Assembly: GCA_002171615.1 (NCBI GenBank)
Contig: NHEF01000024.1
Coordinates: 26,027 to 80,255, forward strand
DNA length: 54,229 nucleotides
Source: Gammaproteobacteria bacterium TMED78
GTDB taxonomy: Bacteria > Pseudomonadota > Gammaproteobacteria > Steroidobacterales > Rariloculaceae
Reading direction: 5' to 3'
Part shown: positions 1-54,229 of the stretch, piece after piece
Position numbering within the stretch: the stretch's first letter is position 1
Layout: every line of letters begins with the position of its first letter
The notes under the pieces: model-generated
Database searches by the model: none
What the model was told of the DNA's origin: nothing
The model's input: only the letters and a program-made list of their open reading frames with translations
Translations under genes and position numbers: made by a program

Positions 1-44
1 AACTTAAAGTTTACTATTTAGCTTTTGGATAAACAGACCTTTAA

Positions 45-1577
45 ATGAGTTATAGAGTTTTAGCTAGAAAGTGGAGGCCGCTTACCTTTGAGGACCTAGT
101 TGGTCAAGAACATGTTACCCAAACATTGGTAAATTCATTATTAAAAGAAAGGCTTCATCATGCTTATTTATTTACTGGCACTAGGGGCGTTGGTAAGACG
201 ACAGTTGCTAGAATATTAGCTAAGTCATTAAACTGTCTTCTAAAAATTACTCCAAAGCCTTGTGGTAAATGTGAAGCATGCTTAGCTATAGATGAGGGAA
301 GATTTGTTGATTTAATTGAAGTAGATGCAGCTTCTAGAACAAAAGTTGAGCAAACTAGGGAGCTTCTAGAAAATGTTCTTTACGCACCAACCAATGGTCG
401 TTATAAGGTATATCTAATAGATGAGGTACATATGTTGTCTACCAGCTCATTTAATGCGCTTCTAAAGACCTTAGAGGAGCCGCCAGACCACGTTAAATTT
501 TTATTAGCAACAACAGAGTCCTCCAAAATACCAGTAACTGTTCTATCTAGATGTTTACAATTTAATCTTAAAGCTATAAGTATTAATGATATCCAGAAGC
601 AACTTATAAAAATCTCTAATGAGGAAGGCTTTGATATTGGATCGAGCTCTCTACTGCCTTTAGCAGTAGCAGCCAGAGGTAGTATGAGAGACGCTTTAAG
701 CTTATTAGATCAAGCAATCTCATTTAGTGGAGGGGCAGTTACTGATGCTGTCTTAAACAATATGTTGGGCGTAATTGATAAAAATAATCTATTAAGAATG
801 ATTAAAGCTTTAGCACAAGGCGATGGAGTAGAGTTAATTAAGGAAGTGAATTTATTAGATGAGCTATCACCAGATTATTTTAAAACTTTAGATGAGTTTA
901 TGGTTATTTTACAAAAAATTGCAGTTTTACAATTAATTGATTCTGATCAAGATGATGCAGTAAATGAACTAAACGATTTGGCGCATGTATTGTCTAAAGA
1001 AGATGTTCAGCTTTATTATCAAATAGCTTTAAATGGTTTAAGGGATTTGTCGTCTTGTATAGATGTTCGATCAGGCTTTGAGATGACTTTATTAAGGATG
1101 TTAGCTTTTAGACCAGCCGAATCTAATATTGATAAAAACTCAGAATTAAGTTTAAAAAAAAAATTAAAATCAAGTACTGATAAAGCTATAGATTCAAGTG
1201 AAGTTAGTAATAAGGATGAATCAATTCTTTCAGGTTTAAATGCTTCTGGTATGGCAAAATTATTAGTAGATAACTCGAATATTGTTTCAGTTAGTAATGA
1301 AAAGATAGAGTTGATTATTTCTGATAAAAATTCTCACTTAAGTAAGCCAGAGGTTATTAAAAGTCTAGAGTTGTCTTTAAAAGAGAAATTTAAAAATTCT
1401 TTTAGAGTTATTGTGTCTATTGGCAATACTAGCCAAACAAATACAGATAAAAAGAATGAAGAAGATGATAAAGTAAATAGTGCAGCTAAGGCTGCTATTT
1501 TATCCGATCCAAACATAAAAGCTATAGAAGATGAATTTGATGCGATTATAGAATCAGACAGTATTAAGCCAAACTAA
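45..1577 (+). CDS. dnaX: DNA polymerase III subunit tau (and possibly gamma)
   Basis: Clamp-loader ATPase that loads the beta sliding clamp and couples polymerase to helicase. Visible: Walker A GTRGVGKT (residues 45-52), a four-cysteine zinc module (C64, C73, C76, C79), Walker B LIDEVH (124-129) and the sensor/arginine-finger SRC motif (168-170). Domains I-III end near residue 365; the rest is low-complexity, lysine- and serine-rich, as in tau C-termini. At 510 residues it is shorter than E. coli tau (643). A run of ten A lies at codons 370-373, exactly where the conserved core ends, and both shifted frames stop within a few codons. The gene heads a dnaX-ybaB-recR operon, an order conserved across bacteria. 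ATG start. Confidence 0.97.
   Translation: MSYRVLARKWRPLTFEDLVGQEHVTQTLVNSLLKERLHHAYLFTGTRGVGKTTVARILAKSLNCLLKITPKPCGKCEACLAIDEGRFVDLIEVDAASRTKVEQTRELLENVLYAPTNGRYKVYLIDEVHMLSTSSFNALLKTLEEPPDHVKFLLATTESSKIPVTVLSRCLQFNLKAISINDIQKQLIKISNEEGFDIGSSSLLPLAVAARGSMRDALSLLDQAISFSGGAVTDAVLNNMLGVIDKNNLLRMIKALAQGDGVELIKEVNLLDELSPDYFKTLDEFMVILQKIAVLQLIDSDQDDAVNELNDLAHVLSKEDVQLYYQIALNGLRDLSSCIDVRSGFEMTLLRMLAFRPAESNIDKNSELSLKKKLKSSTDKAIDSSEVSNKDESILSGLNASGMAKLLVDNSNIVSVSNEKIELIISDKNSHLSKPEVIKSLELSLKEKFKNSFRVIVSIGNTSQTNTDKKNEEDDKVNSAAKAAILSDPNIKAIEDEFDAIIESDSIKPN
1154..1163 (+). other. A10 tract in dnaX, candidate slippage site
   Basis: Ten consecutive A follow codon 369 of dnaX and encode KKK in frame. In the -1 frame translation continues as IKIKY and meets TGA at 1178-1180, giving a product of about 378 residues. 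In the +1 frame it stops at TAA 1165-1167. Gamma production by slippage on an A tract is known for Thermus dnaX and by -1 frameshifting for E. coli. That it happens here is inference. Confidence 0.45.
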
Positions 1578-1600
1578 ATAATTAACTTAAAGGAATGTAA

Positions 1601-1915
1601 ATGAAGGATCTAGGAAAACTGTTAAGCCAAGCTAGAGAAATGCAAAAAAATGTTAAAAAAACTCAGAAAGAATTAGAAAGAACTATAATCTCTGCTGAGT
1701 CTAATAAAGGTTTTATAAAATTAGAAATTTCTTGTAGCCATAAGATAAAAAGCATCTTAATAGAGGATGAAGTTTTACATGATAAGAAACTTATAGAAAA
1801 ATATCTTATTGAAGTTTTTAATATAGCTAATAGAAAAATAGACCAAGAAACAAAAAGCAAAATGTCAGGAGTAGCAGGTGGTACCCTCCCTCCTAATTTT
1901 AAAATGCCATTCTAA
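1601..1915 (+). CDS. ybaB: YbaB/EbfC family nucleoid-associated protein
   Basis: Small DNA-binding protein of the YbaB/EbfC family (about 100-110 residues), a dimer that coats DNA non-specifically. The 104-residue product has the expected N-terminal helix (DLGKLLSQAREMQKNVKKTQKEL) and the C-terminal GVAGGTLPPNFKMPF stretch, close to the family GGLNLPPGFK-type ending. It sits between dnaX and recR as in most bacteria. Its stop codon overlaps the recR start by one base (TAATG), so the two are probably translationally coupled. A GGA-type ribosome site (aaggaatgtaaATG) precedes the ATG. Confidence 0.95.
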   Translation: MKDLGKLLSQAREMQKNVKKTQKELERTIISAESNKGFIKLEISCSHKIKSILIEDEVLHDKKLIEKYLIEVFNIANRKIDQETKSKMSGVAGGTLPPNFKMPF

Positions 1916-2523
1916 TGAAAAAAATATATTCACCATTAACAGAAAAGATGATTGAAGCGCTTCAGTGTTTACCTGGCGTTGGATCAAAATCAGCTCAAAG
2001 AATGGTTTTTTATATTCTTAATAAGGATCGAGAAGGAGGAAAATTTATTTCAGATGCTCTTAGTGAAGGGTGTTCTAGCATAAAGAACTGCTCTAAGTGC
2101 AGGATGCTTACTGAAGAGGTGACTTGTAGTATATGCTTGAGCACTAGTCGCGATGACTCTCTCATGTGTGTTGTGGAAACACCAGCTGATGTTGTGGCTA
2201 TTGAACAATCAGTCTCTTACAGAGGAAAATATTTCGTTCTTATGGGACACCTTTCACCAATAGATGGCATAGGTCCGAAGGAATTATCGATAGATCTTTT
2301 ATCGAAGATCCTTGATGAGGGTTATGTTAAAGAAATTATTCTTGCTACTAGCGTTACTATAGAAGGAGATGCGACAGCAGATTATATAGCCTCTATTGCA
2401 AAAGACAGAAGTATTGTTCCTACTAGGATAGCGTATGGAATCCCTATGGGAGGTGAGCTAGAGTTTGTTGATAGCGGGACATTGTCTAGGGCAATTACTG
2501 GTAGAAGAGAGATAGCCGAGTGA
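1915..2523 (+). CDS. recR: Recombination mediator protein RecR
   Basis: RecR works with RecO (and RecF) to load RecA at single-stranded gaps. The 202-residue product has normal length. In order: a helix-hairpin-helix motif (LPGVGSKSAQR, about 19-29), a C4 zinc finger (C59, C62, C71, C74), a Toprim domain from about residue 82 with the ATSVTIEGDATADYIA segment, and the C-terminal GIPMGGELEFVDSGTLSRAI segment typical of RecR. It begins on the last base of the ybaB stop codon and shares the dnaX operon. Confidence 0.97.
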   Translation: MKKIYSPLTEKMIEALQCLPGVGSKSAQRMVFYILNKDREGGKFISDALSEGCSSIKNCSKCRMLTEEVTCSICLSTSRDDSLMCVVETPADVVAIEQSVSYRGKYFVLMGHLSPIDGIGPKELSIDLLSKILDEGYVKEIILATSVTIEGDATADYIASIAKDRSIVPTRIAYGIPMGGELEFVDSGTLSRAITGRREIAE

Positions 2524-2536
2524 ACGAAGTTTAGTT

Positions 2537-2887
2537 TTGGAACAATTTTCAAAAAATTGCATTTTTTGTAAGATTATTCGACACGATATTCATGCTGATA
2601 TCGTCTACGAGGATAATGATTTTTTTTGTATTAAGGATATTAATCCTAAGGCACCTGTTCATCTATTGATCATTCCTAAGAAACATATAGCTACTTTAAA
2701 TGATATTGATGAAGATGATTTCTTGGTGATGACTGGTTTTTTTAAAATTCCTAAATTATTGGCCAAACAATTTAACTTAGCAGGCTATCGAACAGTTATC
2801 AATGTCAATCCTGAAGGAGGTCAGGAAGTTTATCATCTTCATATGCATGTATTAGGAGGTAGACAGATGAAAGGGGATCTTGGTTAA
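2537..2887 (+). CDS. hinT: HIT family purine nucleoside phosphoramidase (HinT-like)
   Basis: A histidine-triad hydrolase that cleaves adenosine phosphoramidates and related adducts. The triad HLHMHVL lies at residues 100-106, with H102 the expected nucleophile. The N-terminal CIFCKII and the ADIVYEDNDF segment match the HinT branch, and 116 residues is normal. The start is TTG; no ATG in a suitable place precedes the conserved CIFCKII motif. Thirteen bases separate it from recR, so it probably belongs to the dnaX operon. Its 3' end overlaps the convergent rsgA 3' end by four bases. Confidence 0.93.
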   Translation: MEQFSKNCIFCKIIRHDIHADIVYEDNDFFCIKDINPKAPVHLLIIPKKHIATLNDIDEDDFLVMTGFFKIPKLLAKQFNLAGYRTVINVNPEGGQEVYHLHMHVLGGRQMKGDLG

Positions 2888-3766
2888 TATTGACTACTAT
2901 TTATCTTTTCTAGCAGAGTATAGATTTTTAAAAAACTTTCATATCTTTTTTTATTTATTAAATCATTTTTCAGTGCTTTTTTTACCGAACAGTTGGGTTC
3001 TGATATATGCTTGCAGTTAGAGAAATGACACTTGTCTTTAAGTTTTTTAAACTCTACAAAGCTATTTAAGATATCGCTTGCATTCTCAAAGTAAGGAGCA
3101 TAGTTTCTTACTCCAGGAGAGTCTATAATCATTGCTTTATTGGGAAGTGTAAATAGAGTAGAGGTAGTAGTTGTATGCTTTCCTGCGTCTAGTTTTTCTG
3201 ATAGCTTTCCAACTAGTTGGGTTTTTTTCTGTACAAGTTTGTTAATAATTGAAGATTTGCCAACACCGGATTGTCCAATAAAGACACTTGTCTGGCCTGA
3301 TAGTTCGTTTAAAATTTCTACTCTATCATTATTAAATTTATTATTTGTATATATTATTTTATATCCAATATCCTTATAAACGCGTAACCTTTCATTATAT
3401 AAATCACCAAGGTCTGTTTTATTAAATATAATTATTGTTTTGAATTTCTTTATTTGGCTTGTGCATAAGTATTTATCCAGCAAGAACCAGTCAGGTTTAG
3501 GCTTAGGTGCTATAACAATAGCTAGTTGTGTTATATTGGAGGCAATAGCTTCTTTCTTACCATTTTTATCAATTCTAGTAAATTCTGATAGTCGGGGTAA
3601 TATATTTTTTATGATAAATGTATTATTTTCTTCTGAAAAAAAAAACCTTATCACCGACTAATGGGCTAATATTTTTATTTTTAAAGACGCATGAGAATTC
3701 ATTACCTTGAGTAGATTTGATTAAGGCATTTTTTTTATATCTAGAAATTACTGTACCTTCAGACAT
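2884..3766 (-). CDS. rsgA: Ribosome small-subunit GTPase RsgA, frame broken by a T10 run
   Basis: RsgA is a circularly permuted GTPase that checks late 30S maturation. The downstream frame (from about 3654) encodes the GTPase: NKTDL (G4), GQSGVGKSS (G1), DSPGVRNY (G3) and the zinc-binding C-terminus CHFSNCKH...C. Reading from ATG 3766 in another frame gives the missing OB-fold start (GTVISRYKKNALI ... LVGDKVFFF), which runs into TAA just after a T10 tract (coding strand, positions 3645-3636). With nine T the two halves join in frame as VGDKVFFSEENN, giving 293 residues, a normal RsgA length. The break may be a sequencing error, a real mutation, or a slippage-rescued gene. A GTG at 3654 would give only a truncated protein lacking the OB-fold. 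Confidence 0.88.
3636..3645 (-). other. Frame-breaking T10 tract (coding strand) in rsgA
   Basis: Ten T on the coding strand separate the OB-fold and GTPase frames of rsgA. Losing one T (or gaining two) restores a continuous, family-like protein. In-frame runs of nine identical bases occur in dnaJ (28611-28619), rlmE (near 34982-34990), recN and ftsH without breaking those genes. Confidence 0.85.
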
Positions 3767-3837
3767 TATCTATGTAATTAAAATTTATTAATCATTATTT
3801 ATTTAGTATTATATTTAGATTAACAAGGAGTATATCA

Positions 3838-4386
3838 TTGAAAGCTAGGGATAATTTAATTTGGTTAGATTTAGAAATGACTGGTCTAGATCCAAATAAC
3901 GATAGAATTATTGAAATAGCAACTATTGTGACTGATCGATACTTAACCGTCTTAGAGGAGGGTCCTGTTTTTGCGATTCATCAGGATCCTTTGTTCATTG
4001 ATAATATGGATGAATGGAACACTAAACAGCATAATGCTTCAGGTTTAGTAGATAGGGTTAGACAAAGCTCAGTAAGTGAGCAAGAGGCAGAGATTTTAAC
4101 AATTAACTTTTTAAGAAAATACCAAGATCCTGGTATATCTCCAATGTGTGGCAATAGTATTTGCCAGGATCGTAGATTTTTAATCAATTATATGCCCACC
4201 CTTAGTGCCTTTTTTCATTATCGGAATTTAGATGTAACATCTATCAAGATTTTAGCGAAAGCATGGGGCATAAAAAATAGTAAGCTATTCGAAAAGAGGT
4301 CATCACACTTAGCTCTTTCGGATGTCCATGACTCTATAAATGAGTTAAGGTTTTATAGAGAAAATTTTTTTAAATTTGAGCTTTAA
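3838..4386 (+). CDS. orn: Oligoribonuclease
   Basis: DEDDh 3'-5' exonuclease that degrades di- and short oligonucleotides, including the c-di-GMP breakdown product pGpG. All catalytic residues are visible: D11 and E13 in [11 protein letters not shown]111, H157 and D162 in [14 protein letters not shown]. The spacing is almost identical to E. coli Orn, and 182 residues is the normal length. The TTG start is supported by an AAGGAG ribosome site at about 3824-3829 and by alignment of the N-terminus with the family. It is divergent from rsgA, the same neighbour as in E. coli. Confidence 0.97.
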
Positions 4387-4492
4387 TTTTAATATCTTAC
4401 TTATTGACGCCATCTTTTTTTGTGCTAAGAAATTGAATTATGTATATATTTCTTCAACAAATCTCTGTAAATAAGATTGCCTTCAAGATTAG

Positions 4493-6841
4493 TTATTTTG
4501 ACAAGTAGAGCCATGTATCTATAACTGAGTCTGGGTTTAAAGAAATACTCTGAATGCCTTCTTTTACTAGCCAGTTAGCAAGGTCAGGATAATCAGAGGG
4601 ACCCTGGCCACATATTCCTATATATTTATTTTCTTCGTTACAGGCTTTAATTGCACTAGATAGCATTTTCTTTACCGCGGGATCACGCTCATCAAATAAC
4701 CCTGAAATTTTTGACGAATCTCTATCAAGGCCAAGAGTTAATTGAGTCATATCATTTGAGCCAATAGACATCCCATCAAAATACTTAAGAAACTCTTTGG
4801 CAAGAATTGCATTACTTGGCAATTCACACATCATGATTATTTTTAAGTTATCTTTACCGCTTATTAAGTCATTATCTTTTAAAAGATCTATGACATCTTT
4901 TGCCTCACCTAGTGTCCTTATAAATGGAATCATAATTTGTATATTAGTAAGACCCATTTCATTTCTACAGTATTTAATAGCTTCACATTCCATCTCAAAA
5001 CATTCTTTAAATTCGTCACTTATATATCTAGATGCTCCACGGTAACCTAACATAGGATTCTCTTCTTTAGGTTCATATTTTTCTCCACCAATTAGATTGG
5101 CATATTCGTTGGACTTGAAGTCTGAAAGTCTAACAATAACTGGATTTGATGAAAATGCTGCAGCTATACAGCTAATACCTTCGGATAATTTTCTAATATA
5201 AAATAATTTAGCATCCGAGTAACCACTCATCTGATTAATAATTAGTTCTTTTGTATTATTATCTTGATTATTTAGCTCTAATAAAGCCTTGGGATGAACA
5301 CCTATCATTCTATTAATTATAAATTCAAGTCTGGCTAGACCTACTCCATGATTAGGAATCTTTCTAAAGCTAAATGCTTTATCTGGATTGGCAACATTCA
5401 TCATCACTTTTATTGGTATTTCGGGTAATTTGTCTATTATTAATTCTTTTTCTTCATATTTGAGCCTTCCTTTGTAAATATAACCTTCATTACCCTCGGC
5501 GCAAGATACTGTAACATCTTCTCCATTCTTAATTTTGGTTGTTGCATCTTCACACCCTACAACTGCTGGAACACCTAATTCTCTAGCGATTATGGCAGCA
5601 TGACACGTCCTTCCGCCTCTATTAGTAACAATTGCAGATGCTATTTTCATAATTGGTTCCCAATCTGGATCTGTCATATCTGCTACTAGAACATCTCCTT
5701 TTTGAATTAGCCCCATTTCCTTTACGTTACTTATAATTTTTACAGTACCGGAGCTAATTTTTTGACCGATGCTTCTTCCTTGGGTAATTATTTCTGACTT
5801 CTCCTTCATAGAAAATCTTACGGTTGAGTAATCCGTCCTACTTTGTACAGTTTCGGGCCTTGCTTGGAGGATGTATATTTTTCCATTAATACCATCTTTT
5901 CCCCACTCTATATCCATGGGCCTCTTATAGTGATTTTCAATAATAATTGCTTTTTTTGCTAGCTCTACAATATCTTGATCATTGATGGAAAAATTTTTTC
6001 TTTCTTTTTCATCTACATCAACAATCTCAACTTTTTTATTTTTCTTTTTTGAGAAGATCATCTTTGTAGATTTGCTTCCTAAGTTTTTTCTAATTATTGA
6101 TTTTTTATTATCCTTAAGGCTTTTTTTGTATACATAAAACTCATCTGGATTTACTGAACCTTGAACAATTGTCTCTCCTAGGCCATAACTAGAGGTAATG
6201 AAAACAACTTCATTAAATCCAGATTCTGTATCTAAAGTAAACATAACTCCTGATGAGGATAGGTCACTTCTAATCATATGTTGTATTCCGACAGAGATAG
6301 AAACTTGTCTATGATCAAACTTTTGATGAATTCTGTATGAGATAGCTCTATCATTAAATAGCGAGCTATAAACTTCTTTAATGGAAGAGATTAATTGATC
6401 AAAATCTGAAACATTTAAAATAGTCTCTTGTTGTCCAGCAAAAGAAGCTTCAGGTAGATCTTCTGCTGTAGCTGATGATCTCACGGCAACCTCTATTTTA
6501 TTATCTCCTTTAAGTTTATTCCAAGCATCTCTTATTGAAGAAACAAGCTCCGCAGGTAGTTCTTGAGCTAGGATTTTGGTCCTTATCTCCAAGCCTTTTG
6601 CCGTTAATTCTTCGACATTACTTACATCAACTTTATCTAGAATATCGTAAATTTCTTTGTCGAGGTTATTTTGCGATATAAACTGCTTATATGAATTTGC
6701 AGTAATAGCAAATCCACCTGGCACATTCACACCTAAAGTGCTTAATTTTCCGATCATTTCACCTAGAGAGGCGTTCTTTCCTCCTACGATATTTATGTCA
6801 GAAATTCTACAATCTGACAAATTAATAGTATGATTGTTCAA
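4493..6841 (-). CDS. ppsA: Phosphoenolpyruvate synthase
   Basis: Converts pyruvate, ATP and water to PEP, AMP and phosphate, the entry to gluconeogenesis. The 782 residues show the N-terminal nucleotide-binding domain (NIVGGKNASLGEM; VRSSATAEDLPEASFAGQQE), the swivelling phosphohistidine domain (TNRGGRTCHAAIIARELG with H414), and the C-terminal PEP/pyruvate barrel with MSIGSNDMTQLTLG and catalytic C744 in GICGQGPSD. H414 and C744 correspond to E. coli H421 and C751. The start is TTG at 6841. It is divergent from ppsR with only 45 bases between, the usual arrangement for this enzyme and its regulator. Confidence 0.97.
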   Translation of the reverse strand: MNNHTINLSDCRISDINIVGGKNASLGEMIGKLSTLGVNVPGGFAITANSYKQFISQNNLDKEIYDILDKVDVSNVEELTAKGLEIRTKILAQELPAELVSSIRDAWNKLKGDNKIEVAVRSSATAEDLPEASFAGQQETILNVSDFDQLISSIKEVYSSLFNDRAISYRIHQKFDHRQVSISVGIQHMIRSDLSSSGVMFTLDTESGFNEVVFITSSYGLGETIVQGSVNPDEFYVYKKSLKDNKKSIIRKNLGSKSTKMIFSKKKNKKVEIVDVDEKERKNFSINDQDIVELAKKAIIIENHYKRPMDIEWGKDGINGKIYILQARPETVQSRTDYSTVRFSMKEKSEIITQGRSIGQKISSGTVKIISNVKEMGLIQKGDVLVADMTDPDWEPIMKIASAIVTNRGGRTCHAAIIARELGVPAVVGCEDATTKIKNGEDVTVSCAEGNEGYIYKGRLKYEEKELIIDKLPEIPIKVMMNVANPDKAFSFRKIPNHGVGLARLEFIINRMIGVHPKALLELNNQDNNTKELIINQMSGYSDAKLFYIRKLSEGISCIAAAFSSNPVIVRLSDFKSNEYANLIGGEKYEPKEENPMLGYRGASRYISDEFKECFEMECEAIKYCRNEMGLTNIQIMIPFIRTLGEAKDVIDLLKDNDLISGKDNLKIIMMCELPSNAILAKEFLKYFDGMSIGSNDMTQLTLGLDRDSSKISGLFDERDPAVKKMLSSAIKACNEENKYIGICGQGPSDYPDLANWLVKEGIQSISLNPDSVIDTWLYLSK

Positions 6842-6886
6842 GTGTATTATTCCTTTTGTTATGATTCTTGAAGGTTTTATTTTTTT

Positions 6887-7708
6887 ATGTCAAAACGAAC
6901 TGTATATTTTATTTCTGACCAAACAGGTCTTACAGCAGAGACCATTGGCAGAAGCCTACTAACTCAATTTAATGTTCCTGACTTTGATTGCTCCACTCTT
7001 TCATTTATTGATAGTTATGATAAGGCAGTTGATGTTGGTAAGCAAATTGATAATATAGCAAGTATTTCGGGCATGAAGCCAATTGTTTTTATAAGTTTTG
7101 CTAAAAAAGAACTTTCTCAAGAAATTCTTAAGTCTAACGGTCTAGTCATTGATTTCTTTGGTGAATTTATAGGCGCTCTGTCAGATGAGCTTGGTATAGA
7201 GCCAACATTTCAACAAGGAACAGCTCATGGTATAGCTGATTTTAAAAGTTATGATCGTCGAATAGATGCAATGAACTTTGCTATGGATGCCGATGATGGC
7301 CATACTTTAAAAAATTATGATACTGCTGATATTATCTTAATTGGCGTTTCTCGTTCCGGTAAAACACCTACTTGTCTTTATCTAGCCCTTCAGTATGGTA
7401 TTTATGCAGCTAACTACCCTTTGTCAGATGATGATTTAGAGTCAGGAAATATGCCCGAAGTGTTGAAGCATTTTAGATCCAAGATTTATGGACTTACAAT
7501 ATCCCCAGAGAGGTTGCGCAAGATTAGATTAGAGAGAAGACCAGACGGTATTTATTCTTCACATCAGCAGGTAACTTATGAAATTAGGGCTGCTGAATTG
7601 CTTATGAAGAAAAATAATATTTCATTTACAGATACAACTCTTTTTTCTATAGAGGAGATAGCAAGTACCATACTTAGTAAGTCTGATATTAAAAGAAGGG
7701 CCTTGTAG
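6887..7708 (+). CDS. ppsR: PEP synthase regulatory protein (kinase/pyrophosphorylase, DUF299)
   Basis: Bifunctional serine/threonine kinase and phosphotransferase that switches PEP synthase off and on using ADP and phosphate. The 273 residues carry the family opening (VYFISDQTGLTAETIGRSLL) and the P-loop GVSRSGKTPT (153-162). Later segments NYPLSDDDL, GLTISPERLRKIRLERRP and the YEIRAAE stretch are also family-typical. An ATG preceded by GAAGG about ten bases upstream gives the start. The divergent neighbour ppsA is its expected substrate, which supports PEP synthase rather than PPDK as target. Confidence 0.95.
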   Translation: MSKRTVYFISDQTGLTAETIGRSLLTQFNVPDFDCSTLSFIDSYDKAVDVGKQIDNIASISGMKPIVFISFAKKELSQEILKSNGLVIDFFGEFIGALSDELGIEPTFQQGTAHGIADFKSYDRRIDAMNFAMDADDGHTLKNYDTADIILIGVSRSGKTPTCLYLALQYGIYAANYPLSDDDLESGNMPEVLKHFRSKIYGLTISPERLRKIRLERRPDGIYSSHQQVTYEIRAAELLMKKNNISFTDTTLFSIEEIASTILSKSDIKRRAL

Positions 7709-7718
7709 TAGACTAAAA

Positions 7719-8177
7719 ATGATTTCGGATAGCTTGATAGTACCAGATTGTATTTATAGGAGAGGAAGCTTTTCTGGCCTTATGACAATCTATGAGAGCA
7801 ACTATATAAAATTTTTAAACATCTATCCCAACATAGAGCTTAGGGTACCTATTAAAAATATCCTAGTATCTCATAGTGATAATGATCACGACTTATTCTT
7901 GACTTTAGATTATGAAGATAGGTATACAACTTCAATAAACTTAACATATAGATTAGAGTTAAATGATGAATTGGTACTTGATCCTAATTTAAATCTAAAA
8001 ATATATCATGATGCAAAGCTTATAGAAGCAAATAGTAATCATACTAATTACATACACAGTAAGATTAAAAAAATTGCTAATAAACATTTTAAGGAATTAA
8101 ATATAAAGTGGAAAAATAATATAATGCTAAATAAATGGCTAGATTACATGATCGACGTGAAGCATAGGTTTAGTTGA
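7719..8177 (+). CDS. DUF1249 (YqiB-like) family protein
   Basis: A protein of unknown function resembling YqiB/DUF1249, a family found mostly in gammaproteobacteria. Family-like features are the opening region with MTIYESNY and a leucine-rich stretch, a central antiparallel region, the signature LNLKIYHDAKLIEA (compare RLYHDAMVAEV in E. coli YqiB), and a C-terminal NKWLDYMI (compare FLADWLRYCL). There is no signal peptide or membrane segment. It starts 10 bases after ppsR and is probably cotranscribed with it. Its 3' end overlaps the convergent prc gene by eight bases. Confidence 0.75.
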   Translation: MISDSLIVPDCIYRRGSFSGLMTIYESNYIKFLNIYPNIELRVPIKNILVSHSDNDHDLFLTLDYEDRYTTSINLTYRLELNDELVLDPNLNLKIYHDAKLIEANSNHTNYIHSKIKKIANKHFKELNIKWKNNIMLNKWLDYMIDVKHRFS

Positions 8178-10245
8178 TAGGCATTTTTACAGTTAGGTTT
8201 CTCCCCCAACTTCCCTTTGGTTCGATAGTAGACATTTTTGCTATTATTTTAGCTGACTGTTCTAAAAGTATATCATTGTCTTCAACTAAGCTAAGCTCTT
8301 CTATATCATTAAGCTGCTCTAGATTAAGCTCTTTCCTTCTTTCATTTTCATTGGCTAGGACTTTCTCTCTCTGAGCGTTTTGTTCATTTTTTCTATCAGT
8401 AAGGTTTAATGAGATAATTTTTTTTGAGCTATTAACGATAGATTGCTCAATATTCTTTAAGAGGTATTTTATATTTGGATCTTGAGCTAACTCATTATTA
8501 AAATAATGATTAAGAATGGCTATTTCATCATCAAGATTATCGGAAGAGCTAAATCTTGTTGGAGATACTTGATCCCATGACAATGAGTTATCTCTATTAC
8601 TTTCGCCAATTATATATTTATCTATTATAGATGGGAGCTCTATATCTGGAGTAACTCCTCTATTTTGCGTACTAGCTCCAGTTATTCTGTAGTACTTTCC
8701 AATTGTTAGGGTTATTTGGCCATTACCTGGGCTTCTAATGAACTGGTCTAACATGAATAAGTTTTGAACAGAGCCCTTACCGTATGTTTGCTGGCCAATA
8801 ACTATACCTCTACCATAATCTTGTATCGCAGCAGCAAATATTTCTGAAGCACTAGCGCTAAACCTATCAACAAGAACAGCTAGAGGTCCATCATATATAG
8901 CTCCATTGCTAGGATCATTTAAAACTTGAATATTGCCTCTAGCCTCTCTTAGTTGAACTATTGGGCCATAATCTACAAATAAGCCTGTTAGCTCTGTTGC
9001 CTCAGAAAGGTGACCACCACCATTTCCTCGTAAGTCTATTACTAAACCATCGATATTTTCTAACTTAAGCTCATTTAATAGTGTTGTTACATCTCTAGAG
9101 GTGCTTTTGTAATTTTCATCACCTCTATTTCTAGCTTCAAAGTCTTGATAAAAACTAGGGATTTTAATCACCCCAATATTAAAATCTTCATTATTAATAT
9201 TTATTTCGTGAAGTTCTTTTTTTGCCGCTTGCTCTTCAAGTTTTACTTGGTCTCTTGTTAGGTCTAGTATCTTCATGTTAGAACCAGGTGGTGACCCACC
9301 AGGAAGTATTTGTAGCTTGACAACAGTGCCACCTGGCCCACGAATGATATCTACAACATCATCTAGCCTCCAGCCAATAACATCAACTAATTCACCTAAA
9401 TCTCCTTGTCCAACAGCTGTTATTCTGTCTTCTGGTTTTAGTTGGCCGTCAATCTGTGCTGGACCTCCAGGAATAACATTAATAACAGTGACATACTCAT
9501 TGTCTAATCTCAGAGATGCACCAATTCCTTCATAAGATAGACTCATCTGTATTCTGTATTCTTCACTATTTCTTGGTGAGAAATAATTTGAATGAGGGTC
9601 CATTGTATTTGCAAGAGAATTAACAAAAGTTTCAAAAATATCATCTGCGGTTAACTGTAGAATTGATGTTTGTATTCTTTTATATCTGGTCTCAAGGATT
9701 CCAGAAGTTTCTTCCCATGTTTTTCCAGTCAAGATTAGACCAAGAGCGTCATTTTTAATCCTTTTTCTCCATACACTGTTTATTTCTTCATCATTTTTTG
9801 GCCATGTCATATCTCTTCTATCAAATATAAAAGATTCATCAACTGAAAAGTCTGGTTCTTCTTCTAATAATTGAATAGCAAAATTAATTCTATCTTCTGT
9901 TCTGGTTTTTAAAAGAGTAAAGATCTCAAAAATAAAATCTAAATTTCCGTCCTTTGATAAATTATCTATTTCATATCTATATTTACTAAAAGAATTAATA
10001 TCATTTGATTGAAAATAGAGTCTATTTGTATCTAGTGTATCAAGATACTTATCAAGTATTTCTGAAGAAAATGCATTATCTAGTCTAGGCCTAGAATAAT
10101 GAAGATCTTCTATTAATTTAGTTATTCTCTGGCTAATAACCGAGTGTCTTTCATCTAGGTATATATCACTATTTATTAAATTATTTTGACTAAGTAATAT
10201 ATTCGAATATATAACTAATAGTGTTGAAAATATTATTTTTTTCAC
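8170..10245 (-). CDS. prc: Carboxy-terminal (tail-specific) periplasmic protease
   Basis: S41 protease that degrades or trims periplasmic proteins from their C-terminus, including lipoprotein and cell-wall hydrolase substrates. The 691 residues show a signal peptide (MKKIIFSTLLVIYSNILLS), a PDZ domain (GIGASLRLDNEYVTVINVIPGGPA) and the catalytic core. The dyad and helper residues fit S465 in SASASE, D476 and K490 in YGKGSVQ; the spacing (11 and 25) matches E. coli Tsp S430/D441/K455. A long C-terminal DUF3340-type domain follows. The start is GTG, the codon that places the signal peptide correctly. Confidence 0.96.
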   Translation of the reverse strand: MKKIIFSTLLVIYSNILLSQNNLINSDIYLDERHSVISQRITKLIEDLHYSRPRLDNAFSSEILDKYLDTLDTNRLYFQSNDINSFSKYRYEIDNLSKDGNLDFIFEIFTLLKTRTEDRINFAIQLLEEEPDFSVDESFIFDRRDMTWPKNDEEINSVWRKRIKNDALGLILTGKTWEETSGILETRYKRIQTSILQLTADDIFETFVNSLANTMDPHSNYFSPRNSEEYRIQMSLSYEGIGASLRLDNEYVTVINVIPGGPAQIDGQLKPEDRITAVGQGDLGELVDVIGWRLDDVVDIIRGPGGTVVKLQILPGGSPPGSNMKILDLTRDQVKLEEQAAKKELHEININNEDFNIGVIKIPSFYQDFEARNRGDENYKSTSRDVTTLLNELKLENIDGLVIDLRGNGGGHLSEATELTGLFVDYGPIVQLREARGNIQVLNDPSNGAIYDGPLAVLVDRFSASASEIFAAAIQDYGRGIVIGQQTYGKGSVQNLFMLDQFIRSPGNGQITLTIGKYYRITGASTQNRGVTPDIELPSIIDKYIIGESNRDNSLSWDQVSPTRFSSSDNLDDEIAILNHYFNNELAQDPNIKYLLKNIEQSIVNSSKKIISLNLTDRKNEQNAQREKVLANENERRKELNLEQLNDIEELSLVEDNDILLEQSAKIIAKMSTIEPKGSWGRNLTVKMPIN

Positions 10246-10334
10246 TTTATTTAAGTCGATTTATTAAGCATGTAATTTAATTATATATATAAATTAAAAA
10301 AAGTCACGCAGGTGTTTAATTGATAAAATTTTAA

Positions 10335-10664
10335 TTAATTAAATTTTTTATTTATATAAACTATAGTTCTGGTGAGAAGAATAATTAAATATGGAGCTGT
10401 TATCAAGGCCCAAGCGCTTACGTTAAAGCTCAAAAAATCTTCCCATACTCTCTGGTATAAATGAGTAATGCCACCATTTTCACAGTAATTAATTAATAAA
10501 GGATCACTACAATAGTCATCAATAATTATGTTTCCAACAATGAAAATAGAAATTGGAATAAGAGCTAAAGATATTATTATTGAGGCAATAAAAATTAGCA
10601 TTTCCCTAGAAAAAGATATTTTTATTTTGTTTAACATAGATGATGCATCAATATTAATTTCCAT
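10335..10664 (-). CDS. Small hypothetical membrane protein with two transmembrane segments
   Basis: Not recognised. The product from ATG 10664 has about 109 residues. One long hydrophobic segment (FIASIIISLALIPISIFIVGNIII) is followed by a cysteine-containing loop (DDYCSDPLLINYCENGG) that would face the periplasm, then a second segment (ALITAPYLIILLTRTIVYI) and a basic tail. The open frame extends to 10706, but that start would overlap the upstream gene by 53 bases, whereas 10664 overlaps by 11, matching the 11-base overlap of the preceding pair. It is third in a three-gene minus-strand unit with two lipoproteins. Confidence 0.6.
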   Translation of the reverse strand: MEINIDASSMLNKIKISFSREMLIFIASIIISLALIPISIFIVGNIIIDDYCSDPLLINYCENGGITHLYQRVWEDFLSFNVSAWALITAPYLIILLTRTIVYINKKFN

Positions 10665-11361
10665 ATGGTGTTGTAAGGAATAGTTTAATTTGATCTGATA
10701 TCCCACGACATGCTTCAGCTTGCGGTCTTGCTATTAGAGGAATAGGAATTATAATTGCCGGCATAAATGATCTCCCAAGATAGTCAGCATAAATTGAACC
10801 AGCAGAATTTAGTTCTTCTAAGTCCCAGATGGTAGCTTCATAATTTGAATCATCTTCCCACCATGCAAGCCCCATACAGCCAGCACCACCAACACCCGCT
10901 GCACAGCTTATTGTACCTCCGCTGGCCGTCCTATCGGTTGATCCATCAATCCATATTAGAAAGCGTACTCCAGTTCTTTTAACTCTATCTTGGATTTCTT
11001 GATTGCTTAATAGATTTGTTAGGCTATCTGTGTCTAAAGGTGCAGTCGATGGTTCAAACCACGGGTATAGGGTATTTTCAAATTCGTTTGATGGGTAAAC
11101 TTGTAAAGCATCACTGCCACTACCTATTGAATTACTAATACAATTAATTAGTGAAGTTTCAGCTTCGTGAGATGCATGATGCTTTCTTGCTAATATTACA
11201 ACGCCATCATCTTCACCAATAATAATATCTGTTGCCTTATATGGCTCCATTCTAGAAGTTACTCCACATCCAGAAATTATTAAAAAAGCTAAAAGCAAAA
11301 GAGCGAGGCGGAGTAAGGTAAATCCCTTATAGGCAAGGATAAAATAATTCTTATAAGGCAT
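10654..11361 (-). CDS. Hypothetical lipoprotein
   Basis: Function unknown. The N-terminus is basic, then hydrophobic, ending in a lipobox (LIISGC, lipidated C32), so this is an envelope lipoprotein of 235 residues. The mature part has a FLIWIDGSTDRTASGG segment, a glycine/cysteine-rich SCAAGVGGAGCMGLAWWEDD patch, and a hydrophobic stretch near the C-terminus (MPAIIIPIPLIARPQAEACRG). The repeated WIDGS and AWWEDDS-type segments suggest a beta-rich fold. It overlaps the genes on either side by 11 bases, suggesting translational coupling within the unit. Confidence 0.7.
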   Translation of the reverse strand: MPYKNYFILAYKGFTLLRLALLLLAFLIISGCGVTSRMEPYKATDIIIGEDDGVVILARKHHASHEAETSLINCISNSIGSGSDALQVYPSNEFENTLYPWFEPSTAPLDTDSLTNLLSNQEIQDRVKRTGVRFLIWIDGSTDRTASGGTISCAAGVGGAGCMGLAWWEDDSNYEATIWDLEELNSAGSIYADYLGRSFMPAIIIPIPLIARPQAEACRGISDQIKLFLTTPYGN

Positions 11362-11974
11362 TTTGTTTATCTAGCCAGCTAATGAAGTCAGGTTGTTGAT
11401 TAATAGACGTTGCAAAAGTAGCTCCAACCTCTCTCATAGCTACTATTACGGCATTATTCATGGATAAATTTTTATTAGTGCGACCTATTTCATGCTTTCC
11501 ATAGCCACTTATTATCCATTTAGTTATTTCTACTCCATTAGAATCATTTAAATTTATTACATATTGAATCCAAGCTTCTGCATATCTATTGTTTCCAGTA
11601 ATTGGAGCTTCAAATTCAAACTTATCTAGATAAGGAGTTAAAACTATATCTAGATCATAATCTAGAGGATCTAAAGGCAATGAGTCAATTAGCCTTACTT
11701 CATCAAAAGTTCCATTTAGGACATTCATAATCATTTGAGTATTTGCTTCACCTAGGTCAATGGACCAAGAGGATTGTTGGGGTATTATTTCGTCATGTTT
11801 ATAATTTTTATAAGAATCATTAAGTATTAGCCCAGCCTTTAAGGGTATTTTATTTACAAGGGGCTCTGGAAAGTAACCTTCTATTCTCAAGTTATTTCCA
11901 CAGCCAGTGATTAAACAAAGAAAGGTAAAAAAATAAATCCAATTATATTTATTTTGAGATGGATAGAAGTGCAT
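11351..11974 (-). CDS. Hypothetical lipoprotein, first gene of a three-gene envelope unit
   Basis: Not assigned to a family. A short signal sequence ends in the lipobox LITGC (C25), giving a mature lipoprotein of about 183 residues. The body has PLKAGLILNDSYKNY, a DLGEANTQMIMNVLNGTFDEVRLID segment and an alternating aromatic/charged beta region. This general layout resembles YajG-like or transporter-auxiliary lipoproteins, but the similarity is weak and offered only as a lead. It is divergent from the cytochrome/FG-GAP gene across 76 bases, where its promoter must lie. Confidence 0.68.
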   Translation of the reverse strand: MHFYPSQNKYNWIYFFTFLCLITGCGNNLRIEGYFPEPLVNKIPLKAGLILNDSYKNYKHDEIIPQQSSWSIDLGEANTQMIMNVLNGTFDEVRLIDSLPLDPLDYDLDIVLTPYLDKFEFEAPITGNNRYAEAWIQYVINLNDSNGVEITKWIISGYGKHEIGRTNKNLSMNNAVIVAMREVGATFATSINQQPDFISWLDKQNAL

Positions 11975-12050
11975 AATATATTCTTACCATAAGCTAATAA
12001 TTAATAGAAGTTTTTTTAGCAATATTGATTCAAATAGGTAAAATAAATAC

Positions 12051-13652
12051 ATGACGATAAGTAAGCTAAAATCTAAATTCCTTTTATTAATGTTATTAGT
12101 AGTTTTTATATATAGCTTATCATTTTTTAGTAATAAAGTTTCAGAAGATGATTTAATGCTAGAGGGTGAAGTATTAGCAGAACAGTATTGTTCTGGTTGT
12201 CATCTTCTAGTATCTCCTGATATTCTTCCAAAAAGAAGCTGGGAATCTGTTCTTGGTTACATGGGTTATTGGCTTGGCATTGAAGATATTAGTTATTTGG
12301 ATGATCATCCAGAATTTGCCCAAATAAACGTTGCAGCAAGGGAAGAAATCTTAAGAAGAGAAGGTGTTTTTCCAAACCAACCATTATTAAGTAATGAAGA
12401 CTGGGAATTGCTTAGATCTTTTTTTGTCTCTAAAGCTCCTGAGCATCCTTTAGAACAATCTAGTAAACCTAAATTGACTTGGTCTCTGCCAATATTTGAT
12501 GTTGAGCAAGTTAATTACTCTCCTTCTTTAGCTGTAACAACACTCGTTTCTATTAATGAAACTGAGAAAAGTATTTATATTGGAGATGGATTTGATGCGA
12601 CTCTTACAGTACTTGATGATTCTGGGGCAGTGCTTACTGGGCCACATATAGCTGAAAAGCCTATTTATCCGGTCGATATTCATTTTGAAAATGGTATGAC
12701 TTATATTGCTTCTATAGGTGATCTAACAGCAACTCAAGCCTCAAAGACAGGCCCTGCTCATATAGCTAAAGTTAATATGAAAGAAGATATATTTCCTGAA
12801 AGTTTTGAAATTGTTGTTGATGACCTTTATAGGATGGCCGATATGAATGTTGTTGACTTAAATGGCGATAGTATATCTGATTTTATTGTCTCTGGATTTG
12901 GAGCTGTTTTTGGCAATTTATCATGGTTTGAATCAAGACAAGATGGTGAATTTGAAGAGCATATGCTATTAGCTCTTCCTGGGGTAGTAAAATCAGAAAT
13001 TTTTGATTTTAATAATGATGGATTATTAGATATTATTGTTCTAGTTTCAGATGCTAGGGAAGGGCTTCATATTCTTGAGAATCAAGGTTCTAATCAATTT
13101 CGGCTAAATACAATTTTTGAGTCACATCCAGCCTATGGACATACGTTTTTTGAATTAGCTGATTTCAATGAAGATGGAAGGATGGATATCTTAGTAGTTA
13201 ATGGAGACAATGTTGATTCTGATCCTTATAACACAAATAAAAATTATCATGGCCTAAGAATATATATAAATTATGATAATTATATTTTTAAGGAGGAAAT
13301 GTTCTATCCAATGTATGGAGCCTTTGTTGCTAAAGTAGCTGATTTTGATAATGATAATGATTTAGATATTGTAGCTAGTTCTTTTTACCCAGACTTTTCT
13401 TCAGAAGAAAGAGAATCATTTGTCTATCTTGAAAATTTAGGTAATTTAAGCTTCTCTCCTTATACCAATTATGAGGTTATGCAAGGTAGATGGATGACAA
13501 TGGATGTTGGTGACATTGATGGTGATTTAGATATTGATGTAGTACTTGGCGGAGGTTATATTCCTGTTGGTATGTTTGCTAACATGGAGCTATATGAAGA
13601 GATGGTTAAGAATTCTCCACAGATATTAATATTAAGAAATAACTTAAATTAA
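12051..13652 (+). CDS. Cytochrome c domain and FG-GAP/VCBS repeat exported protein
   Basis: An exported 533-residue protein. After a hydrophobic N-terminal anchor or signal (residues 10-27) comes a single c-type heme motif CSGCH (C47, C50, H51), with M71 in GYMGYWLG as a possible distal ligand. The C-terminal half holds at least five calcium-binding FG-GAP/VCBS-like repeats: DLNGDSISDFIV, DFNNDGLLDIIV, DFNEDGRMDILV, DFDNDNDLDIVA and DIDGDLDIDVVL. These form a beta-propeller. Heme plus propeller suggests extracytoplasmic electron transfer or sugar/alcohol oxidation, but no catalytic function can be read from the sequence. Similar architectures are common in Planctomycetes, Verrucomicrobia and Bacteroidetes, so transfer is plausible. 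Confidence 0.85.
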   Translation: MTISKLKSKFLLLMLLVVFIYSLSFFSNKVSEDDLMLEGEVLAEQYCSGCHLLVSPDILPKRSWESVLGYMGYWLGIEDISYLDDHPEFAQINVAAREEILRREGVFPNQPLLSNEDWELLRSFFVSKAPEHPLEQSSKPKLTWSLPIFDVEQVNYSPSLAVTTLVSINETEKSIYIGDGFDATLTVLDDSGAVLTGPHIAEKPIYPVDIHFENGMTYIASIGDLTATQASKTGPAHIAKVNMKEDIFPESFEIVVDDLYRMADMNVVDLNGDSISDFIVSGFGAVFGNLSWFESRQDGEFEEHMLLALPGVVKSEIFDFNNDGLLDIIVLVSDAREGLHILENQGSNQFRLNTIFESHPAYGHTFFELADFNEDGRMDILVVNGDNVDSDPYNTNKNYHGLRIYINYDNYIFKEEMFYPMYGAFVAKVADFDNDNDLDIVASSFYPDFSSEERESFVYLENLGNLSFSPYTNYEVMQGRWMTMDVGDIDGDLDIDVVLGGGYIPVGMFANMELYEEMVKNSPQILILRNNLN

Positions 13653-13665
13653 TAATAAATTTTTA

Positions 13666-13695
13666 AGATAGTTTAATAATATCTGCTTTTTTTTT
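13666..13695 (+). terminator. Weak candidate intrinsic terminator
   Basis: AGATA (13666-13670) can pair with TATCT (13680-13684) across a nine-base loop, followed after two bases by nine T (13687-13695). The stem is short and AT-rich. It lies between the convergent ends of the cytochrome/FG-GAP gene and the membrane/spermidine-synthase-like gene. Confidence 0.3.
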
Positions 13696-13706
13696 GAATA
13701 ATTATT

Positions 13707-16700
13707 TTATTGATTTATTTCTAGGTATTCTATAAATTTTTGATTTAAATTGCTTAAATTATTTCTTAGTAGATTTATCTTTTCTTGATCATCAATAGAA
13801 ATATCTTGATTCATTTTATCGTTTATAGAGCTCAAATTATATTGCATTTGCTGAAATTCAAATAAAGGAATTTTATAATCCTGATAAATCGCATAATCAA
13901 TTGAGCTTTCTAATTGATTTAGGATATATCTAGCAGACTCAATAAAGGTATCAAAATCTTCTAGAATTAATGAGCTCATAGCCCTCATCAAAAATAAATT
14001 TTGATCTGGCTGCAGGATTATTGCTCTATCTATTAATCTTAAAGCGTCATAAGCATATTTTTTTTCATCAACACTGACATTGATTCTCCATTCAGCTCTT
14101 AATCTTGCTGCATCAGGGTACCAAGCATCCGTAACTTTAGTATTTGCTAGTTCATTCTCTAATTTTATAAGTTCAGACCAATTAGAGGCTGATGCAAGGT
14201 CCCATCCCTCTATTACCGCAGCTGCAGATCCCGATAATCTAGAGGTAATTATATCAACTTCTTCAGGAATAGATTCTTTATTCAATACACCAAGATAATG
14301 TGATGCGATATTGTATCTTGATTGGATATTATCATTATCAGCTTCTAGTGATGAGATGAATGCATTAGTAGACTCCTCAAGCCTTCCCTGAGTAAGAAGA
14401 AGATGAGCGTATATTTCTAATTGTTTTGAAAGGCTAGGTATTGTCATTGCAATTTTTGAAGCTCTTTCATATTGAGACATATTAATTAATCTTTTAGCTA
14501 GGTAACCATAATCAATTTCCCCTCCAAGCTCTTTATAGATCCAGCTATCTTTGTTTAATAATGGATCATAAGGCTCAAAGAGTTTTAATAATTCAGGTAG
14601 TAGTATCCCATCAGCAAAGGGTCGGCTCTGTGTAGCCATAAGATTATTATTGTCAGTACTAATTTTTGCGTTTTGTGCAAATATTTCTAATCCATTTTGA
14701 TCTATAGCCATAGCTGCTATTAGATCTTCGCTACTATTAATTCCAATTTTACTGTAGTGCATACTATTACTCAGTAATGGCTGTCTAGTTGCTTGTATAT
14801 TTATCTCTGGATCTATAGCCTCATCAGAGGCAAGGAACATTAAGACTTGTGAGGCAGGGTGGTATAACTTTAGATATTTAAATTCAGATAGCAATGTAGC
14901 TGTTAAAGTTTTAAGTAAAGACTCTGTAATAAATTCTGAATTCATCCACTGCACAAAGATTCCATCATTTTCGAGATGAGCCTTACTTTCTTTTATGAAC
15001 TCCCTAGTAAAAAGATGAGACGATCCTGCGGTCCATGGATGTGATGGTTGAGATACAATAGCATCATATTTTTTCCTGGTTAATTTCATTGCATTTCTTG
15101 CGTCGTTAATGATGATATTGATTCTATTGTCTTCGAGTGGATCAGTATTTCTCATACCTTTGAGTGTTTTATTTGCGTTTATTACTTCTTCTTCTATCTC
15201 TATAACGTCAATATTCTGTACTGATGGCGGTATTCCTTCTAATGCAACACCCCCACCAAAGCCAATTACCATCATATCTTTTATATCTGGCCTAGCTGTT
15301 ACCGGCAATGCTGTTAACCATTTTTCAGGATCTTGGACTGGAGGAGACCCTTTTGATGCAATAGATGCTTCAGGAAGGCCATTAGTTCTTATAAAGTAAT
15401 ATCCATCTTCCGCTAGCACCATCACTGTTGATGATTTTCCAACTTCATAAAAAAATTCTCTTGGTTGATTTAGGTAGTTCAATACAAAACCTGTTCGCAT
15501 AATTACAGATTCTGGTCTTAATGGGTTATATAAAAACAATATAGATAAGGCAGCTAACAAGATTGCTACCGAAAATATTTTGGATAATTTTGAAATAAAG
15601 GTAATACCAAATAGAGCAATTAATATATTTATTAAAACTGCAAATTTTATAGCCCCCTCAAAACCAAATTCAGGTATTAAAAAGAATCCTGCATAGATTG
15701 ATCCTATTATTGCTCCTATTGTGTTCCATGAGTAAACTAAGGCTGTACCAGAGCCTACCACTTTATTGTTTTCTACAAGTATATGAACTGCTAAAGGGAA
15801 AGTTGCCCCAATAAATATTGTGGCAGGGAGCATTACAGATATTGCGTAAACTGATAGCTCAAAGGTATTAATATTATTGGGCATCAGTGGCCCTAGGCTG
15901 TAATAGATAAATATTGATAAGATGCATATAAAGATTTGTGATATACAAAATAAATTTATAGATAGATCTCTATCTCTGGTAATCTTTCCTGCTAAACCAC
16001 CACCAATTGCAATCCCGAGTAAGAAGGTAGCTAGCATTGTAGAAAATGCATATATACTTCCTCCTATTACATGTGAAAGCATTCTTGTCCAGAGAACCTC
16101 ATAGATAAAAGAGTTGAGGCCAGAAAACAACATTAGTGGAAGGATCCAAGCTTTTTGTCTATTAAATATACTTGCAGTTTTTTGGCTAAGGCTATTTGTT
16201 TTTTCAGAGATTAATGAAAAAATAGTTTTAAAGAAACCATTTAAGATATATATATTATTTTCACTTTTTTCAGTACTAATATTTTTTAAATTTTTGTCTA
16301 GAATTATAGCAATAAGAAAGATTGCTAAATTCACAAACACCCCTGACCAGATAGTTCCATTGAGACCAATTTTTGGTAATAAGATAAATCCAGCTACTAT
16401 CGCTCCAAATACAGCCCCAAGCGTATTAATTCCATAAAGAAGTGATACTCTAGGACCTATTTCGTTGTTTGTAGTTATTGCATATCTACTAAGTAAGGGG
16501 AGTGTGGCTCCCATTAAAGCTGTTGGAATTAGGATTATTATAAAGCTAGCTATTAAGTAAAAGATTGATTGACCTAAGCCACTACTATCGGGAGGTTCGA
16601 TTTGATCTCCTAGAAAAAATGAGTAAAGGCCTCTAGATATAAAAATCAAGATTGGTACTAATAAGGCTGAAATAGCTATACCACCCTCTAATAAGCCATA

Positions 16701-16910
16701 AGCAAAAACTGGTTTTTTTATTTTATGGATAATTTTTGCTATGACGATAGCACCGACTGTAAGTCCTGCCATATATGCTGCTAAAACAATTGCTACTGCA
16801 ATCTCGCTAGTGCCAAAAACAAGAGAAAATTGCCTCAGCCATGCAACTTGATACAAGAGCGCAGCAAAACCAGAAAAAAAGAAACAAGCTATTACAGCAA
16901 GTAAAATCAT
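13707..16910 (-). CDS. Large membrane protein fused to a spermidine-synthase-like domain with C-terminal repeats
   Basis: The 1067-residue protein has three parts. The first 455 or so residues are membrane-embedded and internally duplicated: SGFAALLYQVAWLRQFS at residue 13 is echoed by SGLNSFIYEVLWTRMLS at 263, and LLYGINTLGAVFGAIVAGF by LVYSWNTIGAIIGSIYAGF. A Rossmann domain like polyamine aminopropyltransferases follows, with VIGFGGG (548-554), the acidic loop VIEIEEEVI, and VSQPSHPW (619-626). That last motif replaces the catalytic SDCTDP of SpeE, so genuine spermidine synthesis is doubtful. A TPR-like helical tail occupies about 770-1067. This is the fused MFS/spermidine synthase family; substrate unknown. 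It starts 16 bases after the DUF1080 gene and is probably cotranscribed with it. Confidence 0.88.
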   Translation of the reverse strand: MILLAVIACFFFSGFAALLYQVAWLRQFSLVFGTSEIAVAIVLAAYMAGLTVGAIVIAKIIHKIKKPVFAYGLLEGGIAISALLVPILIFISRGLYSFFLGDQIEPPDSSGLGQSIFYLIASFIIILIPTALMGATLPLLSRYAITTNNEIGPRVSLLYGINTLGAVFGAIVAGFILLPKIGLNGTIWSGVFVNLAIFLIAIILDKNLKNISTEKSENNIYILNGFFKTIFSLISEKTNSLSQKTASIFNRQKAWILPLMLFSGLNSFIYEVLWTRMLSHVIGGSIYAFSTMLATFLLGIAIGGGLAGKITRDRDLSINLFCISQIFICILSIFIYYSLGPLMPNNINTFELSVYAISVMLPATIFIGATFPLAVHILVENNKVVGSGTALVYSWNTIGAIIGSIYAGFFLIPEFGFEGAIKFAVLINILIALFGITFISKLSKIFSVAILLAALSILFLYNPLRPESVIMRTGFVLNYLNQPREFFYEVGKSSTVMVLAEDGYYFIRTNGLPEASIASKGSPPVQDPEKWLTALPVTARPDIKDMMVIGFGGGVALEGIPPSVQNIDVIEIEEEVINANKTLKGMRNTDPLEDNRINIIINDARNAMKLTRKKYDAIVSQPSHPWTAGSSHLFTREFIKESKAHLENDGIFVQWMNSEFITESLLKTLTATLLSEFKYLKLYHPASQVLMFLASDEAIDPEINIQATRQPLLSNSMHYSKIGINSSEDLIAAMAIDQNGLEIFAQNAKISTDNNNLMATQSRPFADGILLPELLKLFEPYDPLLNKDSWIYKELGGEIDYGYLAKRLINMSQYERASKIAMTIPSLSKQLEIYAHLLLTQGRLEESTNAFISSLEADNDNIQSRYNIASHYLGVLNKESIPEEVDIITSRLSGSAAAVIEGWDLASASNWSELIKLENELANTKVTDAWYPDAARLRAEWRINVSVDEKKYAYDALRLIDRAIILQPDQNLFLMRAMSSLILEDFDTFIESARYILNQLESSIDYAIYQDYKIPLFEFQQMQYNLSSINDKMNQDISIDDQEKINLLRNNLSNLNQKFIEYLEINQ

Positions 16911-16926
16911 AGGACCACTTTATTTT

Positions 16927-17529
16927 CTATAGATCTTCTAAAAAGACATTTTTAAATTTAATATTAGCACTACCATTATTTTGGAGTGTAAGAGGGCCAT
17001 CAAGAAATGTTGAGTCTTCAATGTCAATAATTAGTTGGTCATTTAAAAAAACAGTCAAGCTTGGTCCGTCTGCAATAATTTTAAATCTATTCCAATTTCC
17101 ACCAGCATTAATATAAATCTTTGGTTCTGCAAAATTTACTATCCCTCCTGTTCTATATCTTTGGTCAGGCCTTTGGTCAAAGATATTAATTTCATAACAA
17201 GTAGAAGCAGTTATTTCTAATGGATTATTGCACCTTATAAAGATTCCACTATTGCCAGTATCATTAATCCAGAAGTCAGCCTCTAGGATAAAGTTATCAT
17301 AAGACTCTTTAGATACTAGATGGCCTGTCCCAGATGATGAGTATGCAACTTCATCTTGAAAATTCCAATTTACATCTCCAATTTGATTCCAGTGCTGAGA
17401 AATGCCATTACTTAGTAAGTCTAGTTTCATTCGATTTTGCAGTGAGGTAGGGGATAAAAAGCTATTTTGTATACATCCAGATATTAAAATAACTGTAAGA
17501 AAAATAGAATAAAGTTTTAATAAATTCAT
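16927..17529 (-). CDS. DUF1080 (3-keto-disaccharide hydrolase domain) lipoprotein
   Basis: A 200-residue lipoprotein with lipobox LISGC (C19). The mature part matches DUF1080, a concanavalin-like beta sandwich named for 3-keto-glycoside hydrolases: GTGHLVSKESYDNFILEADF, NSGIFIRC, CYEINIFDQRPDQRYRTGGIV, GGNWNRFKIIADGPSLTVFLNDQ and GPLTLQNNG. Family members often act on oxidised sugars in the periplasm or serve as glycan-binding modules; the substrate is not evident. Its ATG lies only 21 bases beyond the tmRNA 3' end, preceded by GGAG, and it leads into the large membrane gene. Confidence 0.85.
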   Translation of the reverse strand: MNLLKLYSIFLTVILISGCIQNSFLSPTSLQNRMKLDLLSNGISQHWNQIGDVNWNFQDEVAYSSSGTGHLVSKESYDNFILEADFWINDTGNSGIFIRCNNPLEITASTCYEINIFDQRPDQRYRTGGIVNFAEPKIYINAGGNWNRFKIIADGPSLTVFLNDQLIIDIEDSTFLDGPLTLQNNGSANIKFKNVFLEDL

Positions 17530-17550
17530 AAATTTAGCTCCAAAAAAAAC

Positions 17551-17908
17551 TGGTGGATGCGGCGGGAGTCGAACCCGCGTCCGTCAGCACTCACCAATAA
17601 GATCTACATGCTTATCTCTTCTTTAAGTTTGCTAAAAGCTATCCGAAGAGAGAGAAAAACTTATAGCTAGGCTAGTAAAGTTTAACGCTTAAGCCCTAGT
17701 CAAGCTATCACGCTAGTCTGTATAGATAACTCCTGAATCCGATTGTACAGACACAAATCGGTCAGAAGGCACTAGACTGGTTATTAAGCAGCTAGTGCGT
17801 AGTTGTCGTTATTTGCAACTAAATGGTTTACAGCTGTTTTAACGAGGTAATCTGTCCCTCGACATGCCCTTAAAGGATCATAACCCACGTCGAAACCATT
17901 ACGCACCC
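17551..17908 (-). ncRNA. ssrA: Transfer-messenger RNA
   Basis: Rescues stalled ribosomes with SmpB. On the minus strand the 5' end GGGTGCG (from 17908) pairs with CGCATCC before ACCA (ending 17551), giving a seven-pair acceptor with one G-U. The T arm CGCGGGTTCGACTCCCGC is intact. The resume codon and tag read GCA AAT AAC GAC AAC TAC GCA CTA GCT GCT TAA TAA (17816-17781), so the tag is A plus ANNDNYALAA, close to E. coli AANDENYALAA and ending in the ALAA degron seen by ClpXP. Length is 358 nt. It is adjacent to smpB, as is usual. Confidence 0.97.
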
Positions 17909-17916
17909 TTCTCATA

Positions 17917-17944
17917 AGTTTATGCTTTTAAAGGATAATTTCAA
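17917..17944 (-). promoter_or_regulatory. Candidate sigma-70 promoter of ssrA
   Basis: Reading the minus strand, TTGAAA (17944-17939) and TAAACT (17922-17917) are separated by 16 bases and lie about nine bases before the mature tmRNA 5' end. The -35 element matches five of six consensus bases and the -10 four of six. Confidence 0.4.
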
Positions 17945-17969
17945 GCTATTTTGTTAAATCTATTACATA

Positions 17970-18452
17970 CTAGTGTTTATTAAATGATTTTATCGTCCGA
18001 GCTTTTCGTCTTTCCCAGTCACGATCTTTAGAAGCTTGTCTTTTATCATGCTGTTTTTTACCTTTAGCTAGGCCTATATTAATTTTAGCCTTCCCATTGC
18101 CCCAGTGCAGGTCTAGCGCCACAAGCGTATATCCTTTTCTATCAATCAAGCCTTTGAATCTATCTATCTCTTTTCTATGCAACAGTATCTTTCTTGTTCT
18201 AGATGAATCAGAATTTTCTATATTTGATGCTGATTGTAAGGGTGTAATATTTGACCCAATTAACCAGGCCTCATTTTTCTTTATAATTACGTAACTTTCT
18301 GTCAGCTGTGCTTTATTAGCTCTTAAGCTTTTAACTTCCCATCCCTCTAGAGATAAGCCTGCCTGTAATTGCTCTTCTATAGCAAAATTAAAGCGAGCTT
18401 TTTTATTTTTTGCAATAGTTGAGCTAGATGTTTTTTTGTTATTTGTAGCCAT
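17970..18452 (-). CDS. smpB: SsrA-binding protein SmpB
   Basis: Binds the tRNA-like part of tmRNA and delivers it to stalled ribosomes. The 160-residue product has the family landmarks NKKARFNFAIEEQLQAGLSLEGWEVKSLR, VALDLHWGNGKAKINIGLAKGKKQHDKR and a basic C-terminal tail (RDWERRKARTIKSFNKH) that enters the empty mRNA channel. Its tail ends 61 bases upstream of ssrA on the same strand, so the two may be coexpressed although ssrA has its own candidate promoter. The divergent neighbour is the amino-acid transporter. Confidence 0.97.
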   Translation of the reverse strand: MATNNKKTSSSTIAKNKKARFNFAIEEQLQAGLSLEGWEVKSLRANKAQLTESYVIIKKNEAWLIGSNITPLQSASNIENSDSSRTRKILLHRKEIDRFKGLIDRKGYTLVALDLHWGNGKAKINIGLAKGKKQHDKRQASKDRDWERRKARTIKSFNKH

Positions 18453-18523
18453 AATTAAATTTAGAACATAAAATTAACAGAAATATTCTTTATTCTCAGC
18501 AAATATTTATCAGGAGTAATTTT

Positions 18524-19903
18524 TTGACTAATAAAATTAACAATTCTAAAGGCTCTTTGCATGGCTATTGGTCTTCTAGGATATCATTTATATTGGCTGT
18601 AGCAGGATCAGCGGTTGGGTTAGGTAATATTTGGAAATTTCCTTACATTGCGGGAGTAAATGGGGGAGGGGCATTTGTTCTAGTTTATATTCTTTGCGTT
18701 TTCCTTATAGGCCTTCCAATTTTAGTTTCAGAAATACTTATTGGTAGGATGGGCAGAAGAAATCCAGCTTCATCAATGGAGGCTATGGCTTTACAAAGCT
18801 CAAGTTCAAAGAAGTGGGCATTTGTTGGGTTAATGGGAATATTATCAGGCGTTCTTATACTGTCCTACTATAGCGTTATTGCTGGTTGGTCATTAGCTTA
18901 TATTTTTGAATCATTTTCCGGAACATTTGTAAATGCCAATTCTACTATTGTAGAGGAGTCTTTTTTTAGTTTATCTTCTAGCTGGAAAATTACCATGTTT
19001 TGGCACTCTCTTTTTATGATAATTACAGCTTATGTAGTATCAAAGGGAGTGGCCGAAGGCCTAGAGAAAGCAGTGAGGCTGTTGATGCCACTTTTAATAT
19101 TATTATTATTAATTTTACTAGTTTATAGCGCTTTAGAGGGTGAATTCATTGCAGGCCTGTCATTTATGTTTGCGCCTAGATTCCATGATCTTACAGCTGA
19201 TGGGATTCTTGTGGCCCTTGGTCATGCATTCTTTACCTTAAGTGTTGGCATGGGAGCTATCATGGCATATGGAGCTTACCTTCCAGATAATATGTCAATT
19301 GGAAGGATTTCTATTTCTGTTGTTCTGGCAGATACGTTTATCGCTTTAATTTCAGGACTTGTTATTTTTCCTATAGTTTTTGCTAATGGCCTGGACCCTG
19401 AAGCAGGTCCTGGATTGGTCTTCATGTCTCTTCCTATGGCTTTCGGGAATTTACCAGGCGGTATTGGCTTGGGAGTTATTTTTTTTACATTACTATCTTT
19501 TGCAGCATGGACATCAGCAATTAGCTTAATGGAGCCTGCTGTTGCCTGGGCAGTTGAAAAATTTAAAATTCAGAGGGTTACTGCTTCATTTTTTATTTGT
19601 TTGATTATATGGGTTTTTGGATTAGGAACAGTTTTTTCTTTTAGTTTATTATCAGATTTTCTTTTGCTGGGAAGAAATATTTTTGATAATTTAGATTATC
19701 TTACAAGTAATATTCTGCTTCCTTTAGGAGGCTTAATGATTGTTATTTTTGCTAGTTGGGTGGTTAATATTGATAGTCTTTCAATTCAGCTAGATAAATC
19801 AAGAGGTATTTTTTTTAGATTATGGTTATTCTTATCAAGATATATTGCCCCTATAGGAGTTATGATAATTTTCTTTTATTCAGTAAATATTTTTTCTACT
19901 TAA
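18524..19903 (+). CDS. Sodium-dependent amino-acid transporter (NSS/SLC6 family)
   Basis: A 459-residue LeuT-fold symporter of the neurotransmitter:sodium symporter family. The diagnostic first helix is present (GSAVGLGNIWKFPYIAGVNGGGAF), including the unwound substrate and sodium site. About eleven or twelve hydrophobic segments follow, with a conserved GHAFFTLSVGMGAIMAYGAYL segment in the TM6 region. The substrate is probably a hydrophobic or small amino acid but cannot be chosen. TTG start after CAGGAGT. It is inserted between smpB and ratA, which are close neighbours in E. coli and Pseudomonas, and ratA begins only four bases after its stop. Confidence 0.93.
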   Translation: MTNKINNSKGSLHGYWSSRISFILAVAGSAVGLGNIWKFPYIAGVNGGGAFVLVYILCVFLIGLPILVSEILIGRMGRRNPASSMEAMALQSSSSKKWAFVGLMGILSGVLILSYYSVIAGWSLAYIFESFSGTFVNANSTIVEESFFSLSSSWKITMFWHSLFMIITAYVVSKGVAEGLEKAVRLLMPLLILLLLILLVYSALEGEFIAGLSFMFAPRFHDLTADGILVALGHAFFTLSVGMGAIMAYGAYLPDNMSIGRISISVVLADTFIALISGLVIFPIVFANGLDPEAGPGLVFMSLPMAFGNLPGGIGLGVIFFTLLSFAAWTSAISLMEPAVAWAVEKFKIQRVTASFFICLIIWVFGLGTVFSFSLLSDFLLLGRNIFDNLDYLTSNILLPLGGLMIVIFASWVVNIDSLSIQLDKSRGIFFRLWLFLSRYIAPIGVMIIFFYSVNIFST

Positions 19904-19907
19904 AAAA

Positions 19908-20342
19908 ATGCTAAAAAATATTAATACAAAAAAAATTGTTCCATATTCTTCTATTCAGATGTTTGAGCTAGTAGATAATATTGAAGATTACCCAAAATTT
20001 TTACCATGGTGTGTTAAATCTTTTATTCACTCAAGGACTAATATAGAAGTTGAAGCTAGCTTGATAGTAGGCTTTAGAGGTATTGATAAGACTTTTTCCA
20101 CAAAAAATATTCTTAATAAACCTAAAAAGATCGAGATACAATTATTAGAAGGACCCTTTAGGTCTCTTAGCGGAGACTGGACTTTTCGAGATATAGTAAA
20201 TTCTCAATCGGAGATAGAGCTTAACTTGTCATTTGAAAGCTCAGTTGGACCCCTTAACCATGTATTTGAGAATTTTTTCGAACAAATTACTAAGACACAG
20301 GTTTTAGCTTTTGTGAAGAGAGCTAATCATTTGTATGGCTAA
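19908..20342 (+). CDS. ratA: RatA-type START/polyketide-cyclase domain protein
   Basis: A 144-residue protein of the RatA/Coq10 group, single START-like (SRPBCC) domain. RatA has been reported to bind 50S subunits, while homologues are linked to ubiquinone function. Family features are VPYSSIQMFELVDNIEDYPKFLPWC near the N-terminus, FRGIDKTFSTKN, and a closing FENFFEQITKTQVLAFVKRA. It sits beside bamE as in other gammaproteobacteria, but rnfH, often between them, is missing. Its stop lies two bases from the convergent bamE stop. Confidence 0.92.
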   Translation: MLKNINTKKIVPYSSIQMFELVDNIEDYPKFLPWCVKSFIHSRTNIEVEASLIVGFRGIDKTFSTKNILNKPKKIEIQLLEGPFRSLSGDWTFRDIVNSQSEIELNLSFESSVGPLNHVFENFFEQITKTQVLAFVKRANHLYG

Positions 20343-20344
20343 TA

Positions 20345-20701
20345 TCAAAGCGAAGTATTAATTATAAGATCTTTTTCTATTTTTATTACCTTATCATCTG
20401 AAAAGTGAATAGCTAACCATCTTTTATCTAAATTATTAGAATTTCCTAACTTAAGGTAATAAACATAGTCCCATCTATTTTGATGAAAGCTATCTTGTAT
20501 TATTGGAGTTCCTAATAAAAATTTAACTTGACTACTAGTCATGTTTAATTCTACTTGCCCAATGGATTCTTCATCTAATAAGTTGCCTTGTTGAATATCC
20601 ATGGTATAGATACACCCAAAAATAAGCATTGTATGAAGGGATATTAAGCCCAGTAGAAAAATTTTCTTTAAATTTACTTTAATTACAAGTCGCATAGTCA
20701 T
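20345..20701 (-). CDS. bamE: Outer membrane protein assembly factor BamE (SmpA/OmlA)
   Basis: Lipoprotein subunit of the BAM complex that folds outer-membrane beta barrels. From ATG 20701 the lipobox LIFGC places the lipidated cysteine at residue 30; a second ATG at 20695 is an equally possible start. The mature part has the BamE signature: YTMDIQQGNLLDEESIGQVELNMTSSQVKFLLGTPIIQD, then RWDYVYYL and a beta-strand ending KVIKIEKD. It is divergent from fur across 56 bases, as omlA and fur are in Pseudomonas. Confidence 0.93.
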   Translation of the reverse strand: MTMRLVIKVNLKKIFLLGLISLHTMLIFGCIYTMDIQQGNLLDEESIGQVELNMTSSQVKFLLGTPIIQDSFHQNRWDYVYYLKLGNSNNLDKRWLAIHFSDDKVIKIEKDLIINTSL

Positions 20702-20757
20702 ACAATGATATCAGTAGTGGTTTAAACTCCAAAATCAATTTAGAATAATTTTTATTT

Positions 20758-21162
20758 ATGGAAAGTAAGGTAATTAGAAAAGCTGGTTTAAAAGTCACAT
20801 CTCCAAGGATCAAGGTCCTAGAAATTCTAGAGGATAGCAAGGATAGACACTTAAGCGCAGAAACTATATATAAATCATTGATTGAGAATGGTGAGGAGTT
20901 TGGGCTAGCAACTGTTTATCGGGTTCTTAATCAATTTGAATCGGCTGGCCTAGTAGTAAAGCATAATTTTGATTCAGGTAATGCTGTTTATGAGCTGGAT
21001 GATAGAACACACCATGATCACATGGTTTGTGTAGAGACTGATAAAGTTATTGAGTTTTTTGATCAAAGAATCGAGGACATACAGAAGGAAATAGCTGATA
21101 GGAATGGCTATGAATTAGAGGGCCATAGTTTAGTTCTATATGTTAAGCCAAAAAAGAAATAA
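20758..21162 (+). CDS. fur: Ferric uptake regulator Fur
   Basis: Iron-responsive repressor. The 134 residues comprise a winged-helix DNA-binding domain (RKAGLKVTSPRIKVLEIL; GLATVYRVLNQFESAGLV) and a metal-binding dimerisation domain (YELDDRTHHDHMVC). The second cysteine of the E. coli CxxC is a threonine (CVET) and the cysteine-rich tail is absent; this is the normal form in Pseudomonas (also 134 residues), not damage. No convincing Fur box is seen in the 56 bases before it. It is convergent with recN, three bases apart. Confidence 0.95.
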   Translation: MESKVIRKAGLKVTSPRIKVLEILEDSKDRHLSAETIYKSLIENGEEFGLATVYRVLNQFESAGLVVKHNFDSGNAVYELDDRTHHDHMVCVETDKVIEFFDQRIEDIQKEIADRNGYELEGHSLVLYVKPKKK

Positions 21163-21165
21163 CTC

Positions 21166-22836
21166 TTAATTTATATTTGCTTGTGAGATCATTTCCTTTG
21201 CATGAGCTCTAGTTTTTTCTGTGATATCAACACCCCCAATCATTCGTGAAACCTCATCTATTCTTTGCTCCTTGTTGAGAAGAGATATCTCTGTTCGAGT
21301 TAAGTTGTTATGAGATATTTTATCTATTTTATATTGTTGGCTACCCTGACTCGCAACTTGAGCAAGGTGTGTAACACATAGCACCTGCCTGTTTATTGCT
21401 ATTTGATTTAAACGTCTACCAACTATTTCAGCAATTTTTCCACCTATACCATTATCTACTTCATCAAATATCATTGTTGTAACTGCCGAGCTACCTAGCC
21501 TAATAACTTCTAATGCCAAGCTGATTCTTGATAGTTCACCTCCAGAAGCAATTTTAGATAATAAACCAAAATCTTGACCTGGGTTTGTTTTTATAGAAAA
21601 GATAATTTTATCAAGACCAGTACTTGAAGCTTGGGATATATCTTTTTTCTCTATATTGATTTTAAATTTAGCATTTGGCATTCCAAGATCAGTTAACTGT
21701 TTTTCTATAGCACTTTCTAATGATGGAATAGCCTCTATTCTTTTTTTGGATAGTTTTTTTGCAGAATAAATAAAATCAGACTCTGCAGATATAATTTTTT
21801 TATTAAGCTTTTTAAGTGACTCGCCAGATATTTCTAGTATATTTATTTTTTTATTTAATTCACTAGATAGATGAATCAATTCATTATCGCTGACTCTATG
21901 TTTGCGAGATAATTCTCGAATCTTGGATAGTCTATTTTCTACTTTATCTAATTCAAATGGCTCAGATTCTAATTTTTGATGGACATCATGAATTGACTTT
22001 ATTGCCTCATCTATTTGAATTTCAGCGGATTCAAGAAGGCTTATTGGATTACTGATTTCTGGCGATACATTTGAGATGCTATTTAACTCTTTAGTAGCAT
22101 TAATGATGTTCAATGCTACATTACTTCCTTCTCCTGATAAGTAGTTTAAGCTATCATTTAAAGAGCCTGATATTTTATCAATATTTGCTAATTTTTTTTG
22201 CCTAGACTCTAGTTCTTCTAATTCATTCTCTTCTAAATTTAGATCATTTAACTCCTGATACTGAAATTTTATAAAATCTAGTTGGCCAGCATTATTATCA
22301 ATTTCGTGTAGATCGTTAATTTGTTTTTTTAGATTTTTTAATTTTTTATACGACTCTTTTACCCCTTCAAGCTCCTTCGAAGATTTACTAATAAAATCAA
22401 GTATTTCTCTTTGTGACGACTCATATAAAAGTGATTGGTGTGAATGTTGACCATGAATTTCGATCAGCAGCCCGCCAATTTTTTTTAAGTCTTTTAATGT
22501 TACGCTATTAGAGTTGATAAAGGCTCGACTTTTACCGTCTTTATTAATTATTCTTCTAATGAGACAAGTCCTATCTTCGTCAAGGCAATTAGCTTTAAGC
22601 CATTTACTAGCCGGATGATTGTCAGGTAAATCAAATATTAGGCTAATTTCAGCTCTATCAGCACCTTTTTTTACTATATTTTTTTTTGCTCGATCACCTA
22701 GCGCTAGTCCTATGGCATCAACTAGAATTGATTTACCTGCTCCTGTTTCCCCAGTCATAACAATTAGACCTGAAGAAATCTCAATCTCTACATAGTCAAT
22801 AATTGCATAGTTCTTAACTCTAATTAAACTTAACAT
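21166..22836 (-). CDS. recN: DNA repair protein RecN
   Basis: SMC-like ATPase acting in double-strand-break repair and sister-chromatid cohesion. Visible: Walker A GETGAGKS (29-36) in the N-terminal half, long coiled-coil regions in the middle, and the C-terminal ABC signature SGGELSRISLALE, Walker B TMIFDEVDNGIGG and the VLCVTHLAQVAS switch. 556 residues is normal. It follows nadK by 11 bases on the same strand, as in E. coli; in Pseudomonas it also neighbours fur. Confidence 0.96.
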   Translation of the reverse strand: MLSLIRVKNYAIIDYVEIEISSGLIVMTGETGAGKSILVDAIGLALGDRAKKNIVKKGADRAEISLIFDLPDNHPASKWLKANCLDEDRTCLIRRIINKDGKSRAFINSNSVTLKDLKKIGGLLIEIHGQHSHQSLLYESSQREILDFISKSSKELEGVKESYKKLKNLKKQINDLHEIDNNAGQLDFIKFQYQELNDLNLEENELEELESRQKKLANIDKISGSLNDSLNYLSGEGSNVALNIINATKELNSISNVSPEISNPISLLESAEIQIDEAIKSIHDVHQKLESEPFELDKVENRLSKIRELSRKHRVSDNELIHLSSELNKKINILEISGESLKKLNKKIISAESDFIYSAKKLSKKRIEAIPSLESAIEKQLTDLGMPNAKFKINIEKKDISQASSTGLDKIIFSIKTNPGQDFGLLSKIASGGELSRISLALEVIRLGSSAVTTMIFDEVDNGIGGKIAEIVGRRLNQIAINRQVLCVTHLAQVASQGSQQYKIDKISHNNLTRTEISLLNKEQRIDEVSRMIGGVDITEKTRAHAKEMISQANIN

Positions 22837-22847
22837 TTATAGTTAAT

Positions 22848-23747
22848 TCAGGTCTGATTTTTTTTTGTTCTACTGGAGTGACCCCAGTTTAGCTTAGATC
22901 TTAGTTGTTCGTAGTAGCTATGATCATTAGGATGAAGAAGCGTAACTTTTTCATTTGCAATACTGATATTTAAACGGTCATTGCTATTCAGATTTCCTGC
23001 TATATTCCCATCACAAGCAACTTGCGGTGAATTATTTGGCTTTGGGTTAACTTTGATTTCTATAGTACTAGACGATTTTATAACTAAAGGCCTGTCACTT
23101 AATGTATGTGGGCATATAGGAACAATTACAAATGCATCTAAGTTTGGATGAATAATTGGACCTCCACAGGACAGGGCATATGCAGTAGAACCAGTAGGTG
23201 TTGCAATAATGAGTCCATCACCTTCATGACTATTAACATAATCACCATTTACATAGGTACTGAAGTCTTCCATATAGCCAGTACCGCCTGTTTTTATAGA
23301 AACCTCATTTAATGCAAGAGTAGAGACAATTGATTCATCAGTACCAATAATTTGAGATTTGAGCATCAGCCTTTCTTCTGAGACATAATGACCTTTAAGC
23401 ACCTCTAGAATCATTGCTATAGAAGTATTAGGGGAGATATCATTTAAGAACCCAAGTCTTCCTAAATTTACACCTACTAGAGGTATATTTTTTTTAGCTG
23501 CATCAATAGCTGCGCTTAAGAGCGTACCATCTCCGCCAATGGCAATAATCAGGTCTACAGTATCAAAAAAAACAGATCTTTTAAGGGCGTTGTATTGTTT
23601 TAACTGTTGTGGAATTATACAATCTTTATGAAGAAATATATCTAGACCATTGTTTTTTAAATCATTTCCTATAGATGCTACTAAGTCAATAACTTTTTGA
23701 TTATCTAGATTTCCATCTAATCCAATATTTTTAAATTTATATTCCAT
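22848..23747 (-). CDS. nadK: NAD kinase
   Basis: Phosphorylates NAD to NADP. The 299 residues contain the diacylglycerol-kinase-like GGDGT motif (LIAIGGDGTLLSA), VGVNLGRLGFLNDI, the NE/D substrate motif (LALNEVSIKTGG), and the SDGLII-equivalent HEGDGLIIATPTGSTAYALSCGGPI. ATG start. It heads the nadK-recN pair and is divergent from the hrcA-grpE-dnaK cluster, as nadK is divergent from grpE in E. coli. Confidence 0.97.
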   Translation of the reverse strand: MEYKFKNIGLDGNLDNQKVIDLVASIGNDLKNNGLDIFLHKDCIIPQQLKQYNALKRSVFFDTVDLIIAIGGDGTLLSAAIDAAKKNIPLVGVNLGRLGFLNDISPNTSIAMILEVLKGHYVSEERLMLKSQIIGTDESIVSTLALNEVSIKTGGTGYMEDFSTYVNGDYVNSHEGDGLIIATPTGSTAYALSCGGPIIHPNLDAFVIVPICPHTLSDRPLVIKSSSTIEIKVNPKPNNSPQVACDGNIAGNLNSNDRLNISIANEKVTLLHPNDHSYYEQLRSKLNWGHSSRTKKNQT

Positions 23748-23897
23748 AGTATTCTATGTATTATTTTTATTTACATTATACAAAAATTTAATAGAAAGAA
23801 AGTTCAAAATACCAACTTCTTTTAAATTTCATGCTTGACATAAATACAAGAGCATTGATAGCTTGATACTTTAATTTACTAATTTTAGAGATTTTAC

Positions 23898-24947
23898 TTG
23901 ATTTCAAAAAGATATCTTAATTTTCCAAATGAAAGGGCTCAGCATTTACTGAAAGTTTTAATTGATAAGTATATAAAAAGTGGATATCCAGTTAGTTCCC
24001 GAATGCTCTCAAAAGATTCTAGTATTGGCATTAGCTCAGCTACCATTAGGAATGTCATGTCAGAGCTTGAAGATCTAGGATTTTTGCAGGCCCCTCATAC
24101 ATCTTCCGGGAAGATTCCTACAATTAAGGGATATAGATTCTTTGTTGATACTCTTGTTAATTTAAAACCACCAAAATATGAAGAGCTAGAGCGCTTAGAA
24201 GATGATTTTAAATCTACTGACTCTCAATCTCTTGTTCTTTCTGCATCTAATTTTTTGTCAGGAGTAACTAAATTAGCTGGTGTTGTTACAATACCAAGAA
24301 AAATTAGCATGGTCTTGAAGCAAATTGAATTTCTTAAATTATCAGATTATAGAGTACTAGCTATTATTGTTCTTAATGATATGGATGTTCAAAATAAAAT
24401 TCTTACTACTAAAAAAAATTATTCTAGGAATGAATTAATAGAGGCTGGTAACTATTTGACAAAAGAATTTGGACATCTAGAGCTTAGCAAGGCTAGAGAA
24501 CTTCTTATTGAGCAGCTTACTAGGACTGGTGATAGGATGAGTAGTATTATGTCTGGTGCGATAGATATGGCTAATCAAGCATTCCCAGAAATAAATTCTG
24601 AGTCTGAATTTATTGTTGCAGGTGAGACTAATTTAATGGGAGATGAAGGATTAAATGACGTCCATAAGCTTAAAGAACTTTTTGAGGCTTTTGGTAGGCA
24701 AAGTGATTTACTAGAGCTATTGAATCAGAGTCTTTATATTGATGGGGTTCAAATTTTTATTGGTCAGGAGTCTGGATATGAGATTTTAGATGATTGCAGT
24801 ATTGTATCAGCGCCATACTCTAATGAAGATGATACAATTGGAGTATTGGGAGTAATTGGACCTACTAGAATGGAGTATGAGAAAGTCATCCCAGTTGTAG
24901 ACATAACAGCTAAGCTTTTAGCTTCTGCTCTGAAGTCTACTGATTAG
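23898..24947 (+). CDS. hrcA: Heat-inducible transcription repressor HrcA
   Basis: Repressor of class I heat-shock genes through the CIRCE operator, with folding assisted by GroEL. The 349 residues match across the full family: N-terminal winged helix (NERAQHLLKVLIDKYIKSGYPVSSRML; SSATIRNVMSELEDLGFL; PHTSSGKIPTIKGYRFFVD), central dimerisation region, and C-terminal GVLGVIGPTRMEYEKVIPVVD. The start is TTG. HrcA is absent from E. coli but present in several gammaproteobacteria. No CIRCE inverted repeat (TTAGCACTC-N9-GAGTGCTAA) is visible upstream of hrcA, grpE or dnaK, so its target must lie elsewhere, probably groESL. Confidence 0.96.
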   Translation: MISKRYLNFPNERAQHLLKVLIDKYIKSGYPVSSRMLSKDSSIGISSATIRNVMSELEDLGFLQAPHTSSGKIPTIKGYRFFVDTLVNLKPPKYEELERLEDDFKSTDSQSLVLSASNFLSGVTKLAGVVTIPRKISMVLKQIEFLKLSDYRVLAIIVLNDMDVQNKILTTKKNYSRNELIEAGNYLTKEFGHLELSKARELLIEQLTRTGDRMSSIMSGAIDMANQAFPEINSESEFIVAGETNLMGDEGLNDVHKLKELFEAFGRQSDLLELLNQSLYIDGVQIFIGQESGYEILDDCSIVSAPYSNEDDTIGVLGVIGPTRMEYEKVIPVVDITAKLLASALKSTD

Positions 24948-24989
24948 TCCCTAATAGAAACTGATTTTTTTTAATATGAGAATAATTAT

Positions 24990-25574
24990 ATGTCTAATGA
25001 AGATGCTGACGAAGTAAATGAAGCTGTTGATTTGTCCAATAGCAATAAGCCTACAAATAATCCAATAATTGAGAATGAAGAGAAGGATAAGGTTATTGAG
25101 GATTTAAATAATGAATTATCTATTAGTAACGATAAGTATCTTCGTCTTGCTGCTGACATGGATAATTTAAGAAAGAGGACGTCAAGAGATATCGATAATG
25201 CAAGAAAATATGGTTTAGAGTCTTTCTTGATCTCTTTATTACCTTTAATTGATAGTCTTTCACTCGCTACTGATCATAGTGAAAATAAAAATTCATTACT
25301 TGATGGTCTTAAAGCTACTGTTAAGCTTTTAGATAGTATTATTGAAGATGCAGGTGTGAGAAAAATAAACCCTCATAATGAAATTTTTGATCCATTGACC
25401 CAAGAAGCGATCCAAACTAGAGTTTCTGATACTACTGAGCCGAATAGAGTCTTAGAGGTTGTTCAAGTAGGCTATACTCTGAATGATAAAGTACTCCGTG
25501 CAGCTAGAGTGGTGGTTTCTACAGATGTTGTTAATTCTGAACAGACTGAAGATACAGAAAAAAAACTTAATTAG
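24990..25574 (+). CDS. grpE: Nucleotide exchange factor GrpE
   Basis: Releases ADP from DnaK. The 194-residue product has an acidic, disordered N-terminus, a long coiled coil (about residues 30-90, containing KYLRLAADMDNLRKRTSRDIDNARKYG), and the C-terminal beta domain with the signature NPHNEIFDPLTQEAIQTR and VGYTLNDKVLRAARVVVS. It follows hrcA by 42 bases and precedes dnaK, the standard order in genomes with HrcA. ATG start. Confidence 0.96.
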   Translation: MSNEDADEVNEAVDLSNSNKPTNNPIIENEEKDKVIEDLNNELSISNDKYLRLAADMDNLRKRTSRDIDNARKYGLESFLISLLPLIDSLSLATDHSENKNSLLDGLKATVKLLDSIIEDAGVRKINPHNEIFDPLTQEAIQTRVSDTTEPNRVLEVVQVGYTLNDKVLRAARVVVSTDVVNSEQTEDTEKKLN

Positions 25575-25576
25575 TA

Positions 25577-25605
25577 CTTGAAAGCTCAGATTTCTCCCCC
25601 ATTTA
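25577..25605 (+). promoter_or_regulatory. Sigma-32 (heat-shock) promoter of dnaK
   Basis: CTTGAAA (25577-25583), a 13-base spacer, and CCCCATTTA (25597-25605) match the RpoH consensus CTTGAAA-N11-16-CCCCAT almost perfectly. It lies between grpE and dnaK, 36 bases before the dnaK ATG. Confidence 0.85.
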
Positions 25606-25641
25606 TTCACTACATGATTTAGTAATTGGAGAATAATTGTT

Positions 25642-27570
25642 ATGGGTAGAGTGATTGGAATTGATTTAGGCACGACAAATTCATGTGTTGCTATAATGGA
25701 TGGTGATACTCCTAAGGTGATAGAGAATAGTGAAGGAGATCGAACTACTCCGTCTATAGTCGCTTTTACTAAGGATGAAGAGGTGCTAGTTGGGCAAGTT
25801 GCTAAAAGACAATCGGTTACTAATCCATCAAATACTCTTTTTGCGATCAAAAGGTTAATTGGTAGAAAGTTTAAAGATGATGTTGTTCAAAAAGATATTG
25901 ATATGGTTCCTTACAAAATCATTGAAGCTGAGAATGGAGATGCATGGGTAAATACTCCTAGTGGGAAAATGGCCCCTCCAGAAGTAGCTGCTAGAGTCTT
26001 AGCAAAAATGAAGCAATCAGCTGAAGATTATTTAGGTGAGAAGATTTCAGAGGCTGTTGTAACTGTTCCAGCTTATTTTAACGACTCTCAGAGACAGGCG
26101 ACCAAGGATGCTGGAAAAATTGCTGGCTTAGAAGTTAAGAGAATCATTAATGAGCCAACTGCGGCTGCCTTAGCTTACGGCTTAGATAAAAAAAGAGGTG
26201 ATAGGAAGATTGCTGTTTATGATCTGGGAGGAGGTACTTTTGATGTTTCAATCATCGAAATTGCCGAAGTAGATGGTGAACATCAATTTGAGGTATTAGC
26301 CACAAACGGAGATACTTTTCTAGGTGGTGAAGATTTTGATAGGAAAATTATTGATTATCTATCAACTGAATTTAAAAATGATAGCGGGATAGATATTCGA
26401 AAAGATCCACTAGCCATGCAAAGATTAAAAGAATCAGCTGAAAAGGCTAAAATTGAGCTATCTACCAGACAACAAACTGATGTTAATCTTCCATATATTT
26501 CAGCTGATAAAGATGGACCAAAGCACCTGAATATCAATTTAACTAGAGCAAAGCTAGAGTCTTTAGTAGATAATTTAGTTGAGAGAACTCTTAATCCTTG
26601 CAGAACAGCGATTTCGGATGCTGGCCTATCAACTACAGATATTAATGATGTCATATTAGTTGGTGGTCAGACTAGGATGCCTAAGGTTCAAGAGGCTGTT
26701 GAAAAACTTTTTTCTAAGGAGCCTCGAAGAGATGTGAATCCTGATGAGGCTGTTGCAGTTGGCGCAGCTATTCAAGGCGGCGTTCTTTCAGGCGATGTTA
26801 AAGATGTGTTGCTACTAGATGTAACCCCTCTATCTCTTGGCATTGAAACGCTTGGCTCAGTGATGACAAAACTAATTGAGAAAAATACCACTATTCCTAC
26901 AAAAGCTAATCAGGTTTTTTCTACAGCTGAGGATAATCAAACTGCTGTAACTATTCACGTTTTACAGGGTGAAAGAGAAAGGGCAGGTGATAATAAGTCT
27001 CTTGGAAGATTTGATTTGACCAATATACCGTCAGCTCAAAGAGGATTACCACAAATCGATGTTACTTTTGATATTGATGCCAACGGAATCCTTAATGTAT
27101 CAGCCAAAGACAAGGCAACAGGCAAGGAGCAAAAGATTGTTATTAAGGCATCATCAGGCTTGAGTGATGATGAGATTGATAGAATGGTAAAAGATGCCGA
27201 ATCTCATGCAGATGAGGATAAAGCTTTTAGAGAGCTTACTGATATTCGTAATCAAGGAGATGCTCTTATTCATGCAACAGAGAAATCATTATCTGAGCTT
27301 GGTGAAAAGGTTACAGCCGAAGAAAGAACTAATATTGAATCAGCTTCAAATGACCTTAAGGACTCTCTAAAGGATGAAAATAAAGAGGTTATAGAAACAA
27401 AAATAAAGGCATTAGCTGAAGCTTCACAAGGGTTAGCAGAGAAGCTATATGCGGAGCAAAAAGAAAGTGAAAGTGATGACAATGAAAGCTCTTCAAAGGA
27501 TAGTGCTGATGAGGATAATATTGTTGATGCCGAGTTTGAAGAAGTTGACGATAAAAAAGAAAAGAAATAA
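25642..27570 (+). CDS. dnaK: Molecular chaperone DnaK (Hsp70)
   Basis: ATP-dependent chaperone. 642 residues with [16 protein letters not shown] at the N-terminus, the ATPase motifs [50 protein letters not shown] and [14 protein letters not shown], the hydrophobic linker [16 protein letters not shown], the substrate domain, a helical lid, and the acidic C-terminal tail ending near [13 protein letters not shown]. Expression should be heat-inducible from the sigma-32 promoter just upstream. dnaJ follows 28 bases downstream. Confidence 0.99.
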
Positions 27571-27598
27571 TAGTTTTTTATAAGGACTTCTTAGAGTT

Positions 27599-28726
27599 AT
27601 GTCTAAAAAGGATTATTACGAGATACTTGGTTGTGACAAGAGTGCTTCTGATGCAGAGATCAAGAAATCTTTTCGTCGTCTAGCGATGAAGTATCATCCT
27701 GATAGAAATATCGATAGTAAGGATGCTGAGGTTAAGTTCAAGGAAGCAAAAGAAGCATATGATGTTTTGTCTAGCGCTGAAAAAAGAAGATCATATGATC
27801 AGTTTGGACATGCAGGAGTTGATTCAAGCCAATTTTCTAGCGGTTTTTCTGGCTCACAAAATATTAACGATATTTTTGGAGATATGTTTGGAGATATTTT
27901 TGGAGGCTCTGCTAGACAATCTAAAAGCCAGGTTTTTAGGGGTGCTGATTTAAGATATCAGTTAGAACTCTCGCTTGAACAGGCTATATCGGGAGATTCT
28001 ATAGAGATAATAGTTCCTACTCATATCTCATGTAATGATTGCAATGGAAGCGGTGCAGAGCCGGGGACTAATCCTATCAACTGCTCTATCTGTAATGGCT
28101 CAGGCCAGGTTCGTGTTCAGCAGGGATTTTTTTCTATACAGCAGAGCTGTCATTCCTGTAAAGGCATTGGAACTATAATTAGATCTACTTGTAATAAGTG
28201 TAGTGGATCTGGAAGAAAGAAAAAAAATAAAAAGCTTGTTATCAAGGTGCCTGCAGGAGTAGATACTGGAGATAGGATTCGCCTAGCCAGGGAAGGCGAG
28301 GCTGGTCAAAATAGCGGACCACCTGGCGATCTATACGTTGATATTATGGTTTTACCACATAATGTTTTTGAAAGAGATGGGCAGGATCTCAGATGTAATG
28401 TTCCAATTACCTTTGCTGATGCTACTCTTGGAAACACAATCAAGGTCCCAACAATCGATAAGCAGATAACTTTAAAGGTGCCGCCAGAAACTCAATCGGG
28501 AAGCATTTTTAGGTTAAAAGGGAAGGGTGTAAAGTCTGTTAGAGTTTCAGGTGTAGGTGATCTTTTCTGTCGAGTTCATGTTGAGACTCCAGTTGAATTA
28601 ACAAAAGAACAAAAAAAAATGCTAGAAAAATTTGATAAGACTTTAAATAAGAGCGATGCTTGTCATAATCCTAAGACATCTTCATGGTTAGATTCACTGA
28701 AAGGATTCTTTGATAAAGGGGAATAA
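27599..28726 (+). CDS. dnaJ: Co-chaperone DnaJ (Hsp40)
   Basis: Stimulates DnaK ATPase and delivers substrates. 375 residues with a J domain (DYYEILGCDKSASDAEIKKSFRRLAMKYHPDRN, HPD motif present), a Gly/Phe-rich linker (FSSGFSGSQNINDIFGDMFGDIFGG), four zinc-binding CxxCxGxG-type repeats (CNDCNGSG, CSICNGSG, CHSCKGIG, CNKCSGSG), and the C-terminal substrate-binding domain. A nine-A run near the 3' end (28611-28619) is in frame. Its stop codon is one base from the dapB start. Confidence 0.98.
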   Translation: MSKKDYYEILGCDKSASDAEIKKSFRRLAMKYHPDRNIDSKDAEVKFKEAKEAYDVLSSAEKRRSYDQFGHAGVDSSQFSSGFSGSQNINDIFGDMFGDIFGGSARQSKSQVFRGADLRYQLELSLEQAISGDSIEIIVPTHISCNDCNGSGAEPGTNPINCSICNGSGQVRVQQGFFSIQQSCHSCKGIGTIIRSTCNKCSGSGRKKKNKKLVIKVPAGVDTGDRIRLAREGEAGQNSGPPGDLYVDIMVLPHNVFERDGQDLRCNVPITFADATLGNTIKVPTIDKQITLKVPPETQSGSIFRLKGKGVKSVRVSGVGDLFCRVHVETPVELTKEQKKMLEKFDKTLNKSDACHNPKTSSWLDSLKGFFDKGE

Positions 28727-28727
28727 T

Positions 28728-29534
28728 TTGATAGATATTACTGTATTAGGCGCTTCAGGTAGGATGGGCAAGGCTATTATTTCCTGCATTTCTAAATCTA
28801 CCGATTGTAGGCTAGTCGGAGCTGTTAGTGAGGATAATGATCCTAATATAGGTAAAGATATAGGTGAGATTTTAGGTTTAGCAAAAAAGCTAGGTATAAG
28901 CTTGGTTGATAACGATGATGTGATCTTGAAGAATACTGATGTTGTAATAGACTTTACCCTTCCTTCGGCACTAGACAAAAATCTAATTCTGTGCTCAAAG
29001 GGCCTAGTACCAATGATTATTGGTGTTACTGGATTAGATGAAGAGCAATTAAATTTAATAACCGAAACTTCCTTTAAAATTCCAATTTTATATGAAAGGA
29101 ACATGAGCGTAGGAGTTAATGTTCTGCTAAATATGGTACAGAATTTGTCAAAAATACTTGATTCAGATTTTGATACAGAGATAACAGAAACCCATCATAG
29201 ACATAAAATTGATTCCCCCTCTGGAACAGCAATAGCCATTGGTGAGGCCATAGCAAAAGCAAAAAATCTTAATTTTTCTGATATATACAAACCTTCAAGA
29301 ATTAATACTAATACCCCGAGATCACCAAACTCTATCGGTATATCCTCTATCAGGGGCGGCGGATTTATTGGAGATCATACAGTATCTTTTACTTCTGAAG
29401 ACGAATCTATTGAAATCAGCCATCATGCACTGGATAGAAAATGCTTTGCACAAGGCGCGTTATCGGCTGCAAAGTGGATCGCCGATCAAGATCCTGGTCT
29501 ATATTCAATGAATGATGTACTAGGATTGAAATAG
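28728..29534 (+). CDS. dapB: 4-hydroxy-tetrahydrodipicolinate reductase
   Basis: NAD(P)H-dependent reductase in the lysine and meso-diaminopimelate pathway, needed for peptidoglycan. 268 residues with the Rossmann start ITVLGASGRMGKAII, the FTLPSAL segment and the catalytic ETHHRHKIDSPSGTA motif. The TTG at 28728 is preferred because AAGGGG lies six bases upstream and the conserved nucleotide-binding strand begins two residues in. An earlier TTG at 28710 would overlap dnaJ by 17 bases. dnaJ-dapB-carA is the Pseudomonas order. Confidence 0.95.
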   Translation: MIDITVLGASGRMGKAIISCISKSTDCRLVGAVSEDNDPNIGKDIGEILGLAKKLGISLVDNDDVILKNTDVVIDFTLPSALDKNLILCSKGLVPMIIGVTGLDEEQLNLITETSFKIPILYERNMSVGVNVLLNMVQNLSKILDSDFDTEITETHHRHKIDSPSGTAIAIGEAIAKAKNLNFSDIYKPSRINTNTPRSPNSIGISSIRGGGFIGDHTVSFTSEDESIEISHHALDRKCFAQGALSAAKWIADQDPGLYSMNDVLGLK

Positions 29535-29561
29535 TTTTTTTTAAATTGCTAAAAAAAATCA

Positions 29562-29684
29562 TTACTTAATTTTCTCAACAAGCTAGAATACGGTCCTGAG
29601 GCTCCATTAAGATAGTTCTCCTACAGTTTAGCTAGTGCCATGCTTGGCTGTTTAGTTATTTTAAAAGGCACGAATAATTTTTGA
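29562..29684 (+). promoter_or_regulatory. carAB leader: candidate promoter, hairpins and short leader ORF
   Basis: TTACTT (29562-29567) and TAGAAT (29584-29589), 16 bases apart, form a plausible sigma-70 promoter. Further on, GCCA can pair with the nearby TGGC (29637-29648), or GTGCC (from 29635) can pair with the downstream GGCAC (about 29667-29671); the two pairings compete. A 14-codon frame starts at ATG 29640 and ends at TGA 29682-29684, just before the carA ribosome site. It could be an attenuator-type leader, but the leader frame has no clear ribosome site. Confidence 0.3.
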
Positions 29685-29695
29685 GGGAGCTAAGT

Positions 29696-30826
29696 TTGAG
29701 AGATCAAGCCATCCTAGCACTAGAAGACGGAACGGTATTCCACGGGCTTTCTATTGGTGTAAAGGGCGTCGTTACTGGAGAGGTTGTTTTTAATACTTCA
29801 ATCTCTGGTTATCAAGAGATTCTAACTGACCCTTCTTACTTCAACCAGATAATTACCTTTACATACCCTCATATTGGTAATGTTGGTGTAAATATAGATG
29901 ATTACGAATCTGAAAAAATATATTCTTCTGGTTTAATTATTAGAGATTTACCAACACTTTCGAGTAATTGGAGGTCAACTTCTTCCTTATCAGATTTTCT
30001 AGTTAGGCATAATACGGTAGGCATTTCAGATATAGATACAAGAAAATTAACAAGAGTTATTAGATCAAAAGGAGCTTTGAGAGGCTGTATTATTGCTGGA
30101 AAAAAAATAGAACCACAAGAGGGAATAAGGCTATCTAAGAGTGCCTCTAGCTTAAAGGGCATGGATTTAGCAAAAGAAGTTACTACAAAACATATATATG
30201 AATTTAAGAAAAATTCTTATCTATTTGATAATAATATAAAAAAAGAAAATCTACATATTGTTGCAATAGATTTTGGCGTAAAGAAGAATATACTTAGACT
30301 GCTATTTGATAAGGTTACAAGGGTTACTGTTGTTCCAGCTAAAACAAGTTTTTCAGAAATAGCCAGTTTATCGCCAGATGGTATTTTTCTTTCTAATGGG
30401 CCAGGTGACCCAGAGCCTTGTGATTACGCGATTAAAACAATAAAGGATGCTCTTTCTGAGAATGTTCCTATTTTTGGTATTTGCTTAGGACACCAATTGT
30501 TATGTTTAGCATGTGGAGCAAAAACTAATAAAATGAAATTTGGACACCATGGCGCGAACCATCCAGTTATAGATTTGAAATCTAAAAAAGTTTTTATCAC
30601 AAGCCAAAATCATGGTTTTACTGTTGATCCTGAGTCGTTGGGTAAGAATATAGAGATTACACACTTATCTTTGTTTGATAACACTATTCAAGGCATTCAA
30701 GTGGCCAATACCCAGTCATTTTCTTTTCAAGGTCATCCTGAAGCTAGCCCTGGTCCTAAAGATATAGAGGCTTTATTTAGTAAATTTATAAACAATATAA
30801 CTAATAAAAACAATAATTTAAAATGA
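29696..30826 (+). CDS. carA: Carbamoyl-phosphate synthase small subunit
   Basis: Glutaminase subunit feeding ammonia to CarB for arginine and pyrimidine synthesis. 376 residues with the family N-terminus (ALLxLEDGTxF type: AILALEDGTVFHGLSIG), VVFNTSISGYQEILTDPSY and SQNHGF, and a class I amidotransferase domain with C263 in GICLGHQLL and the His/Glu pair in FQGHPEASPGPKD. The TTG at 29696 is chosen over TTG 29681 because GGGAG lies six bases upstream and the length then matches other CarA proteins. carB follows after 19 bases. Confidence 0.96.
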   Translation: MRDQAILALEDGTVFHGLSIGVKGVVTGEVVFNTSISGYQEILTDPSYFNQIITFTYPHIGNVGVNIDDYESEKIYSSGLIIRDLPTLSSNWRSTSSLSDFLVRHNTVGISDIDTRKLTRVIRSKGALRGCIIAGKKIEPQEGIRLSKSASSLKGMDLAKEVTTKHIYEFKKNSYLFDNNIKKENLHIVAIDFGVKKNILRLLFDKVTRVTVVPAKTSFSEIASLSPDGIFLSNGPGDPEPCDYAIKTIKDALSENVPIFGICLGHQLLCLACGAKTNKMKFGHHGANHPVIDLKSKKVFITSQNHGFTVDPESLGKNIEITHLSLFDNTIQGIQVANTQSFSFQGHPEASPGPKDIEALFSKFINNITNKNNNLK

Positions 30827-30845
30827 TTAATAAATGTAAAATATT

Positions 30846-33800
30846 ATGCCTAAACGTCAAGACATAGAAACTATTTTAATTATTGGCGCTGGCCCTATTG
30901 TTATTGGCCAGGCTTGTGAATTTGATTATTCGGGTGCCCAAGCTTGTAAGGCCCTTAAGGAGGAAGGATATAGAATAATACTGGTTAATTCTAATCCAGC
31001 AACAATTATGACAGATCCAGATACGGCTGACGCTACTTACATAGAGCCGGTTCATTGGAAGGCGGTTGAGAGAATAATAGAAAAAGAGCGTCCTGACGCT
31101 CTGTTACCGACGATGGGAGGGCAGACTGCCCTAAACTGTGCATTAGATCTTTCAAAACATGGTGTGCTTAAAAAATATAACGTTGAAATGATAGCCGCAT
31201 CTAAAGAAGCTATTGATATGGCCGAAGATCGCGAGCTCTTTAGATTAGCTATGAAAGAGATTGGCTTGAGCATGCCAAAAGCTAAAATTGCAAAAAATAT
31301 GGACGACGCTTGGGAAATCCTTGAAGAGATTGGCTTTCCTACGATTGTTAGGCCTTCATTTACGCTTGGAGGTACTGGAGGGGGTATAGCATATAACCGT
31401 GAAGAGTTTGAGGACGTAGTGTCCAACGGTTTAGAGCAATCTCCTACATCGGAGGTACTAGTTGAAGAGTCAATACTTGGATGGAAAGAGTTCGAAATGG
31501 AGGTTGTTAGAGATAAGAATGATAACTGTATCATTGTATGCTCGATTGAAAATTTAGACCCAATGGGTGTACATACGGGTGACTCAATAACTGTAGCGCC
31601 AGCACAAACATTGACGGATAAGGAATTTCAAAATATGAGAAATGCCTCTATAGATGTTTTAAGAAAAATTGGCGTTGAAACTGGTGGCTCTAATGTTCAA
31701 TTTGCTGTAAATCCAAAGGATGGAAGGTTAGTTATTATTGAGATGAATCCGAGGGTTTCTAGGTCATCTGCTTTAGCATCCAAAGCTACTGGCTTTCCAA
31801 TAGCGAAAGTGGCGGCCAAGCTAGCTATTGGCTACACATTGGATGAGCTTAAAAATGAAATTACTGGAGGAGCGACTCCAGTATCTTTTGAACCTTCGAT
31901 TGACTATGTTGTTACAAAAATTCCAAGATTTACTTTTGAAAAATTTCCAAAAGCAGATAATAGACTATCAACTCAAATGAAATCAGTTGGAGAGGTTATG
32001 TCAATAGGAAGGACATTTCAGGAATCTCTTCAAAAGGCTATTAGAGGTTTAGAGATATCAATGGATGGATTTGTATCTATTTACAAAGAAAATGATAATA
32101 TACAGCTATCAAAGTTACTCACCTTTCCAGATCAAAATAGGCTATGGTATATTGCTGATGCATTTAGACAATCCCTCTCTTTTGATAAAATTCAAAGCTT
32201 AACAAAGATAGATCCTTGGTTTCTTTCGCAAATTCAAGATATTGTTAATGAGGAAATTAAACTTTCTAAAATTAAAATTAATCAACTAAATATCAATTAT
32301 TTGCGTAATTTAAAATCTAAAGGATTTAGTGATAGCCGAATTTCCTATCTTCTAAATGTAAATGAAGAATTAATTAGGAAGATGAGGCATGATAATAATA
32401 TAAGGCCTGTTTATAAGAGGGTTGATACTTGTGCTGCAGAGTTTGAGAGCTATACAGCTTACCTCTATTCTACATATGATGAAGAATGCGAATCTTATCC
32501 AACAAATAATAAAAAAATTGTAATCTTGGGTGGTGGCCCCAATAGAATAGGGCAGGGCATCGAGTTTGATTATTGTTGTGTTCATGCATCCTTTGCGTTA
32601 AAAGATGCAGGCTTTGAAACGATTATGATTAACTGCAATCCTGAAACTGTCTCTACAGACTACGATACTTCGGATAGATTATATTTTGAATCGCTAACCC
32701 TTGAAGATGTTCTGGAGGTTGTAGATTTAGAGAGTCCTTATGGGGTAATTGTGCAATATGGAGGCCAAACGCCCTTAAAACTTGCTAATGATCTTGAAGC
32801 TTGCGGTGTAAATATAATCGGAACATCACCAGATTCTATTGATTTGGCAGAAGATAGAGAGCGCTTTAAGAGGCTTGTTGAGGATCTGGGCTTGCTTCAG
32901 CCGCCAAATGCAACAGCAAAAAACGAAAAAGATGCTATATCTATGGCAAATAAAGTTGGATATCCTTTAGTAGTTCGACCATCCTATGTTTTAGGAGGAA
33001 GGGCAATGGATATTGTCCATACCGATGAAGAGCTATCTGGTTACATCACTGAAGCAGTCAGCTTATCAAATAAAAGCCCAGTGCTATTAGACCAGTTTTT
33101 AGATATGGCTATAGAAGTTGATATAGATTTAATTTCTGATGGTGAAGAGATTATAATAGGTGGAATTATGGAGCATATCGAACAAGCTGGGGTTCATTCT
33201 GGTGATTCTGGCTGCTCTTTACCACCAATGACTTTATCTTTAGATCTGCAAGAAAAAATTATTGAACAGGTGAAGCTACTTTCAAAAAAAATTAAAGTGA
33301 TCGGTATAATGAACGCTCAATTTGCTATTCAAAATAATAAAATTTATATTTTAGAAGTTAACCCAAGAGCCTCAAGAACGATACCATTTGTATCTAAGGC
33401 AATAGGCATTCCGCTTGCTAAGATTGCTGCTAAAGCTATGGCGGGGATATCATTTAGAGATCAAAAATTACCTAAGTCAGTAAATTTATCACATTACTCT
33501 GTCAAGGAGTCGGTCTTTCCATTTATTAAATTTCCTGATGCTGATCCTATCTTAGGACCAGAAATGAAGTCTACTGGAGAGGTAATGGGAACAGGTAAAA
33601 CCTTTGGAGAGGCTTATTATAAAGCACAGTTGGCTTCAGGGGTTAATGTGCCAACTAAAGGTACTGTTTTTATAAGCGTTAGAAGCCGTGATAAAGATTC
33701 AGCTATAGATTTGGCTCATCAGTTAATTGTAAGAGGGTTCAAGATACTAGCCACTGGTGGAACCGCCGATGTAATAAATAAAGCAGGCATCCGTTGTGAA

Positions 33801-34055
33801 AGAGTAAACAAGGTAAGGGAAGGAAGACCCCACGTTGTAGATATGATAAAAAATAATGAGATTAGTATGATAGTTAATACAACTGAAGGAAAACAAGCTA
33901 TTATTGAGTCTCAATCAATTAGAGCAGAGGCAGTGCGTCATAAAATTACTTATTATACAACGATAGCTGCAGCAAAATTAACTTGTGAAGCTATTGATTA
34001 TGATAATAATTTTGATGTAAATTGTCTTCAAGAGCTTCACAAGAATATAAAATAA
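30846..34055 (+). CDS. carB: Carbamoyl-phosphate synthase large subunit
   Basis: Makes carbamoyl phosphate from bicarbonate, two ATP and ammonia passed from CarA. The 1069 residues show two homologous ATP-grasp halves: the first begins [24 protein letters not shown] and carries [10 protein letters not shown] and [18 protein letters not shown]. The second begins [22 protein letters not shown] and carries [16 protein letters not shown]. The C-terminal methylglyoxal-synthase-like allosteric domain ([24 protein letters not shown]) normally binds UMP and ornithine. Length and domains are complete. Confidence 0.99.
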
Positions 34056-34066
34056 ATAATATTGCA

Positions 34067-34540
34067 ATGAATAAAATACCTCTAACAATAAATGGTGCAC
34101 AAAAACTTGAAGAAGAGCTTAAAATGCTAAAAGCACAGCGTTCAGTGATAAGCGAGTCAATTGCTACAGCAAGAGAGCATGGCGACCTTAAAGAGAATGC
34201 TGAATATCATGCCGCAAAAGACCAACAAGGTCTTGCAGAAGCAAGAATTAGAGATATAGAGTCAAAGCTATCAAATTCTGAAATAATTGATGTATCAAAG
34301 ATAAATGCTAGGGGAAAAATTATTTTTGGCTCAACTGTTAAATTAAATGATCTTAGCTCTAATGAAGCAAGAGTATATCAACTTGTGGGTGAGGATGAGG
34401 CGGATATAAAATCAGGCCTCTTATCAATCATTTCTCCCCTTGCTAGAGCAATAATAGGCAAAGAAGAGGGAGATATTGTTGAAATAACTACACCAGGTGG
34501 AAAAATAGAGTATGAAATTTTATCTATTAAGTATATTTAA
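34067..34540 (+). CDS. greA: Transcription elongation factor GreA
   Basis: Rescues backtracked RNA polymerase by stimulating transcript cleavage. 157 residues: N-terminal coiled coil whose tip carries the acidic pair ([27 protein letters not shown]), and a C-terminal FKBP-like domain (LIS-type segment, [29 protein letters not shown]). The ATG at 34067 is used because [18 protein letters not shown] aligns with other GreA starts; the frame is open further upstream, but only inside carB. Confidence 0.97.
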
Positions 34541-34547
34541 TTGAGGT

Positions 34548-35171
34548 ATGGCCAACAATCATTGGCGGAAGAGCCAAAGTCAGGATCCCTTTGTTAACTC
34601 AGCCCACCAAGAGAGTTTTAGATCAAGATCACATTTCAAATTGAAGGAAATTGATAAGAAATACAATATTATAAAAAAAAATATTAATTGTATTGATCTC
34701 GGCTCTTTTCCTGGAGGGTGGAGTTTATATGCGAATAAGGTTATTGGTAATACGGGAAAAGTTTTTTCAATTGATATAAAGGAAATGGTGAGCATACCTG
34801 GAGTCACATTTATTCAAGGAGATTTTAGTGACAATCAGGTTTGCCAAAAATTAGCATCTCAAGTAAATAATTTACCTATTAACCTTGTAATGTCAGATAT
34901 TGCTCCCAATATTACAGGTAACAGCCTTGTTGATCAGTCTAGATCAATTTATCTAGCTGAACAAGCGCTAAAGTTTAGTACTTTTTTTTTAGAATATGGA
35001 GGAGTTTTCCTAGTAAAGCTTTTTCAAGGAGACGGTTTTGAAAATTATATTAATGGTATTAATGAATTTTTTGGTAAAATTAAAATAATTAAACCTAAGG
35101 CTTCTAGAAAGGAAAGTAGAGAAGTATTTTTGTTAGCTAAATCCTTTAATTTTGTTAGAAGTGATAAATAA
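34548..35171 (+). CDS. rlmE: 23S rRNA (uridine-2'-O)-methyltransferase RlmE
   Basis: Methylates U2552 in the A loop of 23S rRNA, a late 50S assembly step; also called FtsJ/RrmJ and heat-inducible in E. coli. 207 residues with [18 protein letters not shown], the SAM-binding [27 protein letters not shown] and a [12 protein letters not shown] segment containing the catalytic lysine. It lies between greA and ftsH; the yhbY gene usually found next to greA here is missing. A nine-T run near 34982 stays in frame. Confidence 0.96.
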
Positions 35172-35194
35172 ATTTTTTTTTGTTGGCTTGCTTT

Positions 35195-37123
35195 ATGAAT
35201 GATTTTTTTAAAAATATTATATTATGGGTAGTTATCGCTGTAGTACTAGTTTCAGTTTTTCAAAGCTTCTCTGGTCCCAACCAAAGAGTTGAGACAGTTT
35301 CATATTCACAATTTTTGAATTATGTGGAAGATGGATCAGTTCAGGATGTAGTTTTTGAAGGTGAAATTATTCGTGCGACTCGAGAAGGCGTTCCATTTGT
35401 AACCTATAATCCAGAAACTGATAATACAGCATTGATTGGAACATTAGCTGAAAATAATGTTCAAATAAGGGCCACACCTCCTCAACAGCAATCTTTTCTT
35501 TTACAGTTATTTATTTCATCATTTCCTATTCTTTTGCTTATTGGAGTTTGGGTTTATTTCATGCGTCAAATGCAGGGAGGCGGTGGACGTGGCCCGATGT
35601 CTTTTGGAAAAAGTAAGGCAAGATTATTAAATGAGAATCAGGTAGATGTTTCCTTTAAAGATGTAGCGGGAATTGAGGAGGCGAAAGAAGAGGTTGAAGA
35701 AATTGTTGAATTCTTAAAAGATCCCAGAAAGTTTCAGCGCTTAGGCGGAAAAATTCCAAAAGGTGTTTTAATGGTTGGGTCGCCAGGAACTGGTAAAACA
35801 CTTTTGGCAAGAGCTATTGCTGGCGAAGCAAATGTCCCTTTTTTTACAATTTCCGGCTCTGATTTTGTAGAAATGTTTGTTGGTGTTGGTGCTTCAAGAG
35901 TTAGAGATATGTTTGAGCAGGCTAAAAAACATTCTCCTTGTATAATTTTTATAGATGAGATAGATGCTGTTGGTAGGCATAGAGGTGCTGGATTAGGTGG
36001 AGGTCATGATGAAAGAGAACAAACTCTTAATCAGTTGCTTGTTGAAATGGATGGTTTCGAGGGCAATGAAGGTGTCATAGTAATAGCAGCAACTAATCGT
36101 CCAGATGTGCTCGATCCAGCCTTGTTAAGACCTGGAAGATTTGATCGGCAAGTAGTAGTTCCTTTGCCAGATGTCAGAGGTCGTGAGCAAATTCTTAAAG
36201 TTCATATGAAAAAAGTTCCTATCTCTAAAGAAGTTAAGCCATCAATTATTGCTAGAGGTACACCAGGATTTTCTGGGGCAGATCTGGCCAATTTAGTAAA
36301 TGAAGCCGCTCTCCTTGCTGCTAGAGCAAATAGAAAAACAGTCTTAATGGACGAGTTTGATAAAGCTAAAGACAAGATCATGATGGGTACTGAAAGAAAA
36401 TCGATGGTGATGAGTGAAGATGATAAGAGACTTACGGCTTTTCACGAGTCTGGTCATGCTATTGTTGGGCTCTCTATTAAAGATCATGATCCGGTTTATA
36501 AAGTAACAATAATTCCTAGAGGACGTGCCTTGGGAGTAACTATGTTTCTTCCTGAGGAAGATAGGTACAGCTATTCAAAACAGAGACTGTTAGGCCAGAT
36601 GAAAAGTTTGTATGGCGGGAGGATTGCAGAAGAGCTAATCTATGGCCCCGAACATGTAACAACTGGTGCATCGAATGACATAGAGAGGGCTACAGATATA
36701 GCTAGAAATATGGTTACTAAATGGGGCCTATCAGCTAAATTGGGTCCATTAACTTATAGCGATGAAGATAATGAAGTTTTTCTTGGTAAGAGTGTTACAA
36801 GAAATAAACATGTTTCTGATGAAACAGCACATGCTATTGATGAAGAGATTAAATCTTTAATTGATATTTGTTATAAAGATGCTAAAAAGGTTCTTCTAGA
36901 AAAGAAAGATAAGCTTCATCTCATGGCTGATGCTTTAATGAAGTATGAGACTATAGATGAAAATCAAATTAAAGATATAATGTCAGGAAAAGATCCTAAG
37001 CCTCCTGAGGGCTGGGATGACCCTGATTTGGACTCTGACGAGGAGTCAGATAATAGGACTGATAAAAAATCAAAAAAAAATAAAAATAGTACCAATGTAG
37101 GCGGTACTGCAAGCCAGCATTAG
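35195..37123 (+). CDS. ftsH: ATP-dependent membrane protease FtsH
   Basis: Inner-membrane AAA+ zinc protease that degrades sigma-32, LpxC and unassembled membrane proteins. 642 residues: two N-terminal membrane segments ([40 protein letters not shown]) around a periplasmic domain, Walker A GSPGTGKT (usually GPPGTGKT), Walker [13 protein letters not shown], the second region of homology ending RPGRFDRQV, and the zinc motif HESGH with a downstream glutamate. ATG 35195 is preferred to TTG 35180 because [11 protein letters not shown] aligns with other FtsH N-termini. The C-terminus is acidic then lysine-rich. folP, its usual downstream neighbour, is missing. Confidence 0.98.
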
Positions 37124-37165
37124 AATTATTGATATTGTTATCTTTAAAATTATTAGGTTAATATT

Positions 37166-38491
37166 TTGAATTTTTTTGGTACTGATGGAATAAGAGCTCA
37201 AGTTGGCGAGCCACCTATGACAGTTGATTTTATTTTGCGTTTAGCAAGTGCAGTTGCTCAAGTGTTGATTCCTAAGGGAGGCTCTGTTCTTATAGGGAAA
37301 GACACTAGGATTTCTGGCTATATGCTTGAATCAGCTTTAGAAGCTGGATTTGTAGCAGCCGGTATTAATGTCTATCTCACAGGACCTTTGCCTACCCCAG
37401 GAATTGCTTTTTTAACGAAAAATCTTGGAGCAAATCTAGGGATTACTATAAGCGGCTCACATAATCCATATTTTGATAATGGAATAAAATTTTTTGATAA
37501 AGATGGTGATAAATTATCACCTGATATTGAAAAAAAGATTGAGTCGTATCTTGATCAAAAGCCCCTAACGAATAGTTCCAAAGACTTAGGAACAACAACT
37601 CATTGTGGGATCGATAGAAAGAAGTATCAAGATTTTTGCAAGACTACAGTCTCTTCACACGCTCAATTTTCTAAATTTAAAGTTGTAGCTGACGCGGCTA
37701 ATGGAGCTTGCTATAAAGTGCTTCCAAGAGTAATAAGCGAATTAGGTTCTGAGGTTGTTCCTATTGGTTGCTCACCTAATGGCGTTAATATTAATGATGG
37801 TTGTGGCTCTACAAATACTGACTTACTAAGGTTGACTGTAAAGGGCGTAAAGGCTGATGTTGGAATAGCATTAGATGGTGATGGAGATAGGTTAATAATG
37901 GTCGATCATGAAGGAGCGATTGTTGATGGCGATAAGCTTTTATATATATTAGCGAAAGATCGATATGATAACGGCACGCTAAGGGGCCCAGTGGTTGGCA
38001 CCATTATGAATAATCTTGGGCTTGAAAAATCTTTAAACGATTTGGGTATCGAGTTTAATAGAGCTAACGTTGGAGATAGAAATATTCTTGAAATGCTAAA
38101 ATCTAATAAAGGTAATATAGGAGGTGAGCCATCAGGTCATTTAATTGACCTTGATAAAACTACTACTGGAGATGGCTTAGTAATTGCTCTTCAGATATTA
38201 GAAATAATGAATAAGTCTGGTTTAAGCTTGAAGGAGCTTTCTTCAAAAATTATTATATTCCCTCAGGTTTTATTAAATATAAGTATAAAGGATTCTTTTG
38301 ACCCTTTATCAAATAAAAAAATTAAGCTCAAGTTTAACCAACTCACAGAAGAGATAGGGAGTAGTGGCAGGATAGTTCTAAGGCGTTCTGGCACTCAGAA
38401 ATTAATTAGATTGATGGTTGAAGGAGATGATAGTGCTGTCATTTCTGATATTGCTAAGGATCTTGCTTTAACTATAAGAGAAAATATTTAA
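37166..38491 (+). CDS. glmM: Phosphoglucosamine mutase
   Basis: Interconverts glucosamine-6-phosphate and glucosamine-1-phosphate on the way to UDP-GlcNAc for peptidoglycan and LPS. 441 residues: FGTDGIRA start, phosphoserine loop ISGSHNP (S98; usually ISASHNP), metal loop DGDGDR, sugar-binding GGEPSGH, and phosphate-binding RRSGTQKLIRLMVEG near the end. TTG start. Its stop codon overlaps the tpiA ATG by one base. It follows ftsH directly, with no folP between. Confidence 0.97.
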   Translation: MNFFGTDGIRAQVGEPPMTVDFILRLASAVAQVLIPKGGSVLIGKDTRISGYMLESALEAGFVAAGINVYLTGPLPTPGIAFLTKNLGANLGITISGSHNPYFDNGIKFFDKDGDKLSPDIEKKIESYLDQKPLTNSSKDLGTTTHCGIDRKKYQDFCKTTVSSHAQFSKFKVVADAANGACYKVLPRVISELGSEVVPIGCSPNGVNINDGCGSTNTDLLRLTVKGVKADVGIALDGDGDRLIMVDHEGAIVDGDKLLYILAKDRYDNGTLRGPVVGTIMNNLGLEKSLNDLGIEFNRANVGDRNILEMLKSNKGNIGGEPSGHLIDLDKTTTGDGLVIALQILEIMNKSGLSLKELSSKIIIFPQVLLNISIKDSFDPLSNKKIKLKFNQLTEEIGSSGRIVLRRSGTQKLIRLMVEGDDSAVISDIAKDLALTIRENI

Positions 38492-39252
38492 TGAATAAGA
38501 AAAGAGATAATTTAATTGCTGGCAATTGGAAGATGAATGGTTCTCTTAAGCAAAATAGCTCTCTGATTACTGATATTAAAAGAACTGAAGGTCTCGATAA
38601 GGGCATTAGTGAGCTGTTGGTGTGCCCTCCTGATCCGTACTTGAGCCAGGCCAGGTCTTTACTTTCGGATGTTAATATTCATTTAGGAGCACAGAATGTT
38701 TCTAAAGAAGTTAATTCAGGTGCATTTACCGGTGAAGTGTCTGCAAAAATGTTACAAGATTTAGATTGCTCATATTGCATTATAGGGCACTCAGAGCGAA
38801 GGGCTTATCATAATGAGTCAGACGATATTATTACAGAGAAGTTTTTTAGATTATTAGAAAATAAAATTACACCTATTCTTTGTGTTGGTGAATCTCTTGA
38901 GGCTAGAGAATTTGGCAATTATGATGATTTCGTCCTCTCTCAATTAGAAAGAGTATCAAACAAGATTGGTATTGATAAATTCCTAAATACAGTAATTGCT
39001 TATGAGCCAATATGGGCTATTGGAACTGGAGTGTCTGCCTCTTCTGAGCAAGCGCAAGAAATGCATTTACTTTTAAGATCTTTCTTCTCAGATTCAATTA
39101 TTGCTGATAGTATAAGAATAATTTATGGTGGTAGCGTAAAACCAAGCAACTCAAAAGAGTTGTTCTCAATGCCTGATATTGACGGGGCTCTTATAGGTGG
39201 CGCTTCCTTAAATTCTAAAGATTTTTTAAATATATATAAAAGTTCTTTTTGA
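38491..39252 (+). CDS. tpiA: Triosephosphate isomerase
   Basis: Interconverts dihydroxyacetone phosphate and glyceraldehyde-3-phosphate. 253 residues with the catalytic lysine K14 in AGNWKMNG, histidine in IIGHSERR, the catalytic glutamate and flexible loop in AYEPIWAIGTGVSAS, and the phosphate-binding IIYGGSVKPSN and GALIGGASL. It is coupled to glmM by a one-base overlap, and secG follows 27 bases later, the conserved glmM-tpiA-secG order. Confidence 0.98.
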   Translation: MNKKRDNLIAGNWKMNGSLKQNSSLITDIKRTEGLDKGISELLVCPPDPYLSQARSLLSDVNIHLGAQNVSKEVNSGAFTGEVSAKMLQDLDCSYCIIGHSERRAYHNESDDIITEKFFRLLENKITPILCVGESLEAREFGNYDDFVLSQLERVSNKIGIDKFLNTVIAYEPIWAIGTGVSASSEQAQEMHLLLRSFFSDSIIADSIRIIYGGSVKPSNSKELFSMPDIDGALIGGASLNSKDFLNIYKSSF

Positions 39253-39279
39253 TAGTTATAACTTTTACGGAATAAAAAA

Positions 39280-39639
39280 ATGTACTTACAATCAATTATT
39301 TTTACTTTTCATATTATCCTCGCAGTGCTTATTATTGTGATTGTCCTTTTACAAAGAGGTAAGGGCTCTGATGCTGGAGCAGGATTTGGTGCAGGTGCAT
39401 CTGGAACAGTCTTTGGGTCTCGAGGTACCACCAGCTTTCTCTCAAGGACCACTGCTATTCTTGCTACTTTATTCTTTTTTACCAGTCTATCTTTAGCCTA
39501 TCTCGCAAGAGATAGAGGAGGGCCAGAGAGCATTATGGAAGATAATAGTTTGTTAGCTCCTCAACCTCTATTAGATGATTTGCCAGCCATAGAGTTTGAT
39601 GATTTACCTGATATTCCGCAGTTGCCAGAAAATTTCTGA
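39280..39639 (+). CDS. secG: Preprotein translocase subunit SecG
   Basis: Small SecYEG channel subunit that aids export. 119 residues: an N-terminal membrane segment (IIFTFHIILAVLIIVIVLLQRGKGSDAGAGFGAG), the SecG signature SGTVFGSRGTTSFLSRTTAILATLFFFTSLSLAYLA forming the second segment, then an acidic proline-rich cytoplasmic tail. It lies between tpiA and tRNA-Leu as in E. coli. Confidence 0.96.
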   Translation: MYLQSIIFTFHIILAVLIIVIVLLQRGKGSDAGAGFGAGASGTVFGSRGTTSFLSRTTAILATLFFFTSLSLAYLARDRGGPESIMEDNSLLAPQPLLDDLPAIEFDDLPDIPQLPENF

Positions 39640-39727
39640 CTTGAGAGCTTAAGTTTTATACTTTTTATCTTTAAGTTTCTTTATTTATTTATATATTACC
39701 TTTGCTTTACAGGTTTTATTTTTTAAG

Positions 39728-39812
39728 GCCGATGTGGTGGAACTGGTAGACACGCTATCTTGAGGGGGTAGTGGCTTATGCCTTGGGAGTTCGAGTCTCC
39801 CCATCGGCACCA
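39728..39812 (+). tRNA. leuU: tRNA-Leu (GAG)
   Basis: GCCGATG pairs with CATCGGC in the acceptor; CCA is encoded. The anticodon stem CTATC/GGTAG encloses the loop TTGAGGG, giving anticodon GAG. The long class II variable arm and the T arm GGGAGTTCGAGTCTCCC are intact. E. coli leuU has the same anticodon and also follows secG. A T9 tract begins immediately after CCA. Confidence 0.96.
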
Positions 39813-39893
39813 TTTTTTTTTATATTTAGTATCACACTATTCTTCAGTTTTATTGTAAAATAAACACTCCAATTTTCTTTTTTAGGGAGTCTA

Positions 39894-40250
39894 GTGTTAG
39901 TTAATTATGCACCTATCTTTATTATTCTGATTGTTTCTGGAGTAATTGGGCTCTTATTGCTTTTTTTAGGATTATTATTTGGCAAAGGAACCAAAGATTC
40001 GGCCAAGACTTCGCCCTACGAATGCGGCTTTGAGGCTTTTGAGAATACTAGAACTAAGTTTGATGTTAGATATTATTTGGTTGCAATATTATTTATCGTT
40101 TTTGATTTAGAAATAGCATTTCTTTTTCCTTGGGCCGTTTCTCTAGATCAAGTTGGTTTGTTTGGAATTATTTCTATGTCTATATTTCTCTTTATCTTAG
40201 TGGTTGGTTTTATTTACGAATGGAAGAAAGGAGCTCTTGAATGGGATTAG
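39894..40250 (+). CDS. nuoA: NADH-quinone oxidoreductase subunit A
   Basis: Membrane subunit of complex I near the quinone channel. 118 residues with three hydrophobic segments and the conserved loop [43 protein letters not shown]. The start is GTG, preceded by AGGGAG. It opens a 14-gene operon in the canonical nuoA-N order. Its 3' end overlaps nuoB by ten bases. Confidence 0.97.
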
Positions 40251-40741
40251 ATAAAAGACTGCCCGAACAGATACCAGTAGTTATGGAAAGAGGCTATGCC
40301 GTCACAAAGATTGATGACCTAATTAACTGGGCAAGAACAGGCTCTATGTGGCCTATGACTTTTGGCCTGGCTTGTTGTGCTATTGAGATGATGCATGCTG
40401 GAGCTGCAAGATATGACCTTGATAGATTTGGTGTTGTTTTTAGAGGCACCCCAAGACAATCAGATGTAATGATTGTAGCTGGAACATTATGCAATAAAAT
40501 GGCCCCTGCTTTAAGAAAAGTTTATGATCAAATGCCAGAGCCAAGGTGGGTTATTTCTATGGGATCTTGTGCTAATGGAGGAGGTTATTATCATTATTCT
40601 TATTCAGTAGTCAGAGGTTGTGATCGAATTGTTCCTGTAGATATTTATGTTCCAGGCTGTCCTCCAACTGCGGAAGCTCTTCTTTATGGCATTGTTCAGT
40701 TACAAATGAAAATAAGGAATACTAATACTATATCTCGTTAA
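40241..40741 (+). CDS. nuoB: NADH-quinone oxidoreductase subunit B
   Basis: Peripheral-arm subunit carrying iron-sulfur cluster N2, the last electron donor to quinone. 166 residues. Cluster ligands are visible: adjacent C45-C46 in GLACCAIEM, the cysteine in GSCANGG and that in [14 protein letters not shown]. It overlaps nuoA by ten bases and precedes nuoC. Confidence 0.98.
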
Positions 40742-40749
40742 AATAATTT

Positions 40750-41433
40750 ATGCTGAAAAAATCAATAAAATCAAAAATTCTTTCTGAGTTTTCTGAGCTT
40801 CTAAGCTTGGATCATACTGGTTGTGATTCTATCTTTTTAGTTGATCCTGAGAATTTAAAAAAAACCTGTAATTTATTAAAGTCCCATAAAGATTTTAATT
40901 TTAATATGCTGATTGACATTACTGGTGTTGATTATTCTACTTACGGTGATAGTGAGTGGAAAACTGAAGACGCTACAGACTCAGGCTTTAGTAGAAGTGT
41001 TAGCTATCAAGATAGAGGAAAAGCTAATAAAAATATTTATAAGCCTATTAAAAGGTTTGCTTTAGTTTATCAGTTACTTTCATTAGACTTAAAATGTCGC
41101 ATTTCTCTAAAAACTTTTTGTAAAGATGATAATAGGCCAATGATTGATTCTATTGTTGATGTTTGGCCATCTGCTAATTGGTGTGAAAGAGAGGCTTTTG
41201 ATCTTTTTGGAATTATTTTTTCTGACCATCCAGACTTAAGAAGGTTATTGACTGACTATGGATTTATAGGCCATCCATTTAGAAAAGATTTTCCTCTCAC
41301 AGGCAATGTTGAAATGAGGTACGATCCTGAAAAAGGCAGAGTTATTTATGAGCCTGTTAGTATTGAGCCAAGAACATTAGTTCCAAGATCAATTCGTGAC
41401 GATAACCGTTATAAGCTTGATGACAAGGAATAA
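40750..41433 (+). CDS. nuoC: NADH-quinone oxidoreductase subunit C
   Basis: Peripheral-arm subunit (30 kDa type) contacting NuoD. 227 residues with the signature [47 protein letters not shown]. It is a separate gene, not fused to nuoD as in E. coli. A charged insertion lies between DYSTYGD and FALVYQLLS, as in several other proteobacterial NuoC proteins. Confidence 0.96.
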
Positions 41434-41438
41434 TTAAT

Positions 41439-42692
41439 ATGCCTGAGATTCAAAACTTTACACTAAACTTTGGCCCGCAACATCCTGCAGCTCATGGGGT
41501 TCTTAGATTAATACTTGAAATGAATGGAGAGGTTATTCAAAAAGCAGATCCTCATATTGGTCTGCTGCATAGAGCAACAGAAAAGTTAGCTGAGTCAAAA
41601 CCATATAACCAAACTATAGGATATATGGACAGACTTGATTATGTGTCAATGATGTGTAATGAACATGCATATGTTTTAGCAATAGAAGATTTATTAGATA
41701 TCAAGCCTCCATTAAGAGCTCAGTATATAAGAGTATTATTTGATGAAATAACAAGAATCTTGAATCACTTGATGTGGCTTGGTGCACATGGTTTAGATGT
41801 GGGCGCCATGTCAATGTTTCTTTATTGCTTTAGAGAAAGAGAGGACTTAATGGATTGTTACGAGGCTGTTTCAGGTACACGTATGCATGCAACATATTAT
41901 AGGCCTGGAGGTGTTTATAGAGATTTACCAAATGAAATGCCTAAGTATGAACTATCAAAGTTTAAGAATAAGAAAGAGCTAGATAGAATCAATCAAGCTC
42001 GCTCCGGCTCATTACTTGATTTTATAGATGACTTTGCTATGCGCTTTCCCTCCTGTGTTGATGATTACGAGACTCTTCTTACTGATAATAGAATTTGGAA
42101 GCAACGAACTGTTGATATTGCAGTAGTCTCACCTGAAAAAGCAAAAGCTCTTGGTTTTACTGGTGCTATGTTGAGGGGCTCAGGGATAGAATGGGACATA
42201 AGAAAGATTTTTCCTTACGAGGTTTATGATCTTATGGATTTTGCTATTCCAGTTGGGAGTAATGGGGATTGCTATGATCGATACTTAGTTCGTATTGAAG
42301 AAATGCGCCAGTCGAATAGAATAATTAAGCAATGTATCAAATGGCTTAGAGAAAACCCTGGTGAAGTTATGATTGATGATCATAAAATTGCTCCACCAAA
42401 GCGAATTGATATGAAAGATGATATGGAGTCATTGATACATCATTTCAAATTATTTACAGAAGGCTTTTGTGTTCCTGAGGGAGAGACTTATGTTGCTATT
42501 GAGGCACCTAAAGGTGAGTTAGGTATTCATTTGATATCTGATGGAGCTAATAAACCTTACAGGCTTAAGATAAGAGCACCTGGATTTGCCCATCTGGCCG
42601 CGATGAATGATATGGTTGAAGGACATATGCTTTCAGATGTTGTCGCTGTTATTGGGACCCAAGATATTGTTTTTGGTGAAATAGATAGATAG
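41439..42692 (+). CDS. nuoD: NADH-quinone oxidoreductase subunit D
   Basis: 49 kDa-type subunit that helps form the quinone-binding site. 417 residues with [14 protein letters not shown] at the N-terminus, [14 protein letters not shown], and [18 protein letters not shown] at the C-terminus, a highly conserved ending. It is related to hydrogenase large subunits but lacks their nickel cysteines, as expected. Five bases separate it from nuoC. Confidence 0.98.
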
Positions 42693-42695
42693 ATT

Positions 42696-43172
42696 ATGCT
42701 TTCAAAAGACATTAGAGATTATATAGATAGTTGGGTAGCAAAGTTTCCTATTGGTAAGCAAAGGTCTGCTATCATTGCGACTCTTCATAAAGTTCAGGAT
42801 GATAATAAAGGTTTTTTGACTGTTGAGCTTATGGATGCAGTAGCTGAATATCTAAAGATTCCTTCAATTCAGGTTTATGAAGTGGCCTCTTTTTATTCTA
42901 TGTTTGAGACTAAGAAGGTAGGTCGCCATAGTGTTTCAATTTGTACAAATATTTCTTGTATGTTAAACGGATCTGATGAAATAGTAGAATATACAGAAAA
43001 AAAATTAGGGATAAAGTTAGGTGAGTCAACTGAAGATGGAAAATTTTATTTAAAAGAAGAAGAAGAGTGTTTAGCTGCTTGTTGTGGTGCTCCCATGATG
43101 ATGGTTAACCATAAGTATCATGAAAATCTTACAACTAGTAAGGTTGATGAAATATTAGATAAATTAAAGTAA
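42696..43172 (+). CDS. nuoE: NADH-quinone oxidoreductase subunit E
   Basis: Thioredoxin-like subunit with the [2Fe-2S] cluster N1a. 158 residues with cluster ligands in SICTNISCMLNG and ECLAACCGAPMMMVN. The N-terminal helical part contains VYEVASFYSMFETK. It starts three bases after the nuoD stop. Confidence 0.97.
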   Translation: MLSKDIRDYIDSWVAKFPIGKQRSAIIATLHKVQDDNKGFLTVELMDAVAEYLKIPSIQVYEVASFYSMFETKKVGRHSVSICTNISCMLNGSDEIVEYTEKKLGIKLGESTEDGKFYLKEEEECLAACCGAPMMMVNHKYHENLTTSKVDEILDKLK

Positions 43173-43175
43173 GTT

Positions 43176-44480
43176 ATGAAAAAAAATATCTCTGTTTGCA
43201 TCCCTTTGCAATATAAGGAAGAAAATACTTGGTCACTTGATCACTATCTTTCTAATGATGGATATAAAGCTTGGAGCAAGATTTTAAGTGGTGCTATTGA
43301 TAGCAATGCAATTATTGAAGAAGTAAAGAACTCAGGTCTTAGGGGTAGAGGCGGAGCTGGGTTTCCAACGGGCTTAAAGTGGAGTTTTATGCCAAAAGAA
43401 ACTTCATCACAAAATTACATTGTTTGTAATTCTGATGAAAGCGAACCTGGAACCTGCCATGATAGAGATATACTCAGATACAATCCTCATGCATTAGTAG
43501 AGGGTATAGCAATTGCTGGTTTTGCTATGGGAGCAACAATTGGTTATAACTATATTAGAGGTGAGTTTTTATCTGAGGCAATTCCAAGGTTCGAGCAAGC
43601 CTTGCAAGAAGCTTATGATAATGGGCTATTAGGAAAGAATATTAAAGGCTCAGGTATAGATTTCGATTTGTATACTTTTATTGGTGCAGGGGCCTATATT
43701 TGTGGTGAAGAGACTGCGCTATTAGAGTCTCTAGAAGGGAAGCAAGGTAAACCAAGATTTAAACCGCCATTTCCAGCAAATTATGGCTTATATGGCAAGC
43801 CAACAACAATCAACAATACTCAAAGCTTGGCATCTGTTCCATCTATAATTAATAAAGGAGCTAGTTGGTTTTCTAAAATTGGTTGTAAAGGATCTGGTGG
43901 AACAGCAATTTTTTCTGTTTCTGGACATGTCAAAGCTCCTGGTAACTATGAGCTACCTTTAGGCATACCATTCAAAGAGTTGCTTGAGCTAGCTGGAGGA
44001 ATAAGAGAGGGCCGAAAATTGAAAGCAGTTATTCCAGGCGGCTCGTCTGTTCCCGTTGTTCCGGGCGAAGTAATTATTGATATGAATTTAGATTTTGATT
44101 CTCTAAAGTCTGTAGGATCTGGATTAGGTACAGGCGCAATGATTATTATGGATGAAAAGACCTGCATGGTTAAAGTTCTTCAAAGGATAGCTCGATTTTA
44201 TCATGCTGAATCTTGTGGGCAATGTACTCCTTGTAGGGAAGGCACTGGATGGCTTTATAGAGTGCTAACTAGAATTATTGCAGGAGGAGGCTCCCTTTCA
44301 GATATAGATTTACTTGTCGATGCAGCAAATAAAATTGAGGGTCATACGATTTGTGCCCTCGGCGATGCAGCTGCATGGCCAATTCAGAGCTTCATCAAGC
44401 ACTATAGGCATGAATTTGAATATATGGTAAATAATTCTGGGCGAAGCATTGTTATTGATAGTGATCCTAAGGCAGCTTAA
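43176..44480 (+). CDS. nuoF: NADH-quinone oxidoreductase subunit F
   Basis: NADH-oxidising subunit holding FMN and cluster N3. 434 residues with the nucleotide and flavin loop [49 protein letters not shown], and the cluster ligands [13 protein letters not shown] plus a later cysteine in [13 protein letters not shown]. It begins three bases after nuoE. Confidence 0.98.
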
Positions 44481-44486
44481 AAGAAA

Positions 44487-46676
44487 TTGATAAATAAAAA
44501 TAATCAAATAAAGATAGAGATAGATGGTAAAACCATTGAAGCTCCAAAGGGTCAGATGCTGATAGAGGTTTCTGATGATAATAATATTTATATCCCTAGA
44601 TTTTGCTATCATAAAAAACTATCAATAGCGGCTAATTGTCGGATGTGTTTAGTTGAGGTAGAGAATGCACCTAAACCTCTTCCTGCTTGTGCCACACCAA
44701 TTACTGATGGGATGAAAGTAAAGACAAAGTCACCTTTCGCTATGTCAGCTCAAAAAGCAACTATGGAGTTTTTATTAATCAATCATCCTCTAGATTGTCC
44801 TATTTGTGACCAAGGTGGTGAATGTGAACTTCAAGACCTTGCTATGGGCTTTGGTCAAGATTTATCAAGGTATTCAGAGAAAAAGAGAGTAGTACAAGAT
44901 AAGGATATAGGCCCACTAGTTTCAACTGATATGACTAGATGCATACATTGCACTCGTTGTGTTCGCTTTGGAGAAGAAATTACTGGTATCCAGGAGCTTG
45001 GTACGATAGGCAGAAGTGAATTTATGCAAATTGGAACCTTTATAGAAAAAAGTATAGATCACGAGCTTTCAGCAAATATCATAGATCTTTGCCCGGTTGG
45101 AGCACTAAATAACAAGCCTTATAGATATGGAGCTAGATCTTGGGAAATGAAATCAAACTTATTAATTTCTCCACATGACTGTGCTGGTTCAAATTTAAAT
45201 GCCCATGTTTTGAGAGGTGAGTTAAAAAGAATTGTCCCTTATGAAAATGAAAAAATTAATGAAACATGGATTTCAGATAGAGATAGATTTGGATTTGAGG
45301 GTATTTATTCTAATGATAGGCTTTATGAGCCCCTAATGAAAGAAGAGGGTAGTTGGTCAAATAAATCTTGGGAGCAAATACTAAATATTGTAAAAGATGA
45401 GATATCGCTCACTGCTGATAATGATGCTAATTCTTTAGGCTTTCTTGTTTCAGCAAGCTCTACACTAGAAGAAATGCATCTATTGTCTATGATAGCTAGT
45501 CATATTGACTGTAATAATATAGATTCCAGACTTAGAGTAAGAGATTTTGAGGGTCAGCATGAAGATCCTCGATGGACTGGTCTAGAATTTCCTATTGAAG
45601 AGATTGAGCAAGCTGATTCTATTTTAATTATTGGGTCTAATCTAAGAATGGAGGTGCCAATTATTGCTCATAGGGTAAGAAAGGCCGCACTAAACGGTGC
45701 AGATATATCTTCCATAAATCCATTAAATTATGAGTTTTATTTTGACCAATCAGTTGAAATCAAGTCTGAAATTAAAGATTTTTCTAAAGAGCTTGGTTTG
45801 CTTTTATTGGCGGCATCTAAGGTTTTAAGTAGAGATTTGCCTGATTCAATAACTAAGGAGTTAACAGACCTATCGTATGATGATGTTCACATGGATTTAG
45901 TAAGGAGGCTTATTGATTCTAAAGATACCATTATCTTAGGTGGTCAGTTGTTATTAAGACATCCAGATTTTTCAAATATAAGAAGACTTTTATGGTTATT
46001 ATCTGAATTTGTTGGATCTAAGATAGGTTTGCTTACTGAAGGCTCTAATTCTTCTGGTGCTGCCTTGACTGGTGTTTTACCTCATAGAAGACTTGGAGGC
46101 CACAAGAGAAAAACTACTGGTCTTGACGTGCAGTCAATGATTTTATCACCTAGAAAAGTATATATTACCTTTGCTCTAGATCCGGAATATGATGTTGCTA
46201 ATAGTGATTTGCTTAATGATGCTTTTGAGGCTTCTGATTTGGTTATATGCTTTACTTCATATGATACTCCTTATCTTCGTAAGTATGCTGACATACTCTT
46301 GCCAATTGCTACTTTTGCAGAAACTCCAGGGTCTTTTATAAATGTTGAAGGGGCTTTGCAGAGCTTTAACGCAGCAGCAAATATTGATGGTAATGCTAAG
46401 CAAGGATGGAGAGTTCTTAGAGTGTTAGCAAATTTATTAGATGTTCCTGATTCTAACTTTGATAAATTAATAGATATTAAAGATAATTTTTTAGACGCTG
46501 TTGGTGATTACAAGAATAACCCTTCTTCAATTGATACATCGTTATTTAAGCTTAATTACATAGATATAAACTATGACAAGATAAATGTTCCAATCTATTC
46601 AATAGATTCATTTGTAAGGAGATGCTCATCCTTACAGTTAACCAATATATCTTCTAGTGAGCTTGTTAACAAATGA
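44487..46676 (+). CDS. nuoG: NADH-quinone oxidoreductase subunit G
   Basis: Largest peripheral subunit, 729 residues. The N-terminal ferredoxin-like part ligates N1b (CYHKK...[10 protein letters not shown]...CATP), then [10 protein letters not shown]-type and GGECELQD segments for N5, and [13 protein letters not shown] with CPVGAL for N4. The C-terminal part resembles molybdopterin oxidoreductases without the cofactor. The extra N7 cysteines of E. coli NuoG are missing, which is common. TTG start. It overlaps nuoH by four bases. Confidence 0.97.
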
Positions 46677-47749
46677 ACTTAGTTAATAACTTTATTCAGT
46701 TTTTAACAGCATATATCAACTTGCCAAGTTATTTTATTTTTATATTGATAAGTGTAATAAAGATTTTAATTGTGTTAGTTCCTCTAATTTTAGTGGTTGC
46801 TTATTTTACATATGCTGAAAGAAAAGTTATTGGCTATATTCAATCTAGAATAGGTCCAAATAGAGTCGGATGGTTAGGTTTACTTCAGCCTTTTGCAGAT
46901 TTTATAAAAATGATCTTGAAGGAAATTATCATACCTTCCAATGCAAATAAATTTCTTTTTTTATTAGCACCTTTAATTTCTTTGGTCGCTGCATTTTCAG
47001 TTTGGGCGGTAATCCCACTAACTGATAATTTTGTAATTGCTGATATTGATGCTGGTTTGCTTTATGTTCTAGCGTTAACATCATTTGGTGTTTATGGAGT
47101 GATCATTGCTGGATGGGCATCTAACTCTAAGTACGCCTTTCTAGGAGCTATGCGATGTGCTGCACAGATCGTTGCTTATGAAATTGCAATGGGATTTGCT
47201 CTGGTTGGTGTTTTGATGGCAAGCGGAAGTCTAAATTTAGGGCTAATTATTCAAGCACAAGAAGGTGTCGGAGTTTTAAGTTGGTTTGTGTGGCCACTTT
47301 TCCCATTATTTTTAGTTTACTTTATCTCAGGATTGGCAGAAACGAATAGAGCACCCTTTGATGTTGCTGAGGGAGAGTCAGAAATTGTAGCTGGTTTTCA
47401 TGTGGAGTATTCAGGTATTGCATTTGGATTATTTTTTCTTGCTGAATACGCTAATATGACATTGATAGCTGCTTTGACTGCTTTATTATTTCTAGGAGGA
47501 TGGCTTTCTCCTTTTGCACAGATAGGTTTCTTTGAAGATAGTTTTTTGTCACAACCTAGCTTCTTTTGGTTTGCTATTAAAACTTTATTTTTTATGTTTT
47601 GCTTCCTTTGGATTAGAGCTACTTTCCCAAGATATAGGTACGATCAAATTATGAAACTTGGTTGGAAAGTTTTTCTTCCAATAACAATTTTTTGGATATT
47701 TATTGAAGGCTTGATGTTCTTAATGAATATAGGTCCCTGGTCAAATTAA
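46673..47749 (+). CDS. nuoH: NADH-quinone oxidoreductase subunit H
   Basis: Membrane subunit next to the quinone tunnel, linking electron transfer to proton pumping. 358 residues and about eight hydrophobic segments. Conserved loops: [37 protein letters not shown] and [26 protein letters not shown]. It overlaps the nuoG 3' end by four bases (ATGA). Confidence 0.98.
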
Positions 47750-47763
47750 TTACGGATATATGA

Positions 47764-48240
47764 ATGAATATAATTAAAACATTTTTACTAACAGAGCTCG
47801 GTAAAGGCTTACGTATTACTTTAAAGCATCTTTTTATGAGAAAAACAACTATTCAGTACCCTGAAGAAAAAACGCCAAAGTCTCCAAGATTTAGAGGGCT
47901 ACATGCACTAAGAAGGTATCCAAATGGTGAAGAAAGATGTATTGCCTGTAAACTTTGCGAAGCAGTTTGCCCAGCTTTAGCTATCACGATTGAGTCAGAG
48001 GAGTCAGATGATGGAACTAGAAGGACTTCTAAATACGATATCGATTTATTTAAGTGTATTTATTGTGGTTTTTGCGAAGAAGCTTGTCCGGTTGACGCTA
48101 TAGTTGAAACTAATATTCATGAGTATCATATGGAAAATAGAGGTGAGAATATTATGACAAAGGAGGATCTCCTTGCTATTGGTGACGAGCATGAAAAAAC
48201 TATAGCTTTAGAAAAAGCTGCAGATGCAAAATATAGGTAA
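47764..48240 (+). CDS. nuoI: NADH-quinone oxidoreductase subunit I
   Basis: Ferredoxin-like subunit carrying clusters N6a and N6b. 158 residues with two CxxCxxCxxxCP motifs: C59, C62, C65, C69 and C98, C101, C104, C108. The N-terminus has the amphipathic start and [17 protein letters not shown] segment typical of NuoI. An ATG four bases earlier (47760) is out of frame and stops quickly. Confidence 0.98.
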
Positions 48241-48255
48241 TTAAGGGATACTGTT

Positions 48256-48870
48256 GTGACAATTTCAATTCTTTTCTATTTGTTTTCAATTATTCTAGTT
48301 TTATCATCACTAGGCGTAATTTTATCTAGGAATCCAGTTTATTCTGCATTATTTTTAGTTTTATCTTTTTTTCAGAGTGCTATGTTATGGATGCTGATGC
48401 AAGCTGAATTTCTTTCTATGGTATTAGTATTGGTCTATGTTGGTGCCGTAATGGTGTTGTTCCTTTTTGTGGTAATGATGATAGATATTGATATAGAAGT
48501 GATGAAAAGAAGTTTTGCTAAATACTTATTGATAGGCTTTGTAATCTCTTTGCTAGTGATCTTTGAGATAGTTAATGTTTTAACTTTAAATTATGATTCA
48601 AGTAATTTATCAACTCAATTTGATTCATTTGATAAAGATTATAGCAATACCAAAGAATTAGGATCGGTCCTATACACGGAGCATGTTTATGCTTTTGAGT
48701 TAGCATCAGTTGTGTTATTACTTGCAATAATTTCTGCAATAACCTTGACTATGAGAAAGCGCCCTGGCTTAAGAACTCAGACTATATCTAATCAGGTTTC
48801 AGTCAAGTCAGAAGATAGAATTAAGTTAGTTGACGTTAAGCCTTCATCATATAGAGAGGAAAAGAAGTGA
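48256..48870 (+). CDS. nuoJ: NADH-quinone oxidoreductase subunit J
   Basis: Hydrophobic subunit with five membrane segments, part of the proton path. 204 residues, including the conserved [55 protein letters not shown], which contains the pi-bulge segment of TM3. The C-terminal tail is charged. GTG start; overlaps nuoK by four bases. Confidence 0.96.
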
Positions 48871-49175
48871 TTATAACGGTAACGCATTATTTAGTACTCG
48901 CTGCAATATTATTTAGTATTAGTGTCACTGGTATTTTTATCAATAGAAAGAATTTTATTCTTTTGCTCATGTGTATTGAGCTCATGCTTCTTTCAGTTAA
49001 TTTTAATTTTATAGCATTTTCAAGAATGCATGGCGATACTTTGGGGCAAGTATTTGTTTTCTTTATACTAACGGTTGCGGCCGCTGAAGCTGCTATTGGC
49101 CTGGCAATTCTAGTTGCTTTATTTAGGGCTAGAAACTCAGTAAATGTTGACGATAGTGTATCGCTAAGAGATTAA
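48867..49175 (+). CDS. nuoK: NADH-quinone oxidoreductase subunit K
   Basis: Small three-helix, MrpC-like subunit. 102 residues with the two conserved membrane glutamates in [18 protein letters not shown] and [20 protein letters not shown] start in GTGA, overlapping the nuoJ stop. nuoL follows after one base. Confidence 0.97.
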
Positions 49176-49176
49176 T

Positions 49177-51129
49177 TTGAAAATCCTATCTTTAATAATA
49201 GTGCTTTCACCACTTTTAGCTTCAATCTTATCAGGCTTTTTTGGTAAAAGCATTGGAAGATCTGCTAGCCATTTAGTCACAATCACTGGAGTTGCTATTT
49301 CATTTCTAGCTTCATTTTTTATCTTATCTAATTTTATATTTTTAGATTTATCTACTTATAACGAAGTGATTTATACATGGGCCTCGATAGGAGATTTAGA
49401 TATTGAAATTGGATTTCTTATAGATCCACTTTCTTCATTAATGATGGTCGTAGTTACCTTTGTCTCTCTGATGGTTCATATATATACAATTGGTTATATG
49501 AAGGATGACCCTGGCTATCAAAGATTTTTTAGTTATATTTCATTATTTACCTTTTCTATGCTGATGTTGGTTATGTCTAATAATTTCTTGCAATTATTTT
49601 TTGGCTGGGAAGCAGTTGGGGTTGTCTCATATTTATTAATTGGCTTTTGGTTTAAAAAAGAGTCAGCCATATTTGCTAATATGAAAGCATTCCTAGTCAA
49701 TAGAGTAGGTGATTTTGGTTTTATTTTAGGTATTGCAGCGCTAGTGGTTTATACAGGTTCTCTTGATTACGCTACTATTTTTAATAATTTAGATAATTTA
49801 AATATTCTTTATATATCTTTTTTTGATGGAATGAATGTTCCTGTGATAACAGTTATTTGTATTTCTTTATTTATTGGAGCAATGGGTAAATCAGCTCAAG
49901 TTCCACTACATGTATGGTTACCTGATTCTATGGAAGGACCCACGCCAATATCGGCATTGATTCATGCTGCCACAATGGTAACGGCTGGTATATTTATGGT
50001 AGCAAGATTGTCACCATTATTTGAGCTTTCAAGTACAGCTCTTAGTTTTATAATTATTATAGGTGCAGTAACGGCATTTTTTACTGGTTTGCTAGGAGTC
50101 ATACAAAATGATATTAAAAGGGTAGTGGCTTATTCTACCTTATCCCAATTAGGGTATATGACTGTTGCTCTTGGAGTTTCGGCATACTCTGCAAGTATTT
50201 TTCATCTTACAACTCATGCTTTTTTTAAAGCACTTTTATTTTTAGCTGCAGGATCAGTAATTATAGCAATGCATCATGAGCAGGACATAAGAAAAATGGG
50301 TGGGCTTAGGCGTTATTTACCAATAACCTATCTAACTTTTCTTTTGGGCACGCTCTCTTTAGTTGGATTTCCTGGTTTTTCTGGATTTTTTTCAAAAGAT
50401 ATTTTAATCGAGTCTGTTCATAGCTCAGATTTATGGGGCTCAAATTTAGCTTATTTTTGTGTTTTAATTGGTGTATTTATAACTTCATTGTATAGCTTTA
50501 GATTGCTACTCTTGGTTTTTCATGGTGCAGAAAAATTTGATGATAATACAAAGAAGCATCTTAAGGAGCCAGGCTTTGTTGTTACTATGCCCTTGGTTAT
50601 TTTATCAATACCTTCAGTTTTTTTAGGCTGGTTTATAATTGAACCACTTCTCTTCAGTGAATTTTTTAAAGATTCAATATTTGTTTTACCTGAAAACGAC
50701 GTTGTTAGTTATATTGGGAGTCATTTTCATGGATCCTTAGACTTTATGTTACATAGTTTTACTAATTTTACCTCGCCAGCTCTATATCTGATGATTTTAG
50801 GAGCTACTTTATCCTGGTACTTATATATTTATAATCCAAGTGCTTCTAAAAAGATCATGATGAAAGCTAAATATTTTTACTCAATTTTAGAAAATAAATA
50901 TTATTTTGACTGGTTCAATGAAAATATTCTATCGAAAGGTGCAATAATAATTGGTAAGAAGTTTTATGAAAAAGGTGATGTTTTAGCAATAGATAAGTTT
51001 ATTGTAAATGGTAGCGCATTTCTCGTTAAAGCATTTTCAAACATTATTAAGAGAATCCAAACAGGGTATGTTTATCATTATGCCTTCATAATGATTATTG
51101 GTTTGGTATTTGTTTTGTTCCTTTTATAG
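49177..51129 (+). CDS. nuoL: NADH-quinone oxidoreductase subunit L
   Basis: Antiporter-like proton-pumping subunit with the long lateral helix. 650 residues. Conserved regions include FFGWEAVGVVSYLLIGFW (membrane glutamate), GDFGFILGI, GKSAQVPLHVWLPDSMEGPTPISALIHAATMVTAGIFMVARL and AYSTLSQLGYM, and an extended C-terminal part with a final membrane helix. TTG start one base after nuoK. Confidence 0.98.
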   Translation: MKILSLIIVLSPLLASILSGFFGKSIGRSASHLVTITGVAISFLASFFILSNFIFLDLSTYNEVIYTWASIGDLDIEIGFLIDPLSSLMMVVVTFVSLMVHIYTIGYMKDDPGYQRFFSYISLFTFSMLMLVMSNNFLQLFFGWEAVGVVSYLLIGFWFKKESAIFANMKAFLVNRVGDFGFILGIAALVVYTGSLDYATIFNNLDNLNILYISFFDGMNVPVITVICISLFIGAMGKSAQVPLHVWLPDSMEGPTPISALIHAATMVTAGIFMVARLSPLFELSSTALSFIIIIGAVTAFFTGLLGVIQNDIKRVVAYSTLSQLGYMTVALGVSAYSASIFHLTTHAFFKALLFLAAGSVIIAMHHEQDIRKMGGLRRYLPITYLTFLLGTLSLVGFPGFSGFFSKDILIESVHSSDLWGSNLAYFCVLIGVFITSLYSFRLLLLVFHGAEKFDDNTKKHLKEPGFVVTMPLVILSIPSVFLGWFIIEPLLFSEFFKDSIFVLPENDVVSYIGSHFHGSLDFMLHSFTNFTSPALYLMILGATLSWYLYIYNPSASKKIMMKAKYFYSILENKYYFDWFNENILSKGAIIIGKKFYEKGDVLAIDKFIVNGSAFLVKAFSNIIKRIQTGYVYHYAFIMIIGLVFVLFLL

Positions 51130-51141
51130 AGTTATTAGAAT

Positions 51142-52656
51142 ATGTTTTTAGATTATCCAATTCTATCTTTTATTATTTGGTTTCCACTTTTGGGAGCTTG
51201 TTTAGTTCTTGCTACATCAAAGCTCAGGCCAATTTTTATTAAGCTATTAGCATTATCTATATCTACAATTACTTTTATTGCAAGCATCCCTTTATATTTA
51301 AACTTCAGTTTAATTACTAGTGAAATGCAATATATTGAAAAGTACTCTTGGATTCCATCTCTTAATGTTTATTACTATTTAGGCATAGATGGAATTTCGC
51401 TCCCTCTTATTTTGTTGACTACCTTTTTAACTCCTTTTGTTATTTTATCTGGTTGGCAAGTTATTAAATATAAGCCTTCTCAATATTTTGCTTCATTTTT
51501 AATACTTGAGGCCCTAATGATCGGTGTATTTTCAGCTCTTGATGGACTACTTTTTTATATATTTTGGGAAGCTATGCTGATACCCATGTTTATCATTATT
51601 GGTGTATGGGGTGGCGATAATCGAATATATGCCACTATAAAGTTTTTTCTTTATACATTTCTGGGCTCAGTTTTTATGTTGATAGCTCTAATTTATATGT
51701 ACCTTAAGTCAGGTAGTTATTCAATATTAGATTTTCACCATTTATCGTTGTCCTTCAATGAACAGATATTTATTTTCTTGGCATTCCTATTTGCTTTTGC
51801 TGTAAAAGTTCCAATGTGGCCTGTTCATACTTGGTTGCCCGACGCTCATGTTCAAGCACCAACTGGTGGCTCAGTTATACTGGCGGCAATACTATTAAAG
51901 ATGGGTGGTTATGGATTTTTAAGATTTAGCTTACCAATAACACCAGATGCTAGTCATTCATTAGATTGGTTATTAATTTTACTTTCTATGTTTGCAATAA
52001 TTTATATTGCTCTTGTAGCTTTAGTTCAAAAAGATATGAAAAAACTTATCGCTTATTCTTCCATAACTCATATGGGTTTTGTTACGTTAGGCTTCTTCAT
52101 AGTGTTTATGATTATGGATAATTATAGTTCTTCAACTGCTGCATTAATGTCCTTACAGGGAGCTATGGTACAGATGATTTCTCATGGTTTTATTTCAGGT
52201 GCACTATTTTTATGTGTCGGTGTTTTATACGATAGGATGCATAGTAGAGAGATTAGTAGCTATGGAGGTGTGGCAAACACAATGCCTAAGTTTGCTGCAT
52301 TTATGCTATTTTTTGCTCTAGCAAATGTTGGGCTACCTGGAACATCTGGTTTCGTTGGTGAGTTTTTAGTTATTATTGCTAGCTATCATGCTAATTTTTG
52401 GATAGCTTTTTTAGCGGCTACTAGTTTAATTTTTGGAGCTGCTTATACATTATGGTTGGTTAAAAGAGTCTTATTTGGTGAAGTAGCTAATGAGGAAGTT
52501 GCCTCGCTTGAGGATATAAATCCAAGAGAGTGGTTTATTTTATCGGCTTTGGCATTTTTGGTTTTATTATTTGGTATTTGGCCAGCACCTTTAGTTGATA
52601 TAATGGAAGTAACATTATTAAACTTACTAGATCACATTAGTATCTCTAAGTTATAA
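51142..52656 (+). CDS. nuoM: NADH-quinone oxidoreductase subunit M
   Basis: Second antiporter-like pump subunit. 504 residues with about 14 membrane segments. Visible motifs: YYLGIDGISLPLILLTTFLTP, FWEAMLIPMFIIIG (membrane glutamate), KVPMWPVHTWLPDAHVQAPTGGSVILAAILLKMGGYGFLRF and AYSSITHMGFV. It lies between nuoL and nuoN with short gaps. Confidence 0.98.
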   Translation: MFLDYPILSFIIWFPLLGACLVLATSKLRPIFIKLLALSISTITFIASIPLYLNFSLITSEMQYIEKYSWIPSLNVYYYLGIDGISLPLILLTTFLTPFVILSGWQVIKYKPSQYFASFLILEALMIGVFSALDGLLFYIFWEAMLIPMFIIIGVWGGDNRIYATIKFFLYTFLGSVFMLIALIYMYLKSGSYSILDFHHLSLSFNEQIFIFLAFLFAFAVKVPMWPVHTWLPDAHVQAPTGGSVILAAILLKMGGYGFLRFSLPITPDASHSLDWLLILLSMFAIIYIALVALVQKDMKKLIAYSSITHMGFVTLGFFIVFMIMDNYSSSTAALMSLQGAMVQMISHGFISGALFLCVGVLYDRMHSREISSYGGVANTMPKFAAFMLFFALANVGLPGTSGFVGEFLVIIASYHANFWIAFLAATSLIFGAAYTLWLVKRVLFGEVANEEVASLEDINPREWFILSALAFLVLLFGIWPAPLVDIMEVTLLNLLDHISISKL

Positions 52657-52668
52657 GGATAAATTTAT

Positions 52669-54099
52669 ATGTCTATCGAATCGTTAATACTAATTAAGGC
52701 AGAGATATTTCTATTATTATCAATTTGTTTCATTCTTATTTTTGATGTATTTATTTCTAGCTCTCAAAGAGTAATAACTTTTTGGCTATCGTTAGCAGCT
52801 GTCATAATCACAGCTATTTTAAGCTTATCCACTCTAAACAATGACACTACTATTTTATTTAGTGGTAGTGTTGTTATTGATCAGGTTTCAAGCATGCTTA
52901 AGGCATTCTCTTCATTTTTATTAGCTATTTGTTTCATATACTCTAAAGAATACTTAATAAGCAATAAATTATTTAAAGGAGAGTACTTCGTACTATCTTT
53001 ATTCACTCTGCTAGGTATTTTTGTAATGATTTCTGCTCATAACTTATTGGTTCTCTATTTGGGGCTAGAAATCTTAGCTTTATCTCTTTATACATTAATT
53101 GCTTTTAATAGAGATTCTGCTACTGCTATCGAGTCAGCTATTAAGTATTTTGTGCTTGGGGCTATTGCTTCTGGGTCACTTCTTTATGGCATTTCCTTCA
53201 TTTATGGCGTTACTGGCTCAATACAGTTTGATTTGATTAATAGCTATTATGAAGTTAACGGCTCTAATTCTGGTGTCTCTTTATTAGCTTTAGCTTTTAT
53301 ACTTGTTGCTCTAGCATTTAAGTTTGGAGCTGCGCCATTTCATATGTGGCTGCCTGATGTTTACCAAGGTTCTCCTGCTCCAGTTACTCTTATAATTGGA
53401 ACCATTCCTAAGATTGCAGCCTTTGCGATTACTTGGAGGTTTTTAGTTGAATCACTGGGTAGTTTGTTTATTAATTGGCAAGATATTATATTAGTACTAA
53501 TAGTCGCATCACTTCTATTGGGCAACCTGGTTGCTATTGCTCAAACAAACTTAAAGAGAATGCTTGCCTATTCTACTATCTCTCATGTTGGTTATATACT
53601 TATGGGATTCGTTGCTGGAACACCCGAAGGTTTAAGTGCATCATTATTTTATACACTTGTTTACACCCTTACAGCAGCGGCAGCTTTTGGCATGATCATA
53701 ATATTAAGCTCCAAAGGCAAAGAAGCTGAAAATATTGATGATTTTAGTGGTCTAAATGATAAAAGCCCTTGGTTTGCCTTTCTGTTTCTAGTTGTAATGT
53801 TTAGTATGGCTGGGGTACCACCTTTTGTAGGGTTCTACGCAAAATTACTAGTTTTAAGTTCAATTATAGATGCAGATATGATTTGGTTAGCTGTTATAGG
53901 GGTTTTAACAGCTGTAATCGGCGCTTTTTACTATCTAAGGGTTATTTGGTATATGTATTTTAATAAACCAAATAATAAGTTTGTGCCCAACGGGGGGTTA
54001 AGCTTCTCAAATATATTAAGCATTAATGCTATAGCTCTTATCATTTTAGGATTTTTTCCAGGCATCTTATTAACCGCTTGTAATTACTTACTTTTATAA
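52669..54099 (+). CDS. nuoN: NADH-quinone oxidoreductase subunit N
   Basis: Third antiporter-like pump subunit, closing the operon. 476 residues and about 14 hydrophobic segments, with YLGLEILALSLYTLIAF (membrane glutamate), KFGAAPFHMWLPDVYQGSPAPVTLIIGTIPKIAAFA and AYSTISHVGYILMGF. The operon is therefore a complete 14-subunit complex I. An initiator tRNA gene follows 49 bases downstream. Confidence 0.98.
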   Translation: MSIESLILIKAEIFLLLSICFILIFDVFISSSQRVITFWLSLAAVIITAILSLSTLNNDTTILFSGSVVIDQVSSMLKAFSSFLLAICFIYSKEYLISNKLFKGEYFVLSLFTLLGIFVMISAHNLLVLYLGLEILALSLYTLIAFNRDSATAIESAIKYFVLGAIASGSLLYGISFIYGVTGSIQFDLINSYYEVNGSNSGVSLLALAFILVALAFKFGAAPFHMWLPDVYQGSPAPVTLIIGTIPKIAAFAITWRFLVESLGSLFINWQDIILVLIVASLLLGNLVAIAQTNLKRMLAYSTISHVGYILMGFVAGTPEGLSASLFYTLVYTLTAAAAFGMIIILSSKGKEAENIDDFSGLNDKSPWFAFLFLVVMFSMAGVPPFVGFYAKLLVLSSIIDADMIWLAVIGVLTAVIGAFYYLRVIWYMYFNKPNNKFVPNGGLSFSNILSINAIALIILGFFPGILLTACNYLLL

Positions 54100-54148
54100 G
54101 CTTTTTCTTGCATACTGCTACACCTACAAGTATTATCGCTTGTTCAAT

Positions 54149-54225
54149 TGCGGGGTGGAGCAGTCAGGCAGCTCGTCGGGCTCATAACCCGAAGGTCATA
54201 GGTTCAAATCCTATCCCCGCTACCA
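54149..54225 (+). tRNA. metY: Initiator tRNA-Met (CAU)
   Basis: 77 nt with encoded CCA. Initiator hallmarks: three consecutive G-C pairs in the anticodon stem (GGG/CCC around CTCATAA) and A11-U24 in the D arm (GAGC/GCTC). Positions 2-7 (GCGGGG) pair with CCCCGC. The end pair is T1-T72 rather than the usual C1-A72; it is still a mismatch, as formylation requires. In E. coli metY precedes rimP-nusA-infB, which probably lie just outside the window. Confidence 0.95.
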
Positions 54226-54229
54226 ACTT

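Follow-up and report, generated by a model that had tools for sequence, protein, structure and literature searches.

The dnaX gene of Gammaproteobacteria bacterium TMED78 contains a run of ten A, and the question it raises is whether this run is a site of programmed slippage yielding a short, gamma-like subunit, as in Thermus, or whether it is the kind of run that an AT-rich gene acquires by chance. The gene opens the window (i.e., the whole stretch of 54,229 nucleotides that was analysed). An earlier note on this sequence had located the run, calculated a short product of 378 residues and proposed that any gamma subunit would arise by slippage on the tract. The location and the arithmetic were correct. 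As a feature that recurs among the dnaX genes of Gammaproteobacteria, the proposal itself received strong support, through the position of the tracts, the bimodal distribution of run lengths, the use of AAA over AAG and the presence of stops in both alternative frames; for the organism from which the window derives, however, the sequence is consistent with a short DnaX produced by slippage, and goes no further.

The dnaX gene and its A10 tract

The Pfam domains of a complete DnaX occurred in the order ATPase domain, lid (residues 183–230), collar (232–354) and domain V (379–507); the features are collected in Table 1. The tract consisted of exactly ten A, flanked by T on both sides, and the reading frame across it was AGT TTA AAA AAA AAA TTA AAA TCA. 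It fell within the linker of 24 residues that separates the collar from the tau domain, and the claim that it lies just past the conserved clamp-loader core was thereby borne out. By gene order, the genes 3' of dnaX are presumably ybaB and recR.

Table 1. Features of the dnaX gene in the window (positions are those of the window)
Feature	Position	Strand	Basis
dnaX, full-length tau-like frame, 510 aa	45–1577	+	ORF; TIGR02397, 419 bits; Pfam domains
Collar (DNA_pol3_gamma3), residues 232–354, last conserved block ahead of the tract	738–1106	+	Pfam PF12169, converted from residues
In-frame U_UUA_AAA heptamer opening the tract, possible ribosomal -1 site	1151–1157	+	Sequence
A10 candidate slippage tract, in frame TTA AAA AAA AAA, residues 370–373	1154–1163	+	
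TAA stop in the +1 frame; 373 aa product with one A lost	1165–1167	+	
Weak predicted hairpin 3' of the tract, probably not significant	1173–1214	+	-7.1 kcal/mol, z = -1.34; 19 of 200 shuffles equally stable
TGA stop in the -1 frame; 378 aa product with one A gained or after a ribosomal -1 shift	1178–1180	+	
Alpha-binding tau domain V, residues 379–507, missing from the short product	1179–1565	+	Pfam PF12170 (DNA_pol3_tau_5), converted from residues

Both alternative frames close shortly after the tract, and they read as the earlier note had described: the -1 frame adds IKIKY before its TGA, while the +1 frame stops at once, adding only N before its TAA. A transcript with 11 A would therefore encode 378 residues (42.2 kDa) and a transcript with 9 A would encode 373 residues (41.5 kDa); the products from 12 and 8 A are 374 and 377 residues respectively, and the frame is restored with 7 or 13 A. 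Judged by the Pfam boundaries, a protein ending at residue 373 or 378 would keep its ATPase and collar domains but not the tau-specific end, as in the Thermus type. Two further features of that type were observed, namely a single dnaX ORF with a sense-strand run of at least nine A, and close stops in both non-zero frames. A sequencing error within the tract was considered and is unlikely, because the 510-residue frame stays open with ten A and would be lost with 9 or 11.

Frequency of A runs in the genome

The run by itself was weak evidence, and long A runs are not surprising in this genome. The dnaX gene was 33% GC, AAA accounted for 71% of lysine codons, and the window contained 13 matches to A9, against 9.8 in dinucleotide shuffles. 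In a sample of 454 kb, comprising the window and 400 kb of the same genome (420 ORFs), coding sequence held 37 runs of at least nine A, where 34.6 were expected under synonymous shuffles. When the synonymous codons of the window gene were redrawn, a run of at least nine A was obtained with P = 0.42 given its protein, and both alternative-frame stops arose by chance with P = 0.82. The stops and the tract of this gene, taken on their own, are therefore uninformative, because the gene is AT-rich.

Longer runs behaved differently. Only 4 coding runs of at least ten A were present in the 454 kb, against 9.0 ± 2.4 expected under synonymous shuffles, and there were none of at least eleven A (4.5 expected); runs of at least nine T numbered 9, against 20.7 expected. 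Avoidance of A runs in this genome begins at about ten A, and ten is therefore the length at which runs start to matter in coding sequence. Since A9 runs occurred at their expected number, the criterion given in PMC1088944 would suggest that nine A are not slippery here. The dnaX run was one of four A10 runs in the 454 kb sample, and two of the other three were situated inside the first five codons of an ORF; the entire genome (1.57 Mb) contained 23 A10 matches, corresponding to 20 separate A/T runs.

Several other features were recorded along the way. The sole A12 run of the genome (L127; contig C12, 161076–161087, minus strand) splits a gene of the Methyltransf_28 family (PF02636), such that profile positions 2–114 match up to the run and 131–248 match in the next frame; the gene may depend on slippage, may have become a pseudogene recently or may be split by an assembly error. 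An A10 run on contig C16 of the same genome (L132; 81644–81653) occupies codons 5–8 of an ORF whose start, AKKKFGQNFLVDQNI, resembles that of ksgA/rsmA. Within the window, a T10 run at 3636–3645 lies in the first codons of an RsgA GTPase gene (PF03193) on the minus strand, where it encodes FFF, and a tmRNA gene is found at 17551–17908 on the minus strand, with the tag peptide VNHLVANNDNYALAA.

Near relatives

Of 21 other genomes in the same family, 15 had a dnaX match over the cut-off and 14 of these reached the junction between the collar and the tau-specific region. A junction run of at least nine A was present in none of these 14 family relatives, the nearest approach being A7 (L010). Retention among near relatives is not a defining feature of the Thermus type but does provide a test of function, and in the organism's own family it was not seen; the sequences of the 14 relatives thus supply the main result against slippage in the window's own lineage. 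Within the same order, family f13 had a junction A9 in 8 of its 10 genes. The sample at order level comprised 147 genomes, of which 134 gave a dnaX match, and a further 80 dnaX loci were taken from a second contig collection. Phage homologues matched only at below 60% identity and were left out of the analysis.

Position and length of A runs at the junction

Loci were compared using tblastn and an alignment anchored on the motif at the end of the collar, in place of an earlier regular-expression anchor that had produced an ORF for 89 of 114 loci and an anchor for 73. Of 205 loci, 204 were anchored, and the one dropped had a match ending before the junction. After removal of 17 near-identical genes (over 97% ungapped identity), 187 non-redundant dnaX genes remained. 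A run of at least nine A was present at the junction, between codons +9 and +17 after the collar end, in 15 of the 187, and elsewhere in two genes, one of which (L184) also carried such a run at the junction. Given the lengths of the junction and tail, this share of runs at the junction had a binomial probability of 5e-12 when relatedness is ignored, and the sequences place the position of the tract across relatives far beyond chance. In L184 and L274 the tail runs, at codons +196 and +131 past the collar respectively, were also followed by stops in both other frames within eight codons.

The distribution of run lengths had a second mode at 9–10 A that was confined to the junction, where 15 runs of A5, 13 of A6, 4 of A7, none of A8, 12 of A9 and 3 of A10 were counted in the 187 genes. 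Thiothrix caldifontis (L077), a cultivable species, is among the carriers of an A10 tract. Elsewhere the counts decayed steadily, from A5 to A8 in the core (119, 34, 7 and 2) and from A5 to A10 in the tail (111, 38, 12, 3, 1 and 1). Genes with a tract ranged from 33 to 60% GC. Among the 20 dnaX genes below 42% GC, runs of at least nine A occurred nine times at the junction, twice in the tail and not at all in the core, and therefore AT-richness alone does not place the runs there. Two or three junction lysines are encoded in every tract gene, the runs start in all three codon phases and the peptide contexts vary (GKKKP, EKKT, QKKIK, VKKKS and LKKKL).

The earlier note had proposed that relatives be compared at codon level for AAA preserved over AAG. 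Across lineages this comparison came out in favour of the tract: when synonymous codons were redrawn according to the codon usage of the individual genes, 6.8 ± 1.9 genes were expected to have a junction run of at least nine A (maximum 14 in 2000 draws), against the 15 observed. The window gene alone did not depart from the same null, as described above. There were 16 genes whose proteins permitted a junction run of this length with P > 0.1, and L067 was the only one of these without it.

A class-wide scan for A9 within 15–65 bases of a motif coding for Met-Leu-Ala-Phe gave matches in 17 of 369 genomes, compared with 2 of 369 in a reversed control. Fourteen of the 17 were dnaX, counting the window's own gene, and three (L286, L290 and L293) were not, so the scan contributed 13 tract genomes besides the organism's own. 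It sees only part of the class, because a longer core motif was found in just 165 of the 369 genomes. Near-identity between these 13 genes and the 187 was not screened for, but no two of their junction sequences are alike. As 13 of the 28 tract genes were chosen by the A9 pattern, prevalence is to be taken from the 187 genes alone.

Stop codons in both alternative frames

Stops within eight codons in both alternative frames followed the tract in 27 of 28 tract genes. Redrawing the synonymous codons 3' of the tract predicted that 10.4 of these 28 would be closed in both frames, 19.4 in the -1 frame and 15.9 in the +1 frame; the observed values were 27, 28 and 27 respectively. The excess of +1 stops carries more weight, since shifting to the -1 frame on the ribosome has no need of a +1 stop. 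Among the 13 genes added by the class scan, 12 had both stops, and the +1 stop of L279 occurred 23 codons on. Shorter runs served as controls, and both frames were closed after 6 of 31 junction runs of A5–6 (19%) and none of four of A7–8, after 27% of 186 tail runs of A5–6 and 31% of 16 of A7–8, and after 12% of 173 core runs of A5–6.

In a FastTree phylogeny of the core proteins of 200 genes, the tract state changed at least 14 times. Seven supported, independent pairs could be compared; stops in both frames followed the tract in 5.6 of these on average and opposed it in none (median p = 0.03), while the tests of single-frame stops fell short of significance (median p = 0.25 and 0.125). Relatedness was corrected for only in this tree-based pair test, and most other p-values ignore kinship. 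Chance alone was ruled out for the tract genes as a group, on the grounds of position, bimodal length, the synonymous null and two-frame stops; the window gene taken singly is the exception.

Signals of ribosomal frameshifting

In-frame -1 heptamers were present in the window tract, A_AAA_AAA occurring at 1154–1160 and 1157–1163 in addition to the U_UUA_AAA listed in Table 1, and on the shift site alone a ribosomal shift may therefore take place. The E. coli-type signal was rejected, in agreement with the earlier note, which had found the E. coli site unrecognisable. The site reads U_UUA_AAA_AAA_AAA_UUA and does not include A_AAA_AAG; the 25 bases upstream contained no Shine-Dalgarno (SD)-like motif (GGAG, AGGA, GAGG, AGGG or GGGA); the downstream fold was weak, with no clear stem-loop; and the RF00382 covariance model gave no match in the window up to E = 10, this being a narrow model that exceeded its cut-off in none of the 369 class genomes and matched E. 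coli alone among 14 controls.

Among the tract genes generally, an SD-like motif was found in one of 27. The downstream fold had a mean z of -0.65 in these 27, against -0.05 in 84 other genes (p = 0.017), and this slight excess of predicted structure indicates that RNA structure may help in some of them. The genome contained two lysine tRNAs, tRNA-Lys(UUU) and tRNA-Lys(CUU), among the loci of 30 of its 34 tRNA matches. The tracts of five genes (L278, L279, L280, L282 and L091) ended in AAA AAA AAG, and so combined a run of 9–10 A with an in-frame A_AAA_AAG; such tracts may be intermediate between slippage sites and ribosomal frameshift sites.

Explanations for the tract

The A10 tract is probably a real stutter site rather than a chance run, and we consider it fairly likely to belong to the Thermus type of programmed slippage sites, at which slippage by RNA polymerase would yield a gamma-like subunit. 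RNA polymerase would stutter on the ten A and so generate a mixed pool of dnaX mRNAs. Those with ten A, or with three more or fewer, would be translated into the 510-residue tau-like protein, while one A more or fewer would lead immediately to a stop and a protein of 378 or 373 residues, comprising ATPase domains and collar and lacking the alpha-binding domain V. Clamp loaders built with this subunit could load beta clamps while holding no polymerase. What the sequences show is the tract with its two stops, its placement at the domain boundary and the repeated occurrence of this arrangement in dnaX of other Gammaproteobacteria; we infer that slippage takes place, that it is transcriptional rather than ribosomal, how efficient it is and any role for the short protein.

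That the A10 of this organism arose by chance, from a linker rich in lysine and a genome rich in AT, and makes no regulated short protein, is doubtful, although the base composition of the gene, the share of AAA among lysine codons, the expected number of coding A9 runs, the absence of the tract from family relatives and the unexceptional probabilities of tract and stops in the window gene all speak for it; against it, a tract occupies the identical position in many other lineages, runs of at least ten A are depleted in the coding sequence of this genome, and dnaX genes of low GC content concentrate their long runs at the junction. The proposition that lysines are conserved for the protein, as a basic linker, and that the A run is a by-product, would account for the two or three junction lysines in all tract genes, but is very unlikely indeed, given that the peptide contexts differ, that the runs begin in every codon phase, and that both the codon choice within the tract and the out-of-frame stops 3' of it exceed the synonymous null.

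A ribosomal -1 frameshift on U_UUA_AAA or A_AAA_AAA, of the E. coli dnaX type but on a different heptamer, would produce the 378-residue protein with no involvement of RNA polymerase. The in-frame heptamers of the window, the slightly more structured RNA 3' of the tracts and the A_AAA_AAG contained in the tracts that end in AAG are all in its favour. We nevertheless regard it as unlikely: the window has no upstream SD-like motif and a weak hairpin, and such motifs are almost absent from the tract genes; seven A suffice for a -1 shift, which makes a threshold of nine A superfluous, and closure of the +1 frame is superfluous likewise. The nine-A length threshold and the closed +1 frame therefore favour slippage by RNA polymerase.

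Comparison with known systems

In Thermus thermophilus, transcriptional slippage occurs on A9 (PMC1088944, PMC5009743); the window gene resembles it in having at least nine sense-strand A within a single tau ORF, stops near the run in both other frames and a short product predicted to lack the tau-specific end, and the two genomes are alike in possessing two tRNA-Lys species (PMC5009743). Thermus belongs to a different bacterial class, however, and its run is described as lying seven-eighths of the way along, whereas the ten A of the window gene occupy residues 370–373 of 510, directly past the collar. The Thermus type is further characterised by dnaX mRNAs that vary in tract length and by tau and gamma in roughly equal amounts. 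As far as the tree tells, the window tract had a separate origin.

In E. coli, the same gene yields a gamma-like protein consisting of the ATPase domains and the collar, as is proposed for the window gene, through a -1 ribosomal frameshift that depends on A_AAA_AAG, an SD sequence and a stem-loop (PMC3711429, PMC5009743), the AAG shift being attributed to a single tRNA-Lys (PMC5009743). The window gene differs in every one of these signals, as well as in lacking a match to RF00382; its +1 frame is also closed, and its genome has two tRNA-Lys species. The two-ORF dnaX genes of Chlorobium and others have 7–10 A at the tau/gamma boundary, where slippage has been proposed, but are a mirror image of the present case, since the slip is needed there for tau while gamma is the zero-frame product (PMC3711429); in the window gene, tau is read in the zero frame. 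Blochmannia, an AT-rich gammaproteobacterium, likewise has a poly-A tract in dnaX, although there the reading frame is interrupted within the tau-specific part, where slippage would repair it (PMC3017870), and the frame of the window gene is intact.

Significance of junction tracts

A slippage-type tract in dnaX is already known in kind, and the window adds one instance of an arrangement that recurs in many gammaproteobacterial lineages. Searches of a partial, open-licence collection of papers found no account of junction tracts that recur across Gammaproteobacteria and are followed by two-frame stops. Poly-A tracts in further dnaX genes may have been listed before, by Larsen et al. 2000 (PNAS). 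The detection of slippage that shortens a protein by comparative analysis has been called difficult (PMC1088944), and programmed slippage of this kind could be recognised with the two-frame stop test.

According to a 2012 review, most bacteria are without dnaX frameshift signatures and may not make gamma (PMC3290774). The junction tract in 15 of 187 sampled dnaX genes (8%) qualifies this view. The recurrence of a slippage signature exactly at the domain boundary, accompanied by stops in both frames, argues that many lineages benefit from a short DnaX and have put different errors of expression to use in making it. It is likely that Gammaproteobacteria have repeatedly evolved slippage cassettes for RNA polymerase at the tau/gamma junction of dnaX, each consisting of 9–10 A with two-frame stops, and that selection maintains them; gamma production would then be widespread and convergent, and the ribosomal frameshift of E. 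coli would be one of several solutions.
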